The position numbers and the translations under genes are program-made. Shown in pieces: positions 1 through 64,000 of a stretch of 64,000 nucleotides of DNA (position 1 is the stretch's first letter; every line of letters begins with the position of its first letter). The notes beneath the pieces are model-generated. The model was not told the DNA's origin, did not search any database, and saw nothing but the letters and a program-made list of their open reading frames with translations. The stretch covers positions 46,488,192 to 46,552,191 of the forward strand of contig NC_133657.1 of assembly GCF_009905375.1 (NCBI RefSeq), given 5' to 3'. Source of the DNA: Apium graveolens (lineage: Eukaryota > Streptophyta > Magnoliopsida > Apiales > Apiaceae).

Positions 1-1591
1 GAAAGTTGAAGTATTTTCTAAGTTATGTGTATAAAACTCTCAATATTTTATATGCTTAGAAAGTATTTCTAAAATTACTAAATATCCAGAGTGTGATTGT
101 CATGTATATAAGTCATATATCCTATTGGTGATTATTCAAGGATAGTTATGAAAATATTTAAGTACTAGTATCTAACTCATAGATATTTAGTATTTATTTA
201 TTTATTATTTATTCTGGGTAGTTTGGATTATGGAAATTGAAGCAATTCAATGATGTTATTTGCTCCATAATTCAAACTAACTTAAAATAAATAGGCAGCA
301 TGATTGATTATAACTAAATCTGTCAACAATTGATATTTAGTATATTGATTGTAACTTATGTGTTATAAGTTAATTATGAGATTTTGGTTTTAGTGAATTT
401 AGCAATGTTTATATCTCAAGAATTCACTGAAATCAGAATCATGATTGTAGCATGATTAGTTGTGTGTAATTTTTGACTTATATCAGTTAATGATACTTAT
501 TTAAGAGTTTAACTATGAACTAATTGTGAAGTATTAGTATTTGTGACATTACTTAGAACTCCTCTAAGTAATCAATGTATATCCTCAGTCACTTATACTA
601 ATATAAAAAATATAAAAATATCTCTTGAAGTACAACTATGGTCAATGAAGATTTTGCTCTATTAGAAGTAACCATATGGTGTTCACCTAGAATATTTTTT
701 ATACTTATTTGCAAATTCCTAAACACTTTGATAATAGATGCAATACTCAATGGATCAAAGTATATGGAACTTAGAACATTTTTCTAAGATTGCAAACAAG
801 ACAATGTTGGTTAATGTTGCTTTATTTATCGAACCAGTATTGTTTGAGATACTACAGTTGTTAGGAGTTAACAATTATATGATATATGAAATTGAATGCT
901 AATATCTTTTTAGTAGATAATTGGTATTTAATTCATTGATATCTTACTCCAATATATTTGAATTATGATGTTCGACAATTCCATGTCAAATCAGTTTCAT
1001 GATTTAACTCTTATAAAAGTAGGATGCAACATAATTATTGGTATCTAAAATACTTGACAAGTATTAGACAATGATATATTGTTAATATTTTGTTGCAGAT
1101 AATTGTGAGATTTTAAGTTCTAGTGAATTTATATGAGTTGCTATATCTGACAGATTTACTACAATTTGAAATTAGCAGCATAGTCATTCTTATTAAGATT
1201 ATTTATCAATACACAATGTTGTTGATTATAATTTTATAAAGATAGATTATGGAGCTTTTGACATGAATGAGAATTGCTTAGACTTTACCCTAAGTGATCA
1301 ATGCTTTTCTAAAAACTCATTCATATTGAAAGACAAAATCTTTCTTTCTCTTCTTAATACTGCTAGGTCGTCAGTCCGTGTCTTATCAAATCATTTATCT
1401 TTTTAGGCATAAAAACAGACTTGTGCACTCGAATAGTTTTACGAGAAAATCAAACTTCTTTCTACATTGGTGATTGCTTATTTCATTAAAATATTTTGAA
1501 ATCACTATTGTACATCATTTCTCTCAAAAGATTAAATGCATAATTTTCATTCATTATAGATCTTAAGTGCATTTTATCTCTATAGTGCCAT
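1..1591 (+). mobile_element. Element D: non-coding spacer of a SIRE-type copia (partial)
   Basis: AT-rich DNA without a usable ORF. It lies upstream of decayed ORF3-like sequence and the LTR of the same element, the place occupied in elements B and C by the spacer between RNase H and ORF3. A near-perfect 15-bp inverted repeat (220-234 with 264-278, one mismatch) could form a hairpin. Two stretches, around 375-600 and 1100-1300, look like diverged copies of each other (shared pieces such as TAGTGAATTTA and a CTAAGTRATCAATG block). Assignment to D is by position only. Confidence 0.4.
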
Positions 1592-3621
1592 ATGTTCTGT
1601 GAAACAGGTTTAGCCTCCAATGGCCTTATTTCATTTGATAGTCATGAGGTTGAAAACCCACAACTTCTATCCCAGACTATAAAAACAAACACAGAAACAG
1701 AACCAACCAACACTCTCTTACCCCTAAAATGTAGTATAAATGAGCGTGAGGGAGAAAGTGCCTTAGTGCACCATATAAGGAAGGTTCTGAAGTCAACCCA
1801 GCAGCTCTGTCTCCTACAAATTGAAATATATCAAAACTGAGACAACTGCTAGCTCCCATACATCTTCTCAAAAAGATGTAATGGCTGAAAAGGCACAAAA
1901 ATAGTTACTAGATTCATCCTCTCAATAGGGTGCGTCTATTGAAATTCGCCTGTCGGCCAGGGTATCCGATATAGTGTCACCACCTCAAACATAAACAATT
2001 CTTGATGCACAAGGAAAGGTTATACACACAAATGATGAGTTGATGGAAACAAGAGTTTCGACCATTTTACCGTCAGATTCAATTGTTCAAGGTTCTTTAA
2101 ATGGACCAATTGCCTTTACAGGTGTTAGGAGAGGATATTGATCCAATAGCCATATGTCAGTGGTCAGTGTCTACCTTCCCATGACTAATAAATATGGATG
2201 CATCTGCGGATCGTGGATCTGACATAGGTGTAGATCGGCAACTTGTTGACAATGATTCAGATTCACCTGATAAGTCACAAGGAAATGTCTTCACAGTCAT
2301 TAGAAGGGAACTTTGATCTTTATGCTAAATTCTTTGGATCACTGTTTACCTTCCCAGAGTTCAAATCTGGAAACCTAAAAGGAAAACTAGCAACTTGTAG
2401 ATTATGACTCAGATTCATCTGACGAGTCTAACAAGGATAGGGATTTCCGAACTCCCATTGCACCACTTGTGACCTCCTTAAGGATGGCTAAGGTGATTTT
2501 CCTTGCAGGTACAGCTGGATTTTGGAGCTATGAGAGGAGTGATACACTTGTGAGAATGAGTGTAAACATGAGTGGAGAGAAGAGTGAAACACATATGAGG
2601 TACACAAAACAGAATCACACACTCACAGTGAGGAAGAAAGAGAAACACCATATCCCATTCCCTATCCATAAACATGGTTCTTGATACTTCGGGTCTCGAA
2701 TCTGTTTATGATTGGAACTTAACTCTTAGGGACCTACCATTTACAGATTAGATTAGAATACTTCGGGACCTTTGGGAGCTCACAATTGGTAACACTTGGT
2801 GATCTCACATTTGGGAGGTATAAGGAGTTGGGAAGAGTGGTGAACATGATGATCAACAGTGAAGTCATTCTTGCAGCATTTAAAGGGACATGGTTGATTA
2901 GACTCTGACTTGTTATTTCTTTTACAACCAAGTAACATATGAGAACTCCTTTAGACAATAACATACATTCCTTCTTTAAGGGGGAGATAAAAGCTTATAT
3001 AATAGTTTGGAGGATTCCTCAACTAAGGGGGAGAAATAGCAGGGAAGAGGAAAAAGGTAAAGCATATGTACACTACACCACACCATTGTTGTTTGTAACT
3101 ACGGATCCTATTGTATGGGAGAGGTGGTAAACACAAGGTGATTTCCTGGTAATCAGAAGAAGTGGTTTGGTTCATCACTATTCTTCATAAGGGGAGAAGC
3201 TGTTTTCCAAAAGGGGAAAACCATTAGTTCTTATCTGCGGATCCTATTGTACGTGAGAGGTGGTAGACGAAGGTGATCTCCTTTAAGCAGTTGATTCTCA
3301 TAGGGAGAGAAGCTAGAGAGATATGCGCTTCTCAACAGGAAATATGGTTGTACAAAAGAAGCTGTTGATGATTACTTCAAGACTGAGAAGTACTATCTGG
3401 CAGAGATTTGAAGACCAAGGAAATGAAGATGAAACTACTTGAAGATCAGTTCAGTGCTAGAGGAACAAGCATCTTTCATTTCAGAAACTCAAGAAATCTG
3501 GAAATGCAGTATTTGATCCAGAAAACAAGTAGCATTATTTACAAGTCCTGGTACATTACTTTTTCTAGTTGTTAGTTGAGTTATCCTCTCTATTTAATTT
3601 GTTTGTTAAATTTAACAATCA
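1592..3621 (+). pseudogene. Element D: decayed ORF3-like 3-prime region
   Basis: Only short broken reading frames remain (for example 1592-1840), none convincing alone. The stretch contains several G-rich GGGGGAG runs (near 2981, 3028, 3190) and ends in a polypurine tract followed by an LTR, as in the 3-prime part of SIRE/Maximus elements. By position it corresponds to the extra ORF downstream of RNase H seen in better condition in A, B and C. No single domain can be named here. Repeated blocks such as a GATCCTATTGTA...GAGAGGTGGTA motif (about 3104-3130 and 3240-3265) suggest internal duplication. Confidence 0.45.
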
Positions 3622-3634
3622 AATAGGGGGAGAT
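3622..3634 (+). other. Polypurine tract of element D
   Basis: AATAGGGGGAGAT lies directly before the LTR start TGTTGG. This is the plus-strand priming site of an LTR retrotransposon and marks the following LTR as a 3-prime LTR of the element to its left. Confidence 0.8.
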
Positions 3635-4864
3635 TGTTGGTGAGACTACGTAGCTGTATAAACAGTTACGTGACAACTCAACACGATAACAACACTAGAA
3701 TAGGACAGGTTAATAATACTACGTCTACACAAGAAATCAGGAAAAATGAAGACAAGGCAAATACGAAGAATCAGAAGATTAGAAGAAAACCTGAAGTCTG
3801 TCTACAGGTCACTGAAAGAAGTTCATTAATATGATCATGCCTCAGTGAAGAACAAAGATTAAAGACTCTTAGGGTTTCAGAAATGTTGAAGATTCAGTAT
3901 ACAAGTGCTACCGAAAGATTTCAGTGTATTGGCATTGATTGTTGATAGACAGTGTTCGAAGCATAGGAATCTGAAGAATTGAAGACAGGGTATAGACAGA
4001 GGTTAATGAAGACGTTGTCTAAAGTACCAGAAAGGATTCCAGTGAAAGTACAGTTGTTTGTTGACAGTCTGTGTTCGAAGCAATAAAGTTGAGGCAAGCT
4101 TAACAATGAAATTAAGGCTATAATACGAAGACCTGAATCGGGGTTAGTCGTCTGTGAACCAGATCAGTTGCACTAGGCGTCAACAACTCGTGAAAGGAAT
4201 CTGGGTATTATTTATAGAAGGATTGTTAAGTTGAGGAACGTACTTGGATTGAACGTTTATCTGTTAAAGTACGAGAAGAGGTGCGCGGGGTATACAGCTC
4301 AGGGGACTGGCGAAGCTTACAGTTTAATTGGTAAATTAAATAAATTTATTTAAAGGACTTTAATATAATTTATTTAATAAACTTAAATTAATTTATCTTA
4401 TAAACTTTAAATAAGTTTATTTTATAAATCTAAATTAGTTTATTAATATAAGTTATATTTAAGTTTAATTTATAAATTAATTTAATTATAATTTAAACTT
4501 AAAAAGAAAAACAAAAACAAAAACAAAAACAAAAAGGAAAAAGAAAACAAAAAGAAAACAAAAAAAAGAAAACAAAAAGAAAACAAAAATGAAAAAGAAA
4601 AAAACAAAACAAAAGAAAAGAAAATAAAAAAGGGAAATAAACAAACGTGTACATGTACATGTTTGTTAAGTTTAATCTAAGTAGATACTTGTACTTACAG
4701 TGTGTCGCCACAGAACCTTGCAGGTTGTTTTGGTTAAGTACAAGATGTACTAGTACCCCCTGTGGTCGCCACAGGGGGGTTAGAAAAATAATCAAAAGCT
4801 ACTCCTCTCCTCCTGTACATTCTTGTCTCTACAGAGCCTTTTTATTTGGTTTAGTGTAGTGCTG

Positions 4865-4912
4865 TTGTCGCCACACACTATTGTCGCCACACACTATTGT
4901 CGCCATAGAAGA
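4865..4912 (+). repeat. 16-bp tandem repeat in LTR D
   Basis: Two identical units TTGTCGCCACACACTA are followed by a partial third. The core TCGCCACA also occurs singly in the same LTR near 4704, 4766 and 4922. Tandem repeats in this part of copia LTRs are often transcriptional enhancers, but that role is inferred. Confidence 0.85.
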
Positions 4913-5419
4913 ATAAAGCTATCGCCACAGAGCTCCTCAATCCTCAGCCACACAATTTTATTGTGTATAAAGTCTACACTTTGTAGCAGAAAATATTCAG
5001 CCATTCATTCTGAATTATTTACTGTCCTTCTTCTCTCCCAAAAAGAGAAGTGAAATGGTAGCATTGATTTACAGAGAAGCTCAAGCTATTTGTTTATCCG
5101 TTTAACTTCTCACCGGAGTAACGTTATAATGCCTGATTTAAATCCTAGTACAAACAAAAGCTAGATTACTGTATAGGATTTGATTTGTAAATCTTTGTAG
5201 TAGCTAGAAACTTTATTGTTCTTAGATTGTAGCCGGTTAATTTATTTACCGGAGTTTAGCAACACCCTCGAGGATTTATATACGAATATATATTTCCCCG
5301 AATATTTTGTGTTCCTCGTTTTTATCATTCCAAACACTATTCCTCTCAAGAACACGAAACACTAACCGAGCACTAAATATTTTATCCGCTAAAGATTCGA
5401 TTTTTTTTTTAATTTAGTG

Positions 5420-5455
5420 ATTATCGTATTCAACCCCCCCCCTTCTACGATAATT
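5420..5455 (+). other. Stem-loop with C-rich loop near the LTR 3-prime end (D)
   Basis: ATTATCGTA (5420-5428) pairs perfectly with TACGATAAT (5447-5455) around an 18-nt loop made of TTCAA, ten C and TTC. The same arrangement with different stem sequence is present in the LTRs of A, B and C. It lies 12 bases from the LTR end, so it would be in U5 of the RNA, just upstream of the PBS. Confidence 0.75.
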
Positions 5456-5469
5456 CGGGACCTAACAAT

Positions 5470-5481
5470 TGGTATCAGAGC
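5470..5481 (+). other. Primer binding site, tRNA-iMet type (D)
   Basis: TGGTATCAGAGC, two bases after the LTR end, matches the complement of the 3-prime end of plant initiator tRNA-Met. It is the minus-strand primer site of copia elements. Confidence 0.9.
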
Positions 5482-6440
5482 TTACTGATTGATACACAAA
5501 TCAGGATCCTTAAATAAATTTATTTTATTAATTTGAATTTACATTAATTTATTTTATAATTTTGATTTAGGAAATTTATTTTATAAATTTATTTTAAATG
5601 AGTTTATTATTTAAACTTGAATAAGTTTATGTCTTAAACTTAATTTAAATAAAATTTATTTTATAAATTTGATTTAAATTAATTTATAATTTAAATTATA
5701 GTAAATAAGAATTTTTAAATTTAAATTAATTTTATGGTACATTATTGTTTAAAATCCTCAAAGTAAATACTAAGTGGGAGAGGGAATTAATATGAAATTA
5801 AATCCCATGGTCTCCATTATTGTTTGTATGTAATTTAACATAAAGACGAATATAAATTATATATACGTCACCCATCATGGCATATAATTTATGGTGCCCG
5901 GAATGTTATAGAAATTACTAGAACAAACTTCTTAAATTAATTTTTAAAAATAAGGAATAAATACGAATTTTCTTTATCTCTGATATGGGGCGATTTTGTC
6001 AAAAACGGGTTCATCGAACTTGTAAGGCTGTGGGTATTAAGTGAGACCGATGTGACTCCTCCACTACCTGGAAATCAAACCATTGATGAATATTGAATTG
6101 AAGTATTCTATTCAAGGAAAAATTATGAATATTGGAAGGTATACACGCCACCCATCGTGGCGTACCAAGTTCCATAGATTTTGAATAATTTAAGATTTGA
6201 TGATGGTATACACTTAGCTATGAAAAATAATATAGACCACCCCAACGTGGCATATTGTTTAGTAATAGGACTGAAGTAACATTTAAACAAATTTAGGTGG
6301 TATACATGTCACACATCGTGGCGTACCAGAAACTTATGGTGTTTAGATGTTAGTGCATTTAATTTTAATAATTTTTAGAGGAATCAATAGGTCTTAATAT
6401 TTAATGCACCCTTTTTTATGTGTAATGTGATGTTTTTTTT
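5482..6440 (+). other. Untranslated leader region, D/E junction and four small hairpins
   Basis: No gene is visible. The first 250 bases are extremely AT-rich and follow the D PBS. From about 5740 onward the sequence is the leader of copia E: a block at 5955-6036 matches the leader of element F (48628-48710). The D-to-E joint therefore lies between 5482 and 5955. Four short stem-loops of the type GCCAC-CCATC-GTGGC occur near 5866-5885, 6142-6168, 6229-6250 and 6303-6329. The second is perfect (7-bp stem), with outer GGTA and TACC that can also pair. The 5-prime LTR of E is absent. Confidence 0.6.
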
Positions 6441-7744
6441 ATGCATGATTCTCAGTATAAAATGGGCTTTAATCCACTATTCACCATACTTAAGGATAAC
6501 AAACTTACCGGACCTAATTATATTGAATGGAAACAAAATTTGGACATTGTGTTGACCGCTGAGGAGAACAAATTTTGCACTTATGAACCCAAGCCTGATC
6601 AGCCTGCTGCTGATGCTCCTGAAGATGAGAAAGAGTATTATAAGCGGTGGATTAAGGCTGATGAGATGTCACAATGTTACATTCTGGCAGTAATGTCGGG
6701 TGTTTGTAGCATCAACATCAGTCTATGGCCACTGATTCGGATATGCTCTTTAATCTCAAGGAACTTTTTGGAGATCAGAATAGGGCTGCTAGGCAAGTAA
6801 CCATGAAGGCTTTAATGAACACTCAGATGGCTGAAGGAACACCTGTAAGGGATCATGTTCTCAAGATGATGTCACATCTGAATGAGATAGAGATCCTTGG
6901 TGCTGAACTTGACGGGGAAACCCAGATTAACATTATCCTTATGAGCTTGTCCAAGATTTTTGAGCAGTTCCCCTTGAATTACAACATGAACAAGAGGCAG
7001 TATAGTCTCGCGAAACTGCTGACAGAACTTCAAGAAGCTGAAGGATTATTTTGGCAGAGTGTTCAAGTGAATTTGGCTGAGAAAGGTTCTTCCTCTAAGT
7101 CGAAAAGTATTAAGAAGAAGAAAAAGGCTCAGACACAGAAAGCTGTGAAGGAAGTGGGAGTTCAAGGTGGTGTGAAAAAGCCTAAGGGAAAGTGCTTCAG
7201 GTGCAAACAGTCAGGTCACTGGAAACAGGATTGTCCTCTTCCTAAGAAGACAAACAATACTGGTATGTCTATTTCTCTAGTTACAGAAACATTTATAGCG
7301 GCTATATCTACGAGAACTTGGTGTGTAGATACAGGAGCCACTGATCATGTTTGTAATTCAATGCAGGGGTTCCAGCTATCCAGAATGCTTAGAGATGGTG
7401 AGATATACGTGTTCATGGGAGATGCTACGAAAGTAACAGTAGTTACAGTAGGAGTTATTCATTTATCTTTTGGTTCTGATAGGATTTTGATTTTGAACAA
7501 TTGTATTTATGTACCTTCTTTTAAAAGGAATTTAATTTCGGTTTCTAAACTTGCTTTGGATGGTTATAATGTTTGTTTGGATCGCAATGTTTCTATTATG
7601 ATGAATAAACGAATTATATGTTCTGGTATATTGCAAGACAATTTGTATATAATTAATCCTAGTCAACCTGCACTGCAACTGCAATATAGGAAATTGAACA
7701 ACCATCTTCTAACTCTACTAAAAGAAAAGAACCTTCTAGTTTGA
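6441..7744 (+). pseudogene. Element E: gag and protease of a Tork/Angela-type copia
   Basis: The product would be the capsid/nucleocapsid precursor and aspartic protease. The ATG at 6441 opens a gag N-terminus with the block LTGPNYIEWKQNLDIVLTAE common in plant Tnt1/Angela-like gags. A frameshift near 6708 moves reading to the frame used from 6725. A CCHC zinc knuckle (CFRCKQSGHWKQDC, about 7194) follows a lysine-rich stretch. The protease site is WCVDTGATDHVC (about 7319; D-T/S-G triad present). Reading shifts again near 7735 into the integrase frame. Length and order are normal for one copia polyprotein, but it cannot be translated intact. Confidence 0.85.
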
Positions 7745-8820
7745 ACCAAACATATCTTTGGCACTTGAGATTAGGTCATATTAACTTGATGAGGATTCTA
7801 AGACTGGTAGTAGACGGGCCTTTAAGCTCATTGGCAATGGAGCCATTTCCAGTTTGTGAATCCTGCTTGGAAGGAAAAATGACTAATAGGCCTTTCAAGG
7901 CAAAGGGGAATAGAGCCAAACAAGTGTTAGAATTGGTTCACTCTGATTTATGTGGACCCATGAATATCCAAGCAAGAGGTGGTTATGAGTATTTCATCAC
8001 TTTCATTGATGATTATTCTAGATATGGGTACGTTTATTTATTACGCCGTAAGTCTGAGTGCTTTGATAAGTTCAAAGAGTACAAAGCTAAAACGGGGAAG
8101 TGACTTAATAAAAATATCAGGTCACTACGATCAGATCGTGGTGGGGAATACTTGCTTGGAGAATTTAGGGAATACCTATCAGAAAATGGGATAGAATCCC
8201 AGTTAACTGCATCAGGCACACCCCAGCAGAACGGTGTAGCAGAGAGAAGGAACCAGACTCTTTTAGAGAGTGTTAGATCGATGATGAGTTATTCGGATTT
8301 ACCCAAGTCATTTTGGGGACATGCCTTAGAGACAGCAGCTTATCTTCTGAACTTAGTACCTTCTAAGTCGGTTCCTAAAACCCCCTTAGAATTGTGGATC
8401 GGGGATAAACCAAGTGTAAGACACATTTGGATATGGGGTTGTTTAGCACATGTGCTTAACAAGAACACGACTAAGTTAGAATCTCTTACCGAAGTAAAGT
8501 TGTTTATAGGCTACCCCATGGGAACGAAAGGTTATTTATTTTATAGTCCAAAGAATCGGGATGTCATTATTAGCATCAATGCAAGATTCTTAGAGGAGGA
8601 CTATATAATGAATCACAAACCCATGAGTAGTGTCATTTTAGAGGAACTAGTGGGAGGGACAGATAATACCCATGAAGTTGTAGTACAAGTAGAACAACCA
8701 CAACAAAATGTACAACCTGTCAGTAATACCGCACCAGTGCCTCGTCGTAGTGGGAGGGTTGTTCAACAGCCAGATAGATTCATGTTTTTTGGGAGAGTCT
8801 TCAGACTTGGTCTCTGGTGA
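7741..8820 (+). pseudogene. Element E: integrase
   Basis: Copia integrase, which inserts the cDNA. The HHCC finger is visible (LWHLRLGHI then CESCLEGK), followed by the catalytic D in HSDLCGP (about 7938), D in RSDRGGEY (about 8127) and E in QQNGVAERRNQ (about 8225), the D,D-35-E signature. A frameshift with TGA at 8101-8103 interrupts the core. A C-terminal GYP...KGYLFYSP block and a proline/glutamine-rich linker follow. A T-run near 8785 causes one more shift before RT. Confidence 0.85.
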
Positions 8821-10451
8821 ACATGATGATGATCCCCGTACATACGAAGAGGTAGTAAAAGACAAAGATGCAAATCTTTGGAAAAAGGCGATGGAATCTG
8901 AGATGGAATCAATGTATTCTAATCAGGTATGGGAGCTCGTGGAACAACCCAAAGGTATAAAACCTATTGGATGTAAGTGGATCTACAAGAAAAAGAGAGG
9001 ATTAGATAAAAAGGTGAAAGCCTGGAAAGCAAGACTTGTTGTGAAAGGGTATACTCAGAAAGAAGGTATCGATTATGAGGAAAAAATTTCGCCGGTAGTC
9101 ATGCTTAAGTCAATCCGTATTCTTTTATCTATTGCAGCTCATCTCGATTATGAGATTTGGCATATGGATGTCAAGACAGCTTCTCTTAATGGATGTCTTG
9201 ATGAAACCATCTATATGCAGCAACTAGAGGGATTCATTAAAGAAGGCCAAGAGCATCTTGTATGTAAGCTTAAGAGGTCTATTTATGGACTTAAACAAGC
9301 TTCTAGGTATTGGAACATGCGTGTATAAAAGATGTGAGGGAAATGCAGTGGTTTTTCTAGTACTATATGTTGATGACATTTTACTCATTGGAAACAACAT
9401 TAAGATGTTGTCTTCAATAAAGGAATGGTTGTTCAAACAATTTGAAATGAAGGACTTAGGTGAAGCAGCATACATCCTTGGGATCAAAGTTATAAGGGAT
9501 CGCAAGAAAAGGATGTTGGCTTTATCTCAGGAGCCCTACATAGATGACGTATTAGCTCGTTTTAACATGCAAGACTCCAAGAAGGGTAATTTACCTTTCA
9601 AACATGGAATTTTTCTATCAAAGAGTCAGTGCCCTTCGACACCTAAGGAGATAGAGAACATGAAGGCAGTTCCTTATGCTTTGGCATGTGGAAGCCTAAT
9701 GTATGCTATGTTATGTACGAGGCCTGATATCTGCTTTGCCGTGGGCATGGTTAGCCGATACCAGTCAAACCCAGGACAGGAACATTGGAGTGCAGTAAAA
9801 ATAATACTCAAGTACCTGCGAAGGACTAAGGAGTATATGTTAGTTTACAAGTCCTCTATTTTATTGCCTCTGGGATATACTGATTCAGATTTCCAGACAG
9901 ATAAGGATAAGAGAAAATCCACCTCGGGATGTGTTTTTACTTTGGGAGGTGGAGCCGTAATATGGAGGAGTGTGAAGCAAAAATGCATTGCAGACTCAAC
10001 CATGGAAGCCGAATATGTGGTAGCCTCTGAGGCAGCCAAAGAGGCTATATGGTTCCGAAACTTCCTGCTGAATTTGGATGTGGTTCCTAATTTGCCACGG
10101 AAAATCATGATTTATTGTGATAATACTGGTACTATGGCAAATACCAAGGAACCACGGGCCCATAAGGCAGCAAAACACATAGAGCGTAAGTATCACCTCA
10201 TACGGCAGTTCGTTAAGCGGGGAGATATCATTGTGGCTGATATAGCATCAAAGGATAACCGGGCAGATCCTTTCACGAAGAGCTTACCAACTAAGGCTTT
10301 TCAGGAGCACGTGGAAGCGATAGGAGTCAGATACTTGGTCAATAGTTATATAGTTGGTAGTGGATTGCTTGTAATAAACACTGATATACTCAAAGAATAT
10401 CTTGAGTATAAGTGGGAGATTGTTAGGGTTTATACTGAAATATTCATTTGA
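8821..10451 (+). pseudogene. Element E: reverse transcriptase and RNase H
   Basis: Copia reverse transcriptase with CKWIYKKK, KARLVVKGYTQKEGIDY and the YVDD catalytic box (9366-9377), then RNase H (YTDSDFQTDKDKRKSTSG, ADSTMEAEYVVASEAAKEA, CDNTGTMANTKEPRAHKAAKHI). Near 9316 the reading jumps from RYWNM to CVYKRCEGN: about 18 codons that normally sit between these motifs are missing, with a change of frame. The frame then runs open to a TGA at 10449-10451, a few codons into the LTR. Confidence 0.88.
10409..10420 (+). other. Polypurine tract of element E
   Basis: AAGTGGGAGAT directly precedes the LTR start TGTTAGGG. It overlaps the last codons of the RNase H frame. Confidence 0.8.
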
Positions 10452-11600
10452 AGTATATACTTTAATAATAAATTATTTGAGAATCTTGAATGCATATTTT
10501 CACATAGTCTGTATATTATATATTGTAGACAATCTAGTATCAAATGGGATAGCAGAAGGTTAGATTGTCAAACTCCTTATATAATATAATAAAGGTTCAC
10601 AGTCTAAGTGGTATTAGACAAACCACCGGAACGGCAGAAGTATTATTTAGAAATAGTTTATCTTGACTATTGAATAAAACTTGTATACTTTATGTATATT
10701 GAACGGGATCAAAATAGTAGAATAATTGTTTCTTTTATTCTGACAATAAAGAAGAACTAAGATTCTACGATATTATTATTGCTTAGGTTCTTAATCCGGA
10801 TGTAGTAATTGACACTTGTATTTAATGCAATGCCTTGATTCATACATTAAGTAATTTATTTTAAATTACAAAATTTATGTATTGGGCAATGACATTATAT
10901 ACAGAGTGGGATATTAACTATAAAAGGAAACCGTGTCCGAAAAATATATTCGGGTGATGATGTCCTCTTGAAAGCTCATAAAGATAATTATGCCTTAGTC
11001 CTGCAGGCAGATTTGTTCTTGCATAATTATAAGGTTGAGTGGATGATCAAGGATAAAAGATATTGATTAAATTAATTGTCAGAAATTAATTTAATTAATG
11101 GACATGCGATATCTTAAACATGGGGAATTTATAAGCAATTAATGTGGGAGCCGAATTAAATAATTAATTTACGGAATTAGGAAATGTAGTGCAAATATTA
11201 ATTCTTTAGTGGACTGAATTAATATTTAATGACATTGGGCTTGGCCCGGAATGTCATTAGAAGGCCTGACCTAATGGTCCATGATCCCTACTGTAGCATA
11301 TAAATATTCTCATTCTCCTAAAGCTAGGGTTAACACACAAAAAAAACGAAATCACATCCTAGGGTTTGAGAGAGGCAGCCGTTTTTCTCAAGGATCCAGC
11401 TAGGGTTTTGGAATTTCGGAGCTTTGGGAGAGGTACACCTTGGGAGATCGAAGCCCACATTTCGTCCAAGGAAAATCAGGGAATATAGTAGAAGACGTGG
11501 ATTTGAATCGCTTGCGTCTTAGCGATTAAGGTTAATGTTCTATTCGTACTCTTTTAATTAATATCATAAAACGCAGGGCCAAGATCCGATAGATCCAACA
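10421..11600 (+). repeat. 3-prime LTR of copia E (1180 bp)
   Basis: It starts TGTTAGGG after the polypurine tract and ends GATCCAACA. The next base falls inside a Ty3/gypsy integrase codon series (EWKW), which fixes the right boundary and shows E inserted into G1. A TATA-like ATATAAAT lies at about 11299. No matching 5-prime LTR is in the window; the LTR at 3635-5467 is unrelated, so E is truncated on its left. Confidence 0.8.
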
Positions 11601-12464
11601 GAGTGGAAGTGGAAGCATATTGCTATGGATTTTATAGTCGGATTACAAAGGAAGAAAGCGAACCACGATGCCATTTGGGTTGTAGTAGACAGACTAACTA
11701 AGACAACTCATTTTTTTCATATTAATGAAAGATTTTCATTGGACAAGTTGGTTCACATGTATTTGAAAGAGATAGTAGTTCGTCATGGGGTCCCTCTGTC
11801 TATTGTATCTGACCAAGATCCCCAATTCAACTCAAGATTTTGGAGAAGTTTATAAGAATGCTTAAGGAACTAAGTTGAGTATGAGTACAGAATACCATCC
11901 GCCGACTGACAACCAAAATGAAAGAATGATTCAAACTATCGAAGATCTGTTACGTATTTGTGCTATTGATTTTAAAGGAAATATGCGGATCAAGCCAAAA
12001 AAGATGTGAAGTTGCAGATGGAGATCTAGTATTATTAAAAGTGTCACCGTGAAAGGGATTATCTAGATTTGGGAAGAAAGGAAAGCTGAGTCCTAGGTAC
12101 GTTGGAACTTTTGAAATTTTAAAGCGTGTCGACAATGTAGCATACAAATTGGGGTTACCCCCGCATATGGAGCATATTCATAATACTTTTCATATGGCAA
12201 TGCTTAAAAAGTATAATCTAGATTTTAGGTATATAATGAAGTATGGGTCGATAAAATTTCAGGCAGATGTGTCATATGTTGAGAATCCAATAGAGATTCA
12301 AGAGAAGAGAGAGAAAGTGTTAAGGAATAAAGTTGTAAATTTAGTAAGAGTATTGTGGAGAAACCAAAGGGTTGAAGAGTCAACCTGGGAATTAGAAAAT
12401 GTTGCGTGAGAAGTACCCTCATCTGTTTACTTAGGAGATTCTAAGGACGGGATCCTTTTAAGAG
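11601..12464 (+). pseudogene. Chromovirus G1: integrase C-terminal part and chromodomain
   Basis: Remnant of a Tekay/Del-type Ty3/gypsy pol. It begins at the integrase block [19 protein letters not shown], matching the same block in G2 (about 27737), and continues with the core ([18 protein letters not shown]). A deletion and frameshifts lie between about 11855 and 12000. A GPF-like/SH3-like part follows, then a chromodomain end (LVRVLWRNQRVEESTWELE, about 12343-12400). Everything 5-prime of the EWKW codons, including RT and gag, is missing to the left of E. RNase H and RT are therefore not represented. Confidence 0.85.
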
Positions 12465-12472
12465 GGAAATGA

Positions 12473-14959
12473 TGTAATATTTGGGATATAGTGTGTAATT
12501 ATTTTTGTCAATAAATCAATATTATGTGATTATTAAATGATTTTTTGGTGAATCATATGTTAATTGGTATATGTGTTTGGGTGTTTATATGTGGTAAAAT
12601 TTGAGAATTTTAATTTTATATGTCTAAAATAAAGTATAGATAATTTTGATATTTTTCTATTAATTTATATGTTATTATATGATTTTATAAAGAATTTATA
12701 GATTTATTAAATTATTTTTCAGATTAATTATAAATTATTTTGAATAATCAAGAATCATCCAACTTCAAATGTTTTTACGTTTTTACTACCCAGAATTCTC
12801 GAAAAACTCCTTTCTAACCTAATTTGATCATTCCGAGCATTTTCCATGTTTTGACATTTTCGATCCGTAGTACGGTTTTACCTGTGCGGTTCCTGGCGCA
12901 AATTTTACGATTCAATTTTTGTTTCAGTAAACCAATAAAACCCGTATTTACGAGAAACATGATATTTTGATATACTATTATATTATCTTCTCGTAATTCG
13001 TGTAGCCAAAGTGCTGAGACCAATACTGGATTTGACAAAACGCCTGGTTTTGATAATTATCCTAAAACCGGTACCAAATTGGATAAGTTTTATTAATACT
13101 TAACGATTAAGTATTCTATTTTTATATCCGGTATGATCCAACGGGGTACCAATATTCCATAAATATAAATAGCTAATACAGTGTCTTATTTTGTACAGAT
13201 AATCATAAACAAACAGTAAAATTAACTAATTATCCCGAGAAAATACGTAAATTCATCGTGTTCTTCATATTCAAACGAGGATTCGAAGGCGTTATCGAAC
13301 TCTGATTTGGGTGTGCAAGTAGTCGAATCAAAGCTCGTAACAAGTAGAATCAAGTTTCATAATCCATCCAACTGCAGAATCAAGTGGTCTTTTTCTATAT
13401 TTTATTTAAATTCAAATTTAATTATGATTAAATTATGACTTTTTGATTTTGAAGTTGTTTATGTGTTTTGATGATTGCATATTGTAGAGAATTGAATTCT
13501 GGTCATTTTGGTATATTATATGTTGAATTTTATGTTTTATATCATTTAGGAATTTGAGTTTAATTTTCGGATTAAACAAATTAGGGTTATATATACTTTG
13601 AATATTTTCAATTCAAATTGGGAGTTTCTTATATAATGATTGTCTGTTTGTTTTGATTGTTGGGTTTAATTGTAAGAATCACGAGCTTCATTTATGCATA
13701 TAGATCGTTAAATTTGGTTAAGAAATTAGCTGATTGATTGTTTGATCGGAAAACTTCGAGTTCACCGGGTTCTATGGTTTTCACCGAAAGATGCAATTGG
13801 TTCATTGTTGATCTCAGTTATGGATTGAATCTAAATTCTGTAATGTTTTCTATGTTGTTTGGATTGAGAAATGGATTCAACGGTTTGTTTTAACCGGGGA
13901 AACAGGCTCATCGGAGTCGGCGACACTCACCGGAATATTGGGGAAATTCCAGAATCCGGTCGGTGTTCATACCGACCCGGATTGGTTCCTCCTGACCCGG
14001 CTGGATAACCCGGGTTTAATCCCGTTAACCCAATTCAAATTTCCAAATCTTGTTTCTGAAATTTTCTATTTTAAAAATAAATCAAAAAATATATTTCCAA
14101 TTTCTAAAATTCATTTTAATTATTTATAAATTCAATAATAAATCTTAATTATTTAATTAATTAATTTTATATAATAATTGATTATGTGATTGGTCAATTA
14201 ATTTAAATTATTAATTGATTAATTGATTTAATTAGTTATTAATAAATTTTAATTGATTATTTAATTTGATTTAATTATTCCTTTTGATTTAAAAATCTGA
14301 AAAATAGTTCGAGCCTTAAAATAATTTTTTAAATTATGTTCAAGGCTCGATAATTATTATTAAATAATTTTCAAGTCAGATTCAGGTATTCGAACCATTT
14401 TATTTATTTCTAAAATGATTCTGGTACCCGTTTTAATCCCGAAAAATGTTCAAAAATTCGTATTAAATACTAGAAAAATCATTTTAACCCCGAACCTTCT
14501 TTGAAAAATTATTTATATTGAATACCTTGCGTGCTATTTGCTATCTGATTAGTGTGTTATATGACCATGTGTCTATTGTTTGATTGTTTCAGTCATAATT
14601 TTCAATCCGTAAATCGGATTTGGGTGAAACGAAGGCTCGATAAAAGCTTATGACATCTATGTGACGATTAGAATGATATGAGATTGAGTATTGATAGATA
14701 CTTTTGATGTCTAGCAGAGGAAACAAGGTGTAGAAAAGGAAATCAAGTGATCAATAAATAGAACCGAGACGTAGAAAAATAAAACAAGTAATCAGTAAGA
14801 AGAAGAAAGGCATAGAAAAAGAAAACAAGTGATCAGTGAGAAGAAGAAAAGCATATGAAAAGAAGACAAGTGGTTGTTGAGTAAAAACGTTAGACGAGTG
14901 CAAGTGAAGTTGGAAATCATTTGCGATAAGGCAAGTGTTATTAAACCTTCTTGAGATAT
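12473..14959 (+). repeat. 3-prime LTR of chromovirus G1 (cut by A)
   Basis: It starts TGTAATATTTGGG after a purine-rich stretch (AAGAGGGAAATGA) just downstream of the chromodomain. It runs without genes to the insertion point of A at 14960. The right end of the LTR is not seen on this side and no continuation was found, so its length is unknown. The interior is AT-rich (about 14040-14330 almost only A and T). A TCTAGCAGAGGAAACAAGG-like piece near 14708 recalls the GATAGCAGAGG piece of the G3 LTR at 60190. Confidence 0.7.
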
Positions 14960-15012
14960 TGTTACGTACTGATTCTCAATGATCAGAAGAAGCTCAGGAT
15001 CTGGCTGTTCGG

Positions 15013-15101
15013 GTGTCATCAGTATTTGATGTGTCATCAGTATTTGATGTGTCGTCAGGATTTGACACATCATCAGCATTTGGATGTCATAAGTATTTGG
15101 A
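15013..15101 (+). repeat. 18-bp tandem repeat (5 units) in LTR A
   Basis: Five consecutive units, the first two identical (GTGTCATCAGTATTTGAT) and the others diverged, the last 17 bp. They lie about 50 bp into the LTR, in the expected U3 enhancer region. Confidence 0.85.
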
Positions 15102-15418
15102 GGCAGTCAGCTTAGAAGATTTGTTCTGTTCCTTGTATTGTGGAATAGATATCTCTTGCGTCTGAGTGGTAGGATTTTATCTATTCAGTTAAAGATATGT
15201 ATCAGTTTCAGTTAGCTTTTGATAATGCATATCCTAGATTATTTAGTTATAGCTGTGTATTCTATAAACACAGTTTAGGCCATCACATAGTGAATTAACT
15301 TGAGCATAATACGAACTAGCAGCTTTCAAGAACATCAGTATTTCTTGAGAGAGTTTTATAACAGTTTTTATCAGAAATATAAAAAGTTGTTATATTTTAT
15401 TACTTGTTCAAAACATTT

Positions 15419-15454
15419 ATACAATTGTATCCAACCCCCCTTAAATAATTGTAT
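15419..15454 (+). other. Stem-loop with C-rich loop (A LTR)
   Basis: ATACAATT (15419-15426) pairs with AATTGTAT (15447-15454). The loop contains CCAACCCCCCTT. Same position and loop type as in D, B and C, with a different stem. Confidence 0.65.
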
Positions 15455-15471
15455 CTTTACTGGGCAGTAAT

Positions 15472-15483
15472 TGGTATCGGAGC
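15472..15483 (+). other. Primer binding site of element A
   Basis: TGGTATCGGAGC, a one-base variant of the usual TGGTATCAGAGC, follows the LTR end directly and precedes the gag start by 35 bases. Confidence 0.85.
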
Positions 15484-15517
15484 GGACTGATAATTTACTA
15501 TCAGAATCGATTTAAAC

Positions 15518-17138
15518 ATGTCTCTGAAGAAGTATGAAAGTATAAAAATTCCCATTCTGAAGAAGGCTGAATATCCTACATGGAAAGTGAAGATGCCCAT
15601 GCACTTGGAAGCTATAGATCTAGACTATCTCGATGTAATCAATGATGGACCTTACAAGATAACAAAATTCGAACCTACAACCCCCACTGTTGATGAACAT
15701 CTCCAGCTGAAGGAGAAGAGTGAATGAACACTAGAAGAAAAGGTCGTTGTACTGAAAGATGCAAAGGTAAGAAATATTTGCATAACAGTCTTAATTCTGT
15801 GATGTCAAATAGGGTTATAGCTTACAAGACTGCCAAAGAAATCTGGGATGCCCTTGAGACTCAATGCCAAGGAACCACAACCATTAAGAAGAATAAAAGG
15901 GTTGTCTTAGTTCAAGAATATGAACATTTCAAGGCAAAGACTGATGAGAGTCTCACAGACATTTATGATAGGTTTCTTACTCTGCTCAATGACCTATCTT
16001 TGGTGGACTGGATGGACTCCACTGACTCTGAAGTTGAAGGAACAAACTATGAACTGATGGCTAGATTTGATAGTCCTGCTTCTCCTGATTCTAAGGTATC
16101 AACATCCTTCTTTTCTCTTGATAATGAGGATATATCTGAATTGAAATCTATTCTTAAATCTTTGCATGGTAATTTTAAGAATAAGGCTCTAGAAAATGAT
16201 AGAGTTATAACTGAAATTGAGATCATGAAGTCTAGGAATGAACAATTAGAGTCTGACTAATCAGACTGAATTTAAGAAAGAATATGAAAGAGCTAAACAT
16301 ACATTAAAGATCCTTGAGGCTAGATACAGTATGTAAGAAAAAGATTTAGAAATGAGAGAAAAACCCTTAAAGCCTGGACTGATTCAGACAAAAAGGTTCA
16401 TGAGATAATCTTAAAGAAGAATTGGAAATAATGCCTCGGTTATAAAGATGGAATTAAAGATGTTGACACTGAAAATTAAATTACTTTTAAGACTCCTGTT
16501 AAGTTTATCTCTTCAGAAAACAATGAACCCAAATCAACCTATGAAAAGGGTTCAACATCTACTTATCAGGAAAAGAAAGTAAATAACAAAAATCAAAGTG
16601 ATGAAAACAAAGAAAACATTAAGGTTGTCAAGAAAGAAAAGAACATAGGACTTTTGTCAAAATGACAACTGAAAAAGAAATAATCTGAAGTTACTGATAA
16701 ACCTCAGATAAAAGTCCAAAAAGAAACAGGAATGATAAGCAAGGTGTGTCTAAAGATTCCAACTATAAGGTTGCTCCCAATGCTCCTAGAAAAACTTATT
16801 TTAACTATGGAAATACTAATCATCTTGCTATTGATTGCATGGGGAGTAAGAAAAAGAAATCTGCAATTCTTGAGTCTGATGTTAGGGGTAGATTAGCATT
16901 TTATAAACCACAAAATCCTTGTTTTCATTGTGGTAGTAGTTGGCATTCAATTTACACTTGTAGTTCTTATCATAAGCTGTATCACAATTTCTATGAACCT
17001 TTGCCTAAGTTTAATAAAACTGCTTATGTGCTGAATTTTGCAAGTTCTACTAAATCTGCTTCTGATATGCAAACTCTATCAAAGAAAAACCTGTCAGAAT
17101 TGATTCTGAATCACAGAAACTTAAGTTGTTCAAAATAA
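15518..17138 (+). pseudogene. Element A: gag of a SIRE-type copia
   Basis: The ATG at 15518 begins a SIRE-like gag (KIPILKKAEYPTWKVKMPMH). A TGA at 15725-15727 stands where the family usually has tryptophan, and a one-base deletion near 15776 shifts reading into the frame of 15724-16260 (LETQCQGTTTIKKN, QEYEHFKAKTDESLTDIYDR). The middle (16261-16745) is broken by stops. The C-terminal part 16746-17138 has a zinc-knuckle remnant (YFNYGNTNHLAIDC, first cysteine lost) and a second Cys/His cluster (CFHCGSSWHSIYTC). The gag is long, as in SIRE elements. Not translatable. Confidence 0.82.
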
Positions 17139-17155
17139 GGGCCCAAGAAGTGTGG

Positions 17156-18719
17156 GTCCTTAAAAATCCTTCTAATTAATCATCTCTCTGATTGCAGGGT
17201 AACAGGAAGAACATTCTTGTCTTGGACAGTGGATGTTCTGGACAAATGACTGGAAATAAAACCCCGCTGTCAGAATTTGAGAGGAAGGTTGGCCCAGATA
17301 TATCTTATGGAGATGGAAACACTGAACACACTCTGGGATATGGAAACTTGATAATTGGAAAGGTGGTAATAGAAAAATGTGGCATTGGTGGAAGGATTGA
17401 AACACAATCTACTGAGCATCAGTCAGATCACTGACAAAGGTTACCATGTGGTATTCTATGACTCTCACTGTGAAATTGTTCACATCAAGACAAAGAAAGT
17501 TGTCAACATATATGAAGCTAGACTACATGAAAGTCTTGAGAAAGAAGCTACTTGCCTTATCTCTAAGTCATCAGAAGATGAATCCTGGAATTGGCATAAG
17601 AAGCTCTCACATCTCAACTTTAATTCTATAAACGAACTTGTCAAGAAGGAGCTAGTGAGAGGACTACCAAACATGCTATATTCATCTGCTGGTCTTTGTG
17701 ATGCCTGCCAAAAGTCCAAACAAAGAAGAGTATCCTTCAAAAGCAAAACAGAGTTCTCCATCACTGAACTATATCACATGCTACAATTGGATCTCTTTGG
17801 ACCAGTGAACATAATGTCAATCAACAAGAAAAGGTACACACTTGTAATTGTTGATGATTTCACTAGATATACCTGGGTGTATTTTCTACACAGGAAAGAT
17901 GAAACTCCAGAAATTCTTCTGGATCATGTAAAGCAAATTGAAAATGGAACAAAATTCAAAGTGAAAATTCTGAGAAGTGATAATGGCACCGAGTTCAAGA
18001 ATTCAAAGATAGAGGAAGTTTGCAAGTACAAAGGTATACAACAACAATTCTCAGCGCCTGGTACACCTCAACAAAATGGTGTTGTTGAGAGGAAAAACAG
18101 AACATTGATTGAAGTTGGCAGAACTCTACTAGAAGAAGCTAAGTTACCCACTTACTTCTGGGCTGAAGCAGTAAACACATCCTGTTACACTCAGAACATC
18201 ACTCTAATAAACAAACATGGTGTAACTCCTTATCAGATGATAAAAGAAAAGAAGCCAAGTCTGAAACATCTCCATATATTTGGATTTAAGTGTTTTGTTC
18301 TCAGAACTCACACTGATCAGCTAGGAAAATTTGAATCAAAAGCTGATGAAGGAATCTTTGTTGGATATGCACCATCAAGAGCATATATAGTTTTCAATCT
18401 GAGAACAAATACTATAGTTATATCCATCAATGTGTCTTTTGATGATAGAAAGATTCCTGGACTTGAAGAAGACTTTCACGAAAGATTAATTTTTGAGAAT
18501 AAAAATGCATTGATGGACTTTGCATCAGACTTCAATAAATCATCAATTACTGATGATCTAAGTCCTGACACTCCTTCAGATCCTGAAGATGATCAATGTA
18601 CTGATGAACCTGCACATGTTGAGGGGGAGCAACAACAAGGTTCAACAGATGGTACCAACCAGAATAATCAACTCAAGGTTCTTCTCAATCTGATCAAACA
18701 TAATCCAATGCTGACATAA
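17156..18719 (+). pseudogene. Element A: protease and integrase
   Basis: The protease site VLDSGCSGQMTGNK (about 17219) carries the aspartate in D-S-G. One frameshift near 17395 joins it to the integrase frame open from 17379 to 18719. Integrase features are the HHCC finger (WHKKLSHLNF, CDACQKSKQ), catalytic D in LDLFGP, D in RSDNGTEF, E in QQNGVVERKN. The end is a poorly conserved acidic/glutamine-rich linker. Between gag and protease (17130-17197) are stop codons and a pyrimidine-rich stretch ending TTGCAG, a layout also seen in B. Confidence 0.85.
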
Positions 18720-19305
18720 TATCAGGAGAGCATGAGTCAAGTGTTAATACTTCATCAGGAAATAACAGCACTGACTCAGGGGGAGCCTCAAATGCATTTG
18801 ATAAGGCACATAATTCAGGGGGAGCATCAAGCTCCAGAAGAATATTTCCTCATGCCAGAAAATGGACCAAAGATCACACTCCTGATCTGATCATTGGAAA
18901 TCCTGATAAAGGTGTACAGATAAGGAGTGCAACTCAAAATGAATGTCTTTATCATAATCTACTTTCAAAAGAAGAACCAAAGAAAGTAGAAGATGCACTC
19001 AAGGATGCAGACTGGGTCATAGCTATGCAAGAAGAGCTGAATGAGTTTGAAATAATTAAAGTATGGAAGCTGGTGCCTAGACCTAAAAACAGGTCAATTA
19101 TAGGCACAAAGTGGGTCTTTAGAAATAAGACTGATTCTGATGGAACAATTGTCAGAAACAAGGCTCGGTTAGTGGCTAAGGGCTATTCTCAACAGGAAGG
19201 CATTGACTATGATGAGACATTTGCTCCTGTTGCTAGGCTGGAAGCAATCAGAATCTTCTTGGCATATACTGCACACAAGAAATTCAAAGTCTTCCAGATG
19301 GATGT
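18720..19305 (+). pseudogene. Element A: N-terminal half of reverse transcriptase, cut by G2
   Basis: The linker has GGGGGAGC runs and a [21 protein letters not shown] region, then RT from about 19025 ([61 protein letters not shown]). The frame breaks at QMDV, codons 19294-19305, where SIRE RTs continue KSAFLNG. From 19306 the sequence is the LTR of G2. The rest of RT and all RNase H of A are not found anywhere downstream. Confidence 0.88.
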
Positions 19306-19865
19306 TGTTACAACCGGCATTTTCGTGTAATATTATTTGTGGTTTTGGTATAATATTAAAGTCGAAAGTAAATATGATCAATGATTTCACGATGTGTTAG
19401 TGAGAATTTCTGCATTATAAAATTTTTATGTGTAGAACATGATTTTTCAAAGTAAAAGTTTATTTATTTCCTTTATTTTTAATTTATAAGGAATATTCTA
19501 AGCCTTGGAGAAATTTTCTTTTAAAAGATATTTTGTTCATAAATCTTAAAAGTGGTTTTATAAAATCTCTAAAAATCCAAATTATTTTATGGTATAAATT
19601 TTATAATTTTTAAACTTTTATTTTATTATATAAAAATAAATCTTTGAAAATAAGTTGCTTATTAATTATCAAATTACATGGTTGCCCTTGCATGCAAATC
19701 CTTTTCTATTCAATTTAAAGGGCTAAAGAGACAATTCCAACCCCACTAACTCTCATTTTACTAGCCAAATTCCTTCTTTGTCCTTGCATACAAAATGATC
19801 TAAGTATAATTGGAAGGTTATTCTTGTCAATTCTCATTTCCACTCATATTTTGTCAAATCAAAAA

Positions 19866-19874
19866 CTATAAAAC
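19866..19874 (+). promoter_or_regulatory. TATA box of the G2 LTR
   Basis: CTATAAAAC stands about 30-40 bases before a CT-rich leader, the usual plant layout for a Pol II start at roughly 19900. It would define the U3/R border. Confidence 0.5.
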
Positions 19875-22800
19875 AAGCAAAGTGTCATGATCATTTCACA
19901 CTCCACCCACACCTCACTCTCTCCTCCCTCCCTCCTCCCTCTCACTCTCGGCCTCCCCCTCTCCTCTCGGGTTTTAGCCGAGAACCAACCCCCTCCCCTT
20001 TTCTTCATTCCTCATTCAAGCTCTCACCTTCTATACAAGTAAATACTACTTCCCATATCATGATCATATATACTTCAAAGAGTTTTGAGTAAAAAGTTTA
20101 AGTTTTAAGTTTGCATGTCAAGGTTTTAGTTAGAACTCAAAGTACAACCTTGATTCTTATGGATTTAAGGTTGTTTTTTAGAGGACTACAAGGAATGGTC
20201 AAGTGCCAAGTCTTGAGAAGGAAACTCTTGATGTTGAATGGCCATTTCCCTTCTATTTCATTCGGCCATGACCTTAAGGGAGCCGAATGAATGGTCCTTG
20301 AGATCATTCTTGTTGCTTTGTTCAATTCTTGTATGTTTATGTGGTAATGGCATGAATTTTGTAGTGAAAACTTGATGAAACTCTTTGCATGCTAAGTGAT
20401 CATCTAGATATAGCTTACTCTAGGCTTGCATGTCAATTTCATGATAGATTATATTTAGAAAATATGTTGTTTTGGTTTGTAAAACTTGAAGTTATGCATG
20501 CATGTGGATTTCTCTTGGAATGTTGAAAGATTTTGATCATTTGGAAAGATTTTGTTAGTAAGCTTTAATTTCAGTAGGGATAAGGTGTTAATCTTGATTA
20601 GTGCTCCTTGATGTATGGTAATAATTCGTGTATATATTTTATAAAAATACAGAACTTGTTATTTTCAAAAACTTGATGACTTGTAAGTTGTGAAATGTGA
20701 TTTCCTTTGTTTTGCCATGTTGCACCTTAGGTAAGGATGATCTCCACCAAGATTATTTTGAGTGAAAGGAAGTTGGTTCAGTAGATCACCATGTTTAAGT
20801 CTTGGTTTGGGTATTTGGGTTGTTGGTGGTTGAGTTTGTCAAGTAAAAACCTTGGAGAAAGGAGAGTTTTAGTTGCTGCAGAAAATCAGTTTAGTACCCT
20901 GAGGTTTAGAGTGAGTTTTGACCATGTCATTGATGTGCACTTTAAGGCCCAAGCCACCAGAAGCTAGAATTAGGAGTATATGAAAGGTTTTAGGTGTTGG
21001 TTGGAGGTTTCCAAGTCGTTTGGTTAGGTGCACAAGTGGAATCACAAAATCTGTCCAGCAGGGGACAGTTTTGTTGCAACTTAGAAATAGGAAGTTTTGA
21101 CCATGTCATGGGTAGGCCCTCATTAGGCCCTGTTGGGCCTTAGTTAGAGGGAGTGTCAGAGAAGTTTTTCCAACCATAGTTCATAGGATATGAGTTAGAA
21201 CCATGTGTCACAAGTTAATTCTAGTCAGGGCATTTTTCTGCCCAGAAAAAAAAGGGAACCATGGACTTTAAGCTTAGGCTTAAGGAGGCCCAAGCTAGAC
21301 CCTTGAGCCACATCAAGTTTGGGAGATGACCTAAGGTCAGGAGAGTCTTGTGTAAGAGTTTTGGAGGAAAACTAGTAGTTTAAGGGTGTCTAATGCACTC
21401 AAGAAACCATAGATGTCATTCTGAAATTTTTACCAGTGAGCACTTTCACTTATCACATAATTTTAGAACACTTAGGAGTGAGATCTAGGTTGACCACTAT
21501 GGTGGTAAGATAGTATAAAGTCAGTAGAGAAAAAGGCCCAAGTGAGGGTCAATAGGTCTTGGATAGTTTAGTAAAGGCACATCGAGTTAGGAAGCCAAAA
21601 TTTGGAGACTTTGTCTAAGTATAGCGACCAAGTGACTTAAGTTGTGAGTCGAGATCATCCAAGCCTAGTGTTGCATTATGGTGTGTGTGATATTATTTGG
21701 TATTAAAATATGATATGTGAGTATATGTGGCTATGTGTACGATTATATTTATAAGGTGAATATAAATTGCGTGCATATAGGCCTAAGTGCCATTTGTGTT
21801 GTAAATAGGTTAAGTTGGTGATAATATATTATAATGAGGATTATTATTATTATGTAGGATCTCGAGACGAGGGTAAACTTGCCATAAAGGTTGAGTGAAG
21901 CTTCCAGTTGCTCCTACCAGCCAGACCAGACCAGCCTTTCTCAAGGCAAGTGATTCAACTTGTCTTTCGTATTCACTATAAATAGTTCATATATATTGAT
22001 GCAACTATCCTGAGTCATTTTGATATATTTGAATCAAGCGTATCTTATGTTTATCTTTGAATCATATAGAAATGCCATGAACCCTCGAGTACGTATTGCA
22101 AGTAGTTCAAAAGTCTTATCATGATAGTATATTAAAGTAATTTGAATGTCATGATAAAATAAAGAGTTATTACAGCACTTGGTTGATCCTCTTGATTACC
22201 ATGCTAATGATTCCTAAGTATTGATATCTCATCCTGATACTTGAACCCCTATAGAACCTTACCTTGAAACCTGAAAGCCAGATATTTATCAAAGTTGTCC
22301 CTAATTGATTGATACCCCTCTTTCCTATCCTAAAGCTTGACAATTCTGATATATCCTGAGTTAAAGATCATTTCTTCATACCTTAACACCCTTAGTATTT
22401 ATGAAGCTTATCTTCTTGATGTTCTAGTACTTGTACCTTATCGAAAACCATTGCTTTAAGCCTAGTTTGGCATTACTCTTTCATAATATCCAATAGCCTT
22501 GCTAAATTTCCTTGTCCTATTTCTTATATATGGAAACCTTTCAGTTACCCTAATAGAGTAAAGTCTAGTGGATCATGGCCTTGAGATTTTGTGACATATT
22601 TCCAGTGTTTCAAGTTGATCTATAATCCCTTGATAAAAATGTTTACAGTCAAAAGAGATATTATCATAAATCGACATCAGTTTTTTTAAAATGATTAAAA
22701 TGTGAATTTTTAGTCCCAAAGGGGGATAAATGTTTTCTCTGAATAGTGGATCTGGACTGAGACGCGAGTCCTTTTCACACTTATTATGTAGGCTTGAAAG

Positions 22801-23092
22801 TTGCCTAAGGATCCCATTAATGTTTTAGAACCCAACGAGGTTCGGGATTACTTCGCGGCTGATCACCGGCTGTAATCCGTAGCGTCATAAAATGATTTTG
22901 ATTAAGATATGATTTTGAAATTGTTTTGATACAAGCAAATGATGCCATCACCCAAAGTTTTATCTCTTGTTATCATTGGTTATGTCTTAACATTGTCATT
23001 CTTTAATATATATCTCGATTTATGTTTTATATCGTATTGTTTAGCACTTGTTGAGCATTTGGCTCACTTCTTGCTTTACCCTGATATTTCAG

Positions 23093-23173
23093 CTAGCAGC
23101 TATGGTTAGATTCAAGCAGACCGCCCGTAAGACCTGTGACGCTGATGCATATGTTCGAGCTCAGGTAGAATAA
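23093..23173 (+). CDS. Exon-like mini-ORF with histone H3 tail-like N-terminus (G2 LTR)
   Basis: ATG at 23102 opens 23 codons beginning MVRFKQTARKTC, with TAA at 23171-23173. Against the mature H3 tail (A-R-T-K-Q-T-A-R-K-S) it is identical at R2, K4, Q5, T6, A7, R8 and K9, with threonine for S10. The ATG lies 9 bases after a good acceptor (GATATTTCAG, ending 23092), and the frame reaches a donor-like CAG|GTAGAA at 23164/23165. An exon of 72 bases with 21 coding codons is thus possible. It sits in the LTR, 166 bases before the PBS, so a spliced RNA using this donor would drop the PBS. An equivalent ORF is in the G3 LTR at 60692. Whether it is translated is unknown; chance resemblance cannot be excluded for one copy but is less likely for two. 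Confidence 0.5.
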   Translation, partial: LAAMVRFKQTARKTCDADAYVRAQVE

Positions 23174-23344
23174 GAGATAGTTATGTGTGAGGATTCGATA
23201 TTAAAATCAGTTGTAATAGATGGTAGTGTTGGGCTGTTCCAAACCCTAAACTGTAAGATCTTGGATTATATTGTGTTTACTTATTTTTAAATATTGTAAT
23301 AGGTATATTTAATTTGCTGGTTAAGTTGGGGGTGTGACAGGTTT

Positions 23345-23356
23345 TGGTACCAGAGC
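23345..23356 (+). other. Primer binding site of G2
   Basis: TGGTACCAGAGC, a one-base variant of the initiator tRNA-Met PBS, five bases after the LTR end. Confidence 0.85.
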
Positions 23357-23485
23357 TACGGTTTAGAGTCCCTGGACAGCTCAAAATAAGTTATAGGATT
23401 TATGTATAGGCTATAGATAATATGCGAGAGAGTAGGTTAAGTAAATTTATTATTAATACTCCTCTTATTGGTTTGTCAGTAAAGG

Positions 23486-23824
23486 GTGCATTCCTCGTCA
23501 TCCTCTGGGTCGGACGATACTATTACTTTCTCCGTGTATGCTGAGTTGAGGCGCGAGTTTGACATGCTTCAGGGCAAGTACGACCGACTGAAGAGCGTGT
23601 ACCCGGACAGCCGAAACTATGAAAGGAAGCCCAAGGAGCAGATGACTGCGAGACTTGAGACTTTGGTTCAGTACGTCAACACTAAGCTTGAGGAGATTCC
23701 ATCGCACCGAGACCGCACCAGCCAGTATGTCATCTAGATGGTGGTAGATGAGCTCCAGAGTATTGTGAAGACGCTTCGAGAGGAGAAGACTACCAAGCCC
23801 CGTTCAGATGGAGTGGAGCCTTAG
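23486..23824 (+). CDS. Small upstream ORF of G2, serine-rich start and coiled coil, no ATG
   Basis: A frame from 23483 (stop TAA just upstream at 23480) to TAG at 23822-23824, with one internal in-frame TAG at 23735. It begins with a serine run (HSSSSSGSDD) and then shows heptad-like charged segments (YAELRREFDMLQGKYDRLKS; LETLVQYVNTKLEEI; VVDELQSIVKTLREEK) suggesting a coiled coil. It has no ATG at its start and follows an acceptor-like GGTTTGTCAG (ending 23479), so it looks like a downstream exon. GC and codon use are higher than in the flanks. It lies between PBS and gag, where Tekay elements normally have only a leader. I do not recognise a family. Confidence 0.45.
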
Positions 23825-24133
23825 TTCTTTCCATTTACCTTTTCATGTTGTTGTACTATCAGACTTCATAGAATTCCCAGTTGTTTCCTTTAAATAAGCC
23901 TGTTGATCCTAGAATCAGACTTTTTTCTAATCCAGATGTATTGTGACCTTTAAATTTCAATAATCATGCACTATTGTTCCATATGCTCTCAACTGTTATT
24001 TTACGCTTTTATCTGCATCGCCATATCTGCTTAATTTGAAACTTGACCTCATATGTAAATAAGAATGCCATGCGATACCCTCAAATTACTCTATCATTCA
24101 TATATGTTTTGACATAACTCATATTTCAGGATC

Positions 24134-25483
24134 ATGCCACCCAAAAAGAAGAACCCAACAACCACTTCCACCACAGACCCAAATATTCTTCGATTACTGG
24201 AAACTTTGCAACAGCAAACCAATGCTATAGCTCAAAAACAACTAACCCTTCAACAACGAATTGAAAACTAAGATAATTGTGAACTACACCAACCACCCGA
24301 ACCAACAGTACCACCTAGACAAGTTGTCACTTTCAAGGCTTTTCAGAATGTGAATCCACCTGCATTTCATGATACCACTGATCTAGTAATAGCTAACACA
24401 TGGATTAAGGAAATGGAAAGGGCTTTTGAGTTGGTACAGTTAGGAGACGATCAGAAGATGCCATATGCTACCTACTTCTTGAAGGGTGAAGTCATCTATT
24501 GGTGGGAATCAGTAAAAGCTATGGAAGCAACTCAGCAGGTTTCTTGGGAGAGATTTAAGAAGTTATTTCTGGAAAAGTATTACTCTAAGTACATGCAGAA
24601 TCAGATGGAGCTTAAATTTCTTGAGTTGAAGCAAGGGAACATGACTGTACTAGAGTATGAGAAGAAGTTCACTGAGTTGTCAAGGTTTATGACAAAGTAT
24701 ACCAGCACTGAGGAGGAAAAAGTAAAGAAATTTCAGCAAGGATTGGAGCCTTGGATCACAGATAGAGTGGCTATGTTTGAGCTTGAAACCTATGCGGGAG
24801 TAGTACAAAAAGCTGCTCTGATTGAGAATAATGGGATGCAGTCAAGGAAGGAAAGGGATAATAAGAAGAGGAAGGTTCCATTTTATGGAGAAAAGTCTGA
24901 AGCCGGAAGTTCACAAGATCAGAATGTAAAGAGAATTGGATTCCATAAGGGCGGAAATTTCCAAAAGAAAGGGAATTTGGGCAAAAGGCAAGAATCAAGG
25001 GGGGACAACCAGGCAAGCCAAGGACAAGTTGGAGAAAATAGGTTCCAGAGACCGGAATGCAAGCACTGTGGAAGAAGGCACCCTGGAGTGTGCAATAAAC
25101 TGAGCATGACGTGCTATAGGTGTAACCAGAAGGGACATTTGGCAAGTGAGTGCAAGATGCCGAAGCCAGGAGTTACGTGTTACAAATGTGGAAAGACTGG
25201 ATACATAGCTAGGGAGTGCAAGGCAACCGGACCAGTCAAAGCTCTGATGAATGTGGCAAGTACCAGTGCAAGCGTGCCAGCCGAGGTATTGGCTTTACCT
25301 CCACCACCTACAACAACCCTGCAAGCAACAGCAAGGACATTCGATCTGAAGATGAAGGATGTTGTTCAGAATTCTAAGGTGATAGCAGGTACACTTTTAC
25401 TCAATAATATCAAAGCAAAAGTATTGATTGATTCGGGAGCAACAAGATCTTTCATATCAGAAACTTTTGTTGATAAACTTTAA
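24134..25483 (+). pseudogene. G2 gag and start of protease
   Basis: Ty3/gypsy gag. The ATG at 24134 (MPPKKKN) follows an acceptor-like CATATTTCAG. A TAA near 24268 interrupts the frame, then it is open from 24269. Capsid-like region: WIKEMERAFELVQLGDDQK, WWESVKA, FLELKQGNMTVLEYEKKFTELSRF. C-terminal basic region, a CKHC...C cluster and two zinc knuckles (CYRCNQKGHLASEC, CYKCGKTGYIAREC). The protease active site VLIDSGATRSFI (about 25423) has the D-S-G triad. TAA at 25481-25483. Confidence 0.88.
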
Positions 25484-25943
25484 TGTGATAAAATGGTTAT
25501 GAGCGAGGTAGTAAATGTGGTAATTGCGAACCAAGAGAAGAAACCTGTGAATCAATTCTGTCCGAAGTGTGAGATTGATATTTCGGGGTATAAGTTTTCA
25601 GCCGACTTGATACTCTTCAAGTTGGGAGAGTTCGATATAATTTTAGGAATGGATTGGTTAGGGAAGAATAACGCCCAGATTAATTGTAAGACCAAGAAAG
25701 TGTATTTAAAGATGAAGAGTGGAGAGAAGGTAGTATTTAAGGGGTAGAGGCAAGAGCAACTATTTCTTACAATCGTTCAGGCTAAGAAGTTACTTAGAAA
25801 AGGTTGTGAGTCGTTCCTAGCTTATGTAGTGGATTCAGAAAAAGGCAGCCCCAGCATAGAAGATATTACCAGATCGACAAACCGAGTTCGAGATCAACCT
25901 TGCTAACGAGTTCGAGATCAACCTTGCTAACGAGTTTCCCAAT
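25484..25943 (+). pseudogene. G2 protease C-terminus and PR-RT linker with local duplications
   Basis: Same frame as gag, 25493-25747 (FSADLILFKLGEFDIILGMDWLGKNNAQINC), the usual protease C-terminal block, then TAG at 25745-25747. A frameshift lies before 25944. Bases 25867-25932 repeat pieces of the sequence at 25930-26010: the stretch coding [11 protein letters not shown] appears upstream of its normal site and its end appears again, so the same 20-40 bp are present up to three times. Confidence 0.8.
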
Positions 25944-28798
25944 GTGTTTCCAGACGAACTACCAGGCTTACCACCAGATCGACAAACCGAGTTCGAGATC
26001 AACCTTGCTCCAGGCATGGAACCAGTTTCAAAGGCCCCATATAGGATGGCACCAGCAGAAATGAAAGAGTTGGCGAGCCAGCTACAAGAATTGTTGGATA
26101 AGGGAGTGATACGGCCAAGTACGTTGCCATGGGGAGCACCTGTTCTGTTTGTAAAGAAGAAAGATGGGAGTATGCGGCTATGCATAGATTATCGGGAGTT
26201 GAATAAGGTAACGATCAAGAACCGCTACCTGCTACCAAGAATAGATGACCTATTTGATCACCTGAAGGGAGCAAAGTGCTTTTCAAAGATTGACTTGAGA
26301 TCGGGATACCATCAATTAAAGATCAAGGAAGAAAATATTCCCAAGACAGCATTCAGGACCAGATACGGATATTATGAATTCTTAGTAATGCCGTTTGGAT
26401 TGACTAATTCCCCAGCCGCGTTTATGGATCTGATGAATCGAGTATTTAGGAAGTATTTGGATAAGTTTGTAGTGGTATTCATTGATGACATCCTTATTTA
26501 TTCTAAGTCGGAAGAAGAACATAAGCAACACCTCTGGATAGCATTGAAGATACTTCGTCAAGAGAAGTTGTATGCCAAGTTTTCCAAATGTGAGTTTTGG
26601 TTAAAGGAAGTTCAATTCTTGGGGCACGTCATTGGAAATGAAGGAGTTAAAGTGGATCCGGCAAAGATTGAGGCGGTTATGAGTTGGGAAAGGCCAAAGA
26701 CTCCTACAGAAGTGCAAAGTTTTCTAGGATTGGCAGGATACTATAGAAGGTTTGTCAAGGATTTTTCGAAAATCGCCACGCCATTGACCAAGTTAACCAG
26801 GAAGAATCAGAAGTTTGATTGGAGTGCAGAATGTGAGGATAGCTTTCAAGAGTTGAAACAGAGGTTGGTAACAGCTCCGGTGTTAGTACTTCCAGATGAC
26901 CAAGGAAACTTTGTGATATTCAGCGATGCTTCACATAAGGGATTGGGCTGTGTGTTAATGCAACACAGTAAGGTGATCGCGTATGCGTCAAGACAGTTGA
27001 AACCGCATGAGTTGAAGTACCCGACGCATGACTTGGAACTAGCCGCCATAGTGTTCGCACTTAAGATTTGGACACAATACCTCTACGGAGAAAAGTGTGA
27101 AATCTACACAGATCACAAGAGTTTAAAGTACATTTTCACTCAGAAGGAGCCCAATATGAGGCAGAGGAGATGGCTGGAGTTGATCAAGGACTATGACTGC
27201 TCGATAAATTACCATCCTGGAAAGGCAAATGTTGTGGCCGATGTTCTAAGCAGGAAGGAGAGATTGAATATGATGGCAACACCAAAGGAATTGTCTGAAG
27301 AGATCAAGAGATTTGAACTGGAACTTTGTGATTGTGGAAAAGTTGAAGAAGTTTGTCGCGTAATGACTTTTCAGCCAACACTAGTGGAAAGGATAAAGAA
27401 ATGTCAAGAAGAAGTAATGGAGAAAGAGAGGAATCAGCTAACTGGAGAGGAGATTAATACTCAAAAGGATGAGCAAGGGATACTATGGTTTTCCTCTAGA
27501 ATTTGGATTCCTCGTGTACCTGAATTAAAGAATGTGATCCTACAAGAAGCCCACAATTCGAAATTTTCAATCCACCCGGGAAGCACTAAGATGTATCGGG
27601 ACTTAAAGCAGAATTTTTGGTGGCCAAATATGAAGCGAGACGTGGCGGAATGGGTTGTGAAGTGTTATACTTGTCAGAAAGTGAAGGCAGAACATCAACG
27701 ACCAAGCGGATTAATTCAACCCCTAAAGATTCCAGAATGGAAATGGGAAAATATTGCTATGGACTTTATAGTGGGACTACCGCGAACGAAATCCGGACAT
27801 GACGCTATATGGGTTATAGTTGATTGTCTTACGAAGTCAGCGCATTTCCTTCCAATTAATGAGAAGTCGTCATTGGACAAATTGGTTCATCTGTACGTGC
27901 GTGAAATCGTACTAAGACATGGAGTACCCGTATCGATAGTTTCAGACAGAGATCCCCGATTTGACTCGAGATTCTGGAAGTAATTTCAAGAAAGTCTTAG
28001 CACGAAGTTAAATATGAGCACGGCGTACCACCCGCAGACTGATGGTCAGAGCGAAAGGACAATTCAAACAATCGAAGACATGTTGCGTAGTTGTGCAATC
28101 GATTTTGCAGGAAGTTGGGACGACCACTTGCCATTGATTGAATTCTCTTACAACAATAGCTATCATTCCAGTATTGGCATGCCACCATACGAAGCTTTGT
28201 ACGGGCGAAAATGTAGATCACTGATAAGTTGGGATGAAGTAGGAGAATGAAGGATTTTCGGCTCGGAATTGGTGCAACAGTTGCATGACACAGTCAAGTT
28301 AATTCAGAAAAGGCTACTTGCTGCTTAAGATAGATAAAGGAAGTATGCGGATCCAGTGCGTAAGGATGTTTGATTCCAAGTTGGCGAAGCTGTTTTGCTG
28401 AAGGTGTCTCCTAGAAAAGGGTTGTCTAGATTTGGCAAGAAAGGGAAGTTAGCACCTAGATATATAGGTCCTTTTAAAATTTTGAGTCAAGTGGGGAAGG
28501 TAGCCTACGAGTTAGCCTTACCACCTCAGTATCAGCATGTGCATAATGTGTTCCATGTGTCGTTGCTTAAGAAGTACAATCCTGACGCTAGCCATGTGAT
28601 AGAATATGAACCTATAGAAATTCAGGCAGACCTGTCATTTGTGGAGCAACTTGTCAAAATACTCGACTGGCAAGAGAAGAGTCTTAGAAACAAGTTAGTA
28701 AAGTTAGTAAAAGTACTTTGGAGGAACCCTAAGGTCGAAGAATCGACTTGAGAGTTAGAGTCTGATATGCGTTTCCGGTATCCTCATCTGTTCTCTTA
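25944..28798 (+). pseudogene. G2 reverse transcriptase, RNase H, integrase and chromodomain
   Basis: Chromovirus pol in Ty3/gypsy order. [38 protein letters not shown] box 26478-26489. RNase [39 protein letters not shown]. Integrase: HHCC ([12 protein letters not shown]...CYTCQKVK), D in [10 protein letters not shown] in VSDRDPRF, E in [10 protein letters not shown]-terminal GPF and chromodomain end ([18 protein letters not shown]...YPHLF). Frame 25944 is kept throughout, but in-frame stops occur at 27981, 28248, near 28325-28370 and 28750 (TGA where the family has Trp). Chromodomains of this lineage are thought to steer integration to H3K9-methylated chromatin. The element is Tekay/Del-like by these motifs. 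Confidence 0.9.
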
Positions 28799-28835
28799 GA
28801 TTCTGGGGATAGAATCCCTTAGGCTATAAAGGAGA
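28799..28835 (+). other. Breakpoint between G2 and the ORF3 of element A
   Basis: After the pol stop and a GATAGAATCCCTTAGG tail, sequence passes through AAAGGAGAAAT, a likely polypurine tract, and within about 15 bases becomes ORF3 coding sequence of SIRE type. No 3-prime LTR of G2 follows. The shared ACAACC next to the expected LTR start may be what is left of it. Confidence 0.6.
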
Positions 28836-31800
28836 AATCACAACCATTGGAAAACTGGCAAGGACGAAACTGAAAAGAGAATGGAACTTTTTCTTTGATT
28901 ACATCAGTAGGTGTTTCTTGAACAAAACAACAAATTTTGATGCACTTCCATCTACTTCTCTGAAAATTAGGTACTTTCTTCTTTACTTTGGTAATTTTGA
29001 TTATGGTAATACAATACTACAATTCATAATTTCTAGGAGAGTTGATGCATTAGGAGTTATAGGGTATACTAGATTTCTACAACTAATTTTCAATTTTCTA
29101 TGCCCTAATGCTATTTTTGATGATGATGAATTACTTCCTGTATTTCAAATTTCTGAAAAAGCAATCACTGATCACATTAAAAGGGAGGAAAAGAATAAAT
29201 TTTTAGGACCTCCCTTTCTGCCTAGAAAGGTTAGGCAATTTCTGTTAAGAAATAGACCTACTCCTACACTAGTGCCTGCAAATCCTGATGTTAGCACCTC
29301 TGTCACAGTTCCTGATACTGAGAATCAAGAAACTACCCATCTTCTTTCTAACCCAAGCATTTTTTTCTTCCAAATAGCAAACACACCCGGCCTCTAAATT
29401 CGCCTCCTCTGCTGTCTCTCAAAAGACATCAGTTGTACCAAAGAAAAGGCTAGTTAAGAAATCTATCACTTCTGGACAAAAAGCTAAACAAGCCTCACTG
29501 AGTGAGAGTGGGAAGAAAGAAGAATGCTTTCCAGTCAGGAAAAGAAGACTGATCATGCAATATGATTCTGACTCCGATGATCAGATGCCAATAAGGTCGT
29601 TGTCGAAAACCAAGAAATCCAATGTCACACATCCCAATGACTCTGTTGATACTACTAGAATGAAGGAGCCAACTACTGATGCTAGTGCTCTGCTCGATAA
29701 GCTTCCAGTGATCACAACACCTGTTGTGCTCAAGCCAACTGAAGAGAGCAAGTTGAAAAGAAAAAGTGAAAAAGTAATTGGTTATATCAGAAAGAAGAAA
29801 AGACTCAGTCTTCTGCCAAGGATGTCAGTACACAAGAACCTAAATCTTAAAGGGATTTAGCAACTGCAATACATTCAGTCACAAAAGAACCATCTTTTCA
29901 AAGGGAAGATGCAGACAAAGCGGCTGCACAAATCATTGTTGATATTTCTCAGAGTGATCTTCTTGCTGACTCTGCTCAACTACTACAGGAAAAGAAAGCT
30001 CATCAGGAGGTACTTTCAAAAGTGGATGAAATCATTAATGATCCTATTTTTGAGAAGAGCACACAAGAACCTTCACCAAGCTTTGCTAAAGCAGCTCACA
30101 TTTCTCCGACTCCACAAGAACCATCAGTTCAAAGTACTGATGCTGGTCTCCCACCTACTGTTGACAAGTCAATTCCTGATGTTACATAAGCTCCTACTGG
30201 GTTTCATCTTTCAACTGAGCTAGCTACTATTGATGATCCTCTACTGATTGCTAGTTTGCAAAAGCATCCTGATGTGTTGTTTGTTCCTCCACTATCATCA
30301 CTTCCTCTTGAGGACTCACCTTCAGGTGTTGCTAACTTTCTCATATGTTCTCATGTTTGTATGATTATAAATAGTCTCTTCTTTTAGGTTAACTCTATTT
30401 ATATAACAAGCATACTACTCTTCTCAGCCATCTCTTATTTCTTTGCTAAATGCGCGGTTGAGCTTTCTGTGAGACTATGTGAAAATATCATGTGCGGAAA
30501 TTAATTTTTTTTTCTTGAGTGGCAGTCTCCTGTACAGGCAAAAGGAGAGGTAGCTTTGAGACAAGAATCTTATAAGTTTTTTTACTTATCAAGTTTCTTC
30601 TATGAGAACAATATTACTCTTGAAAGTAATATATTGTGTGAGAAGTGATGAGATCACTTGAAAAGAAAAGAGAGATATAGGTGTTACCATGTTTCTGTTT
30701 CAGGATCTCATCAGCCACCGACACCTAGTTCTAATGATTTCTGTAAAGGCAAGATAATTCTGCCTCATTCTGCAAATTCTTCTGAGGGTCTGTCTGATTC
30801 TGATGATGACAGTGATAAGGATGATTCTAACACAACTCAGCTGAAGACTGCAATTGATGCATCTAAGAAGTCCAACGTTGGTTCTTCTTCACACTTTAAT
30901 GAAAATCCTTCTTATTACAATGCTGATGCTGAGCATTTTTGACAGATATAATGGGATTATAAATGGAAACTTGCATATACTTCTATCTCATCTACTGTTA
31001 TCCTGTAACATATTCATCGCGCCTATGATGAAATTCAAGCTCCTGATCTGAAGTTGCATCTTAAGGCCTCTACTATTTCTGTTAGAGGAATTCACTCTGC
31101 CTTTGACGATATGAAGAGGTCCCATGTTGCTGTCAAAGAAAAAATTGATGGATTTATGCTCCACACACCAACCTCAGCTAAAATTATGAGTGTGAAAACG
31201 ACTATTAAAGGTGTTGTTCAATCTCAACACAACATGGATTCTAGACTTTCCTCCTTGGAAGATAAGGTCTCTTCTATAGCTGACAAACTGGATGCTCTGT
31301 TTTCTCTTCTTTCAAATACTGATGCCAAAAAGGGGGAGAAGGCAGTTGCTACAAAATGTACACCAGATTCTATTCAAAAAAAGGATAAAGATATTGATGA
31401 TGATGGTGATAAGAATCCAGTTACAAATGTTCATATTGCTTCTACTACTCAACAACCTCAACATTCCAAGAATACTGGTTCTTCAAGACAAGGGAAGTCT
31501 ACTGGTGTTCATAAAGCTAAGCATAAGACTACTACTGATACTCCCGAGGATGATAAGGTTACAATCTCTAATTTAGCAGATGCTAAAGGTTTGTTCTTTC
31601 CTTACATACATAAGGAAACGGGTGAAGAGATTATCTTGTACTACAAAGACAAGAGGTTTGAGCAAAAGAATGCTAGGAGTGCTCTTGGGTCTATAACTGA
31701 AGAATTTCCTGATCTAACAGCTGAAGAAGCAGTTATGCAGCAAAAAGAGTTAATGGCTCAAATTGAAGCCGAAGCTAACACTTCTAAAGGAAGAGGAAAA

Positions 31801-32824
31801 AGAGGTGGAAGATCTACAAGAGCTAGAGGAAGAGGAGGAAGAGGAAGGACTTTTAAACCAAGTCAAGTGACTATATTTAATTCTTCATTTCTGAATGTTC
31901 TATCCAGAGAAGGTTATGTTCCTGTACAAGGACATGAAGGAACTGAAGAAGTTCAGAAGCCGGAAGAATTGATTGTTCAAAGGAAGAAAAGATCAGCCAC
32001 TGACATTGATCAAGCTGATACAACAAGTCAGAATGTAACTCTTGAAGCAGACACAAATCCTGAGGTAAAAGCAGGTCCTGATGCTGTGAACCTGATAACT
32101 GATTTTGACTCTGATGAAAAAGTGATCGAAGCATTAAATGAGTCAGCTCTTGCTACTATAGTCACTCCTCATATTTCAGAGGTTGATGAAAAAGAAAGAG
32201 TTGACAGAAGGAAAGCTGATCAAGCATGCAAAGATTATGTGTAGAGATTTTTCAAATCAAAAAGAGAGCTATGGCATAAAGCAAAAGGAAAGATTCATTA
32301 TTTGTCCACAAGTTATGCTCCTCTCAGCTAGAAGGATAAAAGATGGAAATACATTTATACATTTGATTATCCTAAAGGGTTCAAGCATGTTAAATTTATG
32401 TCAGCAGGGTTAAGGGATTCTATTTCAGAACAGGAAGATTTTGATAAGTCCATCAAGAAACCTTCTTGGGTGGAATACAATGAAAAAATGAAACTTGTCA
32501 AATCTAGAACCAAAGGAGGCATTGGTCATTCTGAAATGGAGACTCTAAGACCTGATATGCTGGATACAAATACTCTGACTAAAAATATTGGTGAAAGAGT
32601 TTCTCCTTCACATCTTGAGAAAGTTGAAGCTGTGAAGATTATTTATAGAAAGATAAATGATAATGATGCCAGAGAAGAGATTCTGTACTTCTTGAGGGAT
32701 GGTAAAGTAAAGAGCTTTACATTGCAGCAACTCCTAATGAAGATTATGACAGAATTGAAATATATTCCCTATCTTCTTAGAGTTCAGAACAATGTCACTA
32801 GAAACTGGTCTTCTATGCTACTTG
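28836..32824 (+). pseudogene. Element A: ORF3, the extra ORF downstream of pol
   Basis: Homologous to ORF3 of C: TTIGKL...LKREWNFFFDYISRCFLNKTTNFDALP matches the C segment KVGQLKRPYIRREWSLFFDCITRAFANKCSNFDAIP in order and spacing. Then come a long serine/proline/lysine-rich middle with acidic runs (SDSDDQM; SEGLSDSDDDSDKDD), a basic cluster (PVRKRRLIMQ), a coiled-coil-like part (31054-31330), a glycine/arginine-rich stretch (GRGKRGGRSTRARGRGGRG, about 31788) and a C-terminal block (YFLRDGKVKSFTLQQLL...NVTRNWSS). Missing are the first roughly 127 residues. Broken by several stops; 30326-30703 looks like an intron. No signal peptide or membrane span is evident. Cut at 32825 by F. Confidence 0.75.
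30326..30703 (+). other. Candidate intron inside ORF3 of A
   Basis: Exonic ...CCT TCA G | GTGTTG, then 378 bases rich in T and A with stops in all frames, ending GTTTCTGTTTCAG | GA TCT CAT. Removing it joins two open segments in the same frame (PS-G-SHQPP). The borders also form a 6-bp direct repeat (TTCAGG), so a small insertion with target duplication is the alternative. Confidence 0.45.
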
Positions 32825-33567
32825 TGTTAGTGTTTGTGCCCTAGAGGCAACACTATGATATTTTAGTTTAAGACATTAGGATTATTAATGTTTATGTTCT
32901 ATCGATTATTCTCTTTATAATTTATTAATTCTTAATTTACTGTGATATAAATGTTAGATTAATAAATGTCCTTGGAATATGATATGCAATTTTATATCTC
33001 TAAGTACGTGACTTAGAAATGAGATTATTATTAAGGGACAATAATAATGCATTAAGACTGGTGTGTTTGTTGACTGATGATCACATCTCATTGATCATAG
33101 CTATAATGATACTAAAGTCAAAAACACAGGCATATGTATATATACATGGTGCTAGACAGACCCAATGTGAGATTCTACATGTCTGTTGTGTCATAAGTAA
33201 TTCTCACAGTGATAATGATGTAATGGTCCTTAGACCTGAAGTCATTATATTTCTATACGAGAATTAATATACATTGATTCCATTAAAAGTTATCCTTGAC
33301 CGGATAATGGTAAAAGTGGACATTGGGTATATTATAAATCGTATGAGAAATATGAATGATCTAGATGGGATTTAACCTTCCTATTTTAGGAGTGATATTA
33401 TTGGCCTCTTGTGTGAGCTAGACTATGAAATGCATGGCCACACTCAAATGTTAATTTGATATGATAGTCTACTCATTGATTAAGGAAACTTGGATTAAAC
33501 TATGATGAGGATGAAACATTATATGCCTCTAGTTTAATCTATAATATTTGGTTAAAGGGATTATATT
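32825..33567 (+). repeat. 5-prime LTR of Angela-type copia F, first part
   Basis: Starts TGTTAGTGTTTGTGCCCTAG, the GCCCTAGAGGCAA opening typical of BARE/Angela-type LTRs, directly after ORF3 codons of A. It is interrupted at 33567 by element B and continues at 46740. The 5 bases 33563-33567 (ATATT) are the target site duplicated by B. Confidence 0.85.
33563..33567 (+). repeat. Target site duplication of B, left copy
   Basis: ATATT immediately before TGTTAG. The identical ATATT follows the other LTR at 46735-46739. Confidence 0.9.
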
Positions 33568-33591
33568 TGTTAGTCCCTAACAATGCAACAA

Positions 33592-33621
33592 GAATTACAG
33601 AAGGGGGGTTAAATGTAATTC
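33592..33621 (-). other. Stem-loop with C-rich loop (B 3-prime LTR)
   Basis: GAATTACA (33592-33599) pairs with TGTAATTC (33614-33621). On the element strand the loop reads TTTAACCCCCCTTC. The other LTR copy (45250-45277) keeps a 7-bp version. Confidence 0.7.
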
Positions 33622-34174
33622 AAGTAAACTTTTTCTGAATTACAAAATTTGTAACTCAAACTATATATATAAGTGTTTTGATTTGCAAGGTGCAGAATCA
33701 CAAGTTATATAAATAAAAAACACAAAGTAATAAAAACACAAGTCTTTAAAACTTTCTGGTGGATTTGAAGGTATCCACCGAATATATATATATCGATTTA
33801 AGAACTCTGTGAAGACAAATTGTCTCACAACTGCTTTACAAGTGAACAAACAAACTACAGAGAAATTCTTAACAGTTACAGCTTTTTCTATTTCTCTTCT
33901 AAAAATGTTTGCTTAGTTATTTGTTTCACTAGCTACACTTGGTTTATATATCACCAAGTTTACATGGTAATAAGACAAGATAATAAAACAAAACTATCAA
34001 GTCAAACTCCATGCTGCTTCACTACTCTATTCCAGCATACTTGAAAATCTTCTTAACTTGCATGGAAATGGTAATGCTTCTTTGTTCTTCATTTCCTGTT
34101 AAACAGGCTCCCACATTCCTTTTGCAAACACCCAACATATGTAACTGTCTTGTCACTGTCAACAGATATTTGAA

Positions 34175-34312
34175 TTGATCATCCGTCGGGTACATACTTG
34201 TCATCCATTGGGTAGCTTTGTTGATCATCCGTCGGGTAGCTTTGTTGATCATCCGTCGGGTAACTTCGTTGATCATCCGTCGAGTTGCTTTGTTGATCAT
34301 CCGTCGTGTAGC
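34175..34312 (-). repeat. 24-bp tandem repeat, six units, in B 3-prime LTR
   Basis: Units begin GATCATCCGTCGGGTAGC and end TTTGTT, with changes in units 2, 4, 5 and 6. The homologous array in the other LTR (about 46285-46408) has five units. The core ATCCGTCGG recurs elsewhere in the element. Confidence 0.9.
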
Positions 34313-34645
34313 TATTTGACACTTGACTTCGTTTCCCTTATGCAAAATTACAAGACATCTCATATTTACAATTAATCAGCCTATTCTGCATATCTAATAA
34401 TAGTCAACATGACTCATATGCTACTACAGGATCTATACAAAGTTGTTCACAAAAATGTGTTACAATACTTATTGTTACATAAGCTACTCACTCGATGGAT
34501 GTAAAATCATCATCCGTTGGGATTATATTGAGTCATCCGTCGGGACTATATTTGATCATCCGCCGAGTGCTACATTTTTCACCAAGTTAAATCTACTAAG
34601 GTGTTTTGTTAATGTAATCATCAAGTTCACAACATATTCCCAACA

Positions 34646-34656
34646 ATCTCCCCCAA
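34646..34656 (-). other. Polypurine tract of element B
   Basis: On the minus strand TGGGGGAGAT directly precedes the LTR start TGTTGGG. Confidence 0.85.
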
Positions 34657-34824
34657 TTTATGCCTACTATAATTGTAGCCATAAATTAAGAGAAACTTGA
34701 TGATAACAAAACAACCTTAAAAATACAGATTTAAAAGGTTGTAGATAAAACTAAAAAGTGTGGCATTAGTTACTGAAAAAATTGACAAGATAAAGTGTAC
34801 AAAGATTTGTTCACAATCATTTTC

Positions 34825-37800
34825 AAGGTGCTCCTCTAGTCTGAGCAGATTGATCTATTTTCTTGATTATCTGGATTTCTTCCCAAGCCTCCTGTTGTTT
34901 TCTTCTATTTGATTTTGGAGCTGTCTGTGGAATTCAAGTTCATCAGATTCTGAGAGATCTAGCATTCCTTGCATTTCCAGAAGAGTCTCATTGCTAGAGA
35001 TGCTCAACTGTCCTCTAATCTGAAGAATCTTCTAACTCCCTTATCATCCATGAATTCCATGAGCCAGTAGGGCCTTAGATGCACTCTAATCCCTGTGTAA
35101 GGAATAGTTAAAGTCTTTGGGAATGCATCTTTGGCTCTAATACTCCTCAATTCTTCAATCTTCTTTAGAACTAGTCTTCTAGTTGTCACATTGAATCCAA
35201 AGTTCTTCTTGAAGGATGAATAAACTTTTATCAGTATAGATTGGCTCTCTTGAAGAATCCTGTGAAGTGGCCATGTTATCTCTTTTCCTCCCTTGTACTT
35301 GAATACTAGCCTTTCAGGTAGATTCCTGTAAGCATCAATCCCTCTAATCTCTTCCAGTTCATCTAGATAGAGGTTTAGATCAGAGAATTCCTTGATGCCA
35401 CAGATGTACATGATATCTCCCTTATTGACCTTGGTTTGAGCTTTGGTTAGGGACTTGGATCTGAGAGTTGAGGGCTTCACTTTCTTGACTGCTCTGAACT
35501 TTGTTTTCTTTGGCTTCATGAAATGAGGTAGATTGAGTTCAGGATTTGGTAGACTATCCCAGTCTATTGGCTCATCCTTTGGAATGATAGGTTCACCGTG
35601 GAAATTCTTGGATGGATTTATCTTGAATTCTTCATGTGTCACAGAGGGCATGGATGTTTGAGCTGTTGTAGAAGTAGACTCTTTGGAAAAATAGTCTTCC
35701 ATCTCCTCATCACTGAAATCCAATTTTCTCTTAGAATGAAGCTTGTATCTGAATTTTCTTTTCTTTTGAGGTGCTTCTTGCATTTTCTGATCTTTAGATT
35801 CAGTGGTTTTAGATGGTTGCTCAGGAATTTCTTGTGTGGGCTTCACAGCTTGCAGCTTGGCCAAGATAGCAGCCTGCTCCTTCTTTTATTTGAGCTTTTA
35901 AACATCTAGAGTAGCTTGCTTCTTTTCTTGCTTCAATCTTGCTTTTTCTTCCCTTTTGTTTCAAAAAATTGAGGGTGTCCAGCCACCACACAAATTTCCT
36001 TACCATTTCTGAAAACCTTGGCAATTCTCCTTTTTAGAACTGAATCTGCAGGATCTTTGTAGAATGCTATAGACCTGGCTAACAGCTTCTTCTCCCCCTC
36101 ACTCCTAGAACTCTCTTTCTCCCCCTTTTTGTTATCAGCAAGTTAAGTAGAGGAGGTCTGTGCAGCCACCAGTTTCTGAAGCAAGTCTGTTTGTTGAGCT
36201 TGGTGTAGATGAATTGCTGTAAGAGAAGCTTCCATAGAAATCATTCTTTTGTCCAAAGAATCCACCTTGGTTGCAAGATCAGAGTTTTTCCTGGGCTGTC
36301 TTTTGATGTCTGTCATTGTTGTCTCTAGAAGTCTAGCTTCCAACTTGTCCGAATATCTTTCTTAAATTGATCAACTTTATTTTTGATGAGGAAGACATTT
36401 TGACTTTGCTGGTAGCCTGAAATTTTCTGGAGTTGGAGAGAAGCAAGATGTGCTTGCAGAAGCTTCTTGGTGCTAGCATTTGTGGTTGATTGAAGTGTAG
36501 ACTGTGTTTAGATGATAAGTTGGATGAGTGTGGTCTTGAAATGGTGATCATCACATTTCTTGGAGAAGGCCCATGATGGCATACCTGACCTTGAACTAGG
36601 GCCTACTTCTCCCCCTAAGTCTAATAGCTCTTCTTCACTTCCTTCATCCTCACCTCCAAAGAAATCTTCTGAACCACCAATCTCATAATCAACATCACCA
36701 GCTGTAGAGGGCAAAGCTGTGATGGCATCCTTAGCTCTTTGCATGGACTATGTGGTGTGCACCAAATTGAGCATTCTTTCTGCATTGTCATTGCCCTGTC
36801 CAGCTAGAAGTTGATATACTGGAACAGGGTGAGTAAATGTCTCAGCATCAAGGGAGGTAGAATCTTTAACAACTTGATTTTGCTGAGATAGTCCCTCCCT
36901 GTCTGCATCCTGGACATTCATTAACTCACTTTCAATAACATCCATCATTATGTCTCCAGTACCTGCATTTCTCTCGTTATCTCTCTTTTCTTGCATCAAG
37001 GTCTCACCTTGGCTCCCCACCCTCACACCCTTACCTTCACCATCTAAGGTGGGACTCCTCACACTCACTTTTGCCACTCCTGAAGAAATGGACTGCATTG
37101 GATCACTCTTTTCCTCTCCTTTTTCCTGGGAGCAACCCAGACTCTCACTCAAATCACTACCTTCCCTTAATTCTAAAAGTGATTGTATAATTACTAAGTC
37201 ATCTGCACTTGTAACTATAGTTGAACTTTGAATTTGTGCAGAGACTCCCGACGGATGAGTAATATCCATCGGGTTAGTAATTTTACTATCCGATGGATGA
37301 CTGCTGTTAGGCACATCCGTCGGATACAATCACTACTCGACGGATGAACAATATCCATCGAGTGAGTAGAAATGAATGAGTGTGGAGTGGAGACTATTGT
37401 AGACTCTGTGGAGATTGATGAAAATTTTGGCACAAAAGTTTCAACAGTCTCAGAAAGAAATGGCAAGTGAGCCAACAAATCATCTAGAAGATGATGCTCA
37501 CTTGCATGGATTTTTGGCTTCTCCAAAAGAGTTAAAGATAGAGAATTTAGTTAGGATGTATGAATCATATCAACATCCAAAGAGTGTGTGGGAGAGTTTA
37601 GTGTTTGAGGTGTGTTAATTTGTACATATTTTGGCTGTGACTCCACATTTGTTGGAGCCACATCAATTTGACTTTGAGATGGTGCAGTGACTGGGTCTTT
37701 AGCTCCAGTTTGCACTGTGTGTGTACCCTGTGCATCCCTAAGGGTTTTAGTTTTCTTCTTTCTTGTATAAGTTTGTGGTGGACTTGTGTCCCTACCCCTT

Positions 37801-38892
37801 TTGTTCAGTGCTCCTGGTTGAGAGCTTGTTTCAATAGTTACATCCTTTGGGAGGATGAAACTAGAATTGAGTTTTTGTCCTTATTGACAACCACAGTTTG
37901 TTGGGAAACTATGGTGTGGCTTGGTTTGGGTACACTCTGCTCACCATCCTTAATCTTAGGGCTTCTTTGATTTTCACCCTGTCCCTCACATGTCTTTCCC
38001 ACCTTCACACTCCCCTCTTTTTGTTTAGTGGATTTTACAACTGACATTTTTTGAGAGACACCAGAGGGGGCTTTCTTTGTCTTTATTTTTGAAACTTTGG
38101 TTTTGGTAACTTGGGTAGGCATCTGTCTGGTCATTGACATAGATGCCATTACTACACTAGAAGGTAAAGAAATGTTTGAGGTTGGAAGAGTAGAGACAAT
38201 AGAAATTAGCTTGTTTGTTGGGTTCTCAATTACAATATCCTCAGAGAGGTGGTTAGCAAGCATAATGAAAAATCTAGCATAATACACACTCTTACCCCTC
38301 TTATTAAGCTCCCCTAACTTAAACCCTAATTCAAACAAGTCTAGATCGCTAAAGTTGAAGTACTTATCAGTTACTAGCATGTATAGCATGTTGAGCATGG
38401 AGATATTAACAGAATCAAAGTTGCTAATCTTACCGGAAAATACTTTAGTAACTCATCACACAGGTAACTCCATTCTTTCCTAAGACCCAACCTCCTAATT
38501 TCACTTAATTTAGAGATGGTGAGTGCATAGCCCATGGAGTTTAACATGTTGACAATATCAGTGTCTGTGTGTGGAGAAGTAACAGTATTATCAGGAATCC
38601 TAAAGCATGCTTTAACAATGTCACTATTAACACATAATTCCTTACCTTTAATAGTGAAAGTGATGGTCTTATCAGTTGAGTTCTACACTGCAGTTGTCCA
38701 TATCTCCTCTACAACCTCACAGTAGATAGTGGGAGACTTTAGCATAGCATAGTTGAGCTTATAGCCTTGCACAAAATCCATCATTTTGTGGTAGTCGCTA
38801 GACTGTTGAATCCCCTTGTTCACTAGAACTGTAAAATTGTTCTTCTCATAGATAAAGCCAGTTTGAGACATGATTTTGATGACTGGTGCCAT
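34825..38892 (-). pseudogene. Element B: ORF3, the extra ORF downstream of pol
   Basis: Reads from ATG at 38892 (MAPVIKIMSQTGFIYE) leftward through several frameshifts and stops to about 34825. Matches C in order: an N-terminal globular part with VYYARFFIML (C: VYFARFYQLI), a conserved linker SGVSQKMSVVKS (C: SGTSQKVLVVKS), a long low-complexity Ser/Thr/Lys part, coiled coil (36143-36343, KVDSLDKRMISMEASLTAIHLHQAQQ) and a C-terminal domain (VFKYKGGKEITWPLHRIL, 35004-35864) with a basic KKKRKFRYKLHSKRK cluster. About six copies of the element word lie at 37245-37362. No signal peptide or membrane span seen, so an envelope role is not supported by sequence. Not intact. Confidence 0.75.
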
Positions 38893-39567
38893 TTTTAGAG
38901 AGTAAAAATTGCAGAGAGAGAGGGTAATTGCTTTTGAGAGAGAAAGAAGTTAGAGCAGATGAATTGAGAATGATAAAAGAATAGTAGTGAAAATGAATTT
39001 TGCTTTATTACTTTCTCAAAAATAAACTGACAAAAGTAATAAAGAACCAATCAAATTTGCCCAAAATAGCCGTTTAAATTAAAATAAACTGTCAAAATTC
39101 TATCAACCATCCGTCAAAATATACTTGAAGACTGTAAGTAAACTCGATGGATGATGTTTAGAGAATTAACGGCTAAGATTTGAACAACTCAACGGATGGG
39201 GATAAAACATTTGATCCGTCGGGTTATTAAAATAATCCAGAAAAATAATTGAATTTTAGATATTCTATTCCGACGGATGATCAAACTTGATGAATAATGA
39301 TCATCCGTCGGGATGTAAATTTTGACTTAGCCAAAATTTCATCCAAAGCAGAAAACTCAATTAAATTTCTGGCTGCATCACAACTTGCAAAAATATCTGA
39401 AATGATTCAAGAATAATTAAGCATACCTAACTCACTTACCAACCTTGAAAAGGTGGATTCATCCAGTGGCTTGGTAAATATATCTACAAGCTATTTTTCA
39501 CTTGGAACAAAATTTAGTTCCACAATACCATTCATTACATGTTCCCTAATGAAATGGTACTTGATGT
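38893..39567 (-). other. Element B: spacer between RNase H and ORF3
   Basis: No ORF. Holds six copies of the element word in both orientations between about 39107 and 39312. This position corresponds to the 1.5 kb spacer in C (53392-54887). Confidence 0.7.
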
Positions 39568-40776
39568 CTATGTGCTTTGTTCTTGAATGCTTACTGGATT
39601 CTCAGTAATGGAAATTACACTTGTGTTATCACAGAAAATAGGAATTCTTTCCACATGCAGACTATAGTCTAGTAGTTGGTTTTTCATCCACAAAATCTGT
39701 GCATAGCAACTGCCAGCAGCAATATATTCAGCTTCTTCTGTAGAAGTAGAAACTGAATTTTGCTTTTTACTGAACCAGGATACTAGCTTGTTTCCTAGAA
39801 ATTGACAGGTTCCTGTTGTACTCTTTCTATCAATTCTACAACCTGCATAATCTGCATCTGAATAACCAGTTAGATCAAAACCAGAATCTCTATGGTACCA
39901 AATGCCAAATTTTGGTGTACCTTTGAGATATCTGAAAATTCTCTTAATAGCAATTAAGTGAGATTCTCTAGGATCAGATTGAAATCTAGCACAAAGACAT
40001 GTAGCAAACATTATATCTGGCCTACTAGCTGTTAAGTATAGAAGTGAGCCAACCATGCCTCTATAACTTGAAATATCCACAGACTTTTCAGTAGTGTTTA
40101 ATTCAAGTTTAGTTGCAGTGGTCATGGGAGTTTTTACAGATGTGCAATCCATTGGTTCAAACTTCTTTAAAAGATCATGAATGTATTTAGTTTGACTAAT
40201 GAATATTCCATCACTAAATTGCTTAACTTGTAAACCAAGAAAGTAAGTTAGTTCTCCCATCATGCTCATTTCATACTTACTTTGCATCAATTTGGCAAAC
40301 TTTTTGCAAACTTTTTCATCTGTAGAACCAAATATAATATCATCTACATAGATTTGAACAAGTATGCTAGAGCCATTAACATTTCTAAAGAATAAAGTTT
40401 TGTCTACAGTACCTCTAGTGAAGTGATTCTCTAAAAGAAACTTTGACAAAGTGTCATACCAGGCTCTAGGTGCTTGCTTCAATCCATAGAGTGCTTTCAA
40501 AAGATAGTATACATGATCAGGTAGATTTGGATCTTCGAAACCAGGAGGCTGACTTATATAGACTTCCTCCAACAAATCTCCATTTAGAAAGGCACTTTTG
40601 ACATCTATTTGATAGACTTTGAAATTGGCATGAGCTGCATATGCTAGGAAAATTCTGATGGCTTCTAGTCTTGCAACAGGAGCAAAGGTCTCATCAAAAT
40701 CAATTCCTTTTTGTTGACAATAGCCCTTGGCAACCAATCTAGCTTTGTTCCTTATAACTATGCCATTTTCATCCAT
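39568..40776 (-). pseudogene. Element B: reverse transcriptase and RNase H
   Basis: One long open frame of 402 codons. [49 protein letters not shown] (40339-40350). RNase [46 protein letters not shown]. The frame ends early at 39568 ([11 protein letters not shown]), where the family has a QHSRTKHI block, so a frameshift removes the last part. N-terminal RT sequence upstream of 40776 ([17 protein letters not shown]) is in other frames. This is the best-preserved pol segment in the window. Confidence 0.9.
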
Positions 40777-42298
40777 CTTATTTCTGAATACCCACTTGGT
40801 GTCAATTGAATTCTTTCCTTTAGGCTTGGGTACCAGCTTTCAAACATTGTTCCTTTTAAATTGGTTTAGCTCTTCTTGCATAGCTAAAATCCAATCAGGA
40901 TCCAACAGAGTTTCTTCTACCTTCTTTGGTTCTTCCTTAAAAAGGAAGCTACTGTACAGACATTCATCTTGAGTTGATTTCCTTGTCTAAACTCTAGAAG
41001 ATGCATCACCAATAATTAGCTCATAGGGGTGATCTCTTGTCCATTTCATCTATTGAGGTAGATTTTCTCTAGATGAAGAGGCCTCATTATTGTCTTGATG
41101 TGTGACTGATTTTTGATTATTAGAAACTCCCCCTGAATTTTTGAATCTTTGATTTGAGAAAGGGGAACTTTTTGTGAGTGATCTATATTGAATTTCAGCT
41201 TCTCTCAATGACCCCTACGAATGATGTACTTTGAGTTCCGACGGATGAGGCTGATTGTCTCCCGATGGATGATAAAAATTGTCTCCCAACGGATGAAGCA
41301 TTTTGTAACTCGACAGATGTTGAATTATGAGCTTCGTCATAAGTAGATTTTTCTGCATTATCCTTAGTTTTAGTTTCTTGATCACTTTCATCATCACTGT
41401 CATCACTAACCATCTCCACATTATCAAATTTGAGGCTCTCATGGAAATCTCCATCTTGCAGTCCTTCAATCTTTTTGTCATCAAACACAACATGTATTGA
41501 TTCCACAACAATGTTGGTTCTTAGATTGTAGACTTTATATGCTTTTCCCACAACATATCCAACAAAAATTCCGTCATCTGCTTTAACATCAAACTTCCCA
41601 TGTTGATCAGTTTAATTCTTCAAGATGTAACATTTACAGCCCAAGACATGAAGAAAGTTTAGAGTTGGTTTCCTGTTCTTGAATAATTGGTAGGGAGTCA
41701 TGCACTTTTCTTGATTCACCAAAGAGATATTTTGAGTGTAGCAGGCAGTGTTCACAGCTTCAGCCCAAAAATATGTTGGTAACTTTGATTCTTCAAGCAT
41801 TGTCCTTGCAGCTTCAATAAGGGATCTATTCTTTCTTTCTACTACTCCATTTTGTTGTGGAGTTCTTGCTGCAGAAAATTCATGCATTATCCCAGTTTTT
41901 TCACAAAATGATCTCATCACAGAATTCTTGAACTCAGTTCCATTGTCACTCCTGATTCTTCTTACTTTAAAATCAGGATGATTGTTGCCTTGCCTTATGG
42001 GATTGATGATGATTTCACTAGCTTCATCTTTAGACTTTAGGAAATATGTCCAAGAGAACTTTGAGAAATCATCCACAATTACTAGGCAAAATCTTTTCCT
42101 TGAGATGGACAACACATTGACTGGTCCAAACAAATACATGTGTAGCAATTGCAAAGGTTCTTTAATTGTTAAATCAAGCTTCTTTCTGAATAATTCTTTG
42201 ATTTGCTTTCCTTTTTGGCAAGCATCACACAGTTCATCTTTTGTAAACTCCACTTGAGGAATACCTCTAACCAGTTCTGTCTTGACAAGCACATTCAT
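40777..42298 (-). pseudogene. Element B: integrase and INT-RT linker
   Basis: Integrase 42298-41612: CDACQKGKQ of the finger, catalytic D in LHMYLFGPVN region altered to Y (family usually has LDLFGP), D in RSDNGTEF, E in QQNGVVERKN. It ends in a stop near 41610, and 41551-41195 continues the C-terminal MGKAYKVYNLRTN region. The linker codes SSVGRQ, SSIGRQ and SSVGTQ from three copies of the element word (41230-41300). Degenerate sequence leads to RT at 40776. The missing first catalytic aspartate is a loss-of-function sign. Confidence 0.82.
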
Positions 42299-42349
42299 GG
42301 CCTTGAAGTTTAAATGGGAAAGCTTCTTGTGCCATAGCCAACTTTCATC

Positions 42350-42760
42350 TTAACTTGCTTTACTGAGAAGAAAATTGATAAATTCTGCATTTGATGAGTT
42401 GAAGTCAGCTAGATACACATTCCCTTTTCTCACTCCAATGAGAACCACATTGTTGCTTCTTTTGTTTGTCACAACACAGGCTACTGAATTGAATGTTATT
42501 GTGTTGCCCTTATCACAAAGTTGGCTGATACTCAATAGATTATGCTTGAGACCATCCACTAGGGCAACCTCTTCAATGATGACATTGTCTTTATAAATCA
42601 AGCCATATCCCACAGTAAAAAATTTGCTGTCATCTCCAAAAATAATACTTGGGCCAGCTCTTTCCTTGAATCCAGTGAGCAGGGTAGAATCTCCAGTCAT
42701 GTGCCTTGAGCACCCACTGTCCAGATACCACAGGTTCTTTCTGTTTCCCTGCACACACAA
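42350..42760 (-). pseudogene. Element B: protease
   Basis: WYLDSGCSRHMTGD (about 42712) carries the D-S-G site. It continues with FGDDSKFFTVGYG and VALVDGLKHNLLSISQLCDKG, the family protease-to-integrase bridge. A stop near 42350 separates it from integrase. On its 5-prime side a TGTGTGCAG|GG border follows the gag stop. Confidence 0.82.
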
Positions 42761-42768
42761 AAATCAAA

Positions 42769-45164
42769 TCAAGTTGATTTTGGTACCCAAGTTTCCTTGG
42801 GTCCTGCCTTGTTAGCTTTCTTCTTTGGTTTCTCAGGTTTACTCTCATTAGACTTGAGAATTTTAGATTCATCCTTAGTCATATGAGATGGACCTTTGAA
42901 ACCGGTCATTTGAACAGAATTATCATGCATATTTTTTTTAACAGGAAAAAGCATTCTATTTGCAAACATGTTATTCCAGTAAGACATGCAAAATGGCATT
43001 TGAGGCATACTAAATGCAGTATAATAAGGATTAGGTGCAAATGGCATAGTAGCAAATTGTGCATTCATATTCTGAGCATACATAGCATTCATAGGCATGA
43101 TAGGCATGGCATTCATGTTGGGAAAAGAGGGAGGAACAGTCATGGAAGTAAGCATGGCAATTTTGCAATTAACAGACAGATGCTTAACACTACCACACTT
43201 AACACATATTGTTCTAGGTGCATACTTATCAGGTGTGTAGTTGTTATGCTTGTTAATTCCTACTTTCCCATTTATATTATTTTTCTTTTTAACATCTGTT
43301 TTAACCTCAATATTTTCCAATCTGTCATTCAGTTTCTTGATGGACAGATGACCAACATTGACCTTCTTTTCCTCCTTGACTTGACTTGATTCTCCTGGAA
43401 CAAAATTCTTGGTGACAGATCCATATTTCTCATTCAACTTGGCTAGCTTGGCTTTGCTCACTGGTTTACTCACAGCCGACGGATGTGGCTCTCTTCCACT
43501 CGTTGGATAATCATTTTGATTATCCAACGGATGATCTTTATCATCTGTCAAGTCCACATCTGTAGACTGTCCTTCAACCAAATTGGATTTCATCTTCTCT
43601 TTGCTTTTCTTCCAGGCTTCATCACAAAAGGACTCAATTCCTTGAACTTTAGTGATTTGAGCATGGACATCTCCTGATGATTTCCATGCCTTGATCACTT
43701 CTTGTTCACGATCAAGTTGCTTCTTCAAAATTTCTTCTTTCTTCAAGGACTCAGTTAATTCCTCCTTAGCAATCTTACACTCAATTATTAATTTCTCAAA
43801 TTCAATGAACTGAGACTCTAGCACATTGTTCCTCTCACTTAAAAACAAATTATTTTCTTTAATTTTAGCATTTTCTTTGGTGAGAGACTTAAGAGTAACA
43901 CGTAAGTGATATAATTCTGTGGATATATCATTAATTGCATCATTACACTCATCTTTAGTTAAATGTGCTAGATTTGTGGTGATTACCCGATTACTTGAAG
44001 AACTTGTTTCTGTCTCATCAGACTTGGCCATCAGGGCTAGGTTGACATAGCTTGTATCTTCATCTTCATCTAGTCCAGTAGCTGCCCAGTCATTTTCTTG
44101 TGTTATGAAATCCCTTTCCTTTTGCTTGAGCAACTCAAAATACTTCTATTTATAATCAACAGGCTCAAACTTTTTCTTGGAATCTGACTTTCTGCATTTA
44201 TTTGCAAAATGACCAGTTAAGCCATATTTGAAATATTTGAATTTTGATTTATCCACCATATTTCTATTTGGCTTAGCAGCTCCAATGTTCTTTTTAAACT
44301 TAAGCTTGGAAAACCTCCTGGATAAGAATGCTAAGTGTTCATCAATATCATCCATGTCATCTGGACTCAATGGATCTTCATTATCAGCTACCAACCCTTT
44401 TCCCTAGCTTTCAGAGGCCTTTGATGTAGATTCAACAGCTTCCATATTCATCTCCTTCTCTTTCTCTAACTCAGCCACCAGTGCAATGGACCCTCCTTTC
44501 TTCCTCCCTTTCTCCATTCTTTCATCTTGCTCTATTTCAAGCTCATAAGTCTTTAGAATGCCATACAGTCTCTCTAGTGTAAACTCCTTGTATTCTTGTG
44601 AATTTCTCAAGGAGACTGTCATTGGTTTCCATTCTTTTGGAAGGGATCTTAGGAATTTGAGGTTAGAGTCTTTGGTTTGGTAGACTCTTCCATACAGCTT
44701 CAGAGCACTTAGTAGCTTTTGAAATTTACTAAAGATATCAGTGAGAGTTTCACCTTCTTCACAGTGGAAATGCTCATATTGTTGAATTGTAACTACATCT
44801 TATTTTCTCTAACTTGTTCAGTGCCATCACAGATTATTTGAATGGTGTCCCAAACTTCCTTGGCTGTCTTGCAGTTAATGATGTTGTCAAACATGTCACC
44901 ATCAACTCCATTGAACAGAATATTTATGGTCTTCTTGTCTTTCCTGACTTGTTCAATATTGGGATCTGACCATTCATGCCTTGGTTTGGGAACTGATGGC
45001 TCATTTCCAGTTGCAGCTCTCATTGGTACATGAGGACCACTCTCTATGCAATCCACATAGGCCTCGTCTTGAGAAATTAAATGAAGATGCATCTTTACCT
45101 TCCAATAGTGGTAATTATCTTTGTCCAGAAAAGGAATCTTAACTCCAACATCCTTCTTGTTCAT
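42769..45164 (-). pseudogene. Element B: gag
   Basis: ATG at 45164 (MNKKDVGVKIPFLDKDNYHY). A frameshift near 44793, then in-frame TAG codons near 44402 and 44144 break an otherwise continuous long gag. Parts: capsid-like N-terminus, a knuckle remnant (FKYFKYGLTGHFANKC, first cysteine lost), a long coiled-coil segment (about 43680-44000, LKSLTKENAKIKENNLFLSE), a CCHC knuckle (CVKCGSVKHLSVNC, about 43170), a methionine/asparagine/proline-rich stretch, and ...KETWVPKST at the end. Three or four copies of the element word (43473-43545) code DHPL and EPHPS in this frame. Confidence 0.85.
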
Positions 45165-45210
45165 CTTGCTGTTTGTTGTGATCTTTAAACTCTTTGTGCT
45201 TCAAGAGCTT

Positions 45211-45222
45211 GCTCTGATACCA
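45211..45222 (-). other. Primer binding site of element B
   Basis: On the minus strand TGGTATCAGAGC, two bases from the LTR end, a perfect initiator tRNA-Met match. Confidence 0.92.
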
Positions 45223-45455
45223 ATTGTTAGTCCCTAACAATGCAATAAGAATTACAGAAGGGGGGTTGAATGTAATTATAGTAAACATTTTCTGAATTAC
45301 AAAATGTTCTAACTCAAACTATATATATAAGTGTTTTGATTTGCAAGGTGCGGAATCACAAGTTAAATAAATCAAAAACACAAAGTAATAAAAACACAAG
45401 TTTTTAAAACTTTCTGGTGGATTTGAAGGTATCCACCAGATATATATATATATGT

Positions 45456-45859
45456 GGGTTAGGTTCTATGGAGACCACTTTTTTTTGGAGACCTTGGAGA
45501 CCATTTATGTTCTGCAAGTTAAATATTGAATAAAAACATTGCAAAATATATTATTTTGCGAATCATGCTCTACAAAGATCCTTTTTTATTCAAAATCTTG
45601 AATATCATATATGTACTGCATGTAAAACATTACAAAAATATTTTATTCTGCAAAACATGTTAAGTTTGCAGAACATTTGTTCAGCTTACGGAACATACAC
45701 ATTCTACTTATTAAACTTAAATGATCTTCAATAATTTTAATAAATTAGTGATACTCGTAAAACATACTTCACAAAATAATATATTTTATAGTGTTTTGAT
45801 TGCAGAACATATGTGGTCTCCAAGGTCTCCGATGAAAACGTGGTCTCCATAGAACTTTC

Positions 45860-45862
<3 letters not shown>
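45456..45862. mobile_element. MITE-like element with about 45-bp terminal inverted repeats
   Basis: The left end reads GTTCTATGGAGACCAC followed within 45 bases by GGAGACCTTGGAGACC; the right end is its inverted copy (45814-45855). The interior is AT-rich with TGCAGAACAT-like subterminal repeats and no ORF. It sits in a TA microsatellite of the B LTR, and the other LTR lacks it. Target duplication cannot be read because both flanks are TA repeats. Superfamily not determined. Confidence 0.8.

Positions 45863-45908
<46 letters not shown>
45863..45908. repeat. (TA)n microsatellite
   Basis: About 20 TA units next to the MITE-like element. The homologous site of the other LTR has only a few. Confidence 0.9.
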
Positions 45909-45912
<4 letters not shown>

Positions 45913-46734
45913 TTAAGAACTCTGTGAAGAACAAATTGTCTCAAAGCTGCTTTCCAAGTGAACAAACAAACTATAGAGAAATTCTTAACAGTTACAACTT
46001 TTTCTATTTCACTTCTAAAAGTGTTTGCTTAGTTATTTGTTTCACTAGCTACACTTGGTTTATATATCACCAAGTTTACATGGTAATAAGACAGGATAAT
46101 AAAACAAAACTATCAAGTCAAACTCTATGCTGCTTCACTATATTCCAGCATCTTTGAAATTCTTCTTAACTTGCATGAAAATGGTAATGCTTCTTTTTTC
46201 TTCATTCCCTGTTAAATAGGCTCCCACATTCCTTTTACAAACAGCCAATGCATGTGACTGTGTTATCACTGTCAACAGATATTTGAATTGATCATCCGTC
46301 GGGTACATGTTTGTCATTCGTCGGGTAGCTTTGTTGATCATCCGTCGGGTAGCTTTGTTGATCATCCGTCAGGTTGCTTTGTTGATCATCCGTCGGGTAG
46401 CTATTTGACACTTGACTTCATTTCACTTATGCAGAATTACAAGACATCTCATATTTACAATTAATCAGCCTATTCTGCATATCTAATAATAGTCAACATG
46501 ACTCATATGCTACTACAGGACCTATACAAAGTTGTTCACAGAAATGTGTTACAATACTTATTGTTACATAAGCTACTCACTCGATGGATGTAAATTCATC
46601 ATCCGTCGGGACTATATTGAGTCATCCGTCGGGACTATATTTGATCATCCATCGAGTGCTACATTTTTCACTAAGTTAAATCTACTAAGGTATTTTGTTA
46701 ATGTAATCGTCAAGTTCACAACATATTCCCAACA

Positions 46735-46739
46735 ATATT
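46735..46739 (+). repeat. Target site duplication of B, right copy
   Basis: ATATT, identical to 33563-33567. Confidence 0.9.
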
Positions 46740-47518
46740 ACATTGTACATTATTCACGAAAGGTTTAATCGATCACCGATTCAATTATTATTACTTGGGT
46801 AGCAATGATGTATTACTAGATGTCGCTCATTGTTTACGATTTTAAATTAGATTTAAAATTTGTTGTCAATGTAATAATAACCTATAGGGTCACACACAAA
46901 GAATGCTTGAAGGATTATTTAATTTAAATTGGATTTAAATTAAATTAAAGTAATTTTAATTATTTATAATATTAATTAAGTTTGACTTAATTAATTAGAT
47001 AAATATTGATATTCGAATTTACTAATATTAATTATGAAATTCATTTGTTAAATAATTAAGTGTGACTTAATTATTATACAAATAGGAATTTTGAGTTAAT
47101 AATAACTCCTAATTAGTTAAGAGTTATAATTTTTTTTCTACTCTCTATATAATATCTCTTATGTGGCTGATTTTACAAGCAAGAATTTTATTAAAACCCT
47201 AGCCACCATGGGAGAAGATGGAGAGAGTAAGAAGAAACGAGTTTGTGCTTGTACACATTCAATCCTTGAGTTCAAGCATTCGTGTGGATACCGATAGAGC
47301 GTAGATCGCGAGAGCGGGATGCGTGGTGATTGAACAAGCTTTGAATCTCCATTAGTCAACCAATTGGTAAAGCTTCTTAAGGTAAACAATCTGATCTACA
47401 AATTAAATATATGTTTTTCGCATGGATCCTGCGGTGGATTTCAAAAATTCTGATTTTTTATGTTTTTAATTACTGTTTCCGTTGCATTTATGTGCTCGAA
47501 ACCCAACAATGGCATCAA
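46740..47518 (+). repeat. 5-prime LTR of copia F, second part
   Basis: Continues the LTR interrupted at 33567 and ends AAACCCAACA one base before a PBS-like site. A TATA-like CTATATAAT (about 47145-47153) is followed by a transcribed-looking region with AAACCCTAGCC. Together with 32825-33567 the LTR is about 1.5 kb. Confidence 0.85.
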
Positions 47519-47519
47519 A

Positions 47520-48710
47520 GGTACTTGCAAAAAGTATTTAATTCGTTTATGTGTTTACTGGTTTTATGATGATAACATGTATACAATATTCAATGACTGT
47601 TATGTATGCGATTTTATATATTTTACATGTTGTTATGTTTATATATGCGTATGTATATATATATTTTGAATATATGATATTCATGAGAGTTGTATAATCA
47701 TATGATGATTATATAATCTGTATATATACTGATATATATATGTTTTGTGTTTGTTCTTATTATAAGAATCGTATTTGATACGATTCTGAATCGGATGCAG
47801 CAAATTTGCTGAAATCTATGTCTGGTGTCCGACTTTGGCAAACGAATAAGCTATTTCATATGGAATTGAGCGTCTGAACGTAACTAATAGCTTAAGCTAT
47901 CAGCGACTGATCTGTAAGGCGTTTGACGTCGTTTAGGCCCTGTAATCTGCGATTTAATGTTATCAGATTTAATTTCGAATTTTCAGATTTTTTCAATATT
48001 TGGTTTTTATGATTAGATCATGATGGGTATGATATGTTAAGGTCAGATTATGTGTTTTAACATGTTATTTTGTGTTAATTGAGCATGGTGGATGGTTATA
48101 GCTTATGACCTTAGGTTAATGGTTTTGGTTTTTCAAATACGGCTTGCATGTCGTTTAACCTTGTAAATATTATATCTCGAATGTAACTTAAGTTCTTCTT
48201 ATAAGTTCATTAAATTAGTTTTCATATTTCATTCTTGTAATGTACATGAAGACATGAAAATTTGAAGATCAATGGTAATCCCACACAGAGGTCATCCAAG
48301 GAAGCAATACAAGAAAGAAGACATGTAATAGTTAGCCTGTATTTATTTTCCACCTTAGATTGACCTAGATCTTTGTCATTAGCTTGATAAATATCACATA
48401 GGATGAAGCCATAACCAACCACGTTTATTTATTGCACTTTACATATATATGTGCATATGATGAACGTATGTGTAGAGTAGTTTTTAAAGATGCATGCTTA
48501 ATTAGATTAAGGATATATGTATTAGATACGACACCCATGCCATGCTTGTTAAACAAGTTAAAATCTGTAACGATTCAAGATTTTAAAATGAACAAACGAT
48601 TATGAGATTCTCGTGTTTATGAAACACGAAATAAAATACAAATTTTCTTTGTTTCCGATATGGGGCGATTTTATCAAAAGCGAGTTCATTGAACTTGTAC
48701 GGTTGTGGGT
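47520..48710 (+). other. Element F: PBS and untranslated leader
   Basis: TGGCATCAAAG (47520-47530) is a diverged PBS. The leader has no ORF. A perfect 8-bp stem with 3-nt loop lies at 48611-48629 (TCGTGTTT-ATG-AAACACGA). The block 48628-48710 (GATATGGGGCGATTTT and following) matches the leader of copia E at 5955-6036, so F and E share leader sequence although their LTRs differ. F stops at 48710 where C is inserted. Its gag and pol are not found in the window. Confidence 0.75.
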
Positions 48711-48724
48711 TGTTAGGCCTCAAT

Positions 48725-48755
48725 GATACTATAGAAGGGGGTTGAATATAGTATC
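48725..48755 (-). other. Stem-loop with C-rich loop (C LTR)
   Basis: GATACTATA (48725-48733) pairs perfectly with TATAGTATC (48747-48755). On the element strand the loop is TTCAACCCCCTTC. Confidence 0.75.
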
Positions 48756-49130
48756 TACAATCAATTCGATTATGAACACAAGTATGTAACAAAAAACAAG
48801 TTTATTCAATATATCAAACTCTGTTACAGTAGGTTTAATCTACTCTCTTAGTGATGTATGATATCACTAAGAGCTGCTAGGGTCACAATGAATAATATTC
48901 TCGTGAACGATAACACATCTAGTGTAAACCCTAAGCTGTATTTATATAGTACACAGTTACAAGATATCTTATAATTGATATGAAACATATCTCCTCCTAA
49001 AATACATCAATCAGGTATTATCTTTTACAAGTCTTCTAGTCGTCCAACACTTCAAGCATATCTTCCTTTGTTTTAGTCCAGATCCTCTCCTAGAAATTAG
49101 CCGCACGTTACTCCTGAAGCATATCCTTCC

Positions 49131-49230
49131 TTAAGTTCTGATATCATAAGTTCTGATATCTTAAGTTATGATATCTTCCCGTCTTCAGTAAATACTGATT
49201 CCCTGCTAAGTCCTGATATTAAGTTCTGCA
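49131..49230 (-). repeat. 15-16-bp tandem repeat in LTR C
   Basis: Three adjacent units of the type TAAGTTCTGATATCT, two more partial ones after a gap. The core TCAGAACTT (element strand) recurs through the rest of C. Confidence 0.85.
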
Positions 49231-49276
49231 ACTAAACAAATCAGATTAGTCATGACATCATCAAATATATCTAACA

Positions 49277-49413
49277 ATCTCCCCCAACTTGTATATTATG
49301 AAAAATGTACAAGTTATAAATATAATGAAGTCAAAAACATTTAAGTACAAATGCAATGAGAGTTTATTTAGACAACTAACTACAACTTACAGTCCTTGCA
49401 GCTTTTACCAATC
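49277..49413 (-). other. Element C: polypurine tract and 3-prime non-coding end
   Basis: On the minus strand AAGTTGGGGGAGAT precedes the LTR start. No ORF between it and ORF3. Confidence 0.75.
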
Positions 49414-52400
49414 TTACTGAATCAATCTGAATCGAAAATGATTCTTGACAAAGTTTGATATCAGCTTCTCTTCTGCATTTCTCAGGACTTGAGCTAATTT
49501 AGCTTTGACTTGTTTCAGTTCTTCATCTTGACTTCCAATCTGGTAGATGGCAGTTCTAAGTGCTGAAATGTGATTTCTTTCCAATCCATCACCAAGTCTG
49601 ATAACTCTGGGATGTGAAGAATCTTCATTGTAGCATAGACACTTTTCCTTCAGAATTACTTCTACTTTAGCAGAATTCTTCTTCATCGGAATTTTTCTTC
49701 CATTATCTTCAACTATCTTTGGAATAAATTCTTCAACCCTTGATCCAAAGATTCTGTCTTTATCCCTTATGGTCTTCATTATGAAATTTGACCATCTTCT
49801 GGTAACCTCAGACTTTATCTCCAAAAGATAATGAATGAATTGAAGTTCTTTAAGAGATTTGTTCAGCACATCTGATTCTGACATTCTGTATGTTCTTCCA
49901 TCTTCAAGTAATAGAATCAACTTTTCCTTGTGTTTTTTCTTATCATGAGTATCCGTTACCACTTGAGCAGATATAACCTTGTTAAGGTGTTTCTGTGTAA
50001 CCTCCTCAAGTGGATTGTCAGTTAATAAAAATGAATCTTTGATAGTTACTTCAACTCTTGTTTTCTTCTTGGCTTGGTCTGATCCTATCCCAGATCTGTC
50101 TCCTTTTTCTCTGGCATTCAATCCAACAGTCATGAAGTCAGATAGCAGTTGACTTTTCTTAGAATCTGATGGTTTAACATTTTTCCATAGAAGTTTCTTC
50201 TTATTAGCAATTGACATCTTGTCCAAATCAACTTGAGCTCTATCAGAGGTTGATGATGACTTTAGAGTTTGATCAGTAACTACTTCCTTATCTTCTTGAG
50301 CAGATAGCTTCTCAGAATTTGATAGATTCTGAGCTTCCAGAGTTTGAGTAGATTGAGCATTATCAGTAATTGACTATGTTCCTTCCAGTTTTCTTCTTCT
50401 CTTCAAAGGTTCATCTTCCTCTGCTATTTGATGTATCATTATCATGCATTGTAGCTTGATAGGCAGAATCTGTTAGTACTGAAGGAATTTTCTTCTTCTG
50501 CTTCATTGTTGATTCATCAATCTTTCCTTTCCCTTTTGCTTTGGGATCAAATTCAACTTTTGATCTTATCTTGGGCTTTGAAGCCTCAGAAGTTGACTTT
50601 TCCTTGATCACAATGCCTTTTTCCTTAAGCCTTAAAGGTTTCTTAGCATAAGAAGTTTTAGATTTAGGATTTGTCTTCTCAGCAGCAAATCTAGCTTCTT
50701 CCTCCTTTAGAGTCTCTAAATCCATTCCAGGATTATGCTTGAGAAACAATCTCCTAGCAATTTCTTCATCAAGAGTCTGAATCTTGGGATCCTTATAATA
50801 GACAGTAGTCTCCCTTCCCTTAAGCTTCAGAGTTTGTAAAAACTTCTGAGAGTCTTCACTTCCTGACTGAATTAGAATATCAGGACTTGATATCAGAGCT
50901 TGAGCATTCACAGTTTCAGAACTTGTCTTCTTCTGTGTAGAAGATTTTCTAGAATCAGAAATTAGTTTCTGTGAAGAAACTTTGCTGCTTTGCTTTCCTT
51001 GACCTTGACTCTGGCTAAAGTTTCCTTGGTCATCTCCTTTATCATCCTTTTTCTTCAGAGCCTTGATTGGTGAGCATTTGGACTTAACTACCTTCTCCCC
51101 CTTTTTAGCATCATTAGGTAAGAGGAGAGAGAGAAGAAGTTCTACTGAAGATTGAATCTCATTAAGCTGAGTTTGCTGATTTGCTTGCTTCTGCAATACT
51201 TCAAGTAACTGAGTCTGTTGCTGATCTTGAACAACTGCTATCTTATCAACCTGCTCCCTGAGAGGTTTTATGACTCTTTGCTTGTCAAGAGATTGAGTCA
51301 TTCCTATATGTATAGCAGTGTCTTGAAGTTTATCAATCTTCTCTTGAATAGCAGAATGAAGACCTTGAAGGTGTCTAGTACTCAGAGCAGTGACTTTGAG
51401 TTGATTCTTGAAATCAGAACTTGTCATCAACTCTTCAGCCTTAGCCACATGTTCTGAAAGAACAGTAGAGCTGGGAAGAAATGTAGTATCATTCCACTTG
51501 TTGATCCATTCAACTCCTCTGTGAGTGTCCTCCCAAGGAACAAGGGCATCTTCTTCAACAAATTTAAGCAGTGCTTCCTTGCCAAGAATTGGAGCATTGA
51601 CTGGAGCGCTTGCTGAAGCATTGTCTCCAGAATTTGATAAAATCTCATCATCTTCTGATAACACCAGAGTTGGTGTAACTGAAGGAGATTCTGGTTCCAA
51701 ATTCTGATCTTCAGATTTCAAATCCAGAATTGGTGTAGTAGGAATTTCAGCATTTAATATAGAGAAACAGGCGGAGTTGACTCTTTTGCTGGTTGTGCTT
51801 CCAGATACAAAACAGTTGGAATATTCAGCCTGTGAATGTCAATTTCAGGACTTAACCCTGAATCTTCAACTGTGACAGTTTCTTTGAATGGAGAGATATG
51901 AGGTGTGATCACTGTGTCTTGAACAGTGTCTTCAGGTTGAGGTGGAGGTGGAAGAGATTCTTCTGTAGCAGCTGTCAAAGATTCAATGACTGTAGGTTCC
52001 GATGAGATCAGAGATTCCTGATCTCCTTCCTCAGCATTTGCAGCATCCTCAAATTGAACTTGTGCAATATGCACACCTGCTCTCATCTTCTTTAATTTTG
52101 ACTTTGGTTTTGAAAGTGTTGCTTGAGCAGCATCAGAACTTGAAGGTCTTTACCTTTTCAAAATCCCAGAACCCTCAGCTTCATTCTGTTTCTGAGGAGT
52201 TACCTCTTTAGCTTCTAATGTCACAGGTTCTGATGCAGGAACCTGGACTGATTCATCCTCATCATATTCATCTCTAAGAATCATCCTTCTTCTTCTCCTT
52301 GGTGGAGATTTAGGCACATAGATAGTTCTTTTGGTTTTGGGTCTTGAGGATGTGTCAGATTTTACAACTAGCACTTTTTGAGAAGTACCAGAGGTTGGTT

Positions 52401-53391
52401 TAGATTTGGATTTGAGAGGTGAGGTTCTGATAGTAGGTGTTGATGGTTGTGGTTGAGAGGATTGTGCTGGTTGATAGTAGGTTCTGATAGTAGGCTGTGG
52501 TTGAGTATTGGAAGGCTGGGTTGGTGGAGGTTGAGAAGTAGTAGGCTGTGTAGGTGCAACATCAGGATATATGGTTGTGTATGTATGAGGATCAGAATTT
52601 ACTAAGAACTGTTTGACAGATTGGGGAATTTGGAGGGGTCTTAGTATATCCTTCTTATTATCAGCAGATAATAAGTTTGTGAAAGCCCTTTTGTGAAGTT
52701 TAAAGGGTTCAATCAAGTCACTAAAGACTTGGGGCTTATCAAAACAACAAAAACTGTAAATAAGCTGATAGAACCTAGCAAAATAGACAGTATGTGGGTC
52801 CTCTTTCATCCTATCCCCAATAAAACCCAAAATAGCAGTAGCATAATCAAAATGAGTTTGATTAAGAAGTGTATACCCTATTTGCTAACTCAGAATTGGA
52901 ATAGCATCAAAATTTGAGCATTTGTTGGCAAAGGCTCTGGTGATGCAATCGAAAAATAAACTCCACTCCCTTCTGATGTAGGGCCTCTTCAGTTGTCCCA
53001 CCTTGGAAAGACTTTTCTCATAGCCAAGATTGGCCATCATGCTCTGTAGAAGTGGATCCCCAATCTGAGCATTGAAAGTACAATTTTCTGGCAAATGCAG
53101 AGCTTGTCGAACAGTAGACAGGGTAACCAGGTGCTCATCTTCCCCAGTTGTGAAAATGATGCTTGGAGACCCATCTTTACCACCATCATCATCTGCTCCA
53201 GTCCTCCAAAACTCCAGTATTTGTGTTCCTGAGAGTGCTTGTGGTTGGGTCAAAGCATACCCAATCTCACTGTGAGCAAGAAAATCTTGAATGAAGTGAA
53301 GCTCTGAAGAGGCCTCGTCCTTGTTGAGAATAGCCATATAGTTGTTGGGGACAAACTTGGCTCCATTAACGATAACGTCCTTTGGTGCCAT
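49414..53391 (-). pseudogene. Element C: ORF3, the extra ORF downstream of pol (about 1325 codons)
   Basis: Most complete ORF3 here. ATG at 53391 (MAPKDVIVNGAKFVPNNY). N-terminal globular domain of about 240 residues (FIQDFLAHSEIGYAL, LEFWRTGA, LSTVRQALHLPENCTF, RREWSLFFDCITRAF, VYFARFYQLI); Pro/Gln/Thr-rich linker (52370-52560); basic cluster PPRRRRR (about 52285); acidic and serine-rich parts; coiled coil with Gln-rich segment (about 51100-51400, LREQVDKIAVVQDQQQTQLL); lysine-rich part; C-terminal domain (LILLLEDGRTYRMSESDVL...EVTRRWSNFIMK). Interrupted by stops near 52885 and 52150 (same frame kept), frameshifts near 51740 and 50300. No signal peptide or membrane helix seen, so its features suggest a nuclear or nucleic-acid-linked protein rather than an envelope. 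Family unknown to me. Confidence 0.78.
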
Positions 53392-54887
53392 TTCTGTGAG
53401 AAATTAAGTGAAATAATGTGTCTGTAGAAAGTGTTTGATAAAATGCCTGTAAGAAAGTAGCGTCAGAAAATAGTAAGAGTGTAAGAGAATAAGAGAGATG
53501 AGAAAAGAGTGAGAAAGTAGGTAAAAGATTGTAAAATCTTTTATCTCTCATATATATACGCTCCACTTATTATAACGGCTAATTTCTGAAGCTGAACCAA
53601 ACTTTTGACACCTGGCAGCATGTAATCAGTCAAAACATTATTAGTGGGCACGATAAACGTGCAATAACAATTGTGCACATGTAGTTATCAAAACAAACAC
53701 GTTTCCCATTAACCAAAAGATTAGCAATGTTTTTATCTCACTTAAGTATTTTCTGAAAATATGACCGTTACAATAAATATTAAAAATAAGTCAAGTAAAT
53801 AAATAATTCCACGTAAGCATCAAGATTTTGCATCAGAACTAGACTATTATCAGAGTTTAACGATCATCAGAACATGGCTTTTGTACTCAAAAAGTGAATG
53901 ACTATTTCTGTAATTTTTCACACAAATACTGACTGGTTTCTTCAGAGTTTAATCATCTAAATATAATCAAAACTTTTCCTCAGAATTTATGCAAATAATG
54001 CTTAACTGTTTATCAGAAACAACTTAATCACCACAGTAATTTTCATCATTCATATGGAGTGATAGTGTGTGTATGTGCAAATGATCAGATAAAGATTAAA
54101 GTCTGATAAACTTCAGTATATCTTAGAAATAAGGCATAACTAAGAAAAATGCTTAAAATCAATCTTTAATTGTGATGTCTACTGTAGAATAAAGTTATGC
54201 AAGAATTCACCTCAACTGTTTGTGCTTATTTTATGCATCTTTTGAAATTCTTTTGATAAGGGATTCTCAGTGTAAATGAGTTACAACTACCATCAGAATT
54301 TATGCTGTTATCAGAATATTTCTCCAGTAATCAGAGAATGTGAAAAGTCACCAAGAAAAATTAATTTGCTTTTCTAATGCATATATCTTAATACCAGCAA
54401 TGTATTTGGATCTTCCCTTTCACATAAATTACTCTAGATCTCAAAGGAGTACCTGATTTCAAATTTTTTTTTCTTTTATTTTCTTCAGATAAGTGAGGCT
54501 TATCAAGCATGTAGTTCATTCTTAAGATTTACTGACATCAGAATTTGACAGATAAGAGGCAATAATCTAGTTTGTGACTTAGTAATAAGATACATGAAGT
54601 AAATTTGACTAAGATCAAAATCAGAATTTGCTGGTGTTATTGATTTCCACATAAATAACTAATTCAAACATGGGATACATAGTTTGTTAAAGACTACTAA
54701 GTCAGCATCTAACAAGATAATCCTTATTGGATTGAATAGTCACAGAACATTCAAAACACTTTCAGAGTTTATAGAACCACATCAGAGAATAAGCAGTGTT
54801 TAATATGTTACAATTTAAGCACAAATTATATTGAGATAGGAAAATCTGTAAACACTGATCATAAAGTCTGATGTATAAGAACAAAAA
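53392..54887 (-). other. Element C: spacer between RNase H and ORF3
   Basis: About 1.5 kb without an ORF. The first 180 bases next to ORF3 include a TATA-like CATATATATACG (about 53549-53560), which on the minus strand would lie upstream of ORF3. At least twelve TCAGAATTT or TCAGAGTTT words are scattered between 53830 and 54790. Confidence 0.65.
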
Positions 54888-56382
54888 CTAAACAAAATTT
54901 AAGAAAGAACCTGAAACCATTCCAAGTTCATTTACTAGTCTTGTAAAAGTAGCTTCACATAGTGGTTTTGTGAAGATATCTGCTAGTTGTTGATCTGTTG
55001 GAAAAAAATGTAATTCCACTGTACCTTTCATTACATGTTCCCTTATGAAATGGTACCTAATGCTGATGTGCTTTGTCATTGAGTGTTGAACTGGACTTCC
55101 TGTCATAGCAATAGCACTTTGATTATCACAGTAAATAGGTATTTTAGAAAATTCTAACCCATAGTCCAGTAACTGATTCTTCATCCAAAGAATCTGTGCA
55201 CAATAGCTTCCTGCAGCAATATACTCTACTTCTGCAGTTGATATGGAAATTGATTTTTATTTCTTGCTAAACCAAGAAACCAATCTGCCTCCAAGAAATT
55301 GGCAGCTTCCACTAGTGCTTTTCCTGTCTATTTTGTATCCTGCAAAATCTGCATCTGAGTAACCTGTTAGCTTAAAATCTGATTCTCTAGGATACCACAA
55401 TCCTATATCAGCTGTACCCTTGAGGTACTTGAAAATTCTTTTCACAGCTATTAGATGAGGTTCTCTTGGATCAGCCTGAAATCTTGCACAAAGACAGGTA
55501 GCATACATGATATCTGGTCTACTTGCAGTTAAATAGAGTAAAGAGCCAATCATACCTCTGTAGTTAGTAATATCTACTGATACTCCAGTATCTTTATCTA
55601 ACTTGGTGGCAGTGGCCATGGGAGTTGATGCAGTAGAACTGTCTTGCATTCCAATTTTTTGAGTAAATTTCTGGTGTACATGGACTGATTTATGAAAGTA
55701 CCTTCTTCATTTGCTTGACTTGAAGTCCCAGAAAATAGCTAAGTTCTGCCATCATACTCATTTGATATCTTGACTGCATTAGCTTTGAAAACTTTTCACA
55801 GAGTTTGGCATTTGTAGAACCAAAAATGATATCATCAACATAAATTTAGACTAAAAGTAAGTCCTTTCCATGGTTGATATAGAACAGAGTTTTATCAATT
55901 GTTCCTCTGGTAAATCCACTTTCCAGAAGAAATTGTGCCAGAGTTTCATACCATGCTCTTGGAGCTTGTTTTGGGCCATAGAGTGCTTTATCAAGTCTGT
56001 AGACATGATTAGGAAATTTTGGATCTACAAATCTCGGAGGTTGTTCAACATATACCTCTTCCTCTAATTCTCCATTGAGAAATGCACTCTTTACATCCAT
56101 TTGAAAGACTTTAAACCTCTTATGAGCAGCATAAGCCAAAAAGATTCTTATGGCTTCCAATCTAGCAACTGGAGCATATGTTTCATCATAATCAAAACCC
56201 TTCTGTTGAGAGTAACCTTTAGCAACCAGCCTTGCTTTGTTTCTTGTAATTATGCCATCACTGTCAGATTTATTTCTGAACACCCATTTTGTACCAACAA
56301 TTGATCTGTCCTTTGGTCTTGGTACTAAGGTCCATACTTTATTTCTTTCAAATTCATTTAACTCTTCCTGCATTGCTTGCAC
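54888..56382 (-). pseudogene. Element C: reverse transcriptase and RNase H
   Basis: RT from 56382 ([64 protein letters not shown]) to a TAA just before YVDD (55831-55842), where the family has LLVQIYVDD. The frame is lost between about 55840 and 55650. RNase [19 protein letters not shown], a stop near 55257, then [48 protein letters not shown] to the end at 54888. Complete domain set but not translatable. Confidence 0.88.
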
Positions 56383-57025
56383 CCAATCAACATCTTAAAG
56401 AGCTTGTTCCACTTTCTTTGGTTCAGTCTGAGATAGAAAAGAATGATAGAGACATTCATTTGTTATTGCTGTTCTAATTCTGTTACCTGCTTCAGGATCT
56501 CCAATTATTAAGTCAGGTGTGTGTGATTTAGTCCACTTCCTTGCAGATGGAAGTTGATCTCTAGAACTGGATCCTCCCCCATGATCCATGCTATCTCCAT
56601 CAGCATTTTCTGATGCTCCCCCTGAAGTTATGCTCTCTGAGATTCCAGAATTTGAGTTGGATCCTTCAGGAATTGAAGAATTAGAGTTTCCAGAATTGTC
56701 AGAATTTGGCTCATCAAAACTTGATGAATCAGAACTTCAAGAGCCAGTGACTGGTTCTGATGACTCTTGGGAGTTTTGAGATGTGGTATAATCATCAACT
56801 TGCTCCCCCTGAACAGGTGCATTTGCCTTTGGAGCAGTTACCACAGTTTCAATGACATCAGTATTTAACTCGTCAGAACTTACAGGATCAGGATTTAAGT
56901 CATCAGAATTTACAGAATCAGAATTTACATCTTCATTTTCAAATCTCAGTTGATCATGATCATTGAAATCTTCAAGTCCAGTAATATTTTTATCATCAAA
57001 TTTTGAAAGCTGTCCAGGATGAGTC
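56383..57025 (-). pseudogene. Element C: INT-RT linker
   Basis: Low-complexity, serine- and acid-rich coding remnant with no conserved domain. It is dominated by TCAGAATTT/TCAGAACTT words (about 56590-56940), in the variable linker where B carries its own word. GGGGGAGC-type runs are also present. Confidence 0.7.
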
Positions 57026-57945
57026 TTAAGAACAAAGTACTTGCATCCAAATACATGAAAGTATTTCAGATTTGGCTTTTTTTTTCACCATCTTATATGG
57101 TATTTTTCCATGCTTGTTTATGAGTGTAGCATTCTGTGTAAAACAAGCAGTCTGCACAGCTTCAGCCCAAAAATAGGTTGTTAGCTTTGCTTCATCAAGC
57201 ATAGTTCGTGCAGCTTCAATAAGAGTCATGTTCTTTCTTTCTACAACTCCATTCTGCTGTGGAGTTCCAGGTGCAGAAAATTCCTGCTCTATTCCTTGCT
57301 CTTTGAAGAACTCTTCCATTATTGAATTCTTGAACTCAGTGCCATTATCACTTCTTATTATTTTAACAGAATCTTTGACTAACTTATCCAGCTGTCTGAC
57401 ATGATCAGTTAGAGTAGATGCAGTTTCATTCTTCTTGTGCAAGAAATACACCCAAGTGTATCTTGTGAACTCATCCACTATAACCATACCATATTTCTTC
57501 TTTGCAATAAACATGACATTTACTGGACCAAATAGATCAACATGCAGTAAGTAATAAGGCTCAAGAATTGAGGATTCAGTTTTGCTCTTGAATAAAGATT
57601 TTCTTTGTTTTGCCTTTTGACATGAGTCACAAAGACCATCAGGAGCAAACAGTGATTTTGGAAGTCCTCTCACAAGATCTTTCTTTACTAGCTCATTTAT
57701 GTTGTTGAAATTTAAATGAGAGAGTCTCTTGTGCCAATTCCAGCTTTCTTCAATTGATGTTCTGCTTAACAGACAGATTGCTGAACCATCAGAATTTATT
57801 GAAAGTCTGGCTTCATATATGTTACCATGTCTGTAACCTTTCAGAACCACTTTGCCTGAAGAATTACTTACAACTAAACAGTGTTCTTCAAAGAAATCCA
57901 CATGATAACCTCTGTCACAGATTTGACTCACACTTAAGTTCTGAT
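57026..57945 (-). pseudogene. Element C: integrase, truncated at its 5-prime side
   Basis: Reads from NLSVSQICDRGYHVDFFEEHC to FLHKKNE and on: HHCC finger (WHKRLSHLNF, CDSCQKAKQ), D in VDLFGPVN, D in RSDNGTEF, E in QQNGVVERKN. Upstream of about 57945 the sequence is unrelated, so protease, gag, PBS and 5-prime LTR of C are missing. A T-run near 57075 ends the frame. Confidence 0.88.
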
Positions 57946-58340
57946 TTCGAATTCGAAATAAACCGAAATACACTGATTATTTATGACCCTAAATTATCTG
58001 AATATGTGATATACATATATATTCTTTATCTATAAGTGTATCTATTTTTAGAATTTAAAAACAATAATTATATGTACAATTTATCTATTTTATTAAAAAA
58101 TATACATTAAAAATGTCTGAGGCATACTTTTTAAACTAAAAATTATTTAATAAATAAGGTAATGATCTGTTTATATATTATGCTTAACTTTATATCTTAA
58201 ATTCAATTCTTTAAAACTAACTCTACAAATATTCCAATAATTATGTTTTTAAACGAAACCAGTAATTATGTTTAAAGTTAAATAAATTATCATTATTTAC
58301 GACACTCACATATTATGTGTATGATTAAAAATACAAATAA
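57946..58340. other. Unassigned AT-rich sequence
   Basis: No ORF, no LTR signals that I can anchor. Begins near a TTCGAATTCGAA palindrome (about 57948). It may be the U3 part of the G3 LTR or older flanking DNA. Confidence 0.4.
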
Positions 58341-58420
58341 CAATATGGTATAGTGGTAAGAAGATGTGCATGTGACTTGAAAGACTCAGGTTCGATTCCC
58401 ACAAACAACAATGTTTTTAT
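58341..58420 (+). repeat. tRNA-like Pol III promoter pair, SINE-head candidate
   Basis: A-box-like TGGTATAGTGG (58346-58356) and B-box GGTTCGATTCC (58389-58399) at tRNA-like spacing, with T5 at about 58413. The 5-prime acceptor-stem half does not pair with the 3-prime side, so it is not a functional tRNA. A tRNA-derived SINE or tRNA relic is more likely. Confidence 0.55.
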
Positions 58421-59340
58421 AAATACTAAGTAGAAGGGCAAAATCGTCATTTCACTGAGATTAAAAAGTCTCACTAATTTATAGCCATGTTGGGTTATTA
58501 TATATAGAAGAGATGTATAAACATAAAGTAATCGGGGAGAGGATAATAAATTCCTATCATCAAGAGTAATTTAAAGAAGATAACAGGATACTCTAAGGGA
58601 ACAATACTAAATAATAACGAAATGCAGGACTCCAAACACAAATTGAGCTAATGCCGGAGTAACAAATTTTCGCGGAAAAAAAAATTCAAGATCTCACCAG
58701 AAAAATCTAACAGACAAAAAAGCACATAGTTATACCAGTAAGAAAAAAAAGGTAAAAAACAGAATAAGGCATAAAAATGAGGCTCCTTTCATTTCTCCAA
58801 GTATAAAACTTTAGAGATTTTAAAAGATATCATGACCCCAAATATAAATAGCAAGACATAAAAATAGAAGATAAGATGTAATAAAAAGACTTTAATAATA
58901 TTAATTGAAAAGAGTGTTCACAATAATTGAAATCTTCAAAATTGCAAACTAGATCTAAAACATAAAAAGAGAGGCTACTACTAAATTATAGGGTAAACTA
59001 AGATAAAAACTAAGGTGTGGATTACAAGACAAGGGGTGGGTATTTATAGGATAAGAATTTAGGTTTTAGGGGTGTTGGCTAAATCCAAGCCATACATTTG
59101 TCATGTGTGTTGGTAGAATCTTGACCCTTGAATGTAGCCAACTCCCATTTTCTTTTCCTTTCTTTTCTTCTTTTTCTTCTTTTTCTGCTTCCATTTTTCC
59201 CTTCTTGCATTTTCCTTTTCTTTTTCTGTTTTTCTGCTTTTTGTACGAAATACCTATAAGAGCAACTAATTAAATTATTAAATTCGGGAGCAAACAATAA
59301 ATATGTATTAATTAATGCAAAAATATGAGATTATCCTTGC
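58421..59340. other. Unassigned sequence, probably partly G3 LTR U3
   Basis: No convincing gene. A lysine/arginine-rich short frame on the minus strand at 59079-59297 reflects a CT-rich stretch (59150-59235). Left end of the G3 LTR not found. Confidence 0.35.
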
Positions 59341-61058
59341 ATCCACCGGTGAACCGGTGGTGAGTTATGATGTATTAACTGAGCTCTAATAGTCCATAAA
59401 CTCAATTTTTAGTATTGCATGTATAGATTTTTAAAGTACGAAGATTGTTTTTGGTTTTTAAAGAAATTAGTTCGATAATTTGTTGTTAAACTTGGAAATT
59501 TTGTTGAATGTTTGAAGTTGATTTGGGTTTAGATTAAATTGTGATTTAGAGAGTGTGAATATTGAGAATTATGAATGCATGCTAGGTTTTTTTCAAAAAT
59601 TGTGTTTGGTTTCGGTTTTCTTCAAAAGAAAATGGTCAAAAAAGTTGTGTATTGCTAGAATTAATTTGAGTTAAGTTTAATTTGTAGAAGTGAACTTTGC
59701 ATGTTGGTTTTGAAGGTTGCTTGATGTTTGTTGGATTAGGGCCGAATGATGCTTTGATTTTTAAGAGAGAAATAGATCAAATTAGTTGGTTAATTTGATA
59801 AGATTCGTGGTTATAGATCCTGTTTGAGTCAAATAATGTGATATATAAGAATGTTATGATTTTGCTTATCAAATTTAAGTCGAAATAAGGTTTGGGTGTA
59901 ATTTAGGATTATGCATGATATCGATAAATGGTTGCATGCCGACTTTGATTGGTTTGTTTATATTATTACGGTTTGAATTTTTATAATAAAAAAGGGAATA
60001 AGTTGTTTTGGTGTCGAGCAATGCGAATTAGTGATATTTGCTAAGAGTATAAGAGTATGTGTTATTATGTGTTATGTATGATGCATGTGCTTATAAGTTA
60101 AGTTGCAATTGGGATAAATGTTAGATGTTCTGAGAAACGTCGAGAGTGATCGAGTATCTAATTAGGGTTTTATGTTGGATTGTAGATTCTGATAGCAGAG
60201 GCATTCAGGCTAGTAAAGGAAAAGAGGTCGTAGGTGGCAGTAGCTCGTATACCGTAAAGCAGGAAAGCTAATTGAGGCAAGTAACTCAGCCTTCTCTTAT
60301 GATTTGATTATGGAGAAAATAATGTCAATGCCATGATAAAGTAGTGATTCCTTTATAACACTTGTGATAAACTTGTTATTGATTTCTGAGAAACTTTAAT
60401 CAGTGGTTGAATCTTGAAGCTTCAATAATTGCTTCTTTCAATTGAAAACTCTTTCAGAGTCTTGATAATGATTTGTGATCGGATTTCTCCCAATCTTAAG
60501 CCTTGAATCCTGAAAGCCGAAACCTTCTTCAAAGCCTTTACTTAGCCAATAAACTGCCACCTAGAGGATGAAAGTAGAATGCCTCAGATATGGACATTTT
60601 TATTGCATTATAGAACTACTTATGTAGTTACTTGATGATCTTCTTTTCTCATTTATTTTCTTTTATCTAACCACAACATTTAAGAAAGAAGATGGCCAAA
60701 CTTAGGCGCACCGCTCGCAAGAGCGTTCTTGGCGGTCCCTACCGAGTTGTAGGTTTCCAAATGCCAGAGCAGGTAGTTGCTGTGTGTGTGAGCAAGTGTG
60801 TTAGTTGGAGGACTTATATAAGCTGGTACAAATACTTTGGGTTATCTGTCGATTCCATGTCGTAATCGAATAAATTTGAATTTAAGTATAATTTGGGTTG
60901 TAATTTATTTACTTTGGTTGGTAGTTTTAATCTTGTCTCATATTTAATCCTGTTAAGATCATGTTATTACTATCGGGGTTTATTATATATCCTATGATTG
61001 TATTACTTTAATGGTGTGTGGGTCTTCATTTCATAACCCCGAGATTGAGGGCGTCACA
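59341..61058 (+). repeat. LTR of chromovirus G3 (left boundary uncertain)
   Basis: Right end GAGGGCGTCACA at 61058 abuts copia RT codons, so this is a solo or 3-prime LTR. Its end resembles the G4 LTR end (GGGGCGTTACA on the minus strand). A GATAGCAGAGG piece (60190) and a short exon-like ORF at 60692 are shared in layout with the Tekay-type G2 LTR. The left boundary is set only where the sequence begins to look like that LTR; it may extend further left. Confidence 0.55.
60692..60865 (+). CDS. Exon-like mini-ORF with histone H3 tail-like N-terminus (G3 LTR)
   Basis: ATG at 60692 opens 57 codons starting MAKLRRTARKSVLGGPYR; TAA at 60863-60865. Relative to the mature H3 tail it keeps A1, T6, A7, R8, K9 and S10, has R for K4, and a GG close to the H3 GG at 12-13. 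A CAG|GTAGTT donor-like site at 60772/60773 lies 27 codons in, matching the 21-codon position of the donor in the G2 copy. Upstream is a branch-like CTAAC and a weak acceptor (ACATTTAAG, ending 60684). It lies 367 bases before the LTR end. The ARKS core is the sequence read by many chromodomains. Confidence 0.45.
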   Translation: MAKLRRTARKSVLGGPYRVVGFQMPEQVVAVCVSKCVSWRTYISWYKYFGLSVDSMS

Positions 61059-61290
61059 GAAGCAATCAAAATCTTTCAAGTCTATGCAGCTCATGTTAGT
61101 TCAGAAATCTATCAAATGGAAGCATATAGTGCTTCTCTAACTAAAGATCTTACATAAGGAGCTTCTATACCCTAATCTCAGGATCTTGATTATTCAAGAA
61201 TTGCAGAGCTTATGGACTAGCTTCTGAAAGCACTATCTGGACTAACACAATTGTCTAGAGCTGGTATGACTGTTTATAAACTAGTGTCTC
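61059..61290 (+). pseudogene. Decayed copia reverse transcriptase fragment
   Basis: Continuous frame with three stops: EAIKIFQVYAAHVSSEIYQM...AYSASL, then LLKALSGLTQLSRAGMTVYKL. These match the SIRE RT blocks [12 protein letters not shown]..., KSAFLNG and [17 protein letters not shown] in order. Target of the G3 insertion. Its upstream half is not found to the left of G3. Confidence 0.75.
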
Positions 61291-62344
61291 CCTTAACATC
61301 ATTTTAAAGTCACTTACTAACTTGAATTTCACAAGTATATCTGTAATTCCGGTGTTTTACCTTGAAGACCTTACTCAGAATTATTCCAAAAGCATTTGTT
61401 AAGTCGCTAGGGGCCTGCTACATGCATCCGTTACTAATTATAAGTGGCTAGTTCCCACGAGAATAGATCAAAGAGATCTCTCAGGGACATCAATGCAGTC
61501 CATAAGTTCGGTGGCATGTGTGTGGAAGTGAACATACGTTACTGAATACATAGAGGTCTACAGGTATTTATACGTAGTCTCTGACATTATCTCTACCGAA
61601 GAATTCTGCTCTAGACTCATTGGTCTCCCCTTAGTCCTTGTAGTAGGTTCTAAGATCAAACTGTCGCACATCGTATTCATACACCATTTAATTGTAGACA
61701 TTCCATCAGTTCTCGACGCTCCTTATTTTTGGGCTAAACCATCATAACCTTACATGTTAAGCACACTAATAATATCATGTAGTGTACTCGTCTTATGATG
61801 ACATTCGTCGTTATGTTCAAATCTTCCTTAATGGAAATACAATCCTCAAGGGTATATTGGACACTATCTTTGATGAATTCGTTATTCATACGATATTCAA
61901 ATCCTCATTGGTAAAATGATCCTTTAACTAGTTTGGGTTAATAACCTCAATTGTATATTAAAAATTAGACTTTATGGTTCTCACATGTGATGCCCCCCTC
62001 ATGGGCAACCTATAAAGAACTACGAGTAACAAGGCTCGTGTTATTCAAATGAACATATGGTGTTGGTAATACCTTCTTTACCCCAAATGCCCTGGAGACA
62101 CAGCTCCGAGTTCTACATCCACATCCTTTCCAAATCATATATGATCCTAATTTTTCTTCTCATCACTCTAATAATCTCCAATAGTTTTTTTAGTCATACT
62201 TTAATACCTCTAATATACACTTATCTTAACCTACATATTGGGGCTACATCCGGTAGTTCAATGATGAACTCTATACAAGCTCTTACGTAATCTCAATTCT
62301 AGACAAACTCCTAACACTCTCGTCTCTGAGTACTATAACTTATT
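61291..62344. other. Sequence between the RT fragment and G4, no gene seen
   Basis: No significant ORF on either strand. The part nearest 62344 should be the leader of G4 (minus strand). The rest cannot be assigned. Confidence 0.4.
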
Positions 62345-62356
62345 GTTCTGATATCA
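62345..62356 (-). other. Diverged primer binding site of chromovirus G4
   Basis: On the minus strand TGATATCAGAAC, four bases from the LTR end. Two G-to-A changes from TGGTATCAGAGC, as expected for methylated-C decay on the other strand. Confidence 0.65.
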
Positions 62357-62360
62357 TTTC

Positions 62361-64000
62361 TGTAACGCCCCTAAATCCGGGGTCAGGAATCTGGGTTATC
62401 ACGCAATCTTTCAATCATATATAACCTGTATTAACTCAATTATCCAATAACTCCATATCACAGACCCCCAATCTCACACACTCACAAGTTATAGCCTTAG
62501 AAACGATGTACAATAAGTATCATCTGTTATTATAACTCAAATGTATTTTATAGGATCTCAAATAATTATTATTGGTATCTTATACCTATCTGAATACTCT
62601 GGCCCACCTGAAATGAAACTGCAAGGGTTTCTCCCCATGACTGCAAGTGACTAAGTCCCACACCCACATACTGGTTATCTGTTGTATTGTAAAATTTAAA
62701 AGAAAGCAAGGGTGAGCAATAACGCTCAGCCATAATAATAAAAGTATGAAAAGATTATTGAAGAAATTATATTAATCTGTATAAGGACATATATGTTCAT
62801 TCAAAAGTAGTTTTCCTGATGATACACACCTTTTCGAAACCATGTCTTTGATTGACTTAATAATTTTTTGAATACCTTTTAAGTAAACCCAGCACTTAGG
62901 CCTGGGTTACGGTATTGCATATTAATTCCAATTGGAAGAATAAGACATTCATCGGAGCCCTACTATACGATGATCAGTTGTATAGAAAAATGTTGTTATT
63001 GTTCTCTACATGTAGAAGGATTATTCCCTTTGTTATTGGTTATCACCCTGGCCACATTCGGGCCTTTTCTGTGTCCATCCCTCTCAGGTACACACTTCGT
63101 GTCCATCCCTCTCAGGACATGGTTTTCCGTTCATCCCTCTCAGGTACACATACTCCACATGTTCATCGGTATTTGTGGCACCTTCTCATGCGGTAGTAAA
63201 TAGTAGTCTCTCCAGTCCACAAAGTCCCGGAGTCTACCCCTCCTTGTCCTTTAAGAATCCTATCATATATCTGGAACTTATATTGTTCCCCAAACATATT
63301 GCTTGTTGATAGGTACACACCGATATATATATATATATACATACTTCCGAGAATTTTCGGAGAAAGTATTATGATAATGTGAGTTGACTGTTGTCAACAG
63401 AAAAATAATTCAGGTGGAGTTTAGTTAAAATATTTAAAATATGCCGATATAACATTTTCGACGATCTGAAAGGATTAGAATGATTTTCTGAAACTCAGAA
63501 AATATTTTAAAATAGGTTTTATTATTTTTAAATCATAGTAAATCATTTGATAAATATTTTATAATTAAATAATAATTATAAAATAATTAAACATCGAATA
63601 ATTCTATTTTAAAATAATATTACTCAACTATTTTATATTTAAGTAATTAAATTAATCTTTTAATATATATATATATAAAATAATTGGTTTTAAAATAAAA
63701 TAAACTTTGGAGAATACTTATCCCTTTTTAATTGAATATCTGAAATAATATTCATTTCTTGGGTAATTAAATAGAGATGAGGGAATAGGATATTTAGAAA
63801 TCGTTTTTAAATAAAATTCGAGATATTTAATAAATCGCAAGAGGACATCGAGTCCCTTGAAATAAAATAAGTACAGACTTTAGTTGTCCAAAACATCTTC
63901 GGAATACTTCCGAGTTTTAAATATTACTTACCAACCGACTCTCGGTCTACAATATATACACCACACTACTCGCTAGAGTTAACATTTCTCAAATATAAAC
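62361..64000 (-). repeat. 5-prime LTR of chromovirus G4 (partial, runs off window)
   Basis: On the + strand it starts TGTAACGCCCCTAAATCCGG, the inverted 3-prime end of a Tekay-like LTR, next to a PBS. Contains a three-copy CCATCCCTCTCAGGTACACA-like repeat (63074-63150), a TA microsatellite (about 63322-63342) and AT-rich DNA to the window end. At the place matching the H3-like ORF of G2 and G3 (minus strand, ATG at 62638-62636) the reading is different. Confidence 0.7.
63074..63150 (-). repeat. Three-copy short repeat in the G4 LTR
   Basis: Three copies of TCCATCCCTCTCAGG (one with TTCATCC), two followed by TACACA, spaced 24-29 bases. Confidence 0.8.

Follow-up and report, generated by a model that had tools for sequence, protein, structure and literature searches.

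The window analyzed here is a 64-kb stretch of the genome of celery (Apium graveolens), which has a size of 3.33 Gb. On its forward strand lies the 5′ LTR of a retroelement. The 3′ end of this LTR, TGTGACA (23333..23339), is the same motif that stands at the LTR end of related loci, and after the LTR end at ~23339 comes a primer-binding site (PBS) of the tRNA-Met type (TGGTACCAGAGC, 23345..23356, forward strand); the PBS of several relatives is TGGTATCAGAGCC. Further along the same strand are gag and the start of the protease (24134..25483; Pfam Retrotrans_gag, Ty3_capsid, zf-CCHC, and RVP_2), the reverse transcriptase, RNase H, and integrase zinc-binding domains (25944..27983; Pfam), and the integrase C-terminus (28374..28751), in which a Tf2-1-like SH3 domain is followed by a stretch that, by eye, we take to be chromodomain-like. 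The Pfam chromodomain was not found in this integrase tail of the window copy at E ≤ 1. Retrotrans_gag, RVP_2, RVT_1, RNase H, and Integrase_H2C2 occur in this order and the PBS follows the LTR, as in Ty3/gypsy LTR retrotransposons, and the element is referred to here as chromovirus-like (Tekay/Del-type); its clade is presumably Tekay/Del, a name taken over from an earlier sequence-only reading of this DNA. In the window copy, the gag frame is interrupted by a stop codon at 24269-24271. The LTR stretch at 22500-23500 has no second copy inside the window, and accordingly no 3′ LTR was found there. Near the start of the reverse transcriptase frame, an exact 37-nt direct repeat occupies 25868-25904 and 25973-26009, ~100 bases apart, and an open frame of 396 amino acids without a Pfam match spans 31054-32244, roughly at the place expected for the 3′ portion of the element.

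Inside the 5′ LTR, positions 23093-23173 read LAAMVRFKQTARKTCDADAYVRAQVE followed by a stop. The sequence-only reading had drawn attention to an ATG-VRFKQTARK frame with a donor-like CAG/GTAGAA here (slashes mark junctions), and both are present exactly as it described: ATG-VRFKQTARK occupies 23102-23131, and the frame from the ATG at 23102 reads VRFKQTARKTCDADAYVRAQ and then CAG/GTAGAA, with the donor GT at 23165-23166. The resulting H3-tail-like N-terminus, MVRFKQTARKTCDADAYVRAQ, is designated exon 1 (23102..23164, forward strand). In unspliced RNA, exon 1 would be read through into VE and a stop (23165..23173, forward strand), giving a 23-amino-acid peptide. Upstream of exon 1 is an acceptor-like GATATTTCAG (23083..23092, forward strand), which is a plausible candidate; many copies of the same family (family A, below) have ATTACAG at this place, and a further exon upstream of exon 1, joined through this putative acceptor, is possible.

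Translated in six frames, the window contains KQTARK once. When the window was simulated 1000 times under a first-order Markov model, covering both strands and all frames, 0.002 occurrences were obtained per 64 kb, and 0.0 with an ATG at the H3 position. A codon-degenerate pattern for M-x-R-x-KQTARK had 4353 + 4259 = 8612 exact matches genome-wide, a count to which host H3 genes contribute, as do many elements with both their LTRs, and the MVRTKQTARK pattern had 78 + 68 = 146; the reversed control gave 0 matches in each case. A chance match of KQTARK was rejected because of the 0.002 expected per 64 kb in the simulations and the 8612 matches versus 0 for the reversed pattern.

The sequence-only reading had described the frame as a mini-ORF. 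However, the predicted donor has a phase-matched partner acceptor at 23479/23480, which gives the "mini-ORF" the appearance of an opening exon in a longer gene. The predicted intron (CAG/GTAGAA ... TTTGTCAG/; 23165..23479, forward strand) is 315 nt long, has phase 0-0, and holds the LTR end and the PBS. Exon 2, including the stop codon (23480..23824, forward strand; frame 23480-23821 plus stop), lies between the PBS and gag and encodes a Ser-rich linker and a helical region; in the window copy it is broken by two in-frame stops, and in complete family-A copies it is mostly 114 or 118 amino acids long. Of 38 family-A copies, all retain the donor GT and 37 the acceptor AG; in a second family (B), 14 of 16 copies retain each site. 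Reference copy L031 has a GC content of 46% (exon 1), 35% (intron), and 53% (exon 2).

Annotated proteins carry the same arrangement. A profile search with exon 2 returned eight named plant proteins, five of which (two from Apium and three from Heracleum) have the predicted exon 1/exon 2 junction, reading ...VRAQ/Q(S/R)AHSSSS... in P0011 (AgCh_012955) and P0019 (AgCh_013390) of Apium, and MVRTKQTARKSSNGV...IAQ/Q(R/C)AHSSSS... in P0013, P0014, and P0015 (POM88_001164, POM88_013611, and POM88_025981) of Heracleum sosnowskyi. The three Heracleum models consist of the two-exon protein alone, and the Apium models are fused to other sequence; the support from Heracleum comes as protein models, with element context there assumed. 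The three named models without the predicted junction are P0018 (Apium) and P0020 (Heracleum), which contain exon 2 and lack exon 1, and P0025 (Apium), which starts with MVSTKQTARK and is joined at another point. A broader exon-2 profile matched 20 proteins, the named ones being solely from Apium and Heracleum. P0011, P0018, and P0019 are celery gene annotations fused to element pieces, likely an artefact of unmasked short exons.

The H3-like frame of the window thus most likely represents the first of two exons in a gene that crosses the PBS and has its second exon before gag, and the most likely product is a spliced accessory protein of about 135-155 amino acids (about 135-150 in celery; 155 as annotated in Heracleum). 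Direct splicing of exon 1 into gag (acceptor 24129) was ruled out, as the frames do not join. The free 23-amino-acid peptide is unlikely as the main product given the exon-2 junction, and it could still arise from unspliced RNA. The earlier proposal of a short H3-mimic peptide or exon is therefore supported in part: there is good evidence that the LTR holds a coding exon resembling the H3 tail, and the sequence it encodes most likely forms the start of a spliced protein and not just a free peptide.

Copies were compared in three families, each collected through exon 2. Exon 2 of the window element matches 6700 candidate places (family A), of which 150 were scored, ~125 of these 150 without a stop inside the match, and 39 loci (L029-L048 and L050-L068, the window's own included) formed the sample. 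Exon 1 was found upstream of exon 2 in 38 of these 39 loci, in some with stops, L061 being the exception, and the exact R2,K4-K9 core is present in 24 of the 38 gap-free loci. For family B, collected through exon 2 of L049, 150 of 6019 candidates were scored and 26 fetched; exon 1 is gap-free in 19 of the 26, with the exact core in 10, and nine of the 26 fetched copies read exactly MVRTKQTARK, the H3 tail with A1 changed to V. Family C, collected through exon 2 of P0026 (150 scored of 6579 candidates, 30 loci), has a gap-free exon 1 in 21 of 30 loci and the exact core in 10, as MVRFKQTARK, typically followed by STGDAEAYLRAQ; many of its scored exon-2 places carry stops (TAG listed). The ATG frame is thus kept in relatives, a comparison that the sequence-only reading had proposed as a check, and exon 2, conserved in many family-A copies and likewise found in families B and C, amounts to an additional ORF in the 5′ region ahead of gag. 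L049, which combines a diverged exon 2 with an identical exon 1, was set aside as a case of such divergence, its aligned LTR stretch being 96% identical to that of the window, and it is probably a recombinant; it was left out of the family tallies for diversity, variant counts, and between-family identity, and was included in the 39 copies used for pN/pS.

The resemblance to histone H3 is in the H3 register and extends beyond the window copy, which is a diverged, broken member differing from H3 by T3F, S10T, and T11C. The 13 H3 genes of the same celery genome read MARTKQTARKSTGG. The longest match to them is in L076 of family B (MVRTKQTARKSTG), with 11 consecutive H3 residues, and Heracleum P0013 (MVRTKQTARKSS) has nine. 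The H3-like reading of this exon is stronger than in the earlier note because family B and Heracleum have RTKQTARK. L145 (MVRMKQTARKSTGG) has 10 consecutive H3 residues, L146 reads MVRIKQTARK, and L139 continues as ...KSTGG in a copy with T6 changed to I; the KQTARK of L144-L146 is not independent evidence, because these loci were picked by the exon-1 pattern. L144 itself (C1:4545115-4546000) opens in an H3-like manner (MVRFKQTARKTSGDSGYAYRKMLEQ) and ends differently, and no exon 2 was recognised in the 0.8 kb retrieved. At position 3, T, F, M, and I all occur, and most copies have a residue other than T (MVRT in 146 of the 8612 matches). Codon matches to the 13 H3 genes were significant in 0 of 9 copies (p 0.098 to 0.91), giving no codon trace of direct H3 capture. 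The MVRTKQTARK DNA pattern had 0 matches in viral contigs and 0 in prokaryote genome contigs, and a gag piece searched in viral contigs had no relative there.

Variation among copies was used to assess constraint. In family A (38 copies), diversity at the three codon positions amounts to 0.051/0.029/0.123 for exon 1, 0.037/0.022/0.092 for exon 2, and 0.082 for the intron; the family-B values (16 copies), from a set that takes in old and frameshifted copies, are noisier, at 0.129/0.159/0.248 in exon 1, 0.132/0.110/0.158 in exon 2, and 0.127 in the intron. For exon 1, 39 A copies give a pairwise pN/pS of 0.23 at codons 2-10 and 0.13 at codons 11-21; after two broken copies were dropped, 15 B copies give 0.31 at codons 2-12 and 0.53 at codons 13-23. 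When only gap-free copies are counted (38 of 39 A, 19 of 26 B, and 21 of 30 C), the ratio of nonsynonymous to synonymous exon-1 variants is 55:13 for those seen once versus 29:26 for those seen at least twice (Fisher p 0.001), p-values in these variant tests being approximate because copies share ancestry. Shared exon-1 variants fall below the neutral expectation for replacements (p 0.004) and singletons somewhat above it (p 0.08), and in exon 2 the shared-versus-rare test points in the same direction in families A (p 0.006) and B (p 0.017). The check on replacement rates in the ATG exon that the sequence-only reading had proposed did not refute it, in that older variation is poor in replacements. 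Together, these patterns indicate purifying selection on exon 1 and exon 2.

Within families, the variant test does not single out the H3-like codons (shared variants at codons 2-10, nonsynonymous to synonymous: A 6:3, B 1:6, C 4:2); the comparison between families does. Over all gap-free copies, the R2,K4-K9 residues are 0.84 (A-B), 0.86 (A-C), and 0.82 (B-C) identical between families, compared with 0.27, 0.59, and 0.46, respectively, for the last ten residues of exon 1. A set of seven representatives, chosen by hand for a readable exon 1, shows identities of 0.96 (core), 0.46 (last ten residues), and 0.56 (exon 2); this choice raises core identity above the 0.82-0.86 obtained with every gap-free copy. 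T6 and A7, both uncharged, are no less conserved than the basic residues; R8 is the weakest, kept in 11 of 21 family-C copies and otherwise mostly C or H, the pattern expected from CpG decay.

Some copies have multiplied with a broken gene: five of 30 family-C loci share one exon-1 frameshift, and seven of 30 share an exon-2 stop at one place. The gene is therefore not needed in cis, and the spread of broken copies suggests either help in trans or dispensability. The family-C lineage with the common exon-1 frameshift (L109, L112, L113, L117, and L128) multiplied after loss of the H3-like tail and forms a natural contrast group.

In an AlphaFold2 model of the Heracleum protein (23 sequences; mean pLDDT 70, pTM 0.45), residues 1-39 lack secondary structure, mostly at low confidence, and helices are predicted at 40-70, 78-99, 106-128, and 139-153; the model of P0002 is poorer (pLDDT 58). 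Neither the PDB nor a set of viral models contains a fold relative of the helical part at E ≤ 0.001, Pfam gave nothing above cut-off in the accessory proteins tried, and the histone fold (PF00125) was not found in P0011, P0012, or P0013. When the Heracleum protein was compared with PDB sequences, all of the best 60 of 86 matches were to H3-family N-termini (H3, Cse4, and H3/CENP-A chimeras); these matches are weak singly (best E 0.06) and align within query residues 1-49. The exon-1 peptide alone had 0 matches in the PDB, probably being too short.

The interpretation we favor, and hold to be probable with considerable reserve, is that celery chromovirus-like elements encode an H3-tail mimic on a helical carrier, serving as a decoy or recruiter of H3-tail binders. 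Exon 1, in the LTR just before the PBS, would supply an unstructured N-terminus copying H3 residues 2 to 9 (to 12 in the best family-B copy), with position 3 often changed, and exon 2, between the PBS and gag, would supply the Ser-rich linker and helices. Splicing from the LTR would remove the PBS, and the spliced RNA would therefore be a dedicated mRNA that is not itself reverse-transcribable. Valine, like alanine, is a permissive second residue for removal of the initiator methionine, and the protein, once its initiator methionine is removed, would display VR-x-KQTARK. The displayed tail may bind host readers and writers of the H3 tail, with components of the H3K9-methylation silencing loop as the likeliest partners, and the helices may bring several tails together; acting as a decoy, the tail would weaken silencing of the element. 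A decoy for the H3K9-methylation loop appears the likeliest use, with recruitment or nuclear import as rivals. The more far-reaching proposition, to which we would give an even chance, is that the LTR exon of a retrotransposon lineage provides an H3-tail N-terminus that floods or redirects the H3K4/H3K9 reader-writer machinery, and that this would be the first transposon-encoded H3 N-terminal mimic, present in thousands of copies and selected across genera.

Several rival readings are less probable. The H3 tail binds importins, and the H3-like tail might instead serve the element's own traffic, either as a nuclear-import signal or as a handle for the integrase or heterochromatin readers that would direct it to target chromatin. 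A helical protein predicted to begin with the basic KQTARK segment would suit such a role, and 5′ accessory proteins of other Tekay elements are predicted to be nuclear (PMC11728184). However, T6 and A7 are as conserved as the basic residues, beyond the needs of a simple basic signal, and the integrase tail of the window copy has no Pfam chromodomain; this reading is judged unlikely, though it is the strongest of the rivals. A less probable, doubtful reading is that the accessory gene is real and constrained and the H3 match coincidental, its N-terminus being unrelated to H3-binding proteins. The varying position 3, the divergence of later residues, and the lack of a codon trace of an H3 gene are what would be expected if this were so, but it would have to accommodate consecutive matches of nine residues in Heracleum, 11 in L076, and 10 in L145 (the last picked by motif), all in the H3 register, and the fact that, between families, conservation within exon 1 is highest at the H3 residues.

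Readings in which the peptide plays no part fare far worse. The location in the 5′ leader and the stop soon after the donor would fit a short upstream ORF or a leader RNA element, acting in translation control or as a splicing enhancer; the three-base periodicity in family A, the relative excess of synonymous shared variants, and the in-frame junction to a second constrained exon speak against it and leave it very improbable. Hardly credible at all is a chance six-residue match in non-coding LTR sequence, even for a short motif sought in many frames, given the simulated and reversed-pattern expectations above and the recurrence of the motif in several families and two genera.

Two components of this system are already known, namely the 5′ accessory ORFs of Tekay elements and viral mimics of the H3 tail, and their combination appears to be new in the literature searched. 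The Tekay 5′aORF, described in sunflower Tekay 13-2, rice RIRE3, RIRE8, and Retrosat-2, and maize Tekay (PMC11728184), is, like the celery gene, an extra gene between the 5′ LTR and gag whose product combines helices and disorder, and the function of these proteins is reported there as unknown. Unlike the celery gene product, the sunflower protein is 402 amino acids long, with no amino-acid similarity to the grass ones (PMC11728184). The main text of that report contains no occurrence of "histone", "splic-", or "intron", and no histone-like start or LTR exon is described in it. Viral H3-tail mimics include influenza NS1 (ARSK), the hepatitis D antigen, adenovirus protein VII, and the contested SARS-CoV-2 ORF8 (ARKS) (PMC10208167, PMC10833455); as in the celery gene, a foreign protein copies a short H3-tail motif, and the viral ones are thought to engage host chromatin factors. 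In contrast to these, the match described here reaches up to 9-11 consecutive residues and stands in the H3 register where the protein is predicted to begin; its carrier is a plant LTR retrotransposon, and the motif has thousands of genomic matches. Among the titles and abstract openings searched, no description of a histone-tail-like exon in an LTR retrotransposon was found.

Splicing or separate RNA pools are used by other plant LTR retrotransposons, as in the spliced RNA of BARE (PMC3735527) and intron splicing in Ogre (PMC6317226). Unlike in these, the predicted celery splice would make an accessory protein, start inside the LTR, and remove the PBS. The anti-silencing accessory protein of Vandal DNA transposons is named VANC. 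Accessory proteins of Vandal elements protect from silencing (PMC11728184), as proposed for the celery protein, the likeness drawn being one of function and the mechanism proposed here being histone-tail mimicry.

Plant transposons are silenced largely via methylation of H3 lysine 9. H3K9me2 is described as a major mark of silent plant transposons (PMC12085086). If the proposed role is true, the element's own copy of the tail would be a molecular weapon or disguise, the element may imitate the very signal used for silencing it, and its study would offer a way to ask how such elements filled a 3.3-Gb genome. The proposal also gives a concrete, testable answer to the role of the 5′ accessory gene in such elements. 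The natural H3-tail variants (V1, F3, and T10) would be useful for studies of reader and writer specificity, and short LTR exons of this kind, missed by ORF-length filters, can conceal real genes.

Two further regions of the window were noted. At 5461-6900, a different LTR element has a tRNA-Met-type PBS (TGGTATCAGAGC) after CCTAACAA and then, by eye, a Ty1/copia-like gag frame, and the first element of the window may therefore not be a second chromovirus. Direct repeats at 33567-34647 and 45224-46736, ~12 kb apart and 92-94% identical, enclose minus-strand ORFs and are probably the LTR pair of another retroelement.
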